Shown here: piece after piece, positions 1-37,044 of the stretch
Layout of the letters: each line of letters opens with the position of its first letter
How positions within the stretch are numbered: position 1 is the stretch's first letter
IMG/VR virus record: IMGVR_UViG_3300031280_000007
Span: 1 to 37,044 of that record
From: a virus
Length of the DNA stretch: 37,044 nucleotides
Reading direction: 5' to 3' (one strand)
The notes under the pieces: generated by a model
What the model was told of the DNA's origin: nothing
The model's input: the letters and a program-made list of their open reading frames with translations, nothing else
Database searches by the model: none
Translations under genes and position numbers: made by a program

Positions 1-126
1 CCGCGAAATTACATCTGAAAAATCACAAACCATCTATGCCGAGGCGGCAGCCGAATTAATAGGGAAGAATGAAAAAATAAAAGAATATCTACTCACATAT
101 GCCAAGATAGTAGAACTGAATGCTAG
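1..126. repeat. Terminal direct repeat, left copy
   Basis: These 126 bases are identical to 36918-37043. Base 127 is G here and A at 37044, a synonymous difference (both Arg codons) in the gene that spans the join. A repeat this long at contig ends, with one reading frame continuing across it, is what an assembler leaves on a circular or circularly permuted molecule. True packaged terminal redundancy cannot be excluded from sequence alone. Confidence 0.9.
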
Positions 127-199
127 GTATGCCCCGCTAGCGGATTATATATCGGTGCTTTATACCCCCGATAAAATGGATATTAAAGATGAGACTTGA
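1..199 (+). CDS. 3' part of join-spanning gene, hypothetical protein
   Basis: This is the C-terminal part of the gene that starts at 36673. Joining the two ends through the terminal repeat gives one uninterrupted 147-residue frame ending in TGA at 197-199. The stop overlaps the ATG of the VRR-NUC gene at 189, so the two are probably translationally coupled. The protein is rich in Lys, Glu and Ala with a helical, coiled-coil-like N-terminus. I do not recognise its family. Its place beside a nuclease in the plus arm suggests a DNA-metabolism accessory role, which is inference only. Confidence 0.75.
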   Translation, partial: REITSEKSQTIYAEAAAELIGKNEKIKEYLLTYAKIVELNARYAPLADYISVLYTPDKMDIKDET

Positions 200-599
200 A
201 GACAAAGAACAGATCGCCTTTATCGAATATATTAGGCACAAAAATAAAGAGGAGCCTTTTTTCCACATTCCGAACGGCGGTAAATTAGTCGCGGCCTTTG
301 GCAATAAATTAAAAAAAATGGGAGTAAAAGCAGGCGTAGCCGATCTTTATTTCATGCGCTTTAAAAGTTTTGTAGAGCTTAAAACCATTAAAGGCTCCCA
401 AAGCTTAGCGCAAAAATATTTCCAACAATGGTGTGCGGGAAGCGCCCATTCTTATTATTTATTGCACGGCCTAGACGCGGCCATGCAATGGTATGATGAG
501 CAATGCTTACAGTATGAAAGGGAAGGAAAACGAAAATGGCTCACTGAAGAAGAAATTGATTTGAGCAGTTACTTAATAACACCAAATCATAATAATTAA
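189..599 (+). CDS. VRR-NUC domain nuclease (phage Holliday-junction resolvase type)
   Basis: This 136-residue protein has the compact VRR-NUC layout of stand-alone phage nucleases. An N-terminal Glu-containing helix (EDKEQIAFIEYI) is followed by HIPNGG near residue 27, then GVKAGVADLYF (the usual GxPDL has Ala for Pro here) and FVELKT, which supplies the catalytic Glu-x-Lys. A Gln-containing helix (AQKYFQQW) comes next. The family belongs to the PD-(D/E)XK nucleases, and phage members are thought to resolve branched DNA before packaging. The gene overlaps the end of the join-spanning gene and closes the plus arm, converging on the tail gene block. Family assignment is firm; the exact substrate is inferred. 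Confidence 0.85.
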   Translation: MRLEDKEQIAFIEYIRHKNKEEPFFHIPNGGKLVAAFGNKLKKMGVKAGVADLYFMRFKSFVELKTIKGSQSLAQKYFQQWCAGSAHSYYLLHGLDAAMQWYDEQCLQYEREGKRKWLTEEEIDLSSYLITPNHNN

Positions 600-615
600 T
601 AAGAGCGCCACCCAT

Positions 616-1017
616 TCAATCATTATTTTCTTTCTCAATCGTATGTCCTAAGAGATCTTCGAGGACTTTTTCATCTTCCAGTTGTGAGCCTTCTATCTTT
701 CCGATGTCCTCAAAAAGCTGATGATTAAGGGATTGTTGCGTATGATATTCGCCGTCTTTGCGATTAATATAGGCGATCCAATCTACCTGTTTAATCGTTT
801 GTGACATTTCATCATCTAAATGATCGAGCCGCGAGTCATCTTGGATCATGGATTTATTAAGCGCATTCACGCTTTGGATGGTATTTTTAAAGGTCTGATA
901 CACATTGTTCATGGTAGTAACAATCCCCCCTACTAAAATAGCAATCAACGATCCCAAAACGCTTTTTTTGTGGGTTTGCAGGCAGAACGCTACAACTGTT
1001 TTGAGAAATTTTTTCAC
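616..1017 (-). CDS. Hypothetical single-pass membrane protein
   Basis: The 133-residue product starts at a GTG codon at 1017. It has a basic N-terminus, one hydrophobic segment at about residues 19-37 (LGSLIAILVGGIVTT), then a hydrophilic helical region with heptad-like spacing and an acidic tail. It is the last gene of the minus arm and converges on the nuclease gene. The topology would fit a lysis accessory protein such as a spanin- or holin-like factor, or a virion membrane protein. No diagnostic motif decides between them. Confidence 0.65.
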   Translation of the reverse strand: MKKFLKTVVAFCLQTHKKSVLGSLIAILVGGIVTTMNNVYQTFKNTIQSVNALNKSMIQDDSRLDHLDDEMSQTIKQVDWIAYINRKDGEYHTQQSLNHQLFEDIGKIEGSQLEDEKVLEDLLGHTIEKENND

Positions 1018-1054
1018 ATTTCATTGTTTCCGCCTGCTTGTCTATTGGAGCGCC

Positions 1055-1651
1055 CTATACTACAGATGATTTAATTTCCTTCTTGGCTTTAGAAGGTTTG
1101 GCAACCCCGGGCCTGATGGGTTCGTCAGGTTTTTCTTCTAATCCAAAACTATCTGATTTTAAGAGTAAAATATTCTTGCCCGTGCTGATATTGCCAACAT
1201 ACGTTAAACACATGTCAAAACTAACAATATTATTCGAAGAAGAGTCGGTGACAGTGCAATTATTTAACACAAAGGTCGCGTTATTGTTCATTATATTAAG
1301 GGAAGTATCAATCGTATAAAGGGTATTAGAAAATGGCACCATCACGCCATTGCGCGCATAGAGATCGGTTCCATTATAGGGACGCGTAATATATTTAAGC
1401 TGCGTATTCGTATAAGTTAACCCTACATACGTAAAACTATTTCCTACATTATCTTCAAGCGGCGCTGTCGAAATCATCACGACTTGCTTATCAGCTGCGA
1501 CCCAATCCAAGGATGCAAGCGTTAATCCCTCTGACGACACTAAATAACCAATCACAAAATTTTCTGTGACTGTTGAGGGAATAATGAGTTTGACTTGAAT
1601 ATCTCGCAACGATTTCATGTATTGTTGCGCAGCAACAGTTAATCTAATCAT
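1055..1651 (-). CDS. Tail or baseplate-like structural protein, hypothetical
   Basis: A beta-rich protein of about 198 residues ending in a Lys/Pro-rich tail (GVAKPSKAKKEIKSS). The chosen start is ATG at 1651, because GGAGG lies about 9 bases upstream and the codon overlaps the stop of the preceding gene by 8 bases. The longer frame reaching 1729 would run deep into that gene without a ribosome site. It belongs to the tail gene block and probably forms part of the receptor-binding apparatus. No specific family recognised. Confidence 0.65.
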   Translation of the reverse strand: MIRLTVAAQQYMKSLRDIQVKLIIPSTVTENFVIGYLVSSEGLTLASLDWVAADKQVVMISTAPLEDNVGNSFTYVGLTYTNTQLKYITRPYNGTDLYARNGVMVPFSNTLYTIDTSLNIMNNNATFVLNNCTVTDSSSNNIVSFDMCLTYVGNISTGKNILLLKSDSFGLEEKPDEPIRPGVAKPSKAKKEIKSSVV

Positions 1652-2150
1652 GATTAAATTCCTCCTTTTTGCCTTTAAAAATAATATAAGAAGAGGGCTT
1701 AACACTTCCCTCTCCACTTTCTTTTTCAATCATACCATCCATTTTTAAATCATACATAATTCCTTTTTCTAAATAACGCAAACTTAGCTGTCCCTGTTGC
1801 ATTTTTATTTCGGTGAGCTTATCCCATCCTAGTATTTCATTAGCAATCAATTCTTCGGCCGGATTAATAGGAGCCAGCCACTTCACACATCCATCATAAT
1901 TTTGAGAAGTATGTGATTGACACATATATTGGTCACAACCACTCCAATACGCCCCTACTTGTATAGAGACCTTGTCCGCATTTTTCATCACTAAATGCAC
2001 CCATTTTACGCTCGCATCCCACCATATTTCAAAATCATTCCAGGCGGGGGGTAAATTAAATTGGAAATCTTTTTGAAAAACCTCATTCTCTCCTGTCGCT
2101 CCCGTGATAATAGAAACGGGCGTCCGATTAAATTGACTAAAAGTACTCAT
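1644..2150 (-). CDS. Hypothetical tail-block protein
   Basis: The product is 168 residues from the ATG at 2150, which overlaps the previous stop as ATGA; GGAAGA lies just upstream. The N-terminus (MSTFSQFNR) resembles the start of the 4281-5063 fibre protein (MSTFFSTGR). The protein is rich in Trp and aromatic residues and contains a CDQYMC pair of cysteines. It sits among fibre genes and is probably a fibre or fibre-associated protein. No family was recognised. Confidence 0.65.
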   Translation of the reverse strand: MSTFSQFNRTPVSIITGATGENEVFQKDFQFNLPPAWNDFEIWWDASVKWVHLVMKNADKVSIQVGAYWSGCDQYMCQSHTSQNYDGCVKWLAPINPAEELIANEILGWDKLTEIKMQQGQLSLRYLEKGIMYDLKMDGMIEKESGEGSVKPSSYIIFKGKKEEFNHD

Positions 2151-2614
2151 GCGACATTCTTCCAAAATTGATGCGCCACCCACCCATTATTAAAAGCCGC
2201 CAAGTTATAAAATGTAGTCACCCCTTCATAAGGAGAGGCGCCGGTTTGAACGTGTAAAAATCCTGACATTTGGTTAGGAATGCCGCTTTCATAGCGAAAC
2301 GGCGCCGACGGAGGAATAGTCGTTGAAGTTGTATTAATATACACATCCGTTTCGGTGGATGAAATGGTGCCAGAATGATAATTATTAACCCTGCCGATTG
2401 ATTGTATAAGATTAAACATATAATAATAGCCGTATGAACTGCCAGTTACTTTAAAAGTAAAATAATACCATTCGCTAGTGTGATCCCAATTGAAGGAATA
2501 AATATCGGTATCTTCAATGGTAACATCTTCGCTATAACCATTGTAGGACGCATTATTAAACGTCGCTGCTCCTTGCGCGCTAAAATCAGTAATGATTTGA
2601 CGATTATTGCTCAT
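2147..2614 (-). CDS. Hypothetical tail-fibre-like protein
   Basis: A 155-residue protein rich in Ser, Thr, Asn and Tyr, with the low-charge beta-type composition typical of fibre tips. It contains runs such as SSYGYYYMFNL and TTSTTIPPSAPF. The stop overlaps the next start by four bases and the upstream gene ends three bases before its start, so it lies in a tightly packed operon. Function is inferred from position and composition only. Confidence 0.6.
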   Translation of the reverse strand: MSNNRQIITDFSAQGAATFNNASYNGYSEDVTIEDTDIYSFNWDHTSEWYYFTFKVTGSSYGYYYMFNLIQSIGRVNNYHSGTISSTETDVYINTTSTTIPPSAPFRYESGIPNQMSGFLHVQTGASPYEGVTTFYNLAAFNNGWVAHQFWKNVA

Positions 2615-2617
2615 TCT

Positions 2618-3469
2618 TTACTCCGGCAATCCAATGGGGATATACCACCCAGTGATACTTACCCCTGACCATCCTCGAAAAGCGTCTAATTCCAGATGAA
2701 TACCGCTGCCACTGGTCGTCGCTTGTGTGACATCTAACAAAAGGCGATAGGCGCTATTTTCATCGGTTAATGCAATCAGCGTATCAATGGCGCCGTCCGC
2801 TGTCAAGTAAACGCTGCTACTCCCGCTAATCGGCATGTAAGCAGGCGTCGGCAACGCGGGAGCAGTCGGGGTTGGCGTAATCAAAATAGGGACTTTTTGC
2901 GTGGTGACGCCACCGCTTAAATCGACATTCTGATCGGGATGGAACAAGAGATTAAAATTAGCCCGCATGACAACAGTGGAAGAATTATTGGTTAAGCTCA
3001 ATAAAGCATTCGTGACATTGTAATTGAGGGTAAAATCAATTAAAAAAGTGGTGACTCTTACAATTTCCACATCGCCGCTATCGCTTGGCGTGATGACCTG
3101 ATTAAAAGGAACAAAGGGAATGGTCGTTGCGGTATTACTGGCATTCGCTACAAAACAATTCGTACCATCCGTTGAAAGCGTCACAGCGCCATAAGGTTCA
3201 TTGATGAGGTAAGTGGATGCGCCATCAATCGTTTCGGCGCTTTCACAACTGATGGTCAATATATTCGAAGCGCTTAAATTTCCCGCCGTATCTTTAATAT
3301 AAATGGGAAAACGTTGTTGGGTAATATCAAGAGTTGCAATGGTGAGAGTAGGATTAGCCGTTGCGGTATTAACATAAATTACATTTTCGCCGCTTGTGGT
3401 AAGCGTAGCGCCATCAAGAGTAGCTTCGATTAAACGGCTACTGTTCTCAAGAAGACGAACAGCGCTCAT
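2618..3469 (-). CDS. Tail fibre / receptor-binding protein, paralogue A
   Basis: 283 residues. The first ~115 residues match the N-terminal region of the next upstream gene (3469-4281) motif for motif: LENSSR near the start, then GENVIYV, LTI, QQRFPI, a CES triplet and SDGTNCF or TDGTNCF. The remainder differs. A conserved N-terminal attachment domain followed by a variable C-terminus is the usual plan of phage fibre or spike proteins. The start overlaps the stop of its neighbour as TAATG. Host receptor unknown. Confidence 0.72.
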   Translation of the reverse strand: MSAVRLLENSSRLIEATLDGATLTTSGENVIYVNTATANPTLTIATLDITQQRFPIYIKDTAGNLSASNILTISCESAETIDGASTYLINEPYGAVTLSTDGTNCFVANASNTATTIPFVPFNQVITPSDSGDVEIVRVTTFLIDFTLNYNVTNALLSLTNNSSTVVMRANFNLLFHPDQNVDLSGGVTTQKVPILITPTPTAPALPTPAYMPISGSSSVYLTADGAIDTLIALTDENSAYRLLLDVTQATTSGSGIHLELDAFRGWSGVSITGWYIPIGLPE

Positions 3470-4281
3470 TAAACGGCCGCTATAATACGCACACGCGCGC
3501 CGTACACATCTGATCCGCCGAGCGTTCCGGTGCTGACTGTGACTAAACTAACATCATTAATACTAGTTCCTCCTGGCCCACTATAAGCGGCCATACGAAC
3601 AACTGCTGTGTCTCCAGCGTTCACTTGGCCAGACCAATTTAAATTAGGATGAGCCACCCAGGTATTATCGCCTAAATAGCCATATTCAATCGTTTGACGG
3701 GCCCCGGCGATACGTAATTCAATTAAATATTCAACAGTCCCACTCGCAGCGGCCGTTAAGCGCATCATGTTGAAGGAAAATCTAAAATCATAATATTTAG
3801 TTTGCAAAAAAGTGGCGGTGACTCCATTAAAGGTTAAATAATCACTGGACATTGAAGAGCCTAATATCACATTTTGCCATGTATCTAACACAGAAGTGCT
3901 TTGAATCCCCGTATTGACGGTGGCAAGCGCCACTTCCCACTTTTGGGAATTAGCTTGAATAAAACAATTTGTACCGTCGCTATTGATTTGCACACACTGA
4001 AAAGGAATAGTTATCGTATAATCAGTTTGCTCATTAATGGTTTGGCCGCTTTCACAATTAATAGTTAAAGGATAAGTAGGGCTCCTACCAGTGCTGCGAT
4101 CCTGAATGATGATAGGGAAACGTTGTTGCGCAATGTCTTCATCAGAAATAGTAAGCACAGGACTATCAGGTGGTGGCGTATCCACATAAATCACATTTTC
4201 GCCTTGGGTTGTATAAGAGGCGCTGGTGAAGTTTTGCGTTAAACGGCGTGAACTGTTTTCAAGGGTTTTAATTGCAACCAT
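3469..4281 (-). CDS. Tail fibre / receptor-binding protein, paralogue B
   Basis: 270 residues from the ATG at 4281, which overlaps the previous stop as TAATG; a GGGAGG element lies about 15 bases upstream. The frame could extend seven codons further, but that would overlap the upstream gene without benefit. The N-terminal ~115 residues are paralogous to the 2618-3469 protein (GENVIYV, QQRFPI, CESGQTIN, SDGTNCF). The C-terminal ~150 residues are beta-rich and distinct, ending in a segment with WVAHPNLNW. It probably forms part of a multi-fibre host-recognition complex. Confidence 0.72.
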   Translation of the reverse strand: MVAIKTLENSSRRLTQNFTSASYTTQGENVIYVDTPPPDSPVLTISDEDIAQQRFPIIIQDRSTGRSPTYPLTINCESGQTINEQTDYTITIPFQCVQINSDGTNCFIQANSQKWEVALATVNTGIQSTSVLDTWQNVILGSSMSSDYLTFNGVTATFLQTKYYDFRFSFNMMRLTAAASGTVEYLIELRIAGARQTIEYGYLGDNTWVAHPNLNWSGQVNAGDTAVVRMAAYSGPGGTSINDVSLVTVSTGTLGGSDVYGARVRIIAAV

Positions 4282-5063
4282 TACGGCGCGCTCGCCTCCC
4301 ATTGATAAGCCATATTATAAAAAGTTCCACTGGTTGAGGTCATGCGCATACCCGGAAAAAAGACCAGTTGTCGTTGTTCACCGGTGGCAAAAATATAATT
4401 AACGGCAAAGTGACCCACTCCATCACCATCGTCATTCATGTTATAGCTTGTATTTAACGTACCATCGTCACTTAAATAAATTCCGCCGGCTGTTACCGTC
4501 AAGGTACTGCTGCCTGTTGCAATCGGATACTGAGATTTACTGATGATAAAATTTCCTTCAAAATAAGCGCTGATGGTATAACTTCCCGTATCGGCGTTTT
4601 TAAGCAAAAATTGATGGTTCGTCCCATCCCAGGACAACGTCAATGCACTTTCAAAGGTGATTAAATCTTGGTCGCTGTTAATATTATTGAATGATATTTT
4701 ATTTTGAGAGCGCGTTAAATTGGGATAAACATTATTCACCGTCCAAATATCGCCACTTGAATCACTATAGAAGATGTAGGCGCCCCCGGGACTATTAATA
4801 TTAACGCTCCCTCCTAAAGCGCCCCCATTAATATCGCCGCTTTCGGAAAAAATATTGATAGGATAGTCATTAGCGGAATATTCCTCATCTTTCACCATGA
4901 GAATACCACCAGCATTGGCGATTTCGTCCGCGCTAATCGTCAGCGTAATAGGAGAAGCTGCCGTCGCTGAACGACATCCAATATAAGAGTGTCCTCCTTG
5001 AGCTGTATAAGAAGAAGTGGCAATGCTCACAGCGCCGCGCCCAGTTGAAAAAAATGTACTCAT
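4281..5063 (-). CDS. Tail fibre / receptor-binding protein, paralogue C
   Basis: 260 residues. It keeps the same N-terminal plan as paralogues A and B in more diverged form: a TAQGG...SYIG strand, LTISADEIA, a VKDE turn, INIFSESGDING and a YSDSSGD...WTV element in place of SDGTNCF. The C-terminal part is Gly, Ser and Thr rich with a DDGDGVGH loop. It is the most upstream of three tandem paralogues, suggesting gene duplication and divergence of host-recognition modules. No catalytic motif is seen. Confidence 0.7.
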   Translation of the reverse strand: MSTFFSTGRGAVSIATSSYTAQGGHSYIGCRSATAASPITLTISADEIANAGGILMVKDEEYSANDYPINIFSESGDINGGALGGSVNINSPGGAYIFYSDSSGDIWTVNNVYPNLTRSQNKISFNNINSDQDLITFESALTLSWDGTNHQFLLKNADTGSYTISAYFEGNFIISKSQYPIATGSSTLTVTAGGIYLSDDGTLNTSYNMNDDGDGVGHFAVNYIFATGEQRQLVFFPGMRMTSTSGTFYNMAYQWEASAP

Positions 5064-5067
5064 AAAT

Positions 5068-5679
5068 TTATACCAACGTTTTCAAGGTTGCCTCTAATTC
5101 CACCGATAAGGCATCTGCATTATTAATATCTTCAAAAAGTTGAGCGCTCGCAGTCATCTTGAAATTTCCCGCAATGCTACGCACGGTTACGCTGAGAGCT
5201 TGCATATCTCCAGGGTTATTTAAAGCATTGAGCGAATTGGAGGCTGGATCAATATGGAAATAAGCATAATCAGTCGAGGGGGTAGACGCGGGTAAATTAG
5301 TTTGGCCAATGGATTGGCGCGCTCCCCCGTCTTCCGAATAAGTAACATTAATATAATTCATCCGAGCCGCAACCGTTGTACTCGCGAGTACGAGCCGTAA
5401 TTGTGGTTGAAAAGCGCTTTCTACCCAGCCAATATAGATACCAAGCGTAGCATTACCGATTAAATTATCAATATCCCCAGCGCCGACGATTTGTTCGGCG
5501 CGCACTACTTGGTCAAATGGAGTGTAACTCTCCAGGGTCTGTAGATTGACCGCGTCTTGCGCTGAAACCGGATCGGCAACGTTGGGGATTAACTCGTTAT
5601 TCATATCGAGCGCGACAAAGCCGCCAAGCGCCGAGGAATTAGCAATTAAGGTGATGGTATCAAGCGCGCGTGTGGCCAT
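5068..5679 (-). CDS. Tail fibre-like protein with DAVNLQTL segment
   Basis: 203 residues. Near residues 33-50 is DPVSAQDAVNLQTLESY, the kind of segment that recurs in phage tail fibres just before a trimerising or tip domain (ADAVNKxYVD-like). The rest is a beta-rich tip with Ser/Thr-rich loops. It lies 4 bases downstream of a 53-residue gene and 4 bases upstream of paralogue C. Role in adsorption is inferred from the motif and the position. Confidence 0.66.
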   Translation of the reverse strand: MATRALDTITLIANSSALGGFVALDMNNELIPNVADPVSAQDAVNLQTLESYTPFDQVVRAEQIVGAGDIDNLIGNATLGIYIGWVESAFQPQLRLVLASTTVAARMNYINVTYSEDGGARQSIGQTNLPASTPSTDYAYFHIDPASNSLNALNNPGDMQALSVTVRSIAGNFKMTASAQLFEDINNADALSVELEATLKTLV

Positions 5680-5683
5680 AATT

Positions 5684-5845
5684 TTAACTCAATATAATTT
5701 GGGTGCCATCATTGTCTAAAACAAAGGCGCCATCATTGTCGACTAATTCAATAGTAATGGGGGTAACATCCTCCTGGAAAATATTGTTATTCATCATCAG
5801 CAATAAATATTCGGCGGTTTGATAACAATTTCGGCTTGTGCTCAT
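5684..5845 (-). CDS. Small hypothetical protein (53 aa)
   Basis: A 53-residue frame that fills the gap between two tail genes. Its ATG at 5845 overlaps the upstream stop as TAATG, and its TAA is at 5684-5686, just ahead of the next gene. The C-terminal half holds a duplicated VDNDGAF / LDNDGTQ element of about nine residues. The coupling and lack of any alternative in this gap support it as a real gene. No function recognised. Confidence 0.6.
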   Translation of the reverse strand: MSTSRNCYQTAEYLLLMMNNNIFQEDVTPITIELVDNDGAFVLDNDGTQIILS

Positions 5846-6183
5846 TAATTCCATACTCCCACATTGAGGAGCGCCGTAGGATCAGTACCCGTTTTGACGC
5901 GTACTGCGCGCACCGGCAAAAAGCTTCCCACGCGCATCGTAAACGTTTGATCCACTAAAATATTTTCGCCACTCACTATATCCAGCACAATAGTGGCCGT
6001 ATCGGTATCCGCATACGCTAAATTAATCCAGGTAAATACTTCCCGTTCAGTATAATAAGCCGCGTTAATCTGTCCTAAATACATATCAAATTCAGTGCTG
6101 GTAATGGCTTGAATGATAGGGGTATTGAGACTGACCTGCCACGCGGGGGCGTCTTGATTAACTCGATTGACTGTGACGGCCAC
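5845..6183 (-). CDS. Hypothetical protein, first gene of the tail operon
   Basis: 112 residues from the GTG at 6183. AGGAGA lies six bases upstream, and an extended -10 promoter at 6215-6223 places the transcript start near 6208. A TTG at 6213 in the same frame would lie upstream of that start point, so the shorter form is preferred. The protein is beta-rich (FTWINLAYADTDTATIVLD), consistent with a small virion or fibre-connector protein. No family recognised. Confidence 0.65.
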   Translation of the reverse strand: MAVTVNRVNQDAPAWQVSLNTPIIQAITSTEFDMYLGQINAAYYTEREVFTWINLAYADTDTATIVLDIVSGENILVDQTFTMRVGSFLPVRAVRVKTGTDPTALLNVGVWN

Positions 6184-6214
6184 TTTTTTATCTCCTTTTG
6201 TTCGTTTGGACAAT

Positions 6215-6223
6215 ATTATAACA
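6215..6223 (-). promoter_or_regulatory. Extended -10 promoter for the tail gene operon
   Basis: On the minus strand this reads TGTTATAAT, a perfect -10 with the TGN extension. No good -35 lies 17 bases further up. It stands about 30 bases before the GTG of the first tail gene and lies in the short divergent gap to the plus-strand 6323 gene. Confidence 0.55.
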
Positions 6224-6322
6224 AACAGATTTTAAAAACACTAAATTTTTTATGAAAGGATATTTACTTTTTGTTGAAAATTACTTTACAATATTGTTTT
6301 ATTAAAGAAGTGGAGAAAATAA

Positions 6323-6505
6323 ATGAGCAATCGGAAAAATCAACGTAAAGTTTTTGATATTATTATCTTAGGAACTGCCATTATTTGCGGTATTTTAGAA
6401 TTTAGCGGCGCAATTAGTGATAGTACAGCGATGTATATTATTATAGGCGCTGTTCTTCTTTCAATAGTTATTCGTCCCTATATCAAAAAAGATGATGACC
6501 AATGA
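6323..6505 (+). CDS. Small two-segment membrane protein, holin candidate
   Basis: 60 residues, with GGAG nine bases before the ATG. A short basic N-terminus (SNRKNQRK) is followed by two hydrophobic segments at about residues 12-28 and 36-53, separated by a short polar turn, and a charged tail (KKDDDQ). This hairpin topology and size fit small class II holins, but membrane proteins of other roles look the same. It is the only plus-strand gene inside the minus-strand virion block and so must have its own promoter. Confidence 0.7.
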   Translation: MSNRKNQRKVFDIIILGTAIICGILEFSGAISDSTAMYIIIGAVLLSIVIRPYIKKDDDQ

Positions 6506-8413
6506 TTAATGAAAGGGGGCGCTTCCTAAAGCGCTTCCAATATAGCCTGCGCGTTTAGCGGCGCGTGGGCTTACTTTAAAATTTTTATTCGCTATTCCTT
6601 CCAATAAAGAAGGCGCTAATTTATCCAACAATTTGGAAAGGTGAGAGCCGGCCATTCCTCCCACAATTGAGCCTCCCGGTATTCCTAAGGTACGTCCAAG
6701 CATTGAACCCCCAATCGTAGCGCCGGTTTGAGTAGATGGAATTTGTGAAGGAAGAATCTTAGAAACCATCAATTTTTGAGCTTTTTTACCTTTAATAATC
6801 TCTTTATATTGATCGTGCATTTCATCTAACGCATCCCAATATTTTCGCTCCTCTGGCGTAAACATAAAATTCCGTTGCTCGGGCGATAATGATTTACCGG
6901 CTTTCCCTACTTTAGAATACATTTCTTTTAAAAAGCTTCCTAAATCAAAGCCATTCGTTTTTTGATGTTTCGCATAAAATATGTTTTTAAGATGTTTCGC
7001 GGCTAAATCTTTATCTTTGAGAAGAGTACCTAATTTTTCCATACTGCCCGGATCATATTCACTATGTGTTGGCAAAAATCGGCTTGTTAATTTGGCTACC
7101 GGCGCAGTTTCTTTTAAAAAGTTAGGCGTCGTCGTATCAATCACATCTTCATCAAGACCGCTTGCTTTGGCGCTTTGAATATTCGGCGCTTTCTCAAATT
7201 TTGCTAACTTATCCTTGTCTAAATGCTCAAGAATTTGCGAAAAGTTTTTATCTGAAGTATAAGGGACAACTTTGTTAGCCCACTGCGTTTGCGCTTCATT
7301 ATAAGCATCTCCTAATCCTTGTTTATTCAAAAATTTTCCTAAATCATAATCCAAAGCTTCTGCCGCTTCATTATAGTTTCTTGCAAGTTCAGGATTAGAC
7401 TGTAAATATTTACGTCCTAATTTCATTAGATTGCTTTTATAGAAATGCACATCTTGTGGATTAACGGCTTCCATATCAGGCGTTTCAAGCCCGCGATAAG
7501 GTAATAATTTTGCGCTGCGATAACGCGGCAATCCCATCCGATAATTGCGATAATTTTTAAGGTCGGATTTTTCCATCGGCTCAACTAATCCTTTGGCGCT
7601 TCCTCCAAATACTTCATCATAAAGCGGTCTTACCCCTTGGCGCGCTTCGGAATATTTGCGCACTAACGAATTTAATAAATCCTGTGAAGCTTCCGTACTC
7701 GTTGGCCGTTTCTCCTGGTTAATTTTACTAAGCGTATTTTCAAATTCCGTCTCAAGCTCCGTAGGAGGAATTTCGGGAGCGGCCCGGGGTAATAATTTAG
7801 GAATCGTCTCAAATCCTTTTCCAAGCGCTCGCGCTCCTCCTTCGCCAATTAATCCGCCAGCAGCGCTCATGAGCGCATTTGCTTTACGCGAACTATCAGG
7901 AGAAGTATCGGCATAGCCCGCTACCGCTCCACTTCCCATTGTCTTAGCAAGACTTTTTAAGCCCGGTTTTAGACCGCTTACCATGCTTTCAATTACGGGA
8001 AGTTTGGCACCTACGCTTAATGCCTTCGAAGCAGCGCCAAAGGGAAGTGCAAAACCGGCTACATCCCCTAAAAATGCTGGGACGCCATGCGTCCCTTTAA
8101 AAGTGGGAAGTTGAGGCGCAACGGATGGCTGTTGCGTTGGTGTGCCTTGTTGATTAAGCAACGCGCTTTGGCCTCCCATAAGGCCTGGCATCGTAGCGCC
8201 TTTGAGCGGCGAGAGTAGCCAATTAATGGGGTTAATAATATTGTTAGCGATCTCTCCTAGGAAGCTGTAGAGTTTGCCGTGCTGAGGCTGCCACGTACCG
8301 ATAGGAGTAAGGTCATCCCAAGAAACTTCTTTTTTTTTAGGTGTAGGAGAAGGAGCCGCTTGCTGTGGCGCTTCATCAATCGGGGTTAAATCATCCCAGG
8401 AAACTTTAGCCAT
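6506..8413 (-). CDS. P22 gp16-like DNA ejection protein (inferred)
   Basis: 635 residues. The N-terminus carries two copies of VSWDDLTPI (around residues 4-12 and 29-37), a short motif I associate with phage ejection or internal virion proteins. The middle is helical and charged. The C-terminus holds a Gly-rich hydrophobic stretch (GSMLGRTLGIPGGS, about residues 575-600) that could insert into a membrane. It is the last of three large genes after the gp10-like hub, the place of gp16 in P22. Such proteins are ejected into the cell with the DNA. I see no lysozyme or transglycosylase motif. Confidence 0.68.
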   Translation of the reverse strand: MAKVSWDDLTPIDEAPQQAAPSPTPKKKEVSWDDLTPIGTWQPQHGKLYSFLGEIANNIINPINWLLSPLKGATMPGLMGGQSALLNQQGTPTQQPSVAPQLPTFKGTHGVPAFLGDVAGFALPFGAASKALSVGAKLPVIESMVSGLKPGLKSLAKTMGSGAVAGYADTSPDSSRKANALMSAAGGLIGEGGARALGKGFETIPKLLPRAAPEIPPTELETEFENTLSKINQEKRPTSTEASQDLLNSLVRKYSEARQGVRPLYDEVFGGSAKGLVEPMEKSDLKNYRNYRMGLPRYRSAKLLPYRGLETPDMEAVNPQDVHFYKSNLMKLGRKYLQSNPELARNYNEAAEALDYDLGKFLNKQGLGDAYNEAQTQWANKVVPYTSDKNFSQILEHLDKDKLAKFEKAPNIQSAKASGLDEDVIDTTTPNFLKETAPVAKLTSRFLPTHSEYDPGSMEKLGTLLKDKDLAAKHLKNIFYAKHQKTNGFDLGSFLKEMYSKVGKAGKSLSPEQRNFMFTPEERKYWDALDEMHDQYKEIIKGKKAQKLMVSKILPSQIPSTQTGATIGGSMLGRTLGIPGGSIVGGMAGSHLSKLLDKLAPSLLEGIANKNFKVSPRAAKRAGYIGSALGSAPFH

Positions 8414-9929
8414 TAATTAACTTTCCTCCAATATTAATATAGTCATTAACTTGGTCAGCTGGCACTTGATATATTTTTCCACCGGGGCCGCTAATTTTCA
8501 CCAGCCCGGCTGTCGCTGCTCCCGACGAAACACCAATACCGCCAGACGGTGCAAGATTGGAAGTAGTAGCATATTGGGAGGCTTGGCCTCCGCTAGGAAC
8601 ATATTGGCTTAACCATCCGCCTGATTGTAAATAATCGCGTTGTGCAACCATCGCTTGTTTAGCCATTTCTCCCCACTTATCCATCACTTTCTGATAGATT
8701 TCACGATTAATTAATTTATCCTGCATAAAACGTTCAAGGTGTGTCCTATTTGCATTGCGTCTTGCCAACATATCGCGTTGCGCTTCAATCGTTACTTGTC
8801 CAGTGGGACTAGCGCGACGCAACTGTAAGAGGGTTAATTCTGGCTGCATCATAGTAGCCGCTAGATAATTAACTAATTGGTCAGTGGGTTTCCCTTTAAT
8901 TAAAGCCGCCGCTTCTTTACTATTAAATCCTAAAATATTTCGACCAGCAAACGGAGCCATATATTGCGTGGTTTCTTTTTGGAGGGCATCAGCCGCATTA
9001 CCAGCCTGCTCAGTTAATTGCTCTTTTGAAATTGTAGAAGTAGTAGGAGCATATAAACGTCTAATATATTGCGTATCTAAGCCAGTACGTTGCGCTAAAT
9101 CTTCCAAGTCTCCCCCGCTAGAAAAGAAATTATTACCTAATGTGCCACTTAATCCTAACCCACGTGCTGCCGCTAAACTTGTTTCCTTTTCCACGGAAGG
9201 AGCATATTGCCAGGCGCGCTGAGGCAACGAGGCCGCAATCACATCGCCATAACTTTTAGATAAACCACTCTGCACCAGACTATTAGCAAGATTTTGCATG
9301 CCGGGGTCTTGGAAATTAATACCTACATCGGAAGCAGTAGGGGGCTTAAATTGATCTCTAAATTTATTGACCCTCCCTTGGGCATAATTAATCAAGTCAT
9401 TCTGCGTATATTGACCCATCTCAGGCGCGCTCGTTTGGGCTCCTAATTGAGAAGAAGGAACACTATTTGAGAGCGTTGTTGGCGAAGTGAAAGAAGATGG
9501 CATTTGAGAAGGAACTCCGCCTGCGCTTTGTAACTGACTTTGCGCATAGGATTGAGGGGTGGACACTTCCCCGTTGGCTTCTTGCTGTTGCGCTTGTTTT
9601 TTAGCTGCCTGGTCTTTCAACATCTCCAATGCGGCTAATGTTTGCGCTTGATTTCCGCTTAATGCCATATAGGGATATTTTTTTAAAAGAGCTGATTTTT
9701 CTTGCGCCTCCATTAACTTTTCTTGATTAAGTTGATTAGTTAATTGGCTTTGTTGCATCTGCATTGGAAACATCTGTTGCGCTTGCTGCATTTTTTGTTG
9801 CATGGCGCGTTGATTGAGGGCGTTTAAGTGCTGTTGTCCAATATTTGACATCAGCTGTTCGCCACTTTGGAGGCCACTTTGCAACCCTTTAATGGGATTG
9901 TAATTTAATAAGATGCTTGCAACGTCCAT
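8406..9929 (-). CDS. P22 gp20-like DNA ejection protein (inferred)
   Basis: 507 residues with a very Gln- and Met-rich helical N-terminal third (for example QQKMQQAQQMFPMQMQQSQL), a low-complexity Ser/Gln/Pro linker and a more ordered C-terminal half. The start immediately follows the preceding gene, and the end overlaps the 635-residue gene by 8 bases. Position between gp7-like and gp16-like genes, plus composition, points to a pilot or ejection protein of the gp20 kind. Sequence similarity was not tested. Confidence 0.65.
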   Translation of the reverse strand: MDVASILLNYNPIKGLQSGLQSGEQLMSNIGQQHLNALNQRAMQQKMQQAQQMFPMQMQQSQLTNQLNQEKLMEAQEKSALLKKYPYMALSGNQAQTLAALEMLKDQAAKKQAQQQEANGEVSTPQSYAQSQLQSAGGVPSQMPSSFTSPTTLSNSVPSSQLGAQTSAPEMGQYTQNDLINYAQGRVNKFRDQFKPPTASDVGINFQDPGMQNLANSLVQSGLSKSYGDVIAASLPQRAWQYAPSVEKETSLAAARGLGLSGTLGNNFFSSGGDLEDLAQRTGLDTQYIRRLYAPTTSTISKEQLTEQAGNAADALQKETTQYMAPFAGRNILGFNSKEAAALIKGKPTDQLVNYLAATMMQPELTLLQLRRASPTGQVTIEAQRDMLARRNANRTHLERFMQDKLINREIYQKVMDKWGEMAKQAMVAQRDYLQSGGWLSQYVPSGGQASQYATTSNLAPSGGIGVSSGAATAGLVKISGPGGKIYQVPADQVNDYINIGGKLING

Positions 9930-10352
9930 TTAGATCATGCCTCCCGCGCTTGTGCCTAATAAAGCGCTTGTGCCAAAGGGGACGGCGCCGCCTCCCCCGA
10001 AGAGGTAGGGCAACATCATCCCAAAAAGATTGCTTCCTTCCATCCATGGCATCATCTTAGACGCTTGATTGCCACTGGCAATCTCTGGAAACATTTGTAA
10101 CGCGCTTTGCGCTTGTTTATCAATATCGGATTGAAACGCCCCCATCTCTCCACTCCCTAAGGCTTGATTAGAGATTGTTGAACCGCTTAAACCCTGATTA
10201 TATTGTTGGTTTGTCATCTGATTTTGCAATGCGCTTGCTTGGTTTAAGGCTGCTTGTGAGGGATTAATCCCAGCAACTAACTGGTTCCAACTATTCAGCA
10301 CATCGTTAATATCGCCGCTCCAATCAGGAGAGCCTTTGCTAAACGGGTTCAT
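9930..10352 (-). CDS. P22 gp7-like ejection protein (inferred)
   Basis: 140 residues from the ATG at 10352, which has AGGAGA about 8 bases upstream; ten further codons upstream in frame lack a ribosome site. The sequence has an N-terminal SKGSPDW region, a Gln-rich helical middle (QNQMTNQQYNQGL) and a Gly-rich hydrophobic C-terminus (LPYLFGGGGAVPFG) that could interact with membrane. It heads the run of three probable ejection proteins. Assignment rests on order and composition. Confidence 0.6.
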   Translation of the reverse strand: MNPFSKGSPDWSGDINDVLNSWNQLVAGINPSQAALNQASALQNQMTNQQYNQGLSGSTISNQALGSGEMGAFQSDIDKQAQSALQMFPEIASGNQASKMMPWMEGSNLFGMMLPYLFGGGGAVPFGTSALLGTSAGGMI

Positions 10353-10363
10353 TTTTGTATCTC

Positions 10364-10642
10364 CTATAATGCAATTTCCCACAATTCACAAAGCAAATCC
10401 AATTTTTCGCTATCAGGCGCTTTTTTAATTAACTTTCTATTTTTTCTTACGAGCTTATTCCAATCACTTATTTCTTGATTAGTTAAGGATTCATTTAATA
10501 ACGTTCTTGGCCAATAGACCTCTCTAAAATGGGACATTTCCCACTGCTTCATCTGAATGATTTTTTTTGCGTCTTGAGGCACGAGTGGCGTACGAGAGGC
10601 ACGAAAATTAGCTAATCCTTTTTCAATCGCTGCATTAAACAT
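10364..10642 (-). CDS. Hypothetical protein in ejection module
   Basis: 92 residues, basic and helical, rich in Trp and Lys (QWEMSHFREVYWPRTLL). The gene overlaps the GNAT-like gene by 8 bases and ends 11 bases before the gp7-like start, so it is clearly part of the operon. No P22 counterpart is obvious and no motif is recognised. Confidence 0.65.
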   Translation of the reverse strand: MFNAAIEKGLANFRASRTPLVPQDAKKIIQMKQWEMSHFREVYWPRTLLNESLTNQEISDWNKLVRKNRKLIKKAPDSEKLDLLCELWEIAL

Positions 10643-11057
10643 GTGTTATTGATCTTCCCATATATTCAAAAAAATTATCTTTTCTAAATGAACGCATTCC
10701 TAACCAGCGAGCAAACAACCGCGTGGCTTTGGCCGCGGGGAGGTTAGAACCGCGAGGAATACGTCCAATTAATAGTTTATAATGCGCCATAATTTTATCA
10801 AGGAAAAATAACAGTAGCGTTTTTAATTCTTTGCCCCGAATGTCTGGATGCGTAAAGATATGAGGTTCATAAAATTGTGGCCACTTCTCCAAAATAATTA
10901 TTCCTTTTAATGCACTACCATTATAAATTCCGTAACAATCCACAGGGCGAATCCAAAACTCATCCGACGCAGTATTCTCATACCAATAATTATCATATTG
11001 ATTTTTCTTTAAATAGTGAATAGCAGTTAATGAGGAAACCAATCCATAACTTAACAT
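10635..11057 (-). CDS. GNAT-fold-like protein, P22 gp14 position
   Basis: 140 residues. The layout resembles GNAT acetyltransferases: an N-terminal helix, strands, then GIIILEKW, a PHIFTHPDIRGKELKTLLLFFLDKIM segment that looks like the beta4-alpha3 acetyl-CoA region, and a C-terminal LFARWLGMRSF. The classical Q/RxxGxG/A loop is degenerate (DIRGKE). In P22-like phages a small head-assembly gene (14) occupies this slot after the tail genes. It may be an enzyme or a structural derivative of the fold. Confidence 0.55.
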   Translation of the reverse strand: MLSYGLVSSLTAIHYLKKNQYDNYWYENTASDEFWIRPVDCYGIYNGSALKGIIILEKWPQFYEPHIFTHPDIRGKELKTLLLFFLDKIMAHYKLLIGRIPRGSNLPAAKATRLFARWLGMRSFRKDNFFEYMGRSITHV

Positions 11058-11071
11058 CGAATTAACCTCTT

Positions 11072-11335
11072 TTATGGGGTCGTATCCACGGTATGGGTAT
11101 CACCATCAATTAAAACTTGTACGGTATTCGTTTCATTATTATACCATATAGTCCCATTTTCATTGGCGTTTAAAGTGGTTGGTTGATCCGGTATTTTTAA
11201 GCCCGTGGCGTTAAAATTATTATTAAATAGATCAGACATCCCGCGCACAAAATTTTGCATTTCTTCCGTCATGGTGCCATCTTCATTCACAATCTTAGTT
11301 TCAAGTGGTAGAAAGGGTACACTATATTGACTCAT
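11072..11335 (-). CDS. Small tail-associated protein
   Basis: 87 residues. The N-terminus (SVPFLPLETKIVNEDGTMTEEMQNF) is of a type common in small proteins next to phage tail hubs, followed by FNATGLKIPD and a beta-rich end (GTIWYNNETNTVQVLIDG). Its start overlaps the end of the gp10-like gene by 4 bases. The slot corresponds to the tail needle gene 26 of P22, but it is far shorter and no coiled-coil needle is visible. Function unknown. Confidence 0.62.
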   Translation of the reverse strand: MSQYSVPFLPLETKIVNEDGTMTEEMQNFVRGMSDLFNNNFNATGLKIPDQPTTLNANENGTIWYNNETNTVQVLIDGDTHTVDTTP

Positions 11336-13992
11336 TTTATCCCCGCCTCGTCATAAATTACAAACGCATTAAAAATAATAATAGGAAGAGTGCTTGAAAA
11401 ACGCAATACAAACGATGGCATCTGGCGGTTGATTTGCACTACAATTTGGCGTTCAGTGAGCGAAAAATCGCGAGAAAAAGAAAGAAATGTACCGCTGCGA
11501 CCATCTACACTATAGGCCACTTCATAGGTTGAATTAGCCGGAAGCGCGATTAATCCACTGACATCGGCGGCATAATTATATTGAATAACTACCTTATTCA
11601 CCATGACTTGGGTACTCATGGGACGCAATAATTGACTAGTCATCACATAGGGAAACGCTAACGCCGTATTGAGTGTGGTATGGATATAATCATAATACTG
11701 CGCCGAAATTTCGCTATTCGTAAAAATGGCCAAAATTCCCGTTTCACTGACCGTTTGCAGATATTGATAAAACGTAGCTCTTTCGGAGAGAAAAAAAACA
11801 TTTCCCTTCCCATTAATGAGCGCGCTACCTAACGCCTCATTATCTTCATCGAGAAAAACCAACGAAATATAATCTTCGCCGTAAAACTTAAAGGTATTAA
11901 TATGAATATCTTCAATGGCGGTATTAATGTAATTATTCACGATTTGCAACCATCCATTTTTGTTATATAGAAAAGGCTTTGCGCTTCCATTTTGAATGTA
12001 AAGCAAATCGAGTTTATTTTGTGAATTGTCAATTGTGGCAATCACATACCCGGCTTGATAAGGCGTAAAACGCGAAATATTATCGACAGTGACTGATAAC
12101 GCTTGTGGGAAATTATGATATTTGGCTGTGGCATACGGTTGTTTACGATAGGGAAATCCTGTTGCGCCATTGTTTTGCCAGACCTCAATTGCGCGCGTTC
12201 CCAAAATATAAAAAAGAGAGCGGTCTATAATAATATCAACGACATCGCCAGCTTCGGTGGTATTAAAAATTCCCGCGTCTTCTCCAACCAATTGTTCTTG
12301 CGTGCCGGTGAGTTCGGCTAAATCTAAATTCAAGAGCGATTTATAATAAAGTGAATTAGTATCAATCGTATTGTTGAGAATGAAAAAATTATCGGCAATC
12401 CAAAGTTTGTTTGTCGTTACATTCCCTTCTAAATCCCCTACTTCATAAATATCATTCACATAATCGAGTTTAAAAAGCGCCGCCGCCGTATCAGCTGCGC
12501 CGCATCCTATTAATTGCAATAATCCATAGTAAATAGAAGCATCTTCTTTCACGATATCGGCAAACGAAAGAGTATAAGTGAGATAATAAACAGTCCCGAT
12601 TTGATCCGCTGTTGGGGGATCAGTAAAGGCTAAATCAACAATCCCGTGACCACTGGTCGCTCCTAACCCAATATGCGGATTAGTGAAATTAATCCCTACA
12701 TAACAAATATCATTCCACGGTATATCGGAATTATTAACTAAATAACTGGTATCATTACCGCTCCCATAAAAAAGGTTCGTATAATAGAGATAATCATTGG
12801 CTCCGGCCATGCAATAAAAGGTATCGCCGCCCACATTATATCGACCACTAATACACGTAAAACTTTTAGACGTTTCAAATGAATAAGTGACGGCGCTCCC
12901 ATTGATCCCATAGACAAAATAACCGGCATTGGTGGTATAAGCGGCATTATAATTGGCGCCCCCTCGATAGATCACCTCACAATCGCTAGCGACTGCTGTA
13001 TCGCTAATGGTAAGCGTAGTATCAAGCGTGTCATATTCTAAAACGAAAACGCCCCCATCGGTTGCGACTCCCCATCGACCTGCAACGGCGCCTGACGCCG
13101 CATTAACATTTTGCCGGTAATAAATGCGATTAATGGGATAATCGCCCCCGCTTCCAATGGCTTTATATTGCCACACATCCCCTGTAACCGTATCAAAATA
13201 AAGCGCGCGATATTCGCTGGCGTCACTATCAAAACCCCCTACTACAATGCTATCGCGATAAGCGGCGTCATTCCCTTGATAACTTCCAAGACACGTTAAA
13301 TTGACGAAATTTGGCACCGGCAACGGAATAAGCGTAATAGTAGCCGGATCGCCAACAGAACAGCTATAGACATTTTGAGTGGTAATAAAATAATAATAAC
13401 GATCTGGCAATGTGAAATCTGGGATAAAATCAAAATCTTTGATTACAATGGTGGGATCATTTATCGCCGCGCGATTAATGGCCGTTTCTGGCGTTAGCAC
13501 GCTCGATTGAAAAATAACACACGGAAAAGCGCCATACCAATTAGTGTCATTATTAATATCTTCACGAAGGCGAATACCATTAATGCCGGTGTCAATATTG
13601 CCAGCTGCTGCCGGCACATTCGTTGATAAATTTACGGCACTATAAGTGATCTGACTAAAACTATTCTGGCCGCTAATATTTGTCACGGGGAGCGATAAAA
13701 TGATCTCAATATCCCCATCCGTAATTTGATATTGCGCTCCAATAAAAGGGGTTAAATAAGCATTGGCCGGATCGCCATACAAGACATTATTATTGAGTAT
13801 TTTCGTTCCAAAAAAGAGCGAATAGCCACCTGTCGTATCAATATTATAAAATTCATTATTGGCATCAAATCCTTCATACGAATATAAAATATTGGTCGTT
13901 GCGCTTGCAAGCGTTTTTGCAAATTCAGATTGATACACTTCGGCCGGATATTGGCCGATTCCTTTATAAAAACCAAGATCAACGCTTTTCAT
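11332..13992 (-). CDS. P22 gp10-like tail hub / packaged-DNA stabilisation protein
   Basis: 886 residues, almost twice the roughly 470 of P22 gp10. The C-terminal half carries features I associate with gp10: a RAIEVWQNNGATGFPY segment followed by PYATAKYH, and a terminal beta domain with YEVAYSVDGRSGTF and a final Phe/Ile-rich strand. The N-terminal half is Tyr- and Gly-rich and beta-structured, perhaps an inserted or duplicated propeller. In P22 gp10 plugs the head-tail connection and holds the spikes. It overlaps the gp4-like gene by 4 bases, as expected for this module. Confidence 0.72.
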   Translation of the reverse strand: MKSVDLGFYKGIGQYPAEVYQSEFAKTLASATTNILYSYEGFDANNEFYNIDTTGGYSLFFGTKILNNNVLYGDPANAYLTPFIGAQYQITDGDIEIILSLPVTNISGQNSFSQITYSAVNLSTNVPAAAGNIDTGINGIRLREDINNDTNWYGAFPCVIFQSSVLTPETAINRAAINDPTIVIKDFDFIPDFTLPDRYYYFITTQNVYSCSVGDPATITLIPLPVPNFVNLTCLGSYQGNDAAYRDSIVVGGFDSDASEYRALYFDTVTGDVWQYKAIGSGGDYPINRIYYRQNVNAASGAVAGRWGVATDGGVFVLEYDTLDTTLTISDTAVASDCEVIYRGGANYNAAYTTNAGYFVYGINGSAVTYSFETSKSFTCISGRYNVGGDTFYCMAGANDYLYYTNLFYGSGNDTSYLVNNSDIPWNDICYVGINFTNPHIGLGATSGHGIVDLAFTDPPTADQIGTVYYLTYTLSFADIVKEDASIYYGLLQLIGCGAADTAAALFKLDYVNDIYEVGDLEGNVTTNKLWIADNFFILNNTIDTNSLYYKSLLNLDLAELTGTQEQLVGEDAGIFNTTEAGDVVDIIIDRSLFYILGTRAIEVWQNNGATGFPYRKQPYATAKYHNFPQALSVTVDNISRFTPYQAGYVIATIDNSQNKLDLLYIQNGSAKPFLYNKNGWLQIVNNYINTAIEDIHINTFKFYGEDYISLVFLDEDNEALGSALINGKGNVFFLSERATFYQYLQTVSETGILAIFTNSEISAQYYDYIHTTLNTALAFPYVMTSQLLRPMSTQVMVNKVVIQYNYAADVSGLIALPANSTYEVAYSVDGRSGTFLSFSRDFSLTERQIVVQINRQMPSFVLRFSSTLPIIIFNAFVIYDEAGIK

Positions 13993-14759
13993 GATGTACT
14001 CGGCGTATTAATACGATACCAAATACCATTGCGTCCAAAAGCATCCATAGTTGGATTAATCGTTAAATCAATCGGACTATTACTCACAATCTCATCTTGT
14101 AATTCCGTTAAGCGCACCATTTTTGGACTTTCTATCCATTCCTTCTCTTTGCCATAGAGCATCGCGAGTTCAAATCCTAATTGATATTCTAAATAAGATG
14201 AAAAATTAGGCAAAATAGTGGTGTTCTCATTCGTTAAAGGAACATATCCCGGAATGCCATAGAGGGTATAATTAGAACCTTCCGTCGGCGGGGAGGGTAC
14301 TAATAAAATCTTGGTATAAAGGCCATTTGTTGAAGTATAAAGGTTCGTCCAATAAATGCTTTTCGTAATCGCTTGCGTATTCAAATAAAAACGTTTTGCA
14401 ATCGCGGCCAACGAATAAATCGTTAAAGGATAACTGGGCTGATTGCCAGCATTATTGAGTGAGACCATGGCGCTAAAAATACTTAAATAAGGGGCCTCAA
14501 TAATTACGGTTTTAGTGGCGTCTGTCGTATCCACAATATCAAGACCAATCCATATTTCAGGGGTGGTAACATCTTCAATCAACTGCTCTTTTTGAATGGA
14601 AGATAAATAAGGACTATCCCCGAAGGCGTCTAAGATTTGGTTTAAAAGACTAACCGCGTCTGTGACTTGCGTACTTGTCGGGGTTTCACCGCTTTGCGCT
14701 GATAAAATATTAGCTAAATAAAACGCCCGCGTAATAATTGTGCTTGCTTGAAACGCCAT
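13989..14759 (-). CDS. P22 gp4-like tail accessory factor
   Basis: 256 residues from the ATG at 14759, preceded by GAGG ten bases upstream. Nine extra codons upstream are possible but lie over a hairpin. The N-terminus reads STIITRAFYLANI, then TPTSTQVTDAVSLLNQILDAFG, the helical signature of the P22 tail accessory factor and related head-tail connector proteins. Such proteins assemble under the portal after packaging. The order coat, gp4, gp10 is that of P22. I cannot see whether the muramidase activity reported for P22 gp4 is kept. Confidence 0.75.
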   Translation of the reverse strand: MAFQASTIITRAFYLANILSAQSGETPTSTQVTDAVSLLNQILDAFGDSPYLSSIQKEQLIEDVTTPEIWIGLDIVDTTDATKTVIIEAPYLSIFSAMVSLNNAGNQPSYPLTIYSLAAIAKRFYLNTQAITKSIYWTNLYTSTNGLYTKILLVPSPPTEGSNYTLYGIPGYVPLTNENTTILPNFSSYLEYQLGFELAMLYGKEKEWIESPKMVRLTELQDEIVSNSPIDLTINPTMDAFGRNGIWYRINTPSTS

Positions 14760-14775
14760 CTTAAATTGCCTCGCG

Positions 14776-14800
14776 CAAGGGCGCAAAAATGGCGCCCTTG
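14776..14800 (-). terminator. Strong hairpin after the coat gene
   Basis: A perfect 9-bp inverted repeat (CAAGGGCGC / GCGCCCTTG) with a 7-base loop lies between the coat stop and the gp4-like start. It has no U tract on the minus strand, so it is more likely a 3' stabiliser or partial terminator that sets coat above tail expression than a full stop. Confidence 0.55.
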
Positions 14801-14810
14801 GTTGATAAAG

Positions 14811-16133
14811 TTATGCCGCTGATAAAATCCCAACCGTATATTCAGGGTGAATGAGCGCCCCGATTTGACCGGCAAGCAAGAATTTATTGCTATAGGTACT
14901 ACTATCAGACTGCAACGTCGTTTGCACACTAATTGAATTAAACGTAGCTCGACTACTCACAGCCCCATATTTTAGGTCGGCTAATGGCGGCATCGCAACC
15001 GTCAATGAATTACCTTTGCAAAACGCTGGACTCACACGGTGACTATCAAGCATTGTCAATCCCAAGCCAACGGGCAATGTATCAGTCGGCGAGCTAATAT
15101 AAGCATACTGATCTGTACTGTAAGCCGTTCTCACCGGATTTTTAATACTCACGGTCATTGTCGTAGCGGTCGCCGTATACGTGCGTGTCGCTGAGTCATA
15201 ATCGGTATTGCTAGACGCGCCAGCAGCCACTACAAAAGTGATAGGGCCTGCGGTATTGCTAATTGTTATTTTACCCTCGGGCTGTACATAATAAATATCG
15301 GCGCCCGCTTGGCCGGCAGTCGTTGGGATTTGAAATTTATCGCCTACTTTAATGGTATTACCAATCGTTAATCCCGTTAATGAAAGCGTTGTATCCCCGT
15401 CGACGGCGGCCGCATTCAGCGTAATCGTATCCGTTGTTGCGGTGCCTGCAAGATGAATGACCACATTATTATCGCTATACGTTAAAAAGCCGTTAATCAT
15501 CCCAATGAGACCATTACGCCAGATATCTTGTAAACTTTCACGATAAAAGTTATTACTAACTTGAGAGCTTGAGAAACTGGCAACGTCTGTCGGGGACATA
15601 ATCAAGCAACGCTGTTCTGGCATCTGAAAGTCATTCATGAGCGCGTTGGCGTTTGCAACCGTTGCATACGTATTGATCGAACTTGAAGGCGTCCCAGTGA
15701 AAATATAAATTTCCTCAACCACTTTTCCATATAAGAAATTCATCACCTTTTGCTTGAGCGCTGTTTGTAAAGGATTTTTAATGAAATCATTAAAGGCTTC
15801 ATCGGTGCGTAATTTAAGCGCTTGTTCAACGGCATTTAAATTAGTTGCCCCATACAAAAAAGACTCAATCGTTAAGGTTTCAGTCTCTTGTTGAATGTCT
15901 TGCGTGGTAATAGTAAAGCCAGATGGCAGAGAGCCATTGGATAAGGCTTGCTCTGTAATCGTATAACGCGGATATTTCCGCATTTGGATCGAACCGCCAA
16001 TCCCGTAAATATCACCGCTCGTGAATTCACGCTCTAGCATTAAGTTGGCATTTTCAATGAGGGCGGTATTGACCACAAACTCAGGCAAGAGTTTGGGTGC
16101 AATTTTACTGGTTGTTAATAAAGTATTAGCCAT
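14811..16133 (-). CDS. Major capsid (coat) protein, P22 gp5-like
   Basis: 440 residues, close to the 430 of P22 coat. It has an N-terminal arm, a helical core with QMRKYPRY and IESFLYGATNLNAVEQALKLR, and a central insertion rich in Thr and Val (about residues 235-340). The insertion contains GDTTLSLTGLTIGNTIKVGDKFQI, which fits an Ig-like inserted domain like the I-domain of gp5. LADLKYGAVSSRATFNS and a hydrophobic end follow. It directly follows the scaffold gene, and the hairpin at 14776 follows it. No protease gene is seen, consistent with P22-type assembly. Confidence 0.85.
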   Translation of the reverse strand: MANTLLTTSKIAPKLLPEFVVNTALIENANLMLEREFTSGDIYGIGGSIQMRKYPRYTITEQALSNGSLPSGFTITTQDIQQETETLTIESFLYGATNLNAVEQALKLRTDEAFNDFIKNPLQTALKQKVMNFLYGKVVEEIYIFTGTPSSSINTYATVANANALMNDFQMPEQRCLIMSPTDVASFSSSQVSNNFYRESLQDIWRNGLIGMINGFLTYSDNNVVIHLAGTATTDTITLNAAAVDGDTTLSLTGLTIGNTIKVGDKFQIPTTAGQAGADIYYVQPEGKITISNTAGPITFVVAAGASSNTDYDSATRTYTATATTMTVSIKNPVRTAYSTDQYAYISSPTDTLPVGLGLTMLDSHRVSPAFCKGNSLTVAMPPLADLKYGAVSSRATFNSISVQTTLQSDSSTYSNKFLLAGQIGALIHPEYTVGILSAA

Positions 16134-16142
16134 TTAAAGTAC

Positions 16143-16919
16143 CTATCGTTTCATACCCCCGTACTGTTGTTGGCGTAATTTCGCAATCTCATCAGTCGGC
16201 GATAATTCAGTTGTAATATTGGCTGAACCACCTTTGAGCACGCCGGTCGGTTCAGGCGCCTTCTGCATACGATTGACGTTGGTTTGGTGTTGATCCATGA
16301 GTTGTTGATCTAAACGAATTAAACGCTCAGCTTGCGAATAAGGATTGTCTAAATAAGCCGCTTTTCGCACTTCTTTTGGAAACGCTTTTGCGATTTTAAA
16401 TAAGCGATCGGGGGGCAATTTAACTATTCCGGACCGAATTAAATTAATTGTTTCCTCTGGGAATTGCCGAAATGGGTTATTAGGATTGCTTAATAAATCG
16501 TCGACTTCCTCATCTTCTTGCCGAATTTCGTTAATTTTTCGCTCATATTCATTTACATTTTGGATCAATGTTTGTTGGTGTAGGGCTTGTTGCCAATCGG
16601 AAGATTGGGCTGCGTTTCCACTCCCAGAAGAAGGATCGGCCGTTTGCCCTGATGGGTGTTTCATTTGCATAAACGCCGCCATCTGTGCTTTGGTCGTATT
16701 TAATTCTTGGCGCATATTTTCCATTTGCGCCCGAAGTCTGGCATTTCTGCTTTTGCCCTTCTTTTTAGGAGGGGTTACTTCTGCTTCTTCTTCATCAGGC
16801 GTTTCGTCAGCAGCTTCTTCGCCACTACCTTCGTCAACGTCAGTATCAGTTTCATTTTCAGGTTGGGAAATCTCATCTTCATTGTCGATGGCCTCCTCTA
16901 ACTGGTTTTCTTCTTGCAT
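16143..16919 (-). CDS. Scaffolding protein, P22 gp8-like
   Basis: 258 residues. The first ~50 residues are extremely acidic (Glu/Asp), then comes a basic KKKGKSRNARLRAQ patch, a long coiled-coil-like middle and a short C-terminus with positive residues (AKLRQQQYGGMKR). Scaffold proteins of P22-type phages have this kind of helical, charged build and a basic C-terminal helix-turn-helix that binds coat. It sits immediately before coat. A promoter with a striking inverted repeat lies just upstream. Confidence 0.8.
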   Translation of the reverse strand: MQEENQLEEAIDNEDEISQPENETDTDVDEGSGEEAADETPDEEEAEVTPPKKKGKSRNARLRAQMENMRQELNTTKAQMAAFMQMKHPSGQTADPSSGSGNAAQSSDWQQALHQQTLIQNVNEYERKINEIRQEDEEVDDLLSNPNNPFRQFPEETINLIRSGIVKLPPDRLFKIAKAFPKEVRKAAYLDNPYSQAERLIRLDQQLMDQHQTNVNRMQKAPEPTGVLKGGSANITTELSPTDEIAKLRQQQYGGMKR

Positions 16920-16973
16920 AACTACCTCATGCGGGATGGTGTTTTAAGGTGTACTCTACCCACCGTTGATAAA

Positions 16974-17016
16974 GTCTTTATTGTATATTAATGTAATAAA
17001 ATATGTCAATAAAGAC
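16974..17016 (-). promoter_or_regulatory. Scaffold/coat promoter bracketed by a 10-bp inverted repeat
   Basis: On the minus strand TTGACA (17009-17004) and TACAAT (16985-16980) are separated by 18 bases, with the transcript start expected near 16973, about 55 bases before the scaffold ATG. The same segment is framed by a perfect inverted repeat, GTCTTTATTG / CAATAAAGAC (16974-16983 and 17007-17016). One arm overlaps the -10 and the other overlaps the -35. This looks like an operator that could block or loop the promoter. Confidence 0.62.
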
Positions 17017-17094
17017 ATTTTTATAGAAAAAGTAGAGGAAAAACAAAAGGACATCTTGACAGACACCCCACTGTCTTTTAAGCTATCAATAGCT

Positions 17095-17356
17095 CATTTA
17101 CTCACACTGTAAAAAGAGTAATCGAAGTCCAGATGGGCTTTAGAAAACGAGCACGGATGCGACAGAAAAGAATGTAACGCGGGGCCATGGAAGCCCTTGG
17201 GATACGAAGGCGGCATTCTTTTCTTGTTGCAGATAAGAAATAGTTTAAAGACACGGCTGTGGAGGTACGACTTTAAACTATTTTCTTGTTTAGATTGGGG
17301 GTTCCCGGTCGGTAAAAGGGGGCTACGTTCCGTCTTTGCGTAGTCCTCTTTTGTTT
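17095..17356 (+). ncRNA. Candidate structured RNA between portal and scaffold genes
   Basis: Three strong stems follow each other. They are AGAAAAGAATG with CATTCTTTTCT (17164-17174 / 17214-17224), AAATAGTTTAAAG with CTTTAAACTATTT (17238-17250 / 17271-17283), and a terminator-like 14-bp stem at 17314-17352. In the last stem two pairs are G-U when read as plus-strand RNA but would be A-C in minus-strand RNA, which favours the plus strand. Reading frames over it (minus 17094-17417) look non-coding. GGA triplets lie in the first two loops. Promoter uncertain: TTGACA at 17056 has only a poor -10. Confidence 0.5.
17314..17352 (+). terminator. Terminator-like hairpin
   Basis: The left arm 17314-17327 (AAAAGGGGGCTACG) pairs with 17339-17352 (CGTAGTCCTCTTTT) over 14 positions with two G-U pairs and an 11-base loop. 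The right arm ends in TTTT and GTTT follows, as in a Rho-independent terminator for plus-strand RNA. Confidence 0.55.
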
Positions 17357-17642
17357 CAGTGGTCAAGGTATACTTTACAACTTCTATCCACATTAGATAG
17401 TTCTGAGAATGTAACAAAAATTATCGCAAATCCGCGCACCAAAAAGAGCAATAAAAACATAGTGTTACTTCCTAATCCTAGGCAAAATCCGCGCACCCCT
17501 GTACAGAAAGAATTAGACCTACAGATTCAAAAACAAATAGAAATTGATGGAATTTTACTTAATTATTCACTATTTTGAAATAAAAACTTTTTATAAATCA
17601 ATTAGTTATATAATTCCTATTTCTTTTTCTATTTCTTTTTTT

Positions 17643-17699
17643 AAACTGATCGAATTCGACCAGTTTTGAATTGACTTTTTTATTAAAAAGAAATAAAAT
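17643..17699 (+). promoter_or_regulatory. 24-bp near-perfect palindrome beside a plus-strand promoter
   Basis: Bases 17643-17666 form a palindrome around TCGAATTCGA with only one mismatched pair in 24 bp. Five bases further on, TTGACT (17671-17676) and TAAAAT (17694-17699) are 17 bases apart, a good sigma70-like promoter. It would transcribe antisense to the downstream minus genes or make a short RNA containing the 17739-17766 hairpin. Confidence 0.45.
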
Positions 17700-17782
17700 T
17701 TCCCTTCATTTATTTTTCATTGATGATCTTCTCCAATTCCCTTGAGGTCCGTTCCTACCTCAAGGGGATATTAAAACCTAAT

Positions 17783-17805
17783 TACCAATTTAGTATAAAT
17801 TGGTA
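17783..17805 (-). terminator. Terminator-like inverted repeat after the portal operon
   Basis: TACCAATTTA and TAAATTGGTA form a perfect 10-bp stem with a 3-base loop, 12 bases past the stop of the 92-residue gene. On the minus strand it is followed by ATTAGGTTTT. The stem is AT-rich, so efficiency would be moderate. Confidence 0.5.
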
Positions 17806-17817
17806 GATGATTGGTAG

Positions 17818-18096
17818 TTAATATTCCTCAACACAGTATATTTCCTTTTCGCGATCAATGATCAAATAAGTGTCTTCGTGAGAGATACATCCTTTATCAA
17901 ATTGTTGACATAAAAGGGCGCCTGTTTTGTAGGCTTTAAATAAAAGTTGGCTTTCTTCGCGACCATCTGGATCAAGTCCCATCTCTTCTTGGATTAAACA
18001 TAAGTCGCATTTATCTTTGGCGTATTTAATGCGTTCTTCTTTCATCCATTGCGGATAAATCGTATTAATTACTTTTTCAGGATCAGGAAATAACAT
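17818..18096 (-). CDS. Hypothetical protein between portal and scaffold
   Basis: 92 residues, starting 7 bases after the portal stop. It is acidic and Cys-rich: CDLC near residues 30-33, then further cysteines in LLCQQFDKGC and IYCVEEY. The cysteines might bind a metal, but spacing does not match a standard zinc ribbon. It ends the packaging operon before a terminator-like hairpin. Family unknown. Confidence 0.7.
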   Translation of the reverse strand: MLFPDPEKVINTIYPQWMKEERIKYAKDKCDLCLIQEEMGLDPDGREESQLLFKAYKTGALLCQQFDKGCISHEDTYLIIDREKEIYCVEEY

Positions 18097-18103
18097 ATTT
18101 ACC

Positions 18104-20158
18104 TCATTGTTGTATACCCGAAGATGACCCTTTCATCATCCCTAAGTAAGCTTTGGTAATCTCCGCTTGTGTTTTTTGTTGATTTTGTTGTTGGGTTAAA
18201 GCCATTTGTTGCGCTTGCTGATCTAACCGCTCAGTGTCTACTTGATAATCGCTTAATCCCTTTAATTCTTCTAATTTTTGTTGCTGCGCCTTTAACGCTA
18301 ACTCCGCTTGCGCAATCTGTTGCTTCGCTTGTTGCGCTTGCAATTCAAATTGCTGCATTTGCTGTTGTAATTGTTGCGATTGCTGCATATTGGCTTGCGA
18401 TTGTTTCATCGCTTCTTCTAATTTCTCATCACTGATCCCTTCCATGATTTGCCCAATCGTGGGATTGGTAATTTTCATGACTTGCTCTATCTTTTTATTG
18501 ACGTCTGCGCTATTTGGAATTTCATATAACGCTAATAAATTAGGTAACAAGACTGTATTTAAAGGTTCTGGTAATTTCTGGATCAATTGAGCCATGGCTT
18601 CCATATAGTGTTGTTTTTGAATCTCAAAAGACGCCCCTACTTTGACGTCGACATTAAGATCAGAAAGTGTCATGTCGGCCATCACTAAACTTTCCATATC
18701 AGGATAAGAACGCCCGGGGTTCACAATGACTTTTTGCGCTCCATTGATAATTAAACGCTCTTCTACATAAATTTTCGGTAGAAATTCCGCTAATATTTGG
18801 CAAATTTGTTTAACGGCCGCCACAGCGTGACGCACATAAAAGTAAACGGAAATATTGTTTTGACTGATGGATAACTGGCGCGCAATACCTGAAATATCAG
18901 CATTGCTTTTTCCCTGCACATCTTCAAAACGTCCTAAGGTATTGTCAATTTCTTTGCCAGTGCCGCCAATTAAATTCAATAGGGTTTCTGATAGTTCTGG
19001 AGGCCGTAACTGTTGTGGAGGTTGGTTTTTATTTGAATGATATGGAATACATCCTTGTTGCAATAAAGGATTGATAAAAACGCGCATTTCTTCTTGCGAG
19101 AGATCTTTAATGTCTACGACAAAGTTTTCTTTGCGTAAATTTAACATCATGTTAGCGACTTGAGAGAGTGTCCAATTTTTTACTTTTTGAATGTCAAAGA
19201 CATCATAGCCAAAAGAGAAAGGCCTAATTTCATTATCAATAATGGTTTGCATCCCGCTTACATAAATAATAGGCAAAGTATGCAGGGGATGACGTGTTTT
19301 TTTAAGAATATGAACCCCATCCATAATATAGGAATTGATAACGCTTTGTTTGCTTTGGCGCGTTTTAATAATACGCTCGTCTTGGTTTAACTCTTTTTCA
19401 TCGGTAATCGTGCGTCCGTCGCTTGTTAAATAGAGGGTTTTATCTTCCCAGCTGCGCTCAAACATGTGAGCCAACGTCACGCTCTTATCGTTATCTTGGG
19501 CCGTATCCGAGAGTTGATTATAGTTACAAAAAGGTTGAGAAACGCTGACGACATTGTCAGGGTCAATATCAGGATACATTACTTTAAATTCATCCATGGG
19601 CAAACGCTTAATATAGCCGCAAAAATCACCATCGGCTTTCGTTGGCAATTGCGCGTACGGATCAAAAAAAACTTCGGTGTAACTGATATATTTAAAATAA
19701 ACATCCTGTTTAAACTGATCTTCGTGGATGTAATCGCTATAGAGATAAATCGCGCCCCCGCAGCCCGTCCTGAGGGCGTCTTCATACGCTAAACTAAGTG
19801 CCTCTTCAAAACCATTTTGTTTAATCGCGTCATCAATCACCGCGCTAAACGCATCGACTGTTTTTTCGTCAAGCTTTGGGGATAACGCTTGCGATGTTGG
19901 CGTTGGAAAGTTATTACAAAATTCAGCAACTAACTCTTTGATATGCTTTGAAATGTCATTTTGCGTTAAAGGCGTGATATTATTGCGACTGGCTAAATTT
20001 GCCGCTTCGCTATCCCATTGATCGCCATAACTAAACGCGCGTTGTTCCGATCCTTTTTGTATCGCGCTGGTGTAAAAACGGATATATGAGTCCATTTTGG
20101 CCTGAAGCCGATCTAATGTCTCAATATCTTGTGGGTTTTCGTAAAAATTGGTCTTCAT
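18104..20158 (-). CDS. Portal protein, P22 gp1-like
   Basis: 684 residues, similar to the 725 of P22 portal. The N-terminal region (FSYGDQWDSEAANLASRNN, then PLTQNDISKHIKELVAEF) and the following DALRTGCGGAIYLY and FKYISYTEVFFDPYA are typical of the P22-type portal family: a residue stretch on running out of the stem, then a wing domain. The C-terminal ~100 residues are Gln-rich coiled coil, matching the long barrel helix of P22 portal. Its start overlaps the TerL end by 38 bases. It forms the dodecameric channel for DNA. Confidence 0.85.
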   Translation of the reverse strand: MKTNFYENPQDIETLDRLQAKMDSYIRFYTSAIQKGSEQRAFSYGDQWDSEAANLASRNNITPLTQNDISKHIKELVAEFCNNFPTPTSQALSPKLDEKTVDAFSAVIDDAIKQNGFEEALSLAYEDALRTGCGGAIYLYSDYIHEDQFKQDVYFKYISYTEVFFDPYAQLPTKADGDFCGYIKRLPMDEFKVMYPDIDPDNVVSVSQPFCNYNQLSDTAQDNDKSVTLAHMFERSWEDKTLYLTSDGRTITDEKELNQDERIIKTRQSKQSVINSYIMDGVHILKKTRHPLHTLPIIYVSGMQTIIDNEIRPFSFGYDVFDIQKVKNWTLSQVANMMLNLRKENFVVDIKDLSQEEMRVFINPLLQQGCIPYHSNKNQPPQQLRPPELSETLLNLIGGTGKEIDNTLGRFEDVQGKSNADISGIARQLSISQNNISVYFYVRHAVAAVKQICQILAEFLPKIYVEERLIINGAQKVIVNPGRSYPDMESLVMADMTLSDLNVDVKVGASFEIQKQHYMEAMAQLIQKLPEPLNTVLLPNLLALYEIPNSADVNKKIEQVMKITNPTIGQIMEGISDEKLEEAMKQSQANMQQSQQLQQQMQQFELQAQQAKQQIAQAELALKAQQQKLEELKGLSDYQVDTERLDQQAQQMALTQQQNQQKTQAEITKAYLGMMKGSSSGIQQ

Positions 20159-21872
20159 AGCCCTTTTTTTCTAACATGCTGTATAGCATTTTACCGCTTT
20201 TATCATCGAAGTGTAAGGGTTTCATAGTGCCTTCTTCAATCCCCATAGCAGCATACGCCAATACATCCAACAAATCATCATGAGGACAAAATGGAAACTT
20301 GCTAAGTTCTTCATTTAACAAGATATCAATTAAGTTATATGTTTCTTTGGCTACACTTACTTTCAACTTTTTTTCTGGCAAAAAGAGCTTTTTTTGCTGA
20401 ATGAGAGGCTCTAAGCGCACAATCCGATCTTGTTTGCGTTGTTTTGGCTTTAACTCTATGAATTTATTATCAAAAAAGTGTCCTTCCTTGTTCATTTGTT
20501 CCTTAAAATAAAATAAATCATTATTCATACCAACCGCTTCATACCAAATATTTTTAATGTTAGGAAATAGTCTATATAGACTAAATAATGCGCCCCAACG
20601 TTCACTGGGATTGAGTCTGTCACGAATACCATCGAGCAAAATAATATTACTATCTTGATCAATCCCTATCACTATCATAGCAGTATAGTCACTATGACGC
20701 TTTTTAGAGCTTGCTGGATCACAAATTAAATGCAACGCTAAGTTAGTGGTACTTTCAATATTGTGATACATGATATTGTTTAGATTAAATCCTAGCGCGC
20801 TGTCTTTTAGCGGTTCTTGCATGTATTCCGCCGCCCACGTCATCTCGCCCGCGCTTTTTCGGCGTTCTTGTAACACTTTTTCTGGCATTAAAACCGAATT
20901 TCCTTTTTCATCCCATGGAAAATATTTGATCTCTTTGAATACATCGCGCTCAATCATCTGGGAATATGGATCATTGTAGTGTTTGCGCGTGCCTTGCGCC
21001 CTATAAGCCCCTTCTACTGACCCTAAACTAAATGCATTCTCCCATCTTTCAACTAATTTCTGGTTTAAAACCAATGATTTAGCGATTTCTTCCGTAACAA
21101 TATCGTCAAAAATACACAACGTAAAATGTTTTGAGGTAGGCTGCCCTTCTAAGACTCCCCATGCTTCAATTGTACATTCGCGTCTGATGGTTTTGCGTTT
21201 AACTGTAATCCCGTGCGTAAATGACCAGCTGCTACTAAATTTCTTGGGGTTTTTGTACAATATATCAGGAAATAACGCTTGTAATAATTCGTTATTTTCG
21301 AATTCAAGCATAATCTCTTTTAGAAACGCTTGCGCTAATGTTCTCGTTGCGGAAAAAATCCCTACGCTTACTTCATCCTTAAACGTAAATTTGTCTAATT
21401 GGACAAATTTTTTAACTGGCGTGGCAAGCGGTTGGTCCGGGTAAAAATAGGTGTAAATTTGATCTAATAGGGGTCTTGAGACTAAAAATGGGTCACTTTT
21501 ATCGCCATGACTCGTTAATATGTCCTGTATTGTCCTTCCAAACGTCCAAATGGAAGATTTAAAATGCTCGCGTGGCCAGAGCTGTAATTGTCCGTTTGGA
21601 CATTTTTGGCAGTCAATAGCGCGTTGCTCTGTCCAATCCTTAAGTAAGTGTAAACGCTTGCAAACGCATCCTAACAAAAAGAAAAGATGATAACGACATA
21701 AAAAGCGCACATCTTCATGCGTTTTTATTTCTTTGATGATATTTTGTACTTTTTCAAACTCATTAAATGTCTCAATAGCTGTTTTTTTAAAAACCTCAAT
21801 GTCTATTTGGACATTATTTTGAGTTTCAGCATATTGATCTATAACATTTTCAAGCTTGCCAAGTTTTGCCAT
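20121..21872 (-). CDS. terL: Terminase large subunit (TerL)
   Basis: 583 residues. The ATPase part has a deviant Walker A, LWPREHFKSS at about residues 98-107, and a Walker B, TLCIFDD, at about 251-257 followed by an acidic pair. The nuclease part starts at CDPASSKKRHSD (Asp385) and ends with PHDDLLDVLAYA (Asp532, 533 and 536), giving the acidic residues of an RNase H-like fold. It is the motor that packages DNA through the portal and cuts it. It overlaps the small HTH gene upstream and the portal gene downstream, as in a packaging operon. Confidence 0.92.
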   Translation of the reverse strand: MAKLGKLENVIDQYAETQNNVQIDIEVFKKTAIETFNEFEKVQNIIKEIKTHEDVRFLCRYHLFFLLGCVCKRLHLLKDWTEQRAIDCQKCPNGQLQLWPREHFKSSIWTFGRTIQDILTSHGDKSDPFLVSRPLLDQIYTYFYPDQPLATPVKKFVQLDKFTFKDEVSVGIFSATRTLAQAFLKEIMLEFENNELLQALFPDILYKNPKKFSSSWSFTHGITVKRKTIRRECTIEAWGVLEGQPTSKHFTLCIFDDIVTEEIAKSLVLNQKLVERWENAFSLGSVEGAYRAQGTRKHYNDPYSQMIERDVFKEIKYFPWDEKGNSVLMPEKVLQERRKSAGEMTWAAEYMQEPLKDSALGFNLNNIMYHNIESTTNLALHLICDPASSKKRHSDYTAMIVIGIDQDSNIILLDGIRDRLNPSERWGALFSLYRLFPNIKNIWYEAVGMNNDLFYFKEQMNKEGHFFDNKFIELKPKQRKQDRIVRLEPLIQQKKLFLPEKKLKVSVAKETYNLIDILLNEELSKFPFCPHDDLLDVLAYAAMGIEEGTMKPLHFDDKSGKMLYSMLEKKGYEDQFLRKPTRY

Positions 21873-22065
21873 CTATTCCCAACATTTTGCAAATGATCAA
21901 TAATTCATTAGCGCACAATTCTCTGTTGCCGTTTAGATACTGAGAAATTATCTTTTTATCAAGCTTCGTTGCGCGTGATAGAAATTTAACTGATATCCCT
22001 TGGCGATCTAACTCACTTTTTAGTTTCGCTGCAAATATATTTCTAAGCGCTTGTTTTTCAATCAT
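21850..22065 (-). CDS. Small XRE/Cro-type HTH regulator
   Basis: 71 residues forming a single helix-turn-helix domain: an N-terminal helix, then GISVKFLSRATKLDKKIISQYLNGNREL, the usual five-helix XRE plan with the recognition helix at about residues 37-45. It is placed unusually, between packaging genes, overlapping TerL by 23 bases. It might regulate the late operon or serve as part of the terminase complex. The former is the simpler view. It carries no effector domain. Confidence 0.78.
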   Translation of the reverse strand: MIEKQALRNIFAAKLKSELDRQGISVKFLSRATKLDKKIISQYLNGNRELCANELLIICKMLGIDGKTWQA

Positions 22066-22349
22066 TTTGTTTTCATTTGCTGCCGCACTTTTTTAACTTT
22101 ATCAATCTGTGTAGGATTTGTTGTACCATACAATTCTTTGTGCGCTTTGTTTTTAATTGCCTGTTTTTCAGTGCTTGATAATCCCTTCGCTTGCGGCAAT
22201 CGCGCTAGCGCATTGCGGGCATGCGCTTTGTCGTTAAGCGGGAAACGCTTGCGCTCTGTTGTTTTACCGCTTGCGCTTTTCTCTTTTTGCACTACCGCAA
22301 AGTCGCTCTTTGGCATTTTTTTGCGTTGTGAATATGTAAGTTTAGCCAT
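22062..22349 (-). CDS. Small basic protein with SDFAV...DKAHARNALAR motif
   Basis: 95 residues, strongly basic. It has LTYSQRKKMPKSDFAV near the start and RFPLNDKAHARNALARLPQ in the middle. I recall this pair of elements from small phage proteins and from the tails of some larger phage proteins, where the function is not established (a DUF6582-like region). It overlaps both neighbours by 4-8 bases. Its charge suggests nucleic-acid binding near the packaging machinery, which is inference. Confidence 0.72.
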   Translation of the reverse strand: MAKLTYSQRKKMPKSDFAVVQKEKSASGKTTERKRFPLNDKAHARNALARLPQAKGLSSTEKQAIKNKAHKELYGTTNPTQIDKVKKVRQQMKTK

Positions 22350-22605
22350 TTTTATCTCTCCACTTGTTAAACAGAAATTGTAAAATATTAAACATCTCTT
22401 CAGTGATTGTTAGGTTATTTTTTAATTTTCCCGGCCGTGCGCCAGGTTCTAACAATTCTAAGTATTCAGTGTCAGTTTTAAAAATATCATTAATTTTGTC
22501 TAAATGTTCTAATAAGATATTTTGCAATACATCTTCTTCCGTTGGTAGTTTAATCCGTCCTTCTTCAATATCAGACATTTTGATTGTTTGATTATTCTTT
22601 TTCAT
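22342..22605 (-). CDS. Hypothetical protein
   Basis: 87 residues, acidic N-terminal half and a C-terminal helix ending NILQFLFNKWRDKNG. It overlaps both neighbouring genes by a few bases within the tightly packed early part of the packaging operon. No motif or family is recognised. Confidence 0.65.
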   Translation of the reverse strand: MKKNNQTIKMSDIEEGRIKLPTEEDVLQNILLEHLDKINDIFKTDTEYLELLEPGARPGKLKNNLTITEEMFNILQFLFNKWRDKNG

Positions 22606-22999
22606 GATCGTTTTGATGTTCCATTAATTTTCGTTGCTGCGCTATTAAATTTGTTAATTCTTTTAATGTATCTCTCATATCAAGTAATGTACAAGATTTT
22701 AGTTGTTCTTTTTCTCTCCTTTCTTTTTCCAAGATTTCTTGTCCCATATTTTGCATCTTTTCAGTTTCGGCTTGAAAACGTTCTTCAATGTCTGAAAAGC
22801 TCATTTTTAAGATAAAATTATTTACATTATAATGTCTAATTATTTCTTCTAATTCAGCATGCGTTCGTGCATCTGATGACTCATCTGCTATTTTTTGCAA
22901 CGCTGCAAGCAATTTAAATTTTTGATCAGGCAATAAGCCGTTATGTAGTATTTCTTTCGCTCTTTCAGCCCACTTAACTTTTTCTTTATTTAATGACAT
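22592..22999 (-). CDS. Hypothetical coiled-coil protein
   Basis: 135 residues, almost entirely helical and charged, with a clear coiled-coil stretch from about residue 65 (SDIEERFQAETEKM onward to KERREKEQLK). The first half contains LLPDQKFKLLAALQKIADES. It lies in the chain of small genes between the TerS-like and TerL genes. Function unknown. Confidence 0.66.
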   Translation of the reverse strand: MSLNKEKVKWAERAKEILHNGLLPDQKFKLLAALQKIADESSDARTHAELEEIIRHYNVNNFILKMSFSDIEERFQAETEKMQNMGQEILEKERREKEQLKSCTLLDMRDTLKELTNLIAQQRKLMEHQNDHEKE

Positions 23000-23006
23000 T
23001 TTAACC

Positions 23007-23252
23007 TCATTTTAGATAAATCATCCATGCGACTATAATCAGTGTAAAAACAATGCATGGGGTTAATGATATCACAAGCTCTTCCAGCCAGCGGCAGCTA
23101 TTTGCTTTTTTCGCTTGCTCTCTTAACATTTCATGACATTTTTTATTGTTTTCTTCTATTTCTTTTGATTTACGCCAGTGTGCATGCCATGCGTCGCTAT
23201 CAGTTGCTACTTGATAAATTTCAGCGTTGTGTTTGTATTCGTTGTCTGTCAT
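23007..23252 (-). CDS. C-tail-anchored small membrane protein
   Basis: 81 residues. A hydrophilic, charged N-terminal 55 residues precede one hydrophobic segment near the end (VISLTPCIVFTLIIVAWMIYL), finishing with Lys. This C-terminal anchor would place most of the protein in the cytoplasm. It overlaps the 89-residue coiled-coil gene by four bases. A lysis role is possible but not shown by any motif. Confidence 0.66.
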   Translation of the reverse strand: MTDNEYKHNAEIYQVATDSDAWHAHWRKSKEIEENNKKCHEMLREQAKKANSCRWLEELVISLTPCIVFTLIIVAWMIYLK

Positions 23253-23518
23253 TTTTGACCTCTTTCTTTTTTATCGATGCCAAAAATTTTATTAAATTTA
23301 TTCATTGCCGCTTCCATTTTTTCTATTAAGTCCGAATGGACTTTTTCCTTTTCGGCTTGCCAGAGTTCTAATTTATTAATAGCATTCTCGGCTTTTGCTT
23401 GCACATAGATAAGCTTAGAGCTTAAGTAATTGAAATTATTGATAATTCTTCTTTTAAACTCTTTGTCGTTAATGTGTGGACTGCTTAAGTTAGTTTCTAA
23501 TTCTTTTTCGCTTAACAT
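23249..23518 (-). CDS. Hypothetical coiled-coil protein
   Basis: 89 residues, helical, with heptad-like Leu and Ile spacing in RIINNFNYLSSKLIYVQAKA and a basic end (DKKERGQK). It overlaps its neighbours at both ends, so expression is likely coupled. No family recognised. Confidence 0.62.
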   Translation of the reverse strand: MLSEKELETNLSSPHINDKEFKRRIINNFNYLSSKLIYVQAKAENAINKLELWQAEKEKVHSDLIEKMEAAMNKFNKIFGIDKKERGQK

Positions 23519-23681
23519 GTTTGCTTACCTCATTTATGTCTTTTTTAACATTTTTTATAAAGAATGTGATGTAGTGCATCTGCATATCGTCTAACTTCCA
23601 TATCATCAAAATGTCATCGTTTTTGCTTCTAATGATAAACTCATCGCCGATTAGTTGTTTTTTGTACTTACTTTTTGTCAT
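23490..23681 (-). CDS. Small hypothetical basic protein
   Basis: 63 residues, with a beta-type segment FIIRSKNDDILMIWKLDD and a Lys/Arg-rich end (HVKRKRIRN). Its start lies inside the last codons of the 55-residue gene and its end overlaps the next gene by 29 bases. Heavy overlap on both sides and the chain arrangement support it moderately. Confidence 0.55.
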   Translation of the reverse strand: MTKSKYKKQLIGDEFIIRSKNDDILMIWKLDDMQMHYITFFIKNVKKDINEVSKHVKRKRIRN

Positions 23682-23835
23682 GTTTTAATCCCTTTAATTC
23701 TTCCATGAGAAATAAGATACATCTTTCCACATTTTTTAGTCGCGTATCAATATTATCTATCTTTTTTTGCACTGTTTCTATCCATGCGATTTCCAGTTCT
23801 AAATTTTTTTTTATCACGTCTTCTAATTCACTCAT
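23668..23835 (-). CDS. Small coiled-coil protein (55 aa)
   Basis: A 55-residue frame from ATG at 23835 to TAA at 23668-23670. It fills the gap between the TerS-like gene, whose stop overlaps its start codon region, and the 63-residue gene. The sequence is a charged amphipathic helix (KKNLELEIAWIETVQKKID, then RLKNVERCILFLMEELK). The gap-filling position and overlaps make it a likely real gene of the same family type as its coiled-coil neighbours. Confidence 0.6.
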   Translation of the reverse strand: MSELEDVIKKNLELEIAWIETVQKKIDNIDTRLKNVERCILFLMEELKGLKHDKK

Positions 23836-24388
23836 CTTTCACCTCTTTTGTTTTGTCCTTTTGGACTTTTTTGTTACTGATTAATTTCTCCATTTTTTCA
23901 ATCGCCGCTTCAACGTCTCTGTCTGCCATTCCTTTCGTCAGCGCACTGTAAGTATCTGAATTTATTTCATTATTCAGAAATGCTTCCGTGTAAACTCTTA
24001 GTTTTTCCGTGTAAGTTGCGGTAGATTTTATGCGTTTTTCAATCCCTTCACACAACTTTTCAAAACGACGATTTAATGTCTTTTCGTTCAATATTTTTTT
24101 ATTGCCGAGTGCCGCGTCGCGATGCGCGTCATCTGTTATTTTTGCAGCAACATGTCTATATTCGTTAACTAATGATGCAAATTCAGGGTGATATTCACGG
24201 TGTTTTTTGTTGAGCCAGTCGTGCACTGTCATTACTCCCACACAACAAATCCCAGCAATTACCCGGATAGTTGCACTGCCGCCAGCTTCAAAATGGTCAC
24301 GCAAAAGTGGTTCAAATAGACTAAAATTATACTTTGTATAATAGACCCACTCCCCTCGTTTTTCGTCCCATTTTCCATGATTAGCCAT
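23828..24388 (-). CDS. Terminase small subunit-like protein
   Basis: 186 residues. Residues 30-75 contain RDHFEAGGSATIRVIAGICC then VMTVHDWLNKKHREYHPEF, which resembles the HTH and following Trp-Leu / hPEF turn of phage small terminases. The rest is helical and charged, ending in Lys/Asp-rich sequence. It is the first gene of the minus arm, six small genes from TerL. The family call is by motif shape and position, so a generic HTH protein remains possible. GTGGAG sits before the ATG, partly overlapping a GTTACCCC repeat. Confidence 0.58.
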   Translation of the reverse strand: MANHGKWDEKRGEWVYYTKYNFSLFEPLLRDHFEAGGSATIRVIAGICCVGVMTVHDWLNKKHREYHPEFASLVNEYRHVAAKITDDAHRDAALGNKKILNEKTLNRRFEKLCEGIEKRIKSTATYTEKLRVYTEAFLNNEINSDTYSALTKGMADRDVEAAIEKMEKLISNKKVQKDKTKEVKDE

Positions 24389-24944
24389 TTTTTAATCTCC
24401 ACTTTGGGGGTAACTTTTGGGGTAACAATTTATTTTATTATTAATTTTGTTTTATTTATCAAACATTTATACGCTGTATTAAATTGTTACTCTATCAACC
24501 AATCTTAAATTACCCGCTAAAATCACGCTAAAAATTTTAACCCCCCTCATTATCTATCGCGCGGGGAAAAGAGCTTTATTTTTTGTCCTTTTGGACATCT
24601 CCCATTATTAGTACGATCTTAAATAGACTACTTGCATTTTAGCTTGTTATTGCTGTCAAGTCTATTAGTCTACTTATATATGTTGATTATTTTTGTTGAT
24701 GTAATTTTAGTACGATTAGCGATAAAATAAGTAAGTTATTGATAATAATAATAAAAATTACTTAATTGCGTTTTTGCTGGTATTAAGTACAGTTTGCTAT
24801 TAAATAACAAGTTATTGATTTTATTGATAAAATAAAATAAATGCAGAAACATTAAATAAATTACTTAAAAACACTTGACAAGATATCGATGTATGCTATA
24901 ATTTGATTGTAATGTTATAAATTGACACACAGGAGACTAAGACA
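24389..24944. promoter_or_regulatory. Divergent control region between the two transcription arms
   Basis: This 556-bp AT-rich gap has no gene. Near the minus arm it holds GGGGTAAC twice (24407-24414 and 24419-24426) and AATTGTTAC at 24482-24490, the inverted partner of GTAACAATT (24422-24430). TGTCCTTTTGGACA (24584-24597) is a palindrome. TAGACTA / TAGTCTA (24624-24630 / 24666-24672) and a TAGTACGAT pair follow. A strong plus promoter is at its right end. A minus -35 (TTGACA complement at 24654-24659) has no good -10. Confidence 0.7.
24875..24902 (+). promoter_or_regulatory. Strong early promoter P1
   Basis: TTGACA and TATAAT are 16 bases apart, with a TGC extension before the -10. Upstream is AAATTACTTAAAAACAC, a box shared with the promoters at 25714, 27664 and 29631. 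The leader carries TTGACACACAGGAGAC before the gene, which recurs ahead of the 25782 gene. Confidence 0.85.
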
Positions 24945-25148
24945 ATGCAATATGTAATCACATTTAACAACGACGCTAACACAAGTTATATAGCAAACGC
25001 AAAGACAGAGCAAGGGGCAAAGCGAGAAGCAACACAATGCTTGCGCGGACACGACAGTGTATCAGTCGCAGAACAAGACAGCGAGCAATACGAAGCGTAC
25101 GGCAACGTGTGGTCTCGCACACTAGATACAAATTGGCAAATAGACTAA
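24945..25148 (+). CDS. Small early protein, duplicated family copy 1
   Basis: 67 residues, first gene of the plus arm, with AGGAG ten bases before the ATG. It is paralogous to the 26174-26386 product: both start MQYVITFNND, then have AKTE.GAK.EAT, a SVSV strand and a GNVW / GSVW...TL.T.W end. Small proteins of this alpha-beta shape occur in phage and plasmid early regions; I cannot assign a function. Early strong transcription next to an AcrIF11-like gene makes a counter-defence role worth considering. A perfect hairpin follows it. Confidence 0.75.
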   Translation: MQYVITFNNDANTSYIANAKTEQGAKREATQCLRGHDSVSVAEQDSEQYEAYGNVWSRTLDTNWQID

Positions 25149-25161
25149 TCATCCATTAATA

Positions 25162-25188
25162 CCCTCTCTCTCAAAGCGAGAGAGAGGG
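25162..25188 (+). terminator. Perfect 11-bp hairpin after the first early gene
   Basis: CCCTCTCTCTC pairs with GAGAGAGAGGG around a 5-base loop, 13 bases past the stop. No T run follows (AAATTATT), so it may stabilise the upstream message or weaken read-through rather than end transcription fully. Its GAGAG content is not in the 18-bp repeat pattern seen further on. Confidence 0.55.
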
Positions 25189-25209
25189 AAATTATTAAGA
25201 GACAGAGCA

Positions 25210-25689
25210 ATGCACACACTATATCACACAAGTCCGACAAAAATCGAAGAAATAAAATATCTAGGTAATGACATTTTTAATACCACTCTTTTTTTCAGCG
25301 ACAAAATCTACACAATGACAGCAGCTGACTATCATGTGTACAGCATCGATATTGCTGACGATGAGATACTAAATATTGATCAGTTACATGAGTACTATCA
25401 CACTCAAGCTTACAAAGACGCGATTAATGAGTTAATGGAAGCTTGCAATATTGATGCAGACGACGCAGAAGAATTTTTAGAAGATGAAAAAAGCGTAGAC
25501 TGGGTTTGCGATTTAGAAACTGAAGAAAGCGGTAGCGAAGCTGGCTGGTTAGTACAACGTGTACAATCAGAATTAGCGCGTAAGTTAGGATTTAGAGCTT
25601 GCAAAAGTAGAGATGAGCAAGGAGTTGTGTACATGATCGACATGTACAAGAGAGAAAACGAATTAATATTATTAAATGAAGTAGCTTAA
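25210..25689 (+). CDS. AcrIF11-like ADP-ribosyltransferase candidate
   Basis: 159 residues. The N-terminus LYHTSPTKIEEI matches the start of AcrIF11 (as I recall it) at about half the positions. The C-terminal block GWLVQRVQSELARKLGF, then a DEQG turn and VVYM, parallels the GW.LQR...LA.RLGY, DEHG and TTWL of AcrIF11. The middle has LFFSDKIYTMTAADYHVYSI, a typical ADP-ribosyltransferase beta strand with Ser. AcrIF11 modifies Cas8f of type I-F CRISPR complexes. The fold is the firmer claim; the target is open. It follows the first early gene and shares its promoter. Confidence 0.6.
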   Translation: MHTLYHTSPTKIEEIKYLGNDIFNTTLFFSDKIYTMTAADYHVYSIDIADDEILNIDQLHEYYHTQAYKDAINELMEACNIDADDAEEFLEDEKSVDWVCDLETEESGSEAGWLVQRVQSELARKLGFRACKSRDEQGVVYMIDMYKRENELILLNEVA

Positions 25690-25713
25690 TGATAATAAAT
25701 TACCGAAAATAAC

Positions 25714-25741
25714 TTGACAAGATATTAAAATATGATACAAT
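25714..25741 (+). promoter_or_regulatory. Strong early promoter P2
   Basis: TTGACA and TACAAT, 16 bases apart with a TGA extension, preceded by AAATTACCGAAAATAAC, the same upstream box as P1. A copy of the P1 leader (TTGACACACAGGAGAC) lies at 25760-25775 before the next gene. Confidence 0.82.
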
Positions 25742-25781
25742 AAGCTTATGAGATTGGGAATTGACACACAGGAGACAGACA

Positions 25782-26186
25782 ATGCAAACAACTAACTACA
25801 AAATCTACGGTGATCATCTGGGTGGCGTCACATTAGAAACTGCTGATGACTACGTACACTATTACGACAACATGTACTTGCTGGCGCAAGACATCAAAAA
25901 ATTACACGCTGGAGAGACAACAGCTAATTGGGATAATAACGAAAAAGAAGAATTGCGCGACAATCAGCCAGATGGCAAAATTAGAGCTTTCAACGCTCCA
26001 GTCAATCCATTAAATATCTTAGATCAAGACGACATTGCAGCGTTAGCGCAAGACTACCATAACACTCCCTGGATTAACGATAAGAGTCTGCATGATTATA
26101 AAATGTATCTCCCACGTTTTGGCAATGCATTAGATACATTGCTAAGCTGCTTAGCAGAGGGAGTGATAAAAAAATGCAATATGTAA
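25782..26186 (+). CDS. Hypothetical early protein
   Basis: 134 residues from ATG 25782, with AGGAG ten bases before it. A longer frame beginning at 25761 would start inside the leader and is rejected. The protein is acidic, with Asp/Asn-rich stretches and an ALDTLLSCLAEGV helix near the end. It overlaps the next gene by 13 bases. No motif recognised. It shares its leader with the first early gene, so both are likely regulated alike. Confidence 0.72.
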   Translation: MQTTNYKIYGDHLGGVTLETADDYVHYYDNMYLLAQDIKKLHAGETTANWDNNEKEELRDNQPDGKIRAFNAPVNPLNILDQDDIAALAQDYHNTPWINDKSLHDYKMYLPRFGNALDTLLSCLAEGVIKKCNM

Positions 26187-26386
26187 TCACATTTAACAAC
26201 GACCCTAACACTAGTTTTGTAGCAAGAGCAAAAACAGAGTACGGAGCTAAAAAAGAAGCCACGAAATGGCTGCACCACCTGCAGTATTGCATACCCGACA
26301 GCGTATCCGTAACAGAGTCATCTGCCAACGGGTATGGCAGCGTGTGGAAGCGTACATTGAGCACTGGGTGGAAGAAAATGTCTTAA
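26174..26386 (+). CDS. Small early protein, duplicated family copy 2
   Basis: 70 residues, paralogue of the 24945-25148 product. The first 40 or so bases of the two genes are nearly identical, while the rest is diverged (AKTEYGAKKEATKWL, SVSVTESSANGYGSVWKRTL). It starts within the end of the preceding gene with GGGAG upstream. A terminator-like hairpin follows 20 bases downstream. Function unknown. Confidence 0.75.
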   Translation: MQYVITFNNDPNTSFVARAKTEYGAKKEATKWLHHLQYCIPDSVSVTESSANGYGSVWKRTLSTGWKKMS

Positions 26387-26405
26387 AAATAATTAGGAGT
26401 GTCCC

Positions 26406-26436
26406 CAGGGCGTGAATACTTGTCACGCCCTGCTTT
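26406..26436 (+). terminator. Rho-independent terminator-like hairpin
   Basis: CAGGGCGTG and CACGCCCTG form a perfect, GC-rich 9-bp stem with a 9-base loop (26406-26414 / 26424-26432), followed by CTTTAAAA. It ends the first group of early genes. Confidence 0.65.
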
Positions 26437-26457
26437 AAAAGTGAGGTTAAGCAGCAG

Positions 26458-26886
26458 ATGAAAAAAAATAGCGCCCCTGAAATCCTTATTTTAAAAAAGG
26501 AAGATACGTTTGTTGACAGGGAAGAATGGGGAAATGCCACGGATTATATTGCATGCGACCCTTGGTTCGATGATTTAGGGGCAGCAGACAAAGAGAAATT
26601 AAAAATAAGTTTAGAAAGTCTGGTCTCCCACATCGAAGATCTAAAAAATAGCGAAGAAAAGAGATTAAATTTCAATGAATTAAATAAATTATTTCATTTA
26701 ATGGACCAATATTTTGAATTAGGTGGATATACTGACGATGACTGTAATGATGGACGAACATTTGCGACGTACTTAGATAGTTTCGAGTTGGAGTTAAAGT
26801 GGTTTTTAAACCAATGTAAAGAGTTTAGTATTTTCATCAAAAATTTTAGAGGAACTACCACCCATGCAAACATTAGCGAAAAATGA
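26458..26886 (+). CDS. Hypothetical acidic protein
   Basis: 142 residues with GAGG eleven bases before the ATG. It is acidic and helical, containing EEWGNATDYIACDPWFDDL and a LNKLFHLMDQYFELGGY helix with a Asp-rich turn. It lies immediately after a terminator-like hairpin and overlaps the next gene by 23 bases. Family unknown. Confidence 0.66.
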   Translation: MKKNSAPEILILKKEDTFVDREEWGNATDYIACDPWFDDLGAADKEKLKISLESLVSHIEDLKNSEEKRLNFNELNKLFHLMDQYFELGGYTDDDCNDGRTFATYLDSFELELKWFLNQCKEFSIFIKNFRGTTTHANISEK

Positions 26887-27223
26887 GTTTAGATTTGATA
26901 AGTATTTGTTTAATATCAGTCTTTTTTATCGTCAAATTGGAGTTTATCGCAATTTACGAACCAATGAAGTCAAACTGAATTTAGAAGACAGTCAAACGCA
27001 TCGCGTCTTGCAAACTGTCCGAATGTCGCAAATTGACTATGATAATCGGTTAGATGAAAGCGTGAGTGACAATGACGCATTTTACAATCACCCCCGCGCG
27101 TTAGAGTCAGCGATTGAAGAATTTTTTATGCACGATCATTGGATGAGGATTTTAGAAGAGGAATGGACGGGAGGGGATGAAGATGAATTTTTTATCGGAG
27201 AATTAGACGATGTGGAAGGGTGA
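26864..27223 (+). CDS. Hypothetical acidic protein
   Basis: 119 residues beginning MQTLAKNEFRFDKYLFN, preceded by GAGG at a distance of about eleven bases. The C-terminal third is very acidic (EEEWTGGDEDEFFIGELDD). Overlaps with both neighbours suggest translational coupling. No motif recognised. Confidence 0.66.
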   Translation: MQTLAKNEFRFDKYLFNISLFYRQIGVYRNLRTNEVKLNLEDSQTHRVLQTVRMSQIDYDNRLDESVSDNDAFYNHPRALESAIEEFFMHDHWMRILEEEWTGGDEDEFFIGELDDVEG

Positions 27224-27578
27224 AGAAGGGTGGGAAGGCGCCGATTTAATGGTCTTTCATGGGGACGGCACCGGAACGCCGCTTGAAAATGAATGGGCGA
27301 CTGAAATTTACGCAAAAATGGTCTGCCTGATGACAGAGATTTTAAATGAGGTGGGGTTTCGGCTTTATCAAATGGAGAGGGAATTAGGGAAAGAAAAGTA
27401 TGAAGTATTAGATAAGAAATTTATAAAAGCGCGTACGCATATTGTGAAACAATTGGAAGGAAGTGGACATTTAGGGGCCGCAGAGTTGATTAAATATCGG
27501 AGCGGTTTTACCGATAAAATGACGCTACGATTGCAATATGAGCGGGTGGTGCAACAAATAGAGAATGGAAAATTATAA
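27210..27578 (+). CDS. Hypothetical helical protein
   Basis: 122 residues, with GGAG eight bases before the ATG inside the end of the preceding gene. After a short Gly/Glu N-terminus it is mostly helical (LMTEILNEVGFRLYQMEREL and LKQLEG-type segments). It is the last gene of this operon. The first GAGAG repeat unit starts 21 bases after its stop. Function unknown. Confidence 0.66.
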   Translation: MWKGEEGWEGADLMVFHGDGTGTPLENEWATEIYAKMVCLMTEILNEVGFRLYQMERELGKEKYEVLDKKFIKARTHIVKQLEGSGHLGAAELIKYRSGFTDKMTLRLQYERVVQQIENGKL

Positions 27579-27599
27579 CGAATAAAAGCCAATAGTTAA

Positions 27600-27640
27600 G
27601 AGAGTACCTAGACAGACGAGAGAGCCAGATATTTTGAGAG
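27600..27640 (+). repeat. GAGAG-NRCC-N9-GAGAG repeat, cluster 1 (2 units)
   Basis: Two overlapping perfect units start at 27600 (GAGAG-TACC) and 27618 (GAGAG-AGCC), so three GAGAG boxes stand exactly 18 bases apart (27600, 27618, 27636). They lie just upstream of promoter P3. The rule is the same in the larger clusters further along the plus arm, always in plus orientation. Confidence 0.8.
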
Positions 27641-27663
27641 GCATAATAATTACCAAAAAACAC

Positions 27664-27691
27664 TTGACATATACTAAAAACATGTTATAAT
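27664..27691 (+). promoter_or_regulatory. Strong early promoter P3
   Basis: TTGACA and TATAAT, 16 bases apart with a TGT extension. Upstream is TAATTACCAAAAAACAC, the box shared with P1, P2 and P4. Transcription would start near 27698 and run straight into the structured RNA at 27728-27821. Confidence 0.85.
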
Positions 27692-27727
27692 ACAATTAGT
27701 TTTAGAAGGAGAAGAGAAAAAAAGAAT

Positions 27728-27821
27728 AGTCCCGTTGTTGGTTCTCGGATAGATGCTAACCTTCAGTTCAGAGCTTTTCTTTGAGATCAGCGGAAGGTTA
27801 GATGTTTTCCCCAACGGGACT
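27728..27821 (+). ncRNA. Structured leader or small RNA
   Basis: Two nested perfect stems: AGTCCCGTTG with CAACGGGACT (27728-27737 / 27812-27821) and CTAACCTTC with GAAGGTTAG (27756-27764 / 27793-27801). TTTAAAA follows the outer stem, so it could also terminate. It begins about 30 bases after the P3 start site and lies before the 27901 gene. It may be a stand-alone small RNA or an attenuator leader. No known riboswitch class is recognised. GGA triplets occur in the inter-stem and apical segments. Confidence 0.6.
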
Positions 27822-27900
27822 TTAAAATACTCGCCTGGTTTTAATTGTTAGGCTCTCAGTTAAAAGCTTTGATTTGATCATCGCGGGGAGTCACCGACTG

Positions 27901-28317
27901 ATGTCAGGCGAGTTAAGAATGGAAAAGGGAGGGTTAGAAGTGTCGGTTGCATTGCATTGTCGCCTTTCCTTTTCCTGTGAGGATAAATTAAAAATGTTAA
28001 TTAAAGTCACTGAGTTAAAACAGCCAAGAAGACTAAATGTTGAATTGGGAGGGGAGAATTTAAGCCGGTGTGTGAAATATCGGCCATGGACTTATGACAT
28101 GGCAGACATGATTAAAAAATATAGAGCCATGGCTCTGGAACTAGAGGAAAGGCGGCAAACATCCAGCGAAGAATATGATGCATTAGTGGGAATAATAATC
28201 GGATTTGAACAAATGAAAGAAGCCTTTCTTAAATTAGAAAGTTTCCACGCACAAGCGGTCAGTAAATTTTTAACCCAACAGGAAGAGGAAAAACATCATG
28301 AAAACTGTCATTTATGA
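27901..28317 (+). CDS. Hypothetical protein
   Basis: 138 residues from ATG 27901, which has GGGGAG upstream. ATG 27919 is a possible later start, and a TTG at 27874 extends the frame but has no ribosome site. The sequence has a beta-type N-terminal half (VSVALHCRLSFSCEDKL) and a helical C-terminal half (KYRAMALELEERRQTSSEEY). It overlaps the next gene by 20 bases. No family recognised. Confidence 0.62.
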   Translation: MSGELRMEKGGLEVSVALHCRLSFSCEDKLKMLIKVTELKQPRRLNVELGGENLSRCVKYRPWTYDMADMIKKYRAMALELEERRQTSSEEYDALVGIIIGFEQMKEAFLKLESFHAQAVSKFLTQQEEEKHHENCHL

Positions 28318-28588
28318 AAAATACGTCAAAAAATTTGAGATTAAATTTCAGAATGCGGCAACGCCGTTTGCTCTAATTTGGTTTGCGCAAGAGAAAATAT
28401 GGAAAATTGAGTATTTTAAAAGCCTTCATTTTCTCACGGAATATTTAACGCACGTGTGGATAACGACGCAAGCCATAACAGACCATGGCATTCTTGATGA
28501 AGAAGGAACACGTTACGAATACATACCAGCGGCGATTGTTGAAGAAATGCCAGATGTTTGTTTAACCGCGCCAGAGGCACAGGGGTAG
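28298..28588 (+). CDS. Hypothetical protein
   Basis: 96 residues beginning MKTVIYEKYVKKFEIKFQ, with GAGG about 9 bases upstream. It contains Trp-rich FALIWFAQEKIWKIEYF and an acidic end. A short remnant with the same N-terminal sequence is found at 29560-29616, suggesting local duplication. Function unknown. Confidence 0.66.
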   Translation: MKTVIYEKYVKKFEIKFQNAATPFALIWFAQEKIWKIEYFKSLHFLTEYLTHVWITTQAITDHGILDEEGTRYEYIPAAIVEEMPDVCLTAPEAQG

Positions 28589-28590
28589 AA

Positions 28591-28848
28591 ATGAATAGAG
28601 TGGAAGAATACAACCAATTAAGCGTCATTAACGTACAACGTAAACTGCGTAATAGTTTAAAAAGCAAAATTGAAATGAATACCGATGCAAGTTTACCGAT
28701 GGCCACCTATGGCTATGAATGTGGGGTATGTGGGGCCTATTTTAAGATTGTTTTTGGCGTTACGCATGCAGCGTGTCCCCGGTGTGATGAAGAAGTGTAT
28801 ATTTCCTCTGCAACCTGGGAAGAGAAGAAATTACAGGTGAGGGAATGA
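28591..28848 (+). CDS. Small zinc-ribbon protein
   Basis: 85 residues from ATG 28591 (AGGGG six bases upstream); an earlier TTG in frame lies in the preceding gene. The second half has CGVCGAYF and CPRCDEEV, a Cys4 pair spaced as in rubredoxin-like zinc ribbons. A helical basic N-terminus precedes it (INVQRKLRNSLKSK). Likely nucleic-acid or protein binding. It is the last gene before the origin-like intergenic region. Confidence 0.7.
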   Translation: MNRVEEYNQLSVINVQRKLRNSLKSKIEMNTDASLPMATYGYECGVCGAYFKIVFGVTHAACPRCDEEVYISSATWEEKKLQVRE

Positions 28849-29242
28849 ATTTTATTATTATACACAATGTTATCCACAACTTACATTTTATTAGGCGTAG
28901 GGAGAGCCTTAATTAAAAGTGTTTAATAGACAGAAAGACTAACAATAAAATACAAGATTTATATATATAATATAGAACTAAGAAATATTTTAATTACTTC
29001 TTTTAAAAGTTAAATTCTTACGATTTTAACTTTATGTCCACGTTTTATGTCCATAAAAACGGGACTAAAGAGTAGTTTAGTTTTAAAAAAAAAGATGTCA
29101 ATAGGGAAAAATGTCATAAAAATATTAAAAAATGGTATTTTTAGGCATAAGGTGATGAATTTAAAGGAAGAAAAAAAACGGGATTAATTTGTAACAGCTT
29201 TGTTACAATCTGTTACATTTTGTTACAAAAAGGGAAAATGAT
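28849..29242. other. Origin-like intergenic region
   Basis: A 394-bp stretch without a gene. It holds a perfect DnaA box TTATCCACA (28870-28878), a very AT-rich run (ATTTATATATATAATATAG around 28957-28976), the 10-bp direct repeat TTTATGTCCA (29031-29040 and 29044-29053) and the phased GTTAC repeats at 29188-29228. DnaA box plus AT-rich segment plus iteron-like repeats is the layout of many theta origins. No initiator gene is recognised, so this is a candidate only. Confidence 0.5.
29188..29228 (+). promoter_or_regulatory. Helically phased GTTAC repeats
   Basis: Three TGTTACA elements have GTTAC at 29202, 29212 and 29222, exactly 10 bases apart, and an inverted GTAAC is at 29191. They end 15 bases before the ATG of the next gene. 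One-turn spacing places all sites on one face of the helix, as for an operator or iteron bound cooperatively. Related AATTGTTAC / GTAACAATT sites are in the 24389-24944 control region. Confidence 0.6.
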
Positions 29243-29560
29243 ATGAAATCTATACCAAGAGAAATGCAAAATAACTTCAAAATTACGGCAGTTGGAATAG
29301 TGATTTACCGCTCATACGAGACCCCTCATCTAGAACTCTTTTTTAAAGAGAGAGTTACTAAAATTGAGGTATACCATACACGCTGCATGCAAGGAGGTAA
29401 AATTATGCCTGAGAAAACACAAGTATGGTTGAATGTCGAATTTATTAAACACAAAGATAGAAAAATTTGCATTGCCGCAGGAGAAAGTTATTTAGATAAC
29501 CCCCTAGGAATAACAAATTTATTTAATGAAATTGTAACAGAAATAGAGGATAAATGGTGA
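29243..29560 (+). CDS. Hypothetical protein behind the GTTAC repeats
   Basis: 105 residues, with AGGG about nine bases before the ATG. It is a mixed alpha-beta small protein (ITAVGIVIYRSYETPHLELF, then KTQVWLNVEFIKHKDRKICIA). It starts 15 bases after phased repeats that could serve as its operator or as an origin element. No initiator motif is seen. Its stop overlaps the start of a short remnant frame. Confidence 0.62.
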   Translation: MKSIPREMQNNFKITAVGIVIYRSYETPHLELFFKERVTKIEVYHTRCMQGGKIMPEKTQVWLNVEFIKHKDRKICIAAGESYLDNPLGITNLFNEIVTEIEDKW

Positions 29561-29616
29561 TGAAAACAGTATTTTACGAAGAATCTGTAGAACGGGAGAT
29601 AATAAATACTCAATAA
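29560..29616 (+). pseudogene. 18-codon remnant related to the 28298 gene
   Basis: Starting at an ATGA overlap with the previous stop, this frame encodes MKTVFYEESVEREIINTQ and stops. It matches the first residues of the 28298-28588 product (MKTVIYEKYVKKFEIKFQ) at about half the positions, including the start and MKTV.YE. It looks like a truncated duplicate, or a tiny coupled peptide gene. Confidence 0.4.
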
Positions 29617-29630
29617 TTACCTAAAATTAC

Positions 29631-29697
29631 TTGACAATATTAAAAAGTGTGTTATAATAGGTTTTGTAAGTAAGATAAACTGTCCGATTTGATCGGA
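29631..29697 (+). promoter_or_regulatory. Strong early promoter P4 with operator-like repeat
   Basis: TTGACA (29631-29636) and TATAAT (29653-29658), 16 bases apart with a TGT extension, preceded by ATAATTACCTAAAATTAC as in P1-P3. Just after the expected start site is TCCGAT-TTG-ATCGGA (29683-29697), a perfect 6-bp inverted repeat that could act as an operator or a 5' hairpin. The next gene starts 23 bases later. Confidence 0.78.
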
Positions 29698-29719
29698 AAC
29701 TTAGTAGAGGAACGAAAAA

Positions 29720-29956
29720 ATGGAACCAACTTTATCAAATGACTTTACCCCTTCCCCTTTTTTTGATTGGTACGACTGGGAGCATCACGAAGACGATTGG
29801 ATACACGTTGAAGATGACCTTGATTATCCGTTAGACGCCTTCCAGCTCGCCATTGGTTTTGACGAAGCGGATAGCTCCGAGATTGGCTTTTATGCCAGTG
29901 TTTGGATTGAAGAAAATTATAAAAATTTAAAATTAGATGAATGCCAAATACGCTGA
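29720..29956 (+). CDS. Highly acidic small protein, DNA-mimic candidate
   Basis: 78 residues, driven directly by P4, with GAGG ten bases before the ATG. About a third of residues are Asp or Glu, with many Trp, Tyr and Phe (FFDWYDWEHHEDDWIHVEDD). That composition is typical of DNA-mimic proteins such as anti-restriction factors, though acidity alone does not prove it. The first unit of the big GAGAG cluster begins at its stop codon. Confidence 0.62.
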   Translation: MEPTLSNDFTPSPFFDWYDWEHHEDDWIHVEDDLDYPLDAFQLAIGFDEADSSEIGFYASVWIEENYKNLKLDECQIR

Positions 29957-30355
29957 GAGCGCCAAAGATATAGAGAGTAAAGCCATCTGTAGAGAGAGAG
30001 CCGGATACGATGAGAGAAAAAACCTGTCAACCTGAGAGAACCAAGAAAAACGAGAGAAAAAACCTGTCAACCTGAGAGAACCAAGAAAAACGAGAGCAAA
30101 AACCTGTCAACCTGAGAGAACCAAGAAAAACGAGAGCAAAAACCTCTCAACCTGAGAGAACCAAGAAAAACGAGAGCAAAAACCTCTCAACCTGAGAGAA
30201 CCAAAAGAGATGAGAGTTAAAACCTATAAAATAGAGAGTACCGTAGGAATTGAGAGGGATTAAACCTATAGAATGGAGAGCGCCTAGACAAAAGAGAGTT
30301 TAAAATAACGAATAATGAAAACCTATAAAATAGAGAGTACCGTCAAGACCGAGAG
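29955..30355 (+). repeat. GAGAG-NRCC-N9-GAGAG repeat, cluster 2 (10 units)
   Basis: Ten perfect units start at 29955, 29994, 30034, 30074, 30114, 30154, 30194, 30234, 30276 and 30333. Within every unit the two GAGAG boxes are 18 bases apart. Four of the units (30034-30154) sit in a 40-bp tandem repeat (GAGAGAACCAAGAAAAAC, then GAGAG and a CAACCT end). The NRCC box is AACC, TACC, CGCC or AGCC. All units are in plus orientation. The cluster ends 26 bases before the Transposase_20-like gene. It contains no frame. Confidence 0.92.
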
Positions 30356-30381
30356 AACAATTTCAAAAAAGAGGAAAAACC

Positions 30382-31494
30382 ATGATCGAAGAAAACACAT
30401 TTATTGAGAAAATAAGCAATGAAGCCATTCAGGGACTGCAAAGCGAAGAAATTAGACTCGTCGTCGATAATTATTACCGCATGCAACATCATCGCCTACG
30501 TCTTGAAGCACAAATGCGAGCGCTATCTCCTTCTTTCAAAGAACAATTAAAAATGATGGAGAAAAACCCTGAGTTAAAAGAATGCCCCCCGCTTGCCTTA
30601 ACGCTTTTATCCAAGACTTCCCACGTTTTTAAACGTGAGGAGAAATTTACCGCCAATATTTTATCGCGTTGGGTAAAATCTCATCCGAGGGCGAAAATTT
30701 TATGCGAAGCTGTCGGAGTGGGGCATATTCTAGCGGCTGGCTTAGTAGCGCACGTTAATTGGTCAATGGTTTGTACAGCTGGTAAGTTATGGTCATTTTG
30801 TGGTTTAAACCCTGAAAGCGAATGGAAGAAAGGCGAAAAACGCCCGTGGAACGCCCATCTCAAACAGCTTTGTTTTTTAATCGGTGAAAGTTTTGTCAAA
30901 CAAAAAAATCGAGAAAATGACGTCTATGGCAAAATTTATCAAAAGCGCAAGGACTGGGAAAACGCACGCAATGAAGCTTTAACCGCCAGTTATCCTGAAG
31001 CGCGACCCTTATTAGCCACGCTGAAAGAAACACAAGACGCTGTGAAAAGAGAAAAAATATATAAAGAACTTAAAACCAAATACGGCTTTATGCGCCCGGC
31101 GCATATTCATGCCCGCGCCAAACGATTTGCCGTTAAGCTTTATTTAGCGGATTGCGTTCACTTTTTGGCCGATGAAGGATTGCTTGAAAATTTACCCAAT
31201 CCATTTTACCCCATGACGGGGAAAATGTACCTCGATAAAAATGTAGACACCTTCGAATTAAGACATTTTAATGGGGAAGAGCAGGTCTCTACCACGCGCG
31301 GATGGCAATCGCTTGTGGTATGGGCAACTGAGATTTTTAAGACGAAAAAAACCGTGTTCTCTGAGAGTACCGTAAAAAAGGAGAGAAATGCCAACGAAAT
31401 GGAGAGTACCGTACTGAGGGAGAGAAAATCCAAAAAAGAAACAACGAATAAGAAAAACCGATTTAAAAATAAACGTTTGGCAAAACGACAATAA
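30382..31494 (+). CDS. IS110-type Transposase_20-like protein without the DEDD domain
   Basis: 370 residues. Residues 108-170 read like the C-terminal domain of IS110-family transposases: a helix-hairpin-helix CEAVGVGHILAAGLVAHV, then KLWSFCGLNPESEWKKGEK and a LKQLCFLIGES helix, then YGKIYQKRK and a HIHARAKRFAVKLYLA end. IS110 enzymes have an N-terminal RuvC-like DEDD domain. Here the first ~100 residues are helical and show no such motifs. A Ser in PESE may stand for the catalytic Ser. The last ~50 residues are encoded by GAGAG repeat units. Flanked on both sides by repeat clusters. Confidence 0.65.
   Translation: MIEENTFIEKISNEAIQGLQSEEIRLVVDNYYRMQHHRLRLEAQMRALSPSFKEQLKMMEKNPELKECPPLALTLLSKTSHVFKREEKFTANILSRWVKSHPRAKILCEAVGVGHILAAGLVAHVNWSMVCTAGKLWSFCGLNPESEWKKGEKRPWNAHLKQLCFLIGESFVKQKNRENDVYGKIYQKRKDWENARNEALTASYPEARPLLATLKETQDAVKREKIYKELKTKYGFMRPAHIHARAKRFAVKLYLADCVHFLADEGLLENLPNPFYPMTGKMYLDKNVDTFELRHFNGEEQVSTTRGWQSLVVWATEIFKTKKTVFSESTVKKERNANEMESTVLRERKSKKETTNKKNRFKNKRLAKRQ
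31363..31424 (+). repeat. GAGAG repeat, cluster 3a, inside the gene end (2 units)
   Basis: Perfect units at 31363 (GAGAG-TACC to 31385) and 31402 (GAGAG-TACC to 31424) lie within the C-terminal coding part of the Transposase_20-like gene. The repeated ESTVKKER / ESTVLRER peptide is a direct consequence. The 18-bp step within units is kept although the codons are used for protein. Confidence 0.85.
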
Positions 31495-31505
31495 CCACAT
31501 ACTCA

Positions 31506-31633
31506 GAGAGTACCGTAAAAATTGAGAGAAATAACGTTTATTACACCTCATATAAATGAGAGCGCCTTAACAAGAGAGAGAATAATCATTAACAATTAAC
31601 CGTAAAAATTGAGAGAACCTTGAAAAAAGAGAA
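31506..31633 (+). repeat. GAGAG repeat, cluster 3b (2 perfect and 2 partial units)
   Basis: Perfect units start at 31506 (TACC) and 31558 (CGCC). A partial unit at 31593 keeps AACC and the second GAGAG at 31611. A further GAGAG-AACC at 31611 is followed 18 bases later by GAGAA (31629). The stretch has no gene and ends just before the next gene's ribosome site. Confidence 0.82.
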
Positions 31634-31646
31634 AGGAGAAATCATC

Positions 31647-32000
31647 GTGAACACGAAAGAAAAAGTAGAAGTTGCATTTGATGTTTATAAAAAGAACGCA
31701 GGAGAAATTATAATGAAACATCCATTTCCGTTATTAGAACAGATATTTTCAGAAGCTATAACGAAATTAGAAAAAAATTTGCCTCTCCTTGATGAAGAGA
31801 TAAAAAGACATATCATGTTATCCATAAAACAATTAAAAAAAATGGTACTTCAGGGGATCGTCAAAAAAGCGGTGCAATTAGGAGAAGCTAATCCGGAAGA
31901 GCTTAAAAAATATCCACGCGCGTTTGCTTTTTTTGAAGAGGTTAAAAAAGATAAACCCGATTGGAATAATTTTTTTGAGGAATTTAACAAGAAGCATTAA
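31647..32000 (+). CDS. Hypothetical helical protein
   Basis: 117 residues from GTG 31647, which has AAAGGAGA seven bases upstream; the longer frame from TTG at 31620 lies in repeat sequence. Entirely helical, basic and acidic segments alternate, with a C-terminal PRAFAFFEEVKKDKPDWNNF. It precedes the csrA promoter. No family recognised. Confidence 0.62.
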   Translation: MNTKEKVEVAFDVYKKNAGEIIMKHPFPLLEQIFSEAITKLEKNLPLLDEEIKRHIMLSIKQLKKMVLQGIVKKAVQLGEANPEELKKYPRAFAFFEEVKKDKPDWNNFFEEFNKKH

Positions 32001-32014
32001 TTATTTAATTTTGC

Positions 32015-32043
32015 TTGACATTTTGATAGAAAGTTTTTATTAT
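32015..32043 (+). promoter_or_regulatory. Promoter for csrA and the recombination genes
   Basis: TTGACA (32015-32020) and TATTAT (32038-32043), 17 bases apart, with the csrA ATG 18 bases beyond the -10. It would also serve the coupled genes to RecT. It lacks the ATTACC box of P1-P4. Confidence 0.65.
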
Positions 32044-32061
32044 TAACGAGGAGAAAATAAA

Positions 32062-32250
32062 ATGCTTGTATTGACACGCAAACCACATGAAAACGTGATT
32101 ATCACCACCCCTGACGAAACTATTACCGTGAGAGTATTGCGCATTGAAAAAGGAACGGTACGCCTTGGCATTGACGCCCCTCCGGAAGTGATCATTGATC
32201 GTGAAGAAATTACCAAAAAGAAAGAAATTGCCAATCAATTTAATAGGTGA
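32062..32250 (+). CDS. csrA: CsrA-type post-transcriptional regulator
   Basis: 62 residues, the size of host CsrA/RsmA. It begins MLVLTRK, continues with VRVLRIEKGTVRLGIDAP and ends the core with DREEI, the complete family signature. The RNA-contacting Arg6 and the second Arg (Arg47 here, Arg44 in E. coli) are both present. CsrA binds GGA in loops of messenger leaders and represses or stabilises them. GAGGAG lies nine bases before the ATG. It leads the group with exonuclease and RecT. The GGA-containing repeated leaders at 24920 and 25760 are possible targets. Confidence 0.93.
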   Translation: MLVLTRKPHENVIITTPDETITVRVLRIEKGTVRLGIDAPPEVIIDREEITKKKEIANQFNR

Positions 32251-32257
32251 AAATAAA

Positions 32258-32494
32258 ATGAATACTAGAGAATTATATGATTTACGCGCAACGCTTATTG
32301 AAGCGCAAGAAGACCAAATAAAAATCACTAATTTAATGAGGCATTTTTCTACTTTTTTAGAGAGTATGATAGCAATAAGCACAGATAAATTAGAGACCAT
32401 TCGAGATACACTTCGAACACAAGAAGTCGAATTGACCCAACGAATGAAAAAGATTGAGTGGGAAAGGGATAGGGAGGAGGTTGAAAAAGAATGA
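32258..32494 (+). CDS. Small coiled-coil protein
   Basis: 78 residues from ATG 32258 (AGGTGA upstream); a frame opening at 32195 inside csrA is rejected as start. All-helical and charged, with a coiled coil from about residue 40 to the end (KLETIRDTLRTQEVELTQRM). Its stop overlaps the exonuclease start by 4 bases, so they are coupled. Function unknown. Confidence 0.65.
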   Translation: MNTRELYDLRATLIEAQEDQIKITNLMRHFSTFLESMIAISTDKLETIRDTLRTQEVELTQRMKKIEWERDREEVEKE

Positions 32495-33393
32495 TTGAAG
32501 ATAGATCAATCGGCCTTGGGGGCTCAGACGCCGCCGCTGCATTAGGCTTTGATAAATATTGTTCCCCTTATCAGCTATGGCTTGAGAAAACAGGACGCGC
32601 TGACCCCAAATCTACAGGATTAGCCGCAGAAGTGGGTACTTATTTAGAGCCGTTTGTAGCGCAGAAATATGAACAAATTAAAAATGTAAAAGTGAGAACC
32701 GCTGAAGGCACCCTTTATCATCCCAAATATTCTTTTTTATACGCCCACCTTGATCGACTTGTAAAAACAAGCGAGGAGTTAGCCGATGACATTATCATTG
32801 AATGCAAAACAAGCGGCGCTTTTCGACAATATGAATGGGGAGAAGAAGACACGGGTAAATTGCCACCCCCTTATCTTTTACAAGTATATTATTATTTAGC
32901 ATTAACTAATTTTAAACAGGCAGATGTGGCCGTCTTGATTGGCAATCATGACTTTAAAATTTATCGCATTCCACCCAACCAAGAATTGCAACAAACCATT
33001 ATTGATGGGATGGTAAATTTTTGGGAGGAATATGTCCTCAAAGATATTGCGCCTTCCCCAAAAACTTGGTTTGATTTAAAGCACCGCTACCAAGATATTA
33101 AAAAAAATTTGCGAGAAGCAAGCGCGGGCGAAGTAGAGATGATTAAAGAGTACAATTCACTTAATACGGCTATTAAAAAACAACAAAAACATATCGATCA
33201 TATTAAATGGAAATTATGCAATGGGATTGGCGAAAATAGCGGCCTGTCAACTGCCGATGGAAAAACCCTTGTCACCTGGAAAGAAATGAAAATCAAAGCT
33301 CCCACTTGTCCGCATTGCCACCTACCGTTATACGATAAACCAGAACTACCACAACGGCGGTTTTGGGTTTGTAAAGCAGCGAAGGGATTATAA
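32491..33393 (+). CDS. YqaJ-type viral recombinase exonuclease
   Basis: 300 residues. The N-terminus has IGLGGSDAAAALGF (residues 7-20), then YLEPF with Glu53, AHLDR with Asp88, IIIECKTSG with Glu104 and Lys106, and YLLQVYYYL with Gln131. This is the lambda-exonuclease-like order for a 5'-3' exonuclease that loads an annealing protein. The last 30 residues add a CPHC and a further Cys, a partial zinc ribbon. The gene lies two genes from RecT, completing a two-component recombination pair. A 29-bp piece of it (33137-33165) recurs at 36522-36550. Confidence 0.88.
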   Translation: MIEDRSIGLGGSDAAAALGFDKYCSPYQLWLEKTGRADPKSTGLAAEVGTYLEPFVAQKYEQIKNVKVRTAEGTLYHPKYSFLYAHLDRLVKTSEELADDIIIECKTSGAFRQYEWGEEDTGKLPPPYLLQVYYYLALTNFKQADVAVLIGNHDFKIYRIPPNQELQQTIIDGMVNFWEEYVLKDIAPSPKTWFDLKHRYQDIKKNLREASAGEVEMIKEYNSLNTAIKKQQKHIDHIKWKLCNGIGENSGLSTADGKTLVTWKEMKIKAPTCPHCHLPLYDKPELPQRRFWVCKAAKGL

Positions 33394-33394
33394 A

Positions 33395-33988
33395 GTGAAT
33401 AAGAAAATGGTAAAAATGAGTGAGGAGGTAAGAAGAGTGAAAGAGAAAGATAAAAAGAAGGCCAATGACTCAAAGTTTGTATACGTAAAAAGTAAAGATG
33501 AAACGCTAGATGATCTGCCCCCGGATATCAAACGTGGTCAGCAATTGAGAGAATTTATCAAAGAAACTTGTGACAAAGAAATAGGCTTTGTTGAATATAT
33601 GTTAGATAAGTACGCTATTTTTGCGGATGAGCTGACTGAGCAGCAAAAAGTAGTTGAGTTACTAAATTGCAGTAAAGAAGAGTTACAAATACGCGCTGAA
33701 ATGAAACAACAGGGGGCTTCCGAGGCTTTTGACTCTAAAAATTTTAAGGATAATGCAAAGGAGACAGCATATGATAAATTAATAGCGCGAGTTTCCTCGC
33801 TTGATGCAATTTATAAGATTGATAATTTAATGTGCGCTGCTAATGCCGCACAAAACTATCTTTCTAATTTGAAAACAGACCCTGGGATGCCATTCTCTAA
33901 CCGATTTTTGCATGTTAGTTTGTTGTTATCAGCTCTGACTGACGCACGTCTAGTTATGCAGCAACTACAAAACGGAGAAAAGCAATGA
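33395..33988 (+). CDS. Hypothetical protein between exonuclease and RecT
   Basis: 197 residues from GTG 33395 (AAGGG eight bases upstream); ATG 33407 or 33416 are alternatives with no ribosome site of their own. The N-terminus is very basic (VRRVKEKDKKKAND), the rest is acidic and helical. It overlaps the RecT region and so belongs to the recombination operon, perhaps as a single-strand binding or accessory partner. No motif proves that. Confidence 0.62.
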   Translation: MNKKMVKMSEEVRRVKEKDKKKANDSKFVYVKSKDETLDDLPPDIKRGQQLREFIKETCDKEIGFVEYMLDKYAIFADELTEQQKVVELLNCSKEELQIRAEMKQQGASEAFDSKNFKDNAKETAYDKLIARVSSLDAIYKIDNLMCAANAAQNYLSNLKTDPGMPFSNRFLHVSLLLSALTDARLVMQQLQNGEKQ

Positions 33989-34005
33989 AAAGAGGAGAAG
34001 AAAAA

Positions 34006-34872
34006 ATGAGCACTGACTTATCATCATTTAGAGAGACCTCATTTGGTAAAATGCCAACCACCATGCGCGATGCGTGGACCCTAGCTACCATGCTTGCAAA
34101 AAGCTCGCTGGTACCTAAGGCTTATATTGGGAAGCCACATGATATTTTTGTAGCGCTCGGAATGGGCGTTGAACTGGAGATACATAAACCACTCCAAACC
34201 TTGCGATCTATTAATGTCATTAATGGGATGCCAACCGTGTGGGGAGATATGCTCCTGGCCTTAGCTATGCGCCATCCTGATTTTGAGGACATTGAAGAAA
34301 AAATTGATGGCGACGGAGACCAGCGCACCGCAACATGTATCATTAAGCGTAAAAATAGAACCCCAGTAGTAAGAACATTTAGCATTGCCGAAGCAAAGCG
34401 AGCCGGTTTATTATCACGTAATGGAGCGTGGCAATCTTACCCGGATCGAATGCAACTTAGGCGAGCGCGCGGTTTTGCCGTACGGGACAGCTTCCCAGAA
34501 GTAACGTGTGGGATAGGAATTGTAGAAGAAGTAAACGATTATGCCTTTGAAGAAGAACGCCCCTCATTAAACATCTCGGAAGATAACGGCCATCAAGGCC
34601 AAGCCCAACAGCTTTTGAATGCTTTAAAAACCAAACACACGCCGGAAGTAGATATTTTTTCCACCAAAGAGAAAATCTTTGAAGAACCATCTCACCCTGA
34701 AGAGGAAGCCGCCAAGCAGGAGGATATAAATACGGAACAAATGATTGATGAAATCAAAATGTCCCAGCGGTATAAATCCGAAGACAACATTAATTTAGAG
34801 GAAATTGACGATGATTTTAAAGACTTTCCAGCGCTCGCTGAAGAAATGGCTGAAGAGCAATCATCCTTGTAA
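34006..34872 (+). CDS. recT: RecT-family single-strand annealing protein
   Basis: 288 residues from ATG 34006, chosen over 33985 because AGAGGAG lies eight bases upstream. The core has LAKSSLVPKAYIGKPHDIF, MGVELEIHKPLQTLRSINVI, MPTVWGDMLLALA, FSIAEAKRAGL and MQLRRARGFAVRDSFPEV, the usual RecT order. The C-terminal ~100 residues are acidic, as in proteins that bind SSB-like partners. RecT-type proteins anneal single strands resected by the exonuclease, giving recombination and possibly recombination-dependent replication. Confidence 0.88.
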   Translation: MSTDLSSFRETSFGKMPTTMRDAWTLATMLAKSSLVPKAYIGKPHDIFVALGMGVELEIHKPLQTLRSINVINGMPTVWGDMLLALAMRHPDFEDIEEKIDGDGDQRTATCIIKRKNRTPVVRTFSIAEAKRAGLLSRNGAWQSYPDRMQLRRARGFAVRDSFPEVTCGIGIVEEVNDYAFEEERPSLNISEDNGHQGQAQQLLNALKTKHTPEVDIFSTKEKIFEEPSHPEEEAAKQEDINTEQMIDEIKMSQRYKSEDNINLEEIDDDFKDFPALAEEMAEEQSSL

Positions 34873-34930
34873 TTGTGTCATAAAATTCCTTAATTACATG
34901 GAAAGTTAATGATAAAGGAGACTAAAAAAA

Positions 34931-35380
34931 ATGATCCGTGAAATAATTTACTATTTTATTTATTTATTTGGAATGGCACTTGCGATGATGTTCATTGCTC
35001 AAACCATGATTTGGAATGATAATCGGCGTAATAAAAAAGAAGATGAACTTTCTACATTGCATCAAGCCTATAAAAATTTAAAAGATCAATTAAAAGATAC
35101 CAACGAATTGCTAGATTTTCATTTAATGTTTTCACGAAAATTAATTTATTTATCATGTAATTATGATATATCCATTTATAAAAGTCGGCTGCGAGAATTA
35201 ATGGAAGAAAATTATAACTGGTGGGAGCATATAAGCCAAACCAAACAACAAGGATGGAGTCAATTTTCAATCCGACAATTAACCAGGGAAACGGTCGCTT
35301 ATGAGGAATGGGTAGGAAAACAACTCATCAAAGATAAAAAAATTGGTTTAATCGTCCGTCAAAAAGAGTGGATGATATAG
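34931..35380 (+). CDS. Membrane-anchored coiled-coil protein 1
   Basis: 149 residues. An N-terminal hydrophobic segment (IIYYFIYLFGMALAMMFIA, residues 4-23) is followed by a short basic turn and a coiled coil (LSTLHQAYKNLKDQLKDTN). AAAGGAG lies before the ATG. Together with the next gene it forms a membrane pair. Such N-terminal anchor plus coil topology fits an inner-membrane spanin or an anchored regulator, but no lipoprotein partner is seen. Confidence 0.64.
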   Translation: MIREIIYYFIYLFGMALAMMFIAQTMIWNDNRRNKKEDELSTLHQAYKNLKDQLKDTNELLDFHLMFSRKLIYLSCNYDISIYKSRLRELMEENYNWWEHISQTKQQGWSQFSIRQLTRETVAYEEWVGKQLIKDKKIGLIVRQKEWMI

Positions 35381-35383
35381 AAA

Positions 35384-35716
35384 ATGCAACTTGCAATAAT
35401 TATTCCCTTATTAGCGGTTCTTATCGTTATTATATCCGTAATTTTACTAAGAGTTTCTTTTTGTCAATTAGTAGAAGCGCGCCGCAATTACAAAAGACTG
35501 AGTCACTGTTATCATCGAAAGAAACGTCAAAAAGAGAGTCGTGGGCGCGCTTATGTCGGCGTCCGCCAGCTCCTGCATAACGTGCAAGAAGATAATCGTA
35601 GGATGAGTAAAACGATTGATTCACAAATTGATGAAATCAGCTATAAGAATAGAAAAATAAATGAGCTGAAAGAAAGAATAGAGGAATACGAAAAGTCGTT
35701 ATGGTTTAAGCTGTAA
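35384..35716 (+). CDS. Membrane-anchored coiled-coil protein 2
   Basis: 110 residues starting 4 bases after the previous stop. One N-terminal hydrophobic segment (LAIIIPLLAVLIVIISVILL) is followed by a strongly basic region with HCYHRKKRQKES and a coiled coil to the end (KINELKERIEEYEK). It resembles the inner-membrane subunit of a spanin, but this is a guess. No outer-membrane lipoprotein was found nearby. Confidence 0.62.
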   Translation: MQLAIIIPLLAVLIVIISVILLRVSFCQLVEARRNYKRLSHCYHRKKRQKESRGRAYVGVRQLLHNVQEDNRRMSKTIDSQIDEISYKNRKINELKERIEEYEKSLWFKL

Positions 35717-35720
35717 ATTC

Positions 35721-35748
35721 TTGACATTGAATAATGAAATGCTAACAT
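35721..35748 (+). promoter_or_regulatory. Promoter for the double-HTH gene, leaderless
   Basis: TTGACA (35721-35726) and TAACAT (35743-35748), 16 bases apart with a TGC extension. The ATG at 35755 is only seven bases past the -10, so the transcript would begin at or next to the start codon. Confidence 0.66.
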
Positions 35749-35754
35749 GCAAGG

Positions 35755-36279
35755 ATGATCGCAAAACCGATGTTGCATCCCCTCATTCACCAAGAACGGC
35801 AACGTATTGGAAAATTAATTGCCCAAAAACGGGTACAAAAAGGGCTATCTTTACGCACTATGGCAATGCGTTTAAAAATGAGTCATAACTATATCCATCT
35901 CCTAGAGAAGGGATATTGTAAAATCTCTTTAAAAGCAGCTAAGCGTTTAAGTCGCCTTTTTAAAATTCCATTTGAAGAATTATATTGGGGAGAAGGAAAA
36001 AATAATTATTGGCATCGGCTACAATTAGGAAAAGAGTTAGTCCTTCAACGCATCAGCCAAGGATGGAGCGTTGAAAAGATAGCAGCGCTTTTGAATGAAA
36101 AAGTAAAAACAGTCTATACGGTAGAAGAAGGCTATTTATTTGTCCCCTTAGCCAATATTGATCGCTGGAGCGAAATATATCGATTACCATTGCATGTTTT
36201 ACGAGGAGATTACTTTAAAGAAAATATGACTAACCACATAAAACGAGAGAACCAGAAAGTGGAAGAGAATAAACAATAA
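35755..36279 (+). CDS. Regulator with two XRE HTH domains
   Basis: 174 residues. The first HTH domain spans about residues 18-78 (KRVQKGLSLRTMAMRLKMSHN, then LLEKGYCKISLKAAKRL and IPFEELYW), a typical XRE domain. A second, weaker copy covers about 89-152 (QRISQGWSVEKIAALLNEKV, then VEEGYLFVPLANIDRW and LPLHVLRGDYF). Two domains in one chain would suit two direct half-sites. A later ATG (35770) is possible. The last ~12 codons run into the GAGAG repeats (KRENQKVEEN). Confidence 0.78.
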   Translation: MIAKPMLHPLIHQERQRIGKLIAQKRVQKGLSLRTMAMRLKMSHNYIHLLEKGYCKISLKAAKRLSRLFKIPFEELYWGEGKNNYWHRLQLGKELVLQRISQGWSVEKIAALLNEKVKTVYTVEEGYLFVPLANIDRWSEIYRLPLHVLRGDYFKENMTNHIKRENQKVEENKQ

Positions 36280-36672
36280 TAAATACCTTGCTACCTGAGA
36301 GAGCCAGATGAGAAAAGAGATAATAACCACATTAAGCGAGAGAACCGTAACCGGTGAGAGAATAATAACCACTTCTATTGAGAGAACCGGAGCCATCGAG
36401 AGAACCGTAACCGGTGAGAGAATAATAGCCACATCTATCGAGAGAACCGTAGCCAGCGAGAGAATAACAAGTAATAATAACCATTTATAGAGAGAGAGCC
36501 ACATTTATAGAGAGAGAGCTAAGATGATTAAAGAGTACAATTCACTTAATGCGGTATGAGGATTGAGAGATCCTAAAAAATAAAGTAAAACCAGAGTTAG
36601 AGAGAGTACCTCAATATTGGAGAGAAACCATATAAAAACCATCCATAAAGAGAGAACCAGAAGGTAAGAGAG
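36245..36672 (+). repeat. GAGAG-NRCC-N9-GAGAG repeat, cluster 4 (7 perfect, 2 degenerate units)
   Basis: Perfect units start at 36338, 36380, 36398, 36440, 36492, 36602 and 36650. Degenerate ones at 36245 and 36297 keep GAGAG-NRCC but end in AAGAG, still 18 bases on. The last unit (36650-36672) ends immediately before the ATG at 36673. CCGTAACCGGT appears twice as the filler. A 29-bp copy of exonuclease-gene sequence (36522-36550) lies between units, with an 11-codon frame ATG to TGA. The 60-codon plus frame here is repeat-coded and not supported as a gene. Confidence 0.9.
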
Positions 36673-37044
36673 ATGCGCGAAAAAATCAAAAAATTAATTG
36701 CCGAAATCGAAGAAGAAAAACTTTTTTATCTCGCCAAAGCTCATACTTTAGAAAAATGCATTTATGGGTTGCAGCATCAAGAAAAAATAGCGTGGAAAAA
36801 GGAAGACCCGCTACATCGAAAATTAAGATGGGAAGATAAGAGAACAGAAGACTACATGCCGGGCATCACGCATGATATGGCACGCATTCATTTTACAGTA
36901 TCCTATCCGGATTATGCCCGCGAAATTACATCTGAAAAATCACAAACCATCTATGCCGAGGCGGCAGCCGAATTAATAGGGAAGAATGAAAAAATAAAAG
37001 AATATCTACTCACATATGCCAAGATAGTAGAACTGAATGCTAGA
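36673..37044 (+). CDS. 5' part of join-spanning gene, hypothetical protein
   Basis: Starts at ATG 36673 with AAGG eight bases upstream and continues past the end of the window into 1-199, giving 147 residues. The first half is helical and charged (KIKKLIAEIEEEKLFYLAKA). TVSYPDYAREIT and an Ala/Glu-rich helix follow. The first base of the frame directly follows the last GAGAG repeat, so that repeat overlaps its leader and may influence expression. Family unknown. Confidence 0.75.
   Translation, partial: MREKIKKLIAEIEEEKLFYLAKAHTLEKCIYGLQHQEKIAWKKEDPLHRKLRWEDKRTEDYMPGITHDMARIHFTVSYPDYAREITSEKSQTIYAEAAAELIGKNEKIKEYLLTYAKIVELNAR
36918..37043. repeat. Terminal direct repeat, right copy
   Basis: Identical to bases 1-126. 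Closing the molecule on this overlap gives about 36,917 bp. It lies inside the coding sequence of the join-spanning gene, so the window cut is arbitrary and no biological end is implied. Confidence 0.9.

Follow-up and report, generated by a model that had tools for sequence, protein, structure and literature searches.

One of the questions raised by IMG/VR virus record IMGVR_UViG_3300031280_000007 is what kind of element is formed by the GAGAG repeats found in four separate places along it. The stretch of DNA that we analysed, hereafter the window, covers positions 1 to 37,044 of this record (37,044 nucleotides). A preliminary description of the sequence had reported 23 units of the form GAGAG-N-RCC-N9-GAGAG, all on the plus strand, with a fixed step of 18 bases between the two GAGAG boxes, variable gaps between units and a variable N9 filler. 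All of this holds. There are 23 exact matches, on the plus strand only, compared with none in 100 dinucleotide shuffles, and 24 GAGAG pairs in the window lie 18 bases apart. The four clusters also stand, but their limits need adjusting, as the exact units end at 31580 in the third cluster and start at 36338 in the fourth. The outer limits given earlier for these two, 31633 and 36245, take in degenerate units.

A shorter unit is more informative. The half-unit RCC-N9-GAGAG occurs 46 times exactly on the plus strand and not at all on the minus strand; 200 shuffles give a mean of 0.37 and a maximum of 4. It is specific to this spacing, with 46 half-units at N9 versus at most six at each other RCC-GAGAG distance between 0 and 20. 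Each of the nine filler columns holds 0.0-0.34 bits, thus hardly any information, and the RCC and GAGAG are fixed. A listing of all GAGAG sites with their context shows that nearly every GAGAG in the arrays has an RCC nine bases before it, therefore RCC-N9-GAGAG is a better definition of the repeat than the 23-bp unit. Four near-copies, one at 31546 with N10 and three with a single box mismatch each (31617, 36251 and 36303), restore broken pairs and bring the total to 50 fillers, or spacers, in four arrays.

The half-units are paired, RCC-N9-GAGAG-N-RCC-N9-GAGAG, in cassettes of 35 nt that are separated by A/T-rich linkers, usually of 4-7 nt and sometimes of up to 35. This arrangement produces two kinds of repeat between spacers, a tight one of 9 nt within the cassette and a long one of variable sequence between cassettes, mostly of 12-15 nt and reaching about 43. 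Examples of the latter are GAGAG-AAAAA-ACC, GAGAG-CAAAA-ACC, GAGAG-AATAATA-RCC and GAGAG-TAAA-GCC, and there are longer ones too.

The statement in the preliminary description that no repeat of this form had been described is out of date. TIGR-Tas systems, which combine a Nop-domain protein with arrays of two alternating repeats, include dual-repeat arrays with 9-nt spacers (Faure et al. 2025, PMC12045711). Their repeats start with box D and finish with box C, their arrays lie upstream and/or downstream of tas, and in the 36-nt tigRNA spacer A base-pairs with one strand, and spacer B with the other, of a target of 18 bp (PMC12045711). In the window both the tight and the long repeats begin with GAGAG and finish with RCC, sharing their boxes as TIGR repeats do. 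The sequence fits a correspondence in which N9 is the spacer, GAGAG is box D, RCC is box C and GAGAG-N-RCC is a 9-nt loop repeat. We are confident that the phage encodes a TIGR-TasA system and that the repeats are its Tandem Interspaced Guide RNA (TIGR) arrays, because the anatomy of the arrays, the homology and fold of the Tas protein, and the position of arrays beside tas in relatives all lead to this reading. The features of the locus are then as follows.

27588-27640, plus strand: TIGR array 1, two loop-type repeats (GAGAG-N-RCC) linking three spacers of 9 nt
29631-29658, plus strand: consensus sigma-70 promoter-like site, TTGACA-16-TATAAT, 12/12
29943-30355, plus strand: TIGR array 2, 20 spacers in ten cassettes of two
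30034-30042, plus strand: one 9-nt loop repeat as an example, in which a single base separates GAGAG (box D) from ACC (box C)
30382-31494, plus strand: tasA, Nop-domain TIGR-associated protein of 370 aa without a nuclease domain
31351-31633, plus strand: TIGR array 3, 10 spacers in five cassettes, two of the spacers belonging to degenerate half-units
36233-36672, plus strand: TIGR array 4, 17 spacers, of which two belong to degenerate half-units
36522-36550, plus strand: 29-nt exact copy of positions 33137-33165, which lie in the gene for a RecE-like exonuclease of this phage

Arrays 2 and 3 flank tasA. Array 2 contains identical tandem cassettes at 30022, 30062 and 30102 with a one-base variant at 30142, and its linkers are of 4-7 nt apart from a single one of 22. 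The first two cassettes of array 3 lie inside the 3′ end of tasA, and residues 324-348 of the protein, near its C-terminus, are translated from this array. Array 4 includes a three-spacer chain at 36368-36420, and its first cassette overlaps the 3′ end of a gene for a helix-turn-helix (HTH) protein. The promoter-like site precedes a small ORF, array 2, tasA and array 3, and is the probable source of a transcript covering arrays 2 and 3.

A CRISPR array was also considered and rejected, as loop repeats and spacers are both of 9 nt, versus repeats of 25-36 nt, spacers of similar size and Cas proteins in CRISPR. No Cas effector was found among the proteins scanned, and an Rfam scan returned nothing relevant.

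The product of the 30382-31494 ORF had earlier been called Transposase_20-like, and was named as a candidate for binding the repeats. Its Pfam match to Transposase_20 is below threshold, and it proves to be the effector. With phmmer the single protein matches TasR (9MTY, E 4e-5) and TasH (21KL, E 1e-4), and the profile of a 39-member family matches TasR (9MTY) at 3e-45, TasH at 1.7e-28 and IS621 at 2.4e-11. An AlphaFold (AF2) model (mean pLDDT 81.6) is all-helical with a compact helical core, and the N-terminal 100 residues form two long helices, which by comparison with TasR are coiled-coil-like. In a Foldseek search of the PDB all of ranks 1-10 are TasH or TasR, with E about 1e-5, followed by IS110-type recombinases. 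Profile and fold searches thus both identify a Nop-domain Tas protein, as in TIGR-Tas systems. Neither a RuvC nor an HNH domain is recognisable in Pfam and PHROG scans or in the AF2 model, therefore the window Tas is a TasA.

Could the locus instead be an IS110-family mobile element with its bridge RNA? The weak Transposase_20 match and the distant match to IS621 are what such an element might show. However, TasR and TasH are matched far better than IS621, the DEDD/RuvC domain is absent from a protein that begins with two long helices, and the repeats form multi-cassette arrays rather than one two-loop RNA, so we give this explanation almost no weight.

If the repeats belong to a TIGR system, are they also found with other Tas proteins? 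A profile built from the window protein and three phage homologues found 70 viral loci that encode Tas relatives. The preliminary description held that absence of the pattern from every relative with the same genes would count against it; in fact RCC-N9-GAGNGNRCC-N9-GAG is present in 39 of the 43 Tas-relative records searched, with up to 139 matches, and the reversed pattern gives 0-1 matches in those 43 records. The pattern is one-stranded in nearly all relatives (G020 is a clear exception), and the arrays are usually right beside tas. Five relatives carry four to seven arrays over about 9-12 kb, therefore dispersal is normal in the group.

This association bears on the readings in which the repeats act as DNA. 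Repressors of L5-type mycobacteriophages bind stoperators of a single orientation, and an operator or stoperator array bound by the two-domain HTH protein (35755-36279) would likewise explain an asymmetric, bipartite RCC-N9-GAGAG site in one orientation. This protein has an HTH_3 match and a second weak HTH match, and it weakly resembles an immunity repressor of known structure (8bny, E 0.003); array 4 abuts its gene. Yet it is tas that the arrays track, in 39 of 43 tas-bearing records and usually right beside it; in the window Tas lies between arrays 2 and 3, and it is TIGR effectors that it matches best in sequence and in fold. Operators also have no need of hypervariable 9-nt fillers in cassettes of two. 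We consider an operator array very unlikely, and the earlier proposal of a binding array for a protein with two recognition domains is not borne out. Iterons or a partition site were a further suggestion; in such a reading the Transposase_20-like protein would be a replication initiator. Direct repeats do flank and enter one gene, and the proteins scanned include no other recognisable initiator, but that protein belongs to a Nop-domain RNA-guided family, the repeats lie in four places dispersed over 9 kb, and their spacing is fixed while the fillers vary. This is so improbable that we set it aside. The third suggestion, an RNA-level motif, was the right one, given the TIGR array anatomy and the Tas homology.

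The relatives also help to tell the two kinds of repeat apart. In their arrays the loop repeat GAGAG-N-RCC alternates regularly with the edge repeat GAGCGAGCC, mostly with a 36-nt period, and the arrays mostly open and close with a GAGAG-type repeat. It is from this alternation and these ends that GAGAG-N-RCC is taken as the loop repeat and GAGCGAGCC as the edge. The opposite assignment, short repeat as edge and long repeat as loop, was rejected as isolated cassettes always hold the short repeat inside; the GAGAG-type ends of most relatives' arrays count against it as well.

The system in the window is a member of the TasA branch of TIGR-Tas with a new layout, in which A/T-rich linkers take the place of the edge repeat. 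It resembles dual-repeat TIGR-TasA (PMC12045711) in its nuclease-free Nop protein, its phage location, same-strand arrays beside tas, paired 9-nt spacers, repeats that run from box D to box C and share their boxes, and a cassette length of 35 nt, beside a tigRNA of 36 nt. It differs in its second (edge) repeat, which is not a fixed repeat of 8-12 nt. The cassette period is 39-42 nt or more, rather than the regular 36 nt of the canonical dual-repeat subtype, so that the cassettes are strung loosely and without periodicity. No canonical edge repeat of the GAGCGAGCC type was found in the window arrays. At the edge position GAGAG and RCC are kept with A/T-rich sequence between them, and the C4-G7 pair of the relatives' edge repeat (T-A in some) is missing. 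The fold of four 35-nt window cassettes is no better than that of shuffled sequence.

Several other systems are useful for comparison. The published TasH example, SpTIGR of Salicola phage CGphi29, has similar repeats (AAGCGAGCCA and AAGACAACCA) and the same 18-nt step; unlike in the window, the protein carries an HNH nuclease at its N-terminus, the spacers are of 8 nt and the period is a regular 36 nt. Metagenomic phage relatives (L099-L146) share with the window the loop repeat GAGAG-N-RCC, 9-nt spacers and, in some, dispersed arrays. Their TasA proteins are up to about 40% identical to the window Tas (the Tas of L099 at 43% over 242 aligned positions), but in most of these phages the edge repeat GAGCGAGCC recurs regularly and the period is 36 nt. 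Gene ‘69/transposase’ of cluster A mycobacteriophages such as Marsha encodes a TasA homologous to that of the window, at 28-30% identity. Upstream of Marsha gene 69 are hairpin units that, read by eye, resemble the published stem-loop TIGR type; stem-loop arrays consist of such hairpin units, whereas those of the window consist of box repeats.

How unusual is the layout of the window? The exact layout was not found elsewhere among the IMG/VR and GTDB records open to the search, which may exclude near relatives of the window, a minority of 86 looser IMG/VR matches having been inspected singly. Matches to the strict pattern in IMG/VR (n=6) and GTDB were rejected because they resemble tandem repeats that are GC-rich or coding. 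No Tas is encoded in the GTDB stretches, and strict-pattern matches alone mean nothing. In a quick tree the window Tas is on a long branch beside, not within, the large clade of dual-repeat relatives (support 0.86). Single-protein searches of IMG/VR found no close relatives of the window Tas and exonuclease, the phage is therefore isolated in IMG/VR, and no homologue was found in a plasmid collection. Other relatives have varied layouts of their own, as, read by eye, L105 often has a 5-nt edge (GAGCC) and L111 has variable loops, and array layout appears to be evolvable. Our tentative suggestion, to which we give slightly less than an even chance, is that the window holds an edge-less form of TIGR, with free-standing 35-nt dual-guide cassettes, the loop repeat as the sole fixed repeat, variable A/T-rich linkers and a deep-branching TasA.

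In this reading of the arrays as TIGR, each cassette is the gene for a dual-guide tigRNA, which runs from box C through spacer A, box D and the loop to a second box C, spacer B and a final box D. By analogy with the literature on relatives, array transcripts may be cleaved between cassettes to yield guides about 36 nt long; regular 36-nt processing is not to be assumed, however, since the edge repeat was not found in the window. A TasA dimer would hold one guide via two box C/D pairs. No PAM would be needed, and spacer A would pair with one strand of the DNA and spacer B with its opposite, together spanning about 18 bp. As TasA has no nuclease, it would most likely bind, unwind and bend its target rather than cut it. 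Its biological purpose is a matter for speculation: transcription or replication of competing DNA might be blocked or regulated, and competitor or host DNA might be bent.

Targets were sought with spacer A first and then spacer B reverse-complemented, a geometry derived from the cut positions in PMC12045711, and the opposite spacer order was also tried. Self-targets in the phage gave 96 summed mismatches versus 93.7 ± 3.0 for shuffled spacers in the derived geometry; the opposite order gave 90 versus 95.3 ± 2.4 with no match better than three mismatches, and we do not count it. A search for targets in relatives, with 1388 spacer pairs against 2.45 Mb of mostly viral DNA, found one match versus 0-1 in shuffled pairings, which does not exceed chance. 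The most repeated cassette has 14 matches in IMG/VR versus four for the inverted geometry, in about nine unrelated groups versus about three, which is not significant. This agrees with the published work, in which natural targets are noted to be difficult to identify.

These results place a striking repeat in a very recent RNA-guided family, which gains a new array layout. For work on targets, guide maturation and array growth there are now some 40 phage records, in which as many as 139 array matches occur per record. If the arrays are truly edge-less, they could be intermediate between arrays of the regular dual-repeat kind and snoRNA-like guide genes scattered singly, with guide maturation that is independent of the edge repeat. 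A TasA that works without this repeat would show which part of the RNA is required for processing and loading.

A further observation concerns array 4, where the 29-nt copy of the exonuclease gene sits between cassettes.

Array 2 has recently grown by duplication. This is evident in a tandem at window 30022-30176, which consists of three identical cassettes (TGTCAACCT/AAGAAAAAC) and a fourth that is different by one base.

Between the cassettes of array 4 lies a stretch of another kind, 29 nt (window 36522-36550) that are identical to window 33137-33165, within the RecE-like exonuclease gene that the phage itself carries. This copy is possibly a recombination scar, and it may be a clue to how the arrays gain sequence.

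We also compared the spacers of the window with those in relatives' arrays. One common 9-nt spacer was found where 0.19 are expected by chance: GTAGCCAGC, present at window 36446-36462 and in the array of a distant relative (G036, L140, about 29098-29148).

Homologues of TasA, the nuclease-less Nop-domain Tas protein of the window, can be recognized among cluster A mycobacteriophage genes labelled 'transposase' or 'HTH DNA binding', e.g. in Mycobacterium phage Marsha (L015, 2660-2980). Hairpin units are located upstream of these homologues and a Cas4-family exonuclease adjoins them; likewise, tasA is near the RecE-like exonuclease gene in the window.

The window encodes a P22-like portal, and carries the following further features:

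32062-32250, predicted phage-encoded RNA-binding regulator of the CsrA family (Pfam CsrA, 3.8e-18)
1-126 and 36918-37043, direct terminal repeat of 126 bp

Because of the terminal repeat, the record is probably a complete phage genome, either circular or terminally redundant.

Window 27664-27930 holds a promoter-like consensus site (TTGACA-16-TATAAT), behind which comes an untranslated leader. This leader contains two long stems, AGTCCCGTTG/CAACGGGACT and ACTCGCCTG/CAGGCGAGT. The leader has no Rfam match, and its folding energy reaches a z of only -1.4 against shuffled sequences. The second hairpin hosts a GGCTCTC, the complement of the GAGAGCC that occurs in some repeats.

What the first reader, a model, noticed from the sequence alone, without database searches (positions are those of the whole stretch)
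30382..31494. Stand-alone IS110-type Transposase_20-like protein flanked by the repeat clusters
The protein has the helix-hairpin-helix and following region of IS110 enzymes but I see no DEDD RuvC-like N-terminal domain. IS110 enzymes act with structured bridge RNAs encoded at the element ends. Here the domain lies between two clusters of a repeat. It may be a domesticated recombinase acting on the repeats, or an RNA- or DNA-binding remnant.
Basis: partly seen in the sequence, partly recalled or inferred. Interest (0 to 1): 0.75.

Follow-up and report, generated by a model that had tools for sequence, protein, structure and literature searches.

The report
Phage RNA-guided DNA-binding (TIGR-TasA) system
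A phage gene that looks like a broken transposase is instead the single protein of a recently discovered RNA-guided DNA-binding system, and the repeats around it are its list of guide RNAs, laid out in an unusually loose way.

Summary
ORF 30382-31494 is a stand-alone IS110/Transposase_20-like protein with no DEDD/RuvC domain, and GAGAG repeats lie on both sides. It is not a domesticated recombinase, and the repeats are not its substrate. It is TasA, the nuclease-less effector of a TIGR-Tas system (Faure et al. 2025, PMC12045711), and the repeats are its guide array. Sequence profile and predicted fold place it nearest to TasH and TasR, ahead of IS110; the IS110 catalytic-serine loop is absent. 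The repeats parse into 24 units of box C (RCC) - 9-nt spacer A - 9-nt loop repeat (GAGAGNRCC) - 9-nt spacer B - box D (GAGAG), all on the gene's strand, in four places; shuffles give almost none. A scan of 2.9 million viral contigs for the repeat pattern alone found four true arrays, each beside a relative of this protein. Three features are unusual: edge linkers of 12-83 nt where the published dual-repeat arrays have 8-12 nt; four dispersed arrays; units lying inside the 3' ends of genes. No natural target was found. In relatives, guides change far faster than the tas gene or the repeats. RNA processing and DNA binding are inferred from characterised homologues.

The parts
30382..31494 (+). 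tasA: 370-aa Nop-domain (IS110 C-terminal-like) effector, no nuclease domain
30430..31281 (+). conserved Nop/Tas core (about aa 17-300): coiled coil plus helix-hairpin-helix RNA-binding part
   Evidence: alignment A3 of 49 Tas; structural alignments cover model residues about 17-312
31282..31491 (+). C-terminal tail (about aa 301-370) aligned to no relative in A3; partly a translation of two array units; codon-position GC pattern weaker in aa 321-371
27589..27640 (+). TIGR array 1: one unit plus an extra spacer (3 spacers)
29944..30355 (+). TIGR array 2: 10 units; starts inside the 3' end of ORF 29720-29956; three identical units and one single-base variant at 30023-30182
31352..31628 (+). TIGR array 3: 5 units; the first two lie inside the tasA reading frame; last box D degenerate (GAGAA)
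36234..36672 (+). TIGR array 4: 8 units plus one extra spacer; the first unit lies inside the 3' end of the HTH_3 repressor-like ORF 35755-36279; two box D degenerate (AAGAG)
29631..29658 (+). 12/12 sigma-70-like promoter with TG before the -10, placed to transcribe ORF 29720-29956, array 2, tasA and array 3 (consensus match only)

Best explanation
This is a phage-encoded TIGR-TasA system. Most likely steps: (1) the arrays are transcribed on the + strand with their neighbouring genes [inferred from strand and a perfect promoter match]; (2) the transcript is cut in the variable edge linkers into guides of about 36 nt that run from box C (RCC) through spacer A, the 9-nt loop repeat and spacer B to box D (GAGAG); that core is 35 nt whatever the edge length [anatomy shown; processing inferred from TasA/TasR/TasH work in PMC12045711]; (3) a TasA dimer binds one guide, each protomer reading one C/D box pair [inferred from the TasH/TasR fold match]; (4) the two spacers pair with opposite strands of an adjacent 18-bp DNA target, which TasA binds and bends but cannot cut, because it has no nuclease domain [inferred]; (5) bound TasA probably blocks transcription or replication of a competing mobile element, or alters host DNA [speculative; no target found]. 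The phage's own genome is not targeted above chance [tested].
For: Profile of 49 Tas vs PDB sequences: TasR 9mty 6.8e-28, TasH 21kl 3.2e-16, IS621 1.5e-5, ISCro4 2.4e-4; the window protein alone hits only TasR (4.4e-5) and TasH (1e-4) at E<=1. Fold: TasH Z 17.2 (3.8 A, 218 aligned), TasR Z 15.5 (2.9 A, 192), ISCro4 13.3, IS621 13.2, Nop56/58 6.5. The paper's own SpTasH phage, Salicola CGphi29, is a tblastn relative. Array grammar: 24 units, loop repeat 9 nt throughout, 49 of 50 parsed spacers 9 nt (offset 9 stands alone at 47 against at most 6 for other offsets up to 26, with the second peak at 27). Array-pattern scan of viral contigs: 9 stretches, of which 4 (L011, L012, L013, L015) are true arrays and exactly those encode a 38-40% relative beside the array. 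50 of 65 Tas loci exceed all 200 shuffles for a CC-N8/10-motif array within 1 kb. No self targets: 24 spacer pairs, best-mismatch distribution equal to mispaired decoys.
Against: No RNA data: neither expression nor 36-nt processing could be tested. Edge repeats of 12-83 nt leave the 8-12 nt range given for dual-repeat arrays, and some boxes are degenerate. The protein sits on a very long branch (4.83 changes per site) and departs from residues conserved in at least 90% of relatives (for example at 11, 68, 84 and 126), which also fits decay. 15 of 65 relatives show no array by the same test, 10 of them with at least 1 kb of sequence on both sides. No target found by any search.
Confidence: 0.9

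Rival explanations
1. A decaying TIGR-TasA locus: once functional, now drifting, so that edges lengthen, boxes erode and arrays are read into neighbouring ORFs.
For: Long branch; departures at conserved positions; variable edges and degenerate boxes at array ends; weak coding signature in the tail.
Against: The ORF is intact and the codon-position GC pattern is kept in the core. Loop length and spacer length stay constant while only the edge varies, which is not what uniform decay gives. Tandem near-identical units point to recent array growth.
Confidence: 0.12
2. A domesticated IS110-type recombinase that acts on the repeats as DNA sites.
For: Transposase_20 similarity.
Against: No RNase H-like domain. 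The IS110 serine loop falls in a 6-residue gap in the profile alignment and no serine is conserved there in the 49 Tas. The repeats carry variable 9-nt spacers in fixed register, which a recombination site does not need.
Confidence: 0.02
3. The GAGAG repeats are operator or iteron-like DNA sites for TasA, the HTH repressor or the CsrA-like protein, and their neighbourhood with tasA is incidental.
For: Repeats lie in gaps between early genes; HTH_3 and CsrA proteins are encoded nearby.
Against: All exact units are on one strand and none on the other. Scanning for the pattern alone recovers Tas relatives. Spacer variability with constant spacing.
Confidence: 0.02

Closest known systems
TIGR-TasA with dual-repeat array (for example FpTIGR of Flavonifractor plautii, PMC12045711, text read)
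   Same: Solo Nop-domain effector beside an array of two alternating repeats with 9-nt spacers, upstream and downstream of the gene
   Different: Edge is a 12-83 nt A/T-rich linker, not a fixed 8-12 nt repeat; four dispersed arrays; units inside the 3' ends of ORFs; very divergent protein
IMG/VR TasA loci L011, L012, L013, L015
   Same: GAGAG box D, CC(A) box C, array beside tasA; 38-40% protein identity
   Different: Strict 18/36-nt period (GAGAGATCCA-N8-GAGAGAACCA-N8 in L012); proteins of 273-288 aa without the long C-terminal tail
TasH of Salicola phage CGphi29 (PDB 21kl, 9vzx, 9w02-04)
   Same: Best fold match, Z 17.2; array downstream of the gene
   Different: TasH has an N-terminal HNH nuclease; the window protein has none
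TIGR stem-loop arrays (Gordonia phage Morrissey, Fromanvirus)
   Same: Two spacers framed by C/D-like boxes per unit; variable sequence in the edge position
   Different: Those edges are palindromic stems (fold z -7.5 and -4.4); the window array is weakly structured (z -1.9)
IS110/IS1111 transposases (IS621, ISCro4)
   Same: Nop-like Tnp domain, Z about 13
   Different: They have a DEDD RuvC-like domain, a catalytic Ser and one bridge RNA

Membership tests
TIGR-Tas (TasA) | Nop-type RNA-binding domain of the Tas/IS110 kind | tested here: met
   Profile vs PDB: TasR 6.8e-28, TasH 3.2e-16; fold Z 17.2 and 15.5
TIGR-Tas (TasA) | No HNH or RuvC nuclease domain (TasA rather than TasH/TasR) | tested here: met
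   All-helical model, Nop match begins at about residue 17; no nuclease family in Pfam
TIGR-Tas (TasA) | Neighbouring array of units with two spacers of about 9 nt framed by repeated box C/D-like motifs | tested here: met
   24 units on one strand, 49 of 50 spacers 9 nt; chance 0.92 vs 47 observed
TIGR-Tas (TasA) | Array processed to 36-nt tigRNAs bound by Tas | not testable with these tools
   Needs RNA sequencing; the box C to box D core is 35 nt by sequence
[quoted passage not shown]
   No natural target found
canonical dual-repeat TIGR array (subtype) | Both repeats 8-12 nt and fixed within the locus | tested here: not met
   Loop 9 nt throughout, edge 12-83 nt
stem-loop TIGR array (subtype) | Palindromic, stem-forming edges | tested here: inconclusive
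   Edge flanks pair only slightly better than mispaired ones (-1.47 vs -0.83, sd 0.29 kcal/mol); array fold z -1.9, 4 of 100 shuffles as good
IS110/IS1111 transposase | N-terminal DEDD RuvC-like domain | tested here: not met
   No beta strands of 3 or more residues in the model
IS110/IS1111 transposase | Conserved catalytic serine in the Tnp domain | tested here: not met
   Serine loop is a gap in the Tas alignment; only S170 is widely conserved (47 of 49) and it lies elsewhere. The place of the IS110 serine is recalled, not from a call
IS110/IS1111 transposase | Element ends with a single bridge RNA | not tested
   No search for element ends or a bridge RNA was made; Rfam found no family at its gathering score in the window

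The most novel reading that the evidence does not exclude
Two linked readings. (a) The window shows a loosened TIGR architecture: self-contained guide modules (box C - A - 9-nt loop - B - box D) separated by free-length linkers, scattered over four sites and written into the 3' ends of protein genes, so that messenger RNAs double as guide precursors. (b) TasA phages renew their guides on a fixed scaffold by an unknown diversifying process. In IMG/VR contigs L054/L058 (tas DNA 98.7% identical) matched units differ at 43 of 176 spacer bases but 3 of 177 repeat bases, with gains and losses of about one unit. In L050/L051 (tas DNA 95.6%) 0 of 15 spacers is kept. In six Fromanvirus phages 3 of 72 spacer columns but 135 of 186 scaffold columns are invariant. 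That would make TasA an arms-race system with heritable, fast-changing DNA addresses.
Probability: 0.4. Interest if true: 0.78.

Novelty: new variant of a known kind. Interest (0 to 1): 0.55.

Why it matters
TIGR-Tas was described in 2025, and its authors say that the natural targets, the role of the nuclease-less TasA and the way arrays arise are unknown (PMC12045711, Discussion read). This locus adds a divergent TasA whose guides keep a rigid core with free-length edges, which would separate what the protein needs (boxes, 9-nt spacers, 9-nt loop) from what it does not (edge length). The relatives gathered here show guides changing much faster than the repeats and the tas gene, and point to culturable mycobacteriophages of M. 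smegmatis as a system in which TasA targets could be found by experiment. A gene often annotated 'transposase' or 'hypothetical' in those phages should be renamed.

Tried and rejected
Single-protein search of viral contigs: nothing. A 25-base array pattern: nothing, because the loop and edge were fixed too tightly; the looser pattern worked, and 5 of its 9 hits (L007-L010, L014) are simple tandem repeats (18-nt period in most) without variable spacers or Tas. Distant DNA search in phages and protein search in plasmids: nothing.

Self-targeting: rejected; observed best matches equal mispaired decoys, and 31 exact 9-mer hits vs 29.7 +/- 6.2 for shuffled spacers. Targets among 55 parsed array loci (the parser's list included a few noise loci such as L005-L009): 4 and 4 hits at <=1 mismatch vs controls of 2-6 and 1-6. 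The repeated unit at 30023 in viral contigs: 23 stretches with an exact hit in the inferred orientation, 14 in the opposite one; I take both as near chance, and did not examine the hit sites one by one. Targets of Fromanvirus guides in Bxb1, Lamina13, Che8 and TM4 (50 kb of each): nothing at <=1 mismatch. At <=2 mismatches, 5 vs 0.83 (control maximum 3) in the orientation that I consider wrong; 4 of those 5 are one homologous site counted repeatedly, so I do not claim it (a cruder first pass over two of those genomes, equals its control). The target orientation is my inference from the published 8-nt 3' overhang.

Stem-forming edges in the window array: weak only. Host: not identified; portal hits shown are 20-25% identical, mostly Vibrio and other proteobacterial phages. 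Sister phages through the RecE-like gene: none. Rfam: nothing in the window or in the hairpin at 27.7 kb.

Caveats on counts: the 65 loci include near-identical contigs (for example L062-L064, L025/L026, L028/L029), so they are not independent; L015 stands for L022 and L023 for L011 (same contigs). Of the 15 misses, 5 have under 100 bases downstream. In one search arrays were parsed with one mismatch allowed in box D. The spacer counts use different parsers and differ.

Full report
OBSERVATION. The ORF at 30382-31494 (+, 370 aa) is real. Pfam's only match is a sub-threshold Transposase_20 (14.7 bits vs 21.3; aa 105-146); PHROG phrog_4285 'transposase' matches strongly (3e-31). The record is a virus with P22-like podovirus structural genes: terminase, portal. 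The surrounding repeats are far beyond chance: GAGAGNACC 19 vs 0.39 expected, CC-N9-GAGAG 47 on the gene strand, 0 on the other, shuffle mean 0.92 and maximum 3.

WHAT THE REPEATS ARE. Parsing shows a strict grammar: RCC - 9-nt spacer - GAGAGNRCC (9 nt) - 9-nt spacer - GAGAG, then a linker, then again. There are 24 units in four places: 27589-27640 (1 unit plus a spacer), 29944-30355 (10), 31352-31628 (5) and 36234-36672 (8 plus a spacer). The short repeat is 9 nt throughout; 49 of 50 spacers are 9 nt. The offset profile is flat except for 9 (47) and 27 (26), the half unit and the whole unit. The long repeat ('edge') is A/T-rich and 12-83 nt: 12, 13 (six times), 15, 30 in array 2; 12, 77, 24, 26 in array 3; 25, 14, 15, 15, 25, 83, 21 in array 4, which also has one 9-nt repeat leading to an extra spacer. 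Array 2 starts inside the end of ORF 29720-29956, the first two units of array 3 lie inside tasA, and the first unit of array 4 lies inside the HTH_3 repressor-like ORF 35755-36279. Units at 30023, 30063 and 30103 have identical spacers and the next one differs by a single base, so the array seems to grow by unit duplication with drift.

HOW IT WAS IDENTIFIED. tblastn relatives in named phages include Salicola phage CGphi29, mycobacteriophages (74 of 81 records; the six that I opened are Fromanvirus), Gordonia Morrissey and Arthrobacter Talia1610. Reading their flanks showed similar paired 9-10-nt variable segments framed by short motifs, as a bare array (Salicola) or in hairpin loops (Gordonia, Mycobacterium). 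This matches TIGR-Tas (Faure et al. 2025, PMC12045711: abstract, main text to the end of the Discussion, sections 24, 44 and 49 read). The paper's SpTasH is the Salicola protein.

TESTS OF THE IDENTIFICATION. (i) A scan of 2.9 million viral contigs with the window's array grammar and no protein information gave 9 stretches. Four are true arrays with changing spacers and exactly those four encode a relative (38-40% identity, E 6e-50 to 5e-47) beside the array; the other five are simple tandem repeats. (ii) A search with those five proteins gave 63 viral loci and 2 metagenome-assembled genomes; 50 of 65 exceed 200 shuffles for an array signal within 1 kb, and 5 of the 15 misses have under 100 bases downstream. 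(iii) The profile of 49 Tas finds TasR (6.8e-28) and TasH (3.2e-16) before IS621 (1.5e-5) in the PDB; the window protein alone finds only TasR and TasH. (iv) The AlphaFold2 model (pLDDT 83, pTM 0.74) is all-helical; Foldseek ranks TasH then TasR, VIA-align gives TasH 17.2, TasR 15.5, IS110 enzymes about 13 and Nop56/58 6.5. Helical models can reach Z 13 by chance arrangement, so the ranking and the sequence match carry the argument. (v) The IS110 serine loop is a gap in Tas and no serine is conserved there.

EDGE AND LOOP. In relative L012 the array begins right after the tas stop codon with a truncated GAGAGATCCA and ends with another, so that repeat is the edge. By position the constant GAGAGNRCC of the window is the loop and the variable linker is the edge (inference). 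The published repeats are 8-12 nt. Among the 43 loci that could be parsed strictly, the window is the clearest case of a GAGAG array out of the 18/36-nt register (0.55 in register; the relatives L011, L012, L013 and L015: 0.97-1.0). Low values elsewhere come mainly from other fixed periods (34 or 35 nt) or noisy motifs. The window array is weakly structured (z -1.9), unlike Gordonia (z -7.5) and Mycobacterium (z -4.4).

MECHANISM. Shown here: protein family and fold, no nuclease domain, guide grammar, one-strand arrays, a 35-nt box-to-box core, no self targets. Inferred from homologues: processing to 36-nt guides, dimeric TasA, two-strand DNA recognition, bending without cutting. Speculative: purpose. 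Spacer turnover in relatives argues for changing targets such as competing elements rather than a fixed host gene.

GUIDE TURNOVER IN RELATIVES. L054/L058: tas DNA 98.7% identical; aligned arrays differ at 43 of 176 spacer sites and 3 of 177 repeat sites, with insertions or deletions of about one unit. L050/L051: tas DNA 95.6%, 0 of 15 spacers kept where about 70% would survive at the tas rate; L024/L028: 94.9%, 0 of 18. Six Fromanvirus phages: 3 of 72 spacer columns invariant vs 135 of 186 scaffold columns; unit 1 of Buttons equals HarryOW while unit 1 of Lamina13 equals BPBiebs31, so units are reshuffled. The tas gene is not annotated at the corresponding place in Bxb1 (vs 115; read from annotation only). 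The words turnover, hypervariab-, diversif- and 'closely related' do not occur in the main text of PMC12045711; its supplements were not readable here. Paper searches for TIGR-Tas, tigRNA, TIGR arrays, TasH, TasA/Nop domain, TIGR systems/TasR and mycobacteriophage/IS110/stem-loop found that paper, one review (PMC12385481, passages seen), passing mentions and unrelated papers.

DIVERGENCE. The window protein is the longest branch of the tree (4.83, with no supported grouping) and carries a tail of about 70 aa without counterpart, partly the translation of two guide units. This fits either rapid evolution or decay; I favour the former because the core grammar is intact, but cannot exclude decay.

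VERDICT. TIGR-TasA, identity near certain; loosened-edge, dispersed variant. Filed under TIGR-Tas but not under its canonical dual-repeat subtype, whose edge length is not met.

Noticed in passing
window 27664-27850: A perfect sigma-70-like promoter match (12/12, TG before the -10) followed by a long hairpin (GTCCCGTTG...CAACGGGAC enclosing a second stem) with no Rfam match; not significantly more stable than shuffles (z -1.43). Possibly a small RNA.
   Followed up: partly
window 32062-32250: Phage-encoded CsrA (Pfam 3.8e-18) between tasA and the RecE/RecT-like recombination genes.
   Followed up: no
L054 6780-7422 vs L058 from 4806: Homologous TIGR arrays whose spacers differ at 24% of sites while repeats differ at 2%: guides change in place and by gain or loss of about one unit.
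   Followed up: partly
L002 2896-3232 (minus strand), L116-L120 about 862-1200: Fromanvirus mycobacteriophages carry a stem-loop TIGR array upstream of a TasA gene annotated transposase, HTH or hypothetical; stems and boxes conserved, loop guides hypervariable and reshuffled.
   Followed up: partly
L071 5824-8124: A Tas gene of 766 codons interrupted inside the Nop domain by what looks like an intein (CCHPTT... to ...VHNC); recognised by eye, not tested with a profile.
   Followed up: no
L002 1365-2896; L116, L117: In these Fromanvirus loci the TasA gene lies next to a Cas4/RecB-like exonuclease gene; in the window a RecE-like exonuclease lies about 1 kb downstream. Whether this link is functional is unknown.
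   Followed up: no
L005 2739-3944: Streptomyces phage TurkishDelight hit looks like a full-length IS110 transposase, useful as an outgroup (its completeness is my reading).
   Followed up: partly
window 1-37044: The record looks like a nearly complete P22-like podovirus of unknown, perhaps proteobacterial host: portal 20-25% identical to phages of mostly 34-39 kb.
   Followed up: partly

Follow-up and report, generated by a model that had tools for sequence, protein, structure and literature searches.

What does a csrA-family gene do at the head of a phage recombination operon, and is its product a working regulator of long standing in phages or a host gene recently picked up? We addressed this question for the csrA gene of IMG/VR virus record IMGVR_UViG_3300031280_000007, of which positions 1 to 37,044 were analysed; this whole stretch of 37,044 nucleotides is referred to here as the window. 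The gene sits in a phage, as indicated by matches to portal, terminase and major head proteins and by the virus record itself. The P22-like portal, terminase and major head protein genes lie on the strand opposite to the csrA operon. Portal matches in the phage collection are at most 25% identical, a search of plasmids with the terminase returned one distant match, and no relatives of the portal, the exonuclease or the Tas protein were found in viral_contigs.

As a kind, phage csrA genes have been described and tested before, and the present gene adds a strongly diverged member. Sobrero and Valverde (2020) listed csrA in 30 phages (1.2%; PMC7366521), and Campa et al. (2021), who searched GenBank and IMG/VR, found RsmA genes in phages; RsmA represses several CRISPR-Cas systems, and phage RsmA has been proposed to suppress CRISPR-Cas (PMC8450108). 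Deletion of bci in AUS531phi alters infection and the expression of host quorum-sensing genes (PMC7546807), knock-down of the csrA gene gp28 in PTXU04 leads to smaller plaques (PMC11879866), and a single peptide of the phage JC1 CsrA has been seen in virions (PMC9144972). The sequence-only reading of the window had regarded phage csrA genes as uncommon, a view contradicted by this literature and by our counts: 47 records in the phage collection match csrA, two of them Acinetobacter contigs and one a contig of a Salmonella assembly, and in IMG/VR a single peptide pattern gave at least 370 confirmed csrA-bearing contigs. One of the Acinetobacter records, CAKLQH020000034.1 ('Acinetobacter phage MD-2021a'), carries alaS, an aspartokinase gene, csrA and rnhB, and seems to be a bacterial chromosomal segment mislabelled as phage, because alaS, the aspartokinase gene and csrA are neighbours in chromosomal order.

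The translation of the window gene is MLVLTRKPHENVIITTPDETITVRVLRIEKGTVRLGIDAPPEVIIDREEITKKKEIANQFNR. It scores 65.6 bits (3.8e-18) against Pfam CsrA PF02599, above the cut-off of 27, and matches the PHROG 9500 'CsrA-like regulator' profile at 5.7e-14, which bears out the sequence-only description of a full-length CsrA. By its profile scores the 62-residue protein is a CsrA family member but is not called an equivalog of cellular CsrA, because the NCBIfam equivalog model TIGR00202 gives 52.5 bits, below its cut-off of 70.1. The AlphaFold2 monomer (pLDDT 95.1) has the five-strand subunit and C-terminal helix that define the CsrA fold. In a Foldseek search of the PDB, the 13 best matches are all CsrA, RsmA or RsmE chains (TM 0.51-0.82 on the query), with a best E value of only 1.3e-3 because the protein is short; five viral models have E values of 0.001 or less, and the annotation of four of these reads phage CsrA or carbon storage regulator. 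Three residues are inserted between strands one and two when the protein is compared with the Pfam consensus. This insertion was considered as a phage-only marker and rejected, since it also occurs in 3 of 63 cellular matches of one phylum, as judged by match length and with a phage sample biased towards the query.

The residues that contact RNA in RsmE and CsrA structures, which we take to correspond to L4, T5, R6 and R47 (R44 in E. coli), are all kept when the phage protein is aligned with cellular CsrA. Invariant positions in an alignment of 30 phage CsrAs are M1, L2, R6, V33, G36, A39, P40, R47 and E49, and L4 is nearly so; the two RNA-binding arginines pointed out in the sequence-only reading are among them. 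Contact positions that depart from E. coli are R7 (K in the phage protein), K38 (P), V42 (I) and H43 (D), and because of such departures, namely K38 to P, H43 to D and R7 to K, the RNA specificity may differ. Compared with cellular CsrA/RsmA (E. coli, Pseudomonas, Bacillus), the phage protein shares the fold, as predicted here, and the RNA-contact arginines, but it is only roughly 40% identical, has the loop insertion and the H43 to D change, and is encoded in a phage operon.

As far as the sequence tells, csrA is the first gene of a recombination operon, because the genes are tightly spaced, a promoter-like site lies upstream and the plus strand of the csrA-operon stretch gave no terminator-like site. 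The near-contiguous genes run in the order csrA, 78-residue ORF, exonuclease, 197-residue ORF and RecT-like gene, with gaps of a few bases or overlaps, as the sequence-only reading had proposed in placing csrA at the operon head. The promoter-like site (TTGACA-17-TATTAT) is 18 nt upstream of the csrA ATG, in a region whose total of such sites is not above that of shuffles.

Features of the csrA neighbourhood in the window, and the csrA-nuclease row of a Piscirickettsia salmonis plasmid
Feature	Record	Position	Strand	Evidence or remark
AcrIF11-family anti-CRISPR ADP-ribosyltransferase	window	25210-25689	+	NCBIfam NF052490, 127.7 bits (cut-off 50)
Arrays of ~40-nt units with GAGAG-type repeats	window	about 29950-30360, 31360-31620, 36300-36660	+	
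TIGR-Tas RNA-guided protein	window	30382-31494	+	NCBIfam NF052498, 151 bits (cut-off 100)
Sigma-70-like promoter, putative	window	32015-32043	+	11/12; best-scoring site of the region
csrA-family gene	window	32062-32250	+	62 aa; Pfam PF02599, PHROG 9500, AlphaFold2 and Foldseek
78-aa ORF	window	32258-32494	+	translation; no family match in profile searches (PHROG, NCBIfam)
YqaJ/RecE-like recombination exonuclease, 300 aa	window	32491-33393	+	PF09588, 106.7 bits; phrog_434, 3e-66
197-aa operon ORF	window	33395-33988	+	no family match (Pfam, PHROG, NCBIfam)
RecT-like single-strand annealing protein, 295 aa	window	33985-34872	+	phrog_561, 1.8e-38; PF03837, 15.9 bits (under the family cut-off)
PD-(D/E)XK nuclease-like gene, hypothetical gene, csrA in a row	NZ_CP039232.1	10399-12177		Piscirickettsia salmonis plasmid

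The AcrIF11-family gene is close to where the rightward early region begins. The TIGR-Tas gene, which PHROGs label a transposase, is directly upstream of the csrA operon. A link between csrA and Tas was considered and dropped: Tas matches are absent from the other 73 csrA-bearing records, and because of this the neighbourhood is particular to the present phage. The GAGAG-type arrays resemble TIGR guide arrays; they flank the Tas gene and reappear 5 kb on. One of them partly overlaps the end of the Tas ORF, and several units (30012-30225) are near-identical, which is unusual for variable spacers.

Recent passive capture of a host gene, named in the sequence-only reading as the outcome that would count against it, is not what the searches returned. 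The closest relative found for the phage CsrA is about 58% identical and comes from viral contigs. The best bacterial or archaeal match is 49% identical (genome_contigs, 84,980 species genomes), in a search with six exact 8-residue patterns that finds close relatives only, and the best plasmid match, which is also the best non-viral protein match, is 50% identical (Piscirickettsia salmonis plasmid). No near-identical bacterial csrA was found in the species genomes by these patterns or in plasmids. With its closest relatives at about 58% identity in viruses and about 50% outside them, the phage CsrA is, on these identities, not a recent passive capture. A CsrA phylogeny, which the sequence-only reading had proposed as a check, agrees in part: among the 105 CsrAs of the tree, those of phages cluster, with 7 changes of the phage label vs 29.8 when labels are shuffled, but few forks are resolved, the 62 columns being too few, and the cellular rows come mostly from one phylum. 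The window sequence pairs with one phage row, both on long branches. In the same tree, a phage CsrA (L055) groups with the Piscirickettsia plasmid CsrA with support of 100/100.

The position of csrA beside recombination genes was surveyed in 74 csrA-bearing records, the window included, which were picked by protein similarity and not by context. Where a YqaJ gene is present, it shares its strand with csrA and is no more than 4.5 kb away in 16 of 18 records, again with the window included. When near-identical P. aeruginosa prophages are counted once, the figure is 14 of 16 vs 2.3 expected (P about 2e-11), and when the window is also left out it is 13 of 15 (P about 1e-10), under a null of random placement that ignores the clustering of early genes; because it does so, part of the excess is simply that csrA is an early gene. 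The related DUF3799 nuclease, where above cut-off, is near csrA in all four records, and RecT is near csrA in 15 of 18, a count made without the one record in which the contig ends divide the RecT match. Integrases, used as a control, are near csrA in 5 of 31 records vs 3.5 expected. The order varies, csrA being upstream or downstream of the exonuclease, and most csrA-bearing contigs, many of which are fragments, are without these recombination genes. A general link between carriage of csrA and of YqaJ (17/73 vs 1/30 control contigs, P = 0.02) is not claimed, because integrases differ as much (31/73 vs 5/30, P = 0.013); both excesses may reflect no more than a higher frequency of csrA in temperate phages. 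A partial literature search gave no publication that describes the association of csrA with recombination genes, which we do not claim to be unreported.

Several named systems resemble the present one to different degrees: (i) bci of P. aeruginosa AUS531phi and phi297-type phages also belongs to the early region, where it precedes a PD-(D/E)XK nuclease and RecT on the same strand, but its product has 123 residues with a long C-terminal extension and is about 47% identical to the present 62-residue protein, and bci is 1.6 kb from the nuclease, whereas the genes of the present csrA operon are directly coupled. (ii) Vibrio phage VvAW1 gp26 is beside exonuclease genes, and the loop between its strands one and two is extended, but it is 37.7% identical and overlaps a DEDD exonuclease gene instead of heading an operon. 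(iii) PTXU04 gp28, a CsrA homologue of a different phage, is comparable as a phage csrA with a plaque-size knock-down phenotype (PMC11879866). (iv) The Piscirickettsia salmonis plasmid csrA, 50% identical, is also near a PD-(D/E)XK nuclease-like gene, but it is on a plasmid with TrfA and follows the nuclease, from which a single gene separates it. The plasmid row is an instance of the csrA-nuclease association outside phages.

We consider it probable, with moderate confidence, that the gene encodes a functional, long-resident phage protein of the CsrA/RsmA family that acts early on host messages and is expressed from its own promoter. Placed first in the recombination operon, csrA would be expressed early; its product would fold as a CsrA dimer and bind GGA-bearing sites in mRNA leaders, and the translation or stability of host messages would thereby shift to the benefit of the phage in the early phase of infection. 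That a phage CsrA could rewire host messages, as suggested in the sequence-only reading, is plausible by analogy with bci and with the work of Campa et al. (2021). CRISPR-Cas mRNAs may be among these messages and would make a plausible and attractive target, because RsmA is a repressor of CRISPR-Cas in the hosts that have been studied and an AcrIF11-family gene is aboard.

It is unlikely, in our judgement, that the phage CsrA mainly controls its own operon through GGA sites over the ribosome-binding sites of the exonuclease, ORF197, RecT and the gene that follows, so as to delay or balance the translation of these genes. Such control would suit a csrA that is first in the operon and that recurs beside exonuclease or annealase genes in many unrelated phages and on the Piscirickettsia plasmid, and ANGGA is found near the start of the genes at 32491, 33395, 33985 and 34931 (6 in these four leaders vs 13 in the other 50). 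However, this count was made post hoc, ANGGA overlaps the ordinary Shine-Dalgarno sequence, and the variable order of csrA and exonuclease provides no fixed leader arrangement. CsrA-like motifs at the ribosome sites of recombination genes were also tried as a general rule in csrA-bearing phages and rejected, with ANGGA in 11 of 28 such leaders vs 79 of 269 others (P = 0.29). Self-regulation stays a rival because the recombination-gene leaders of related phages are no richer in ANGGA, and the sequence-only suggestion that CsrA times the phage's early genes keeps slight, post hoc support in the window but gains none of a general kind in related phages.

Two further explanations concern the neighbourhood itself. 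We think it quite unlikely that csrA is a recurrent part of mobile-element recombination modules, tuning the translation of recombination genes or needing to be co-produced with them; if this were true, unrelated phages and plasmids would have repeatedly placed csrA by exonuclease or annealase genes. A little more doubtful still is the moron explanation, by which csrA would be a host gene passively carried in the accessory space of an early operon, with no selected phage role. Accessory genes do collect in early operons and the order of csrA relative to the exonuclease is not fixed, but the RNA-contact residues have been kept despite about 50% divergence, the genome-pattern and plasmid searches gave no near copy, csrA is placed recurrently on the same strand near recombination genes, and other phage csrA genes give knock-down or deletion phenotypes (PTXU04 gp28, bci). 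An RNA-independent CsrA relative, such as a decoy in mixed dimers with host CsrA or a titrator of FliW or CesT, would fit the divergent C-terminal helix, the changed positions near the RNA face (D46, P41) and the presence of FliW- and CesT-bound CsrA chains among the top Foldseek matches, but it is highly improbable given that L4, T5, R6 and R47 are kept and that those matches reflect the shared fold and no partner.

Under the reading that we favour, of a long-resident regulator acting early on host messages, the gene belongs to a known but little understood route by which phages act on host mRNAs, and here it occurs together with an AcrIF11-family gene and a compact recombination operon. The survey points to a non-random placement of csrA genes in phages, within recombination modules, which would give a concrete and testable place to seek their targets.
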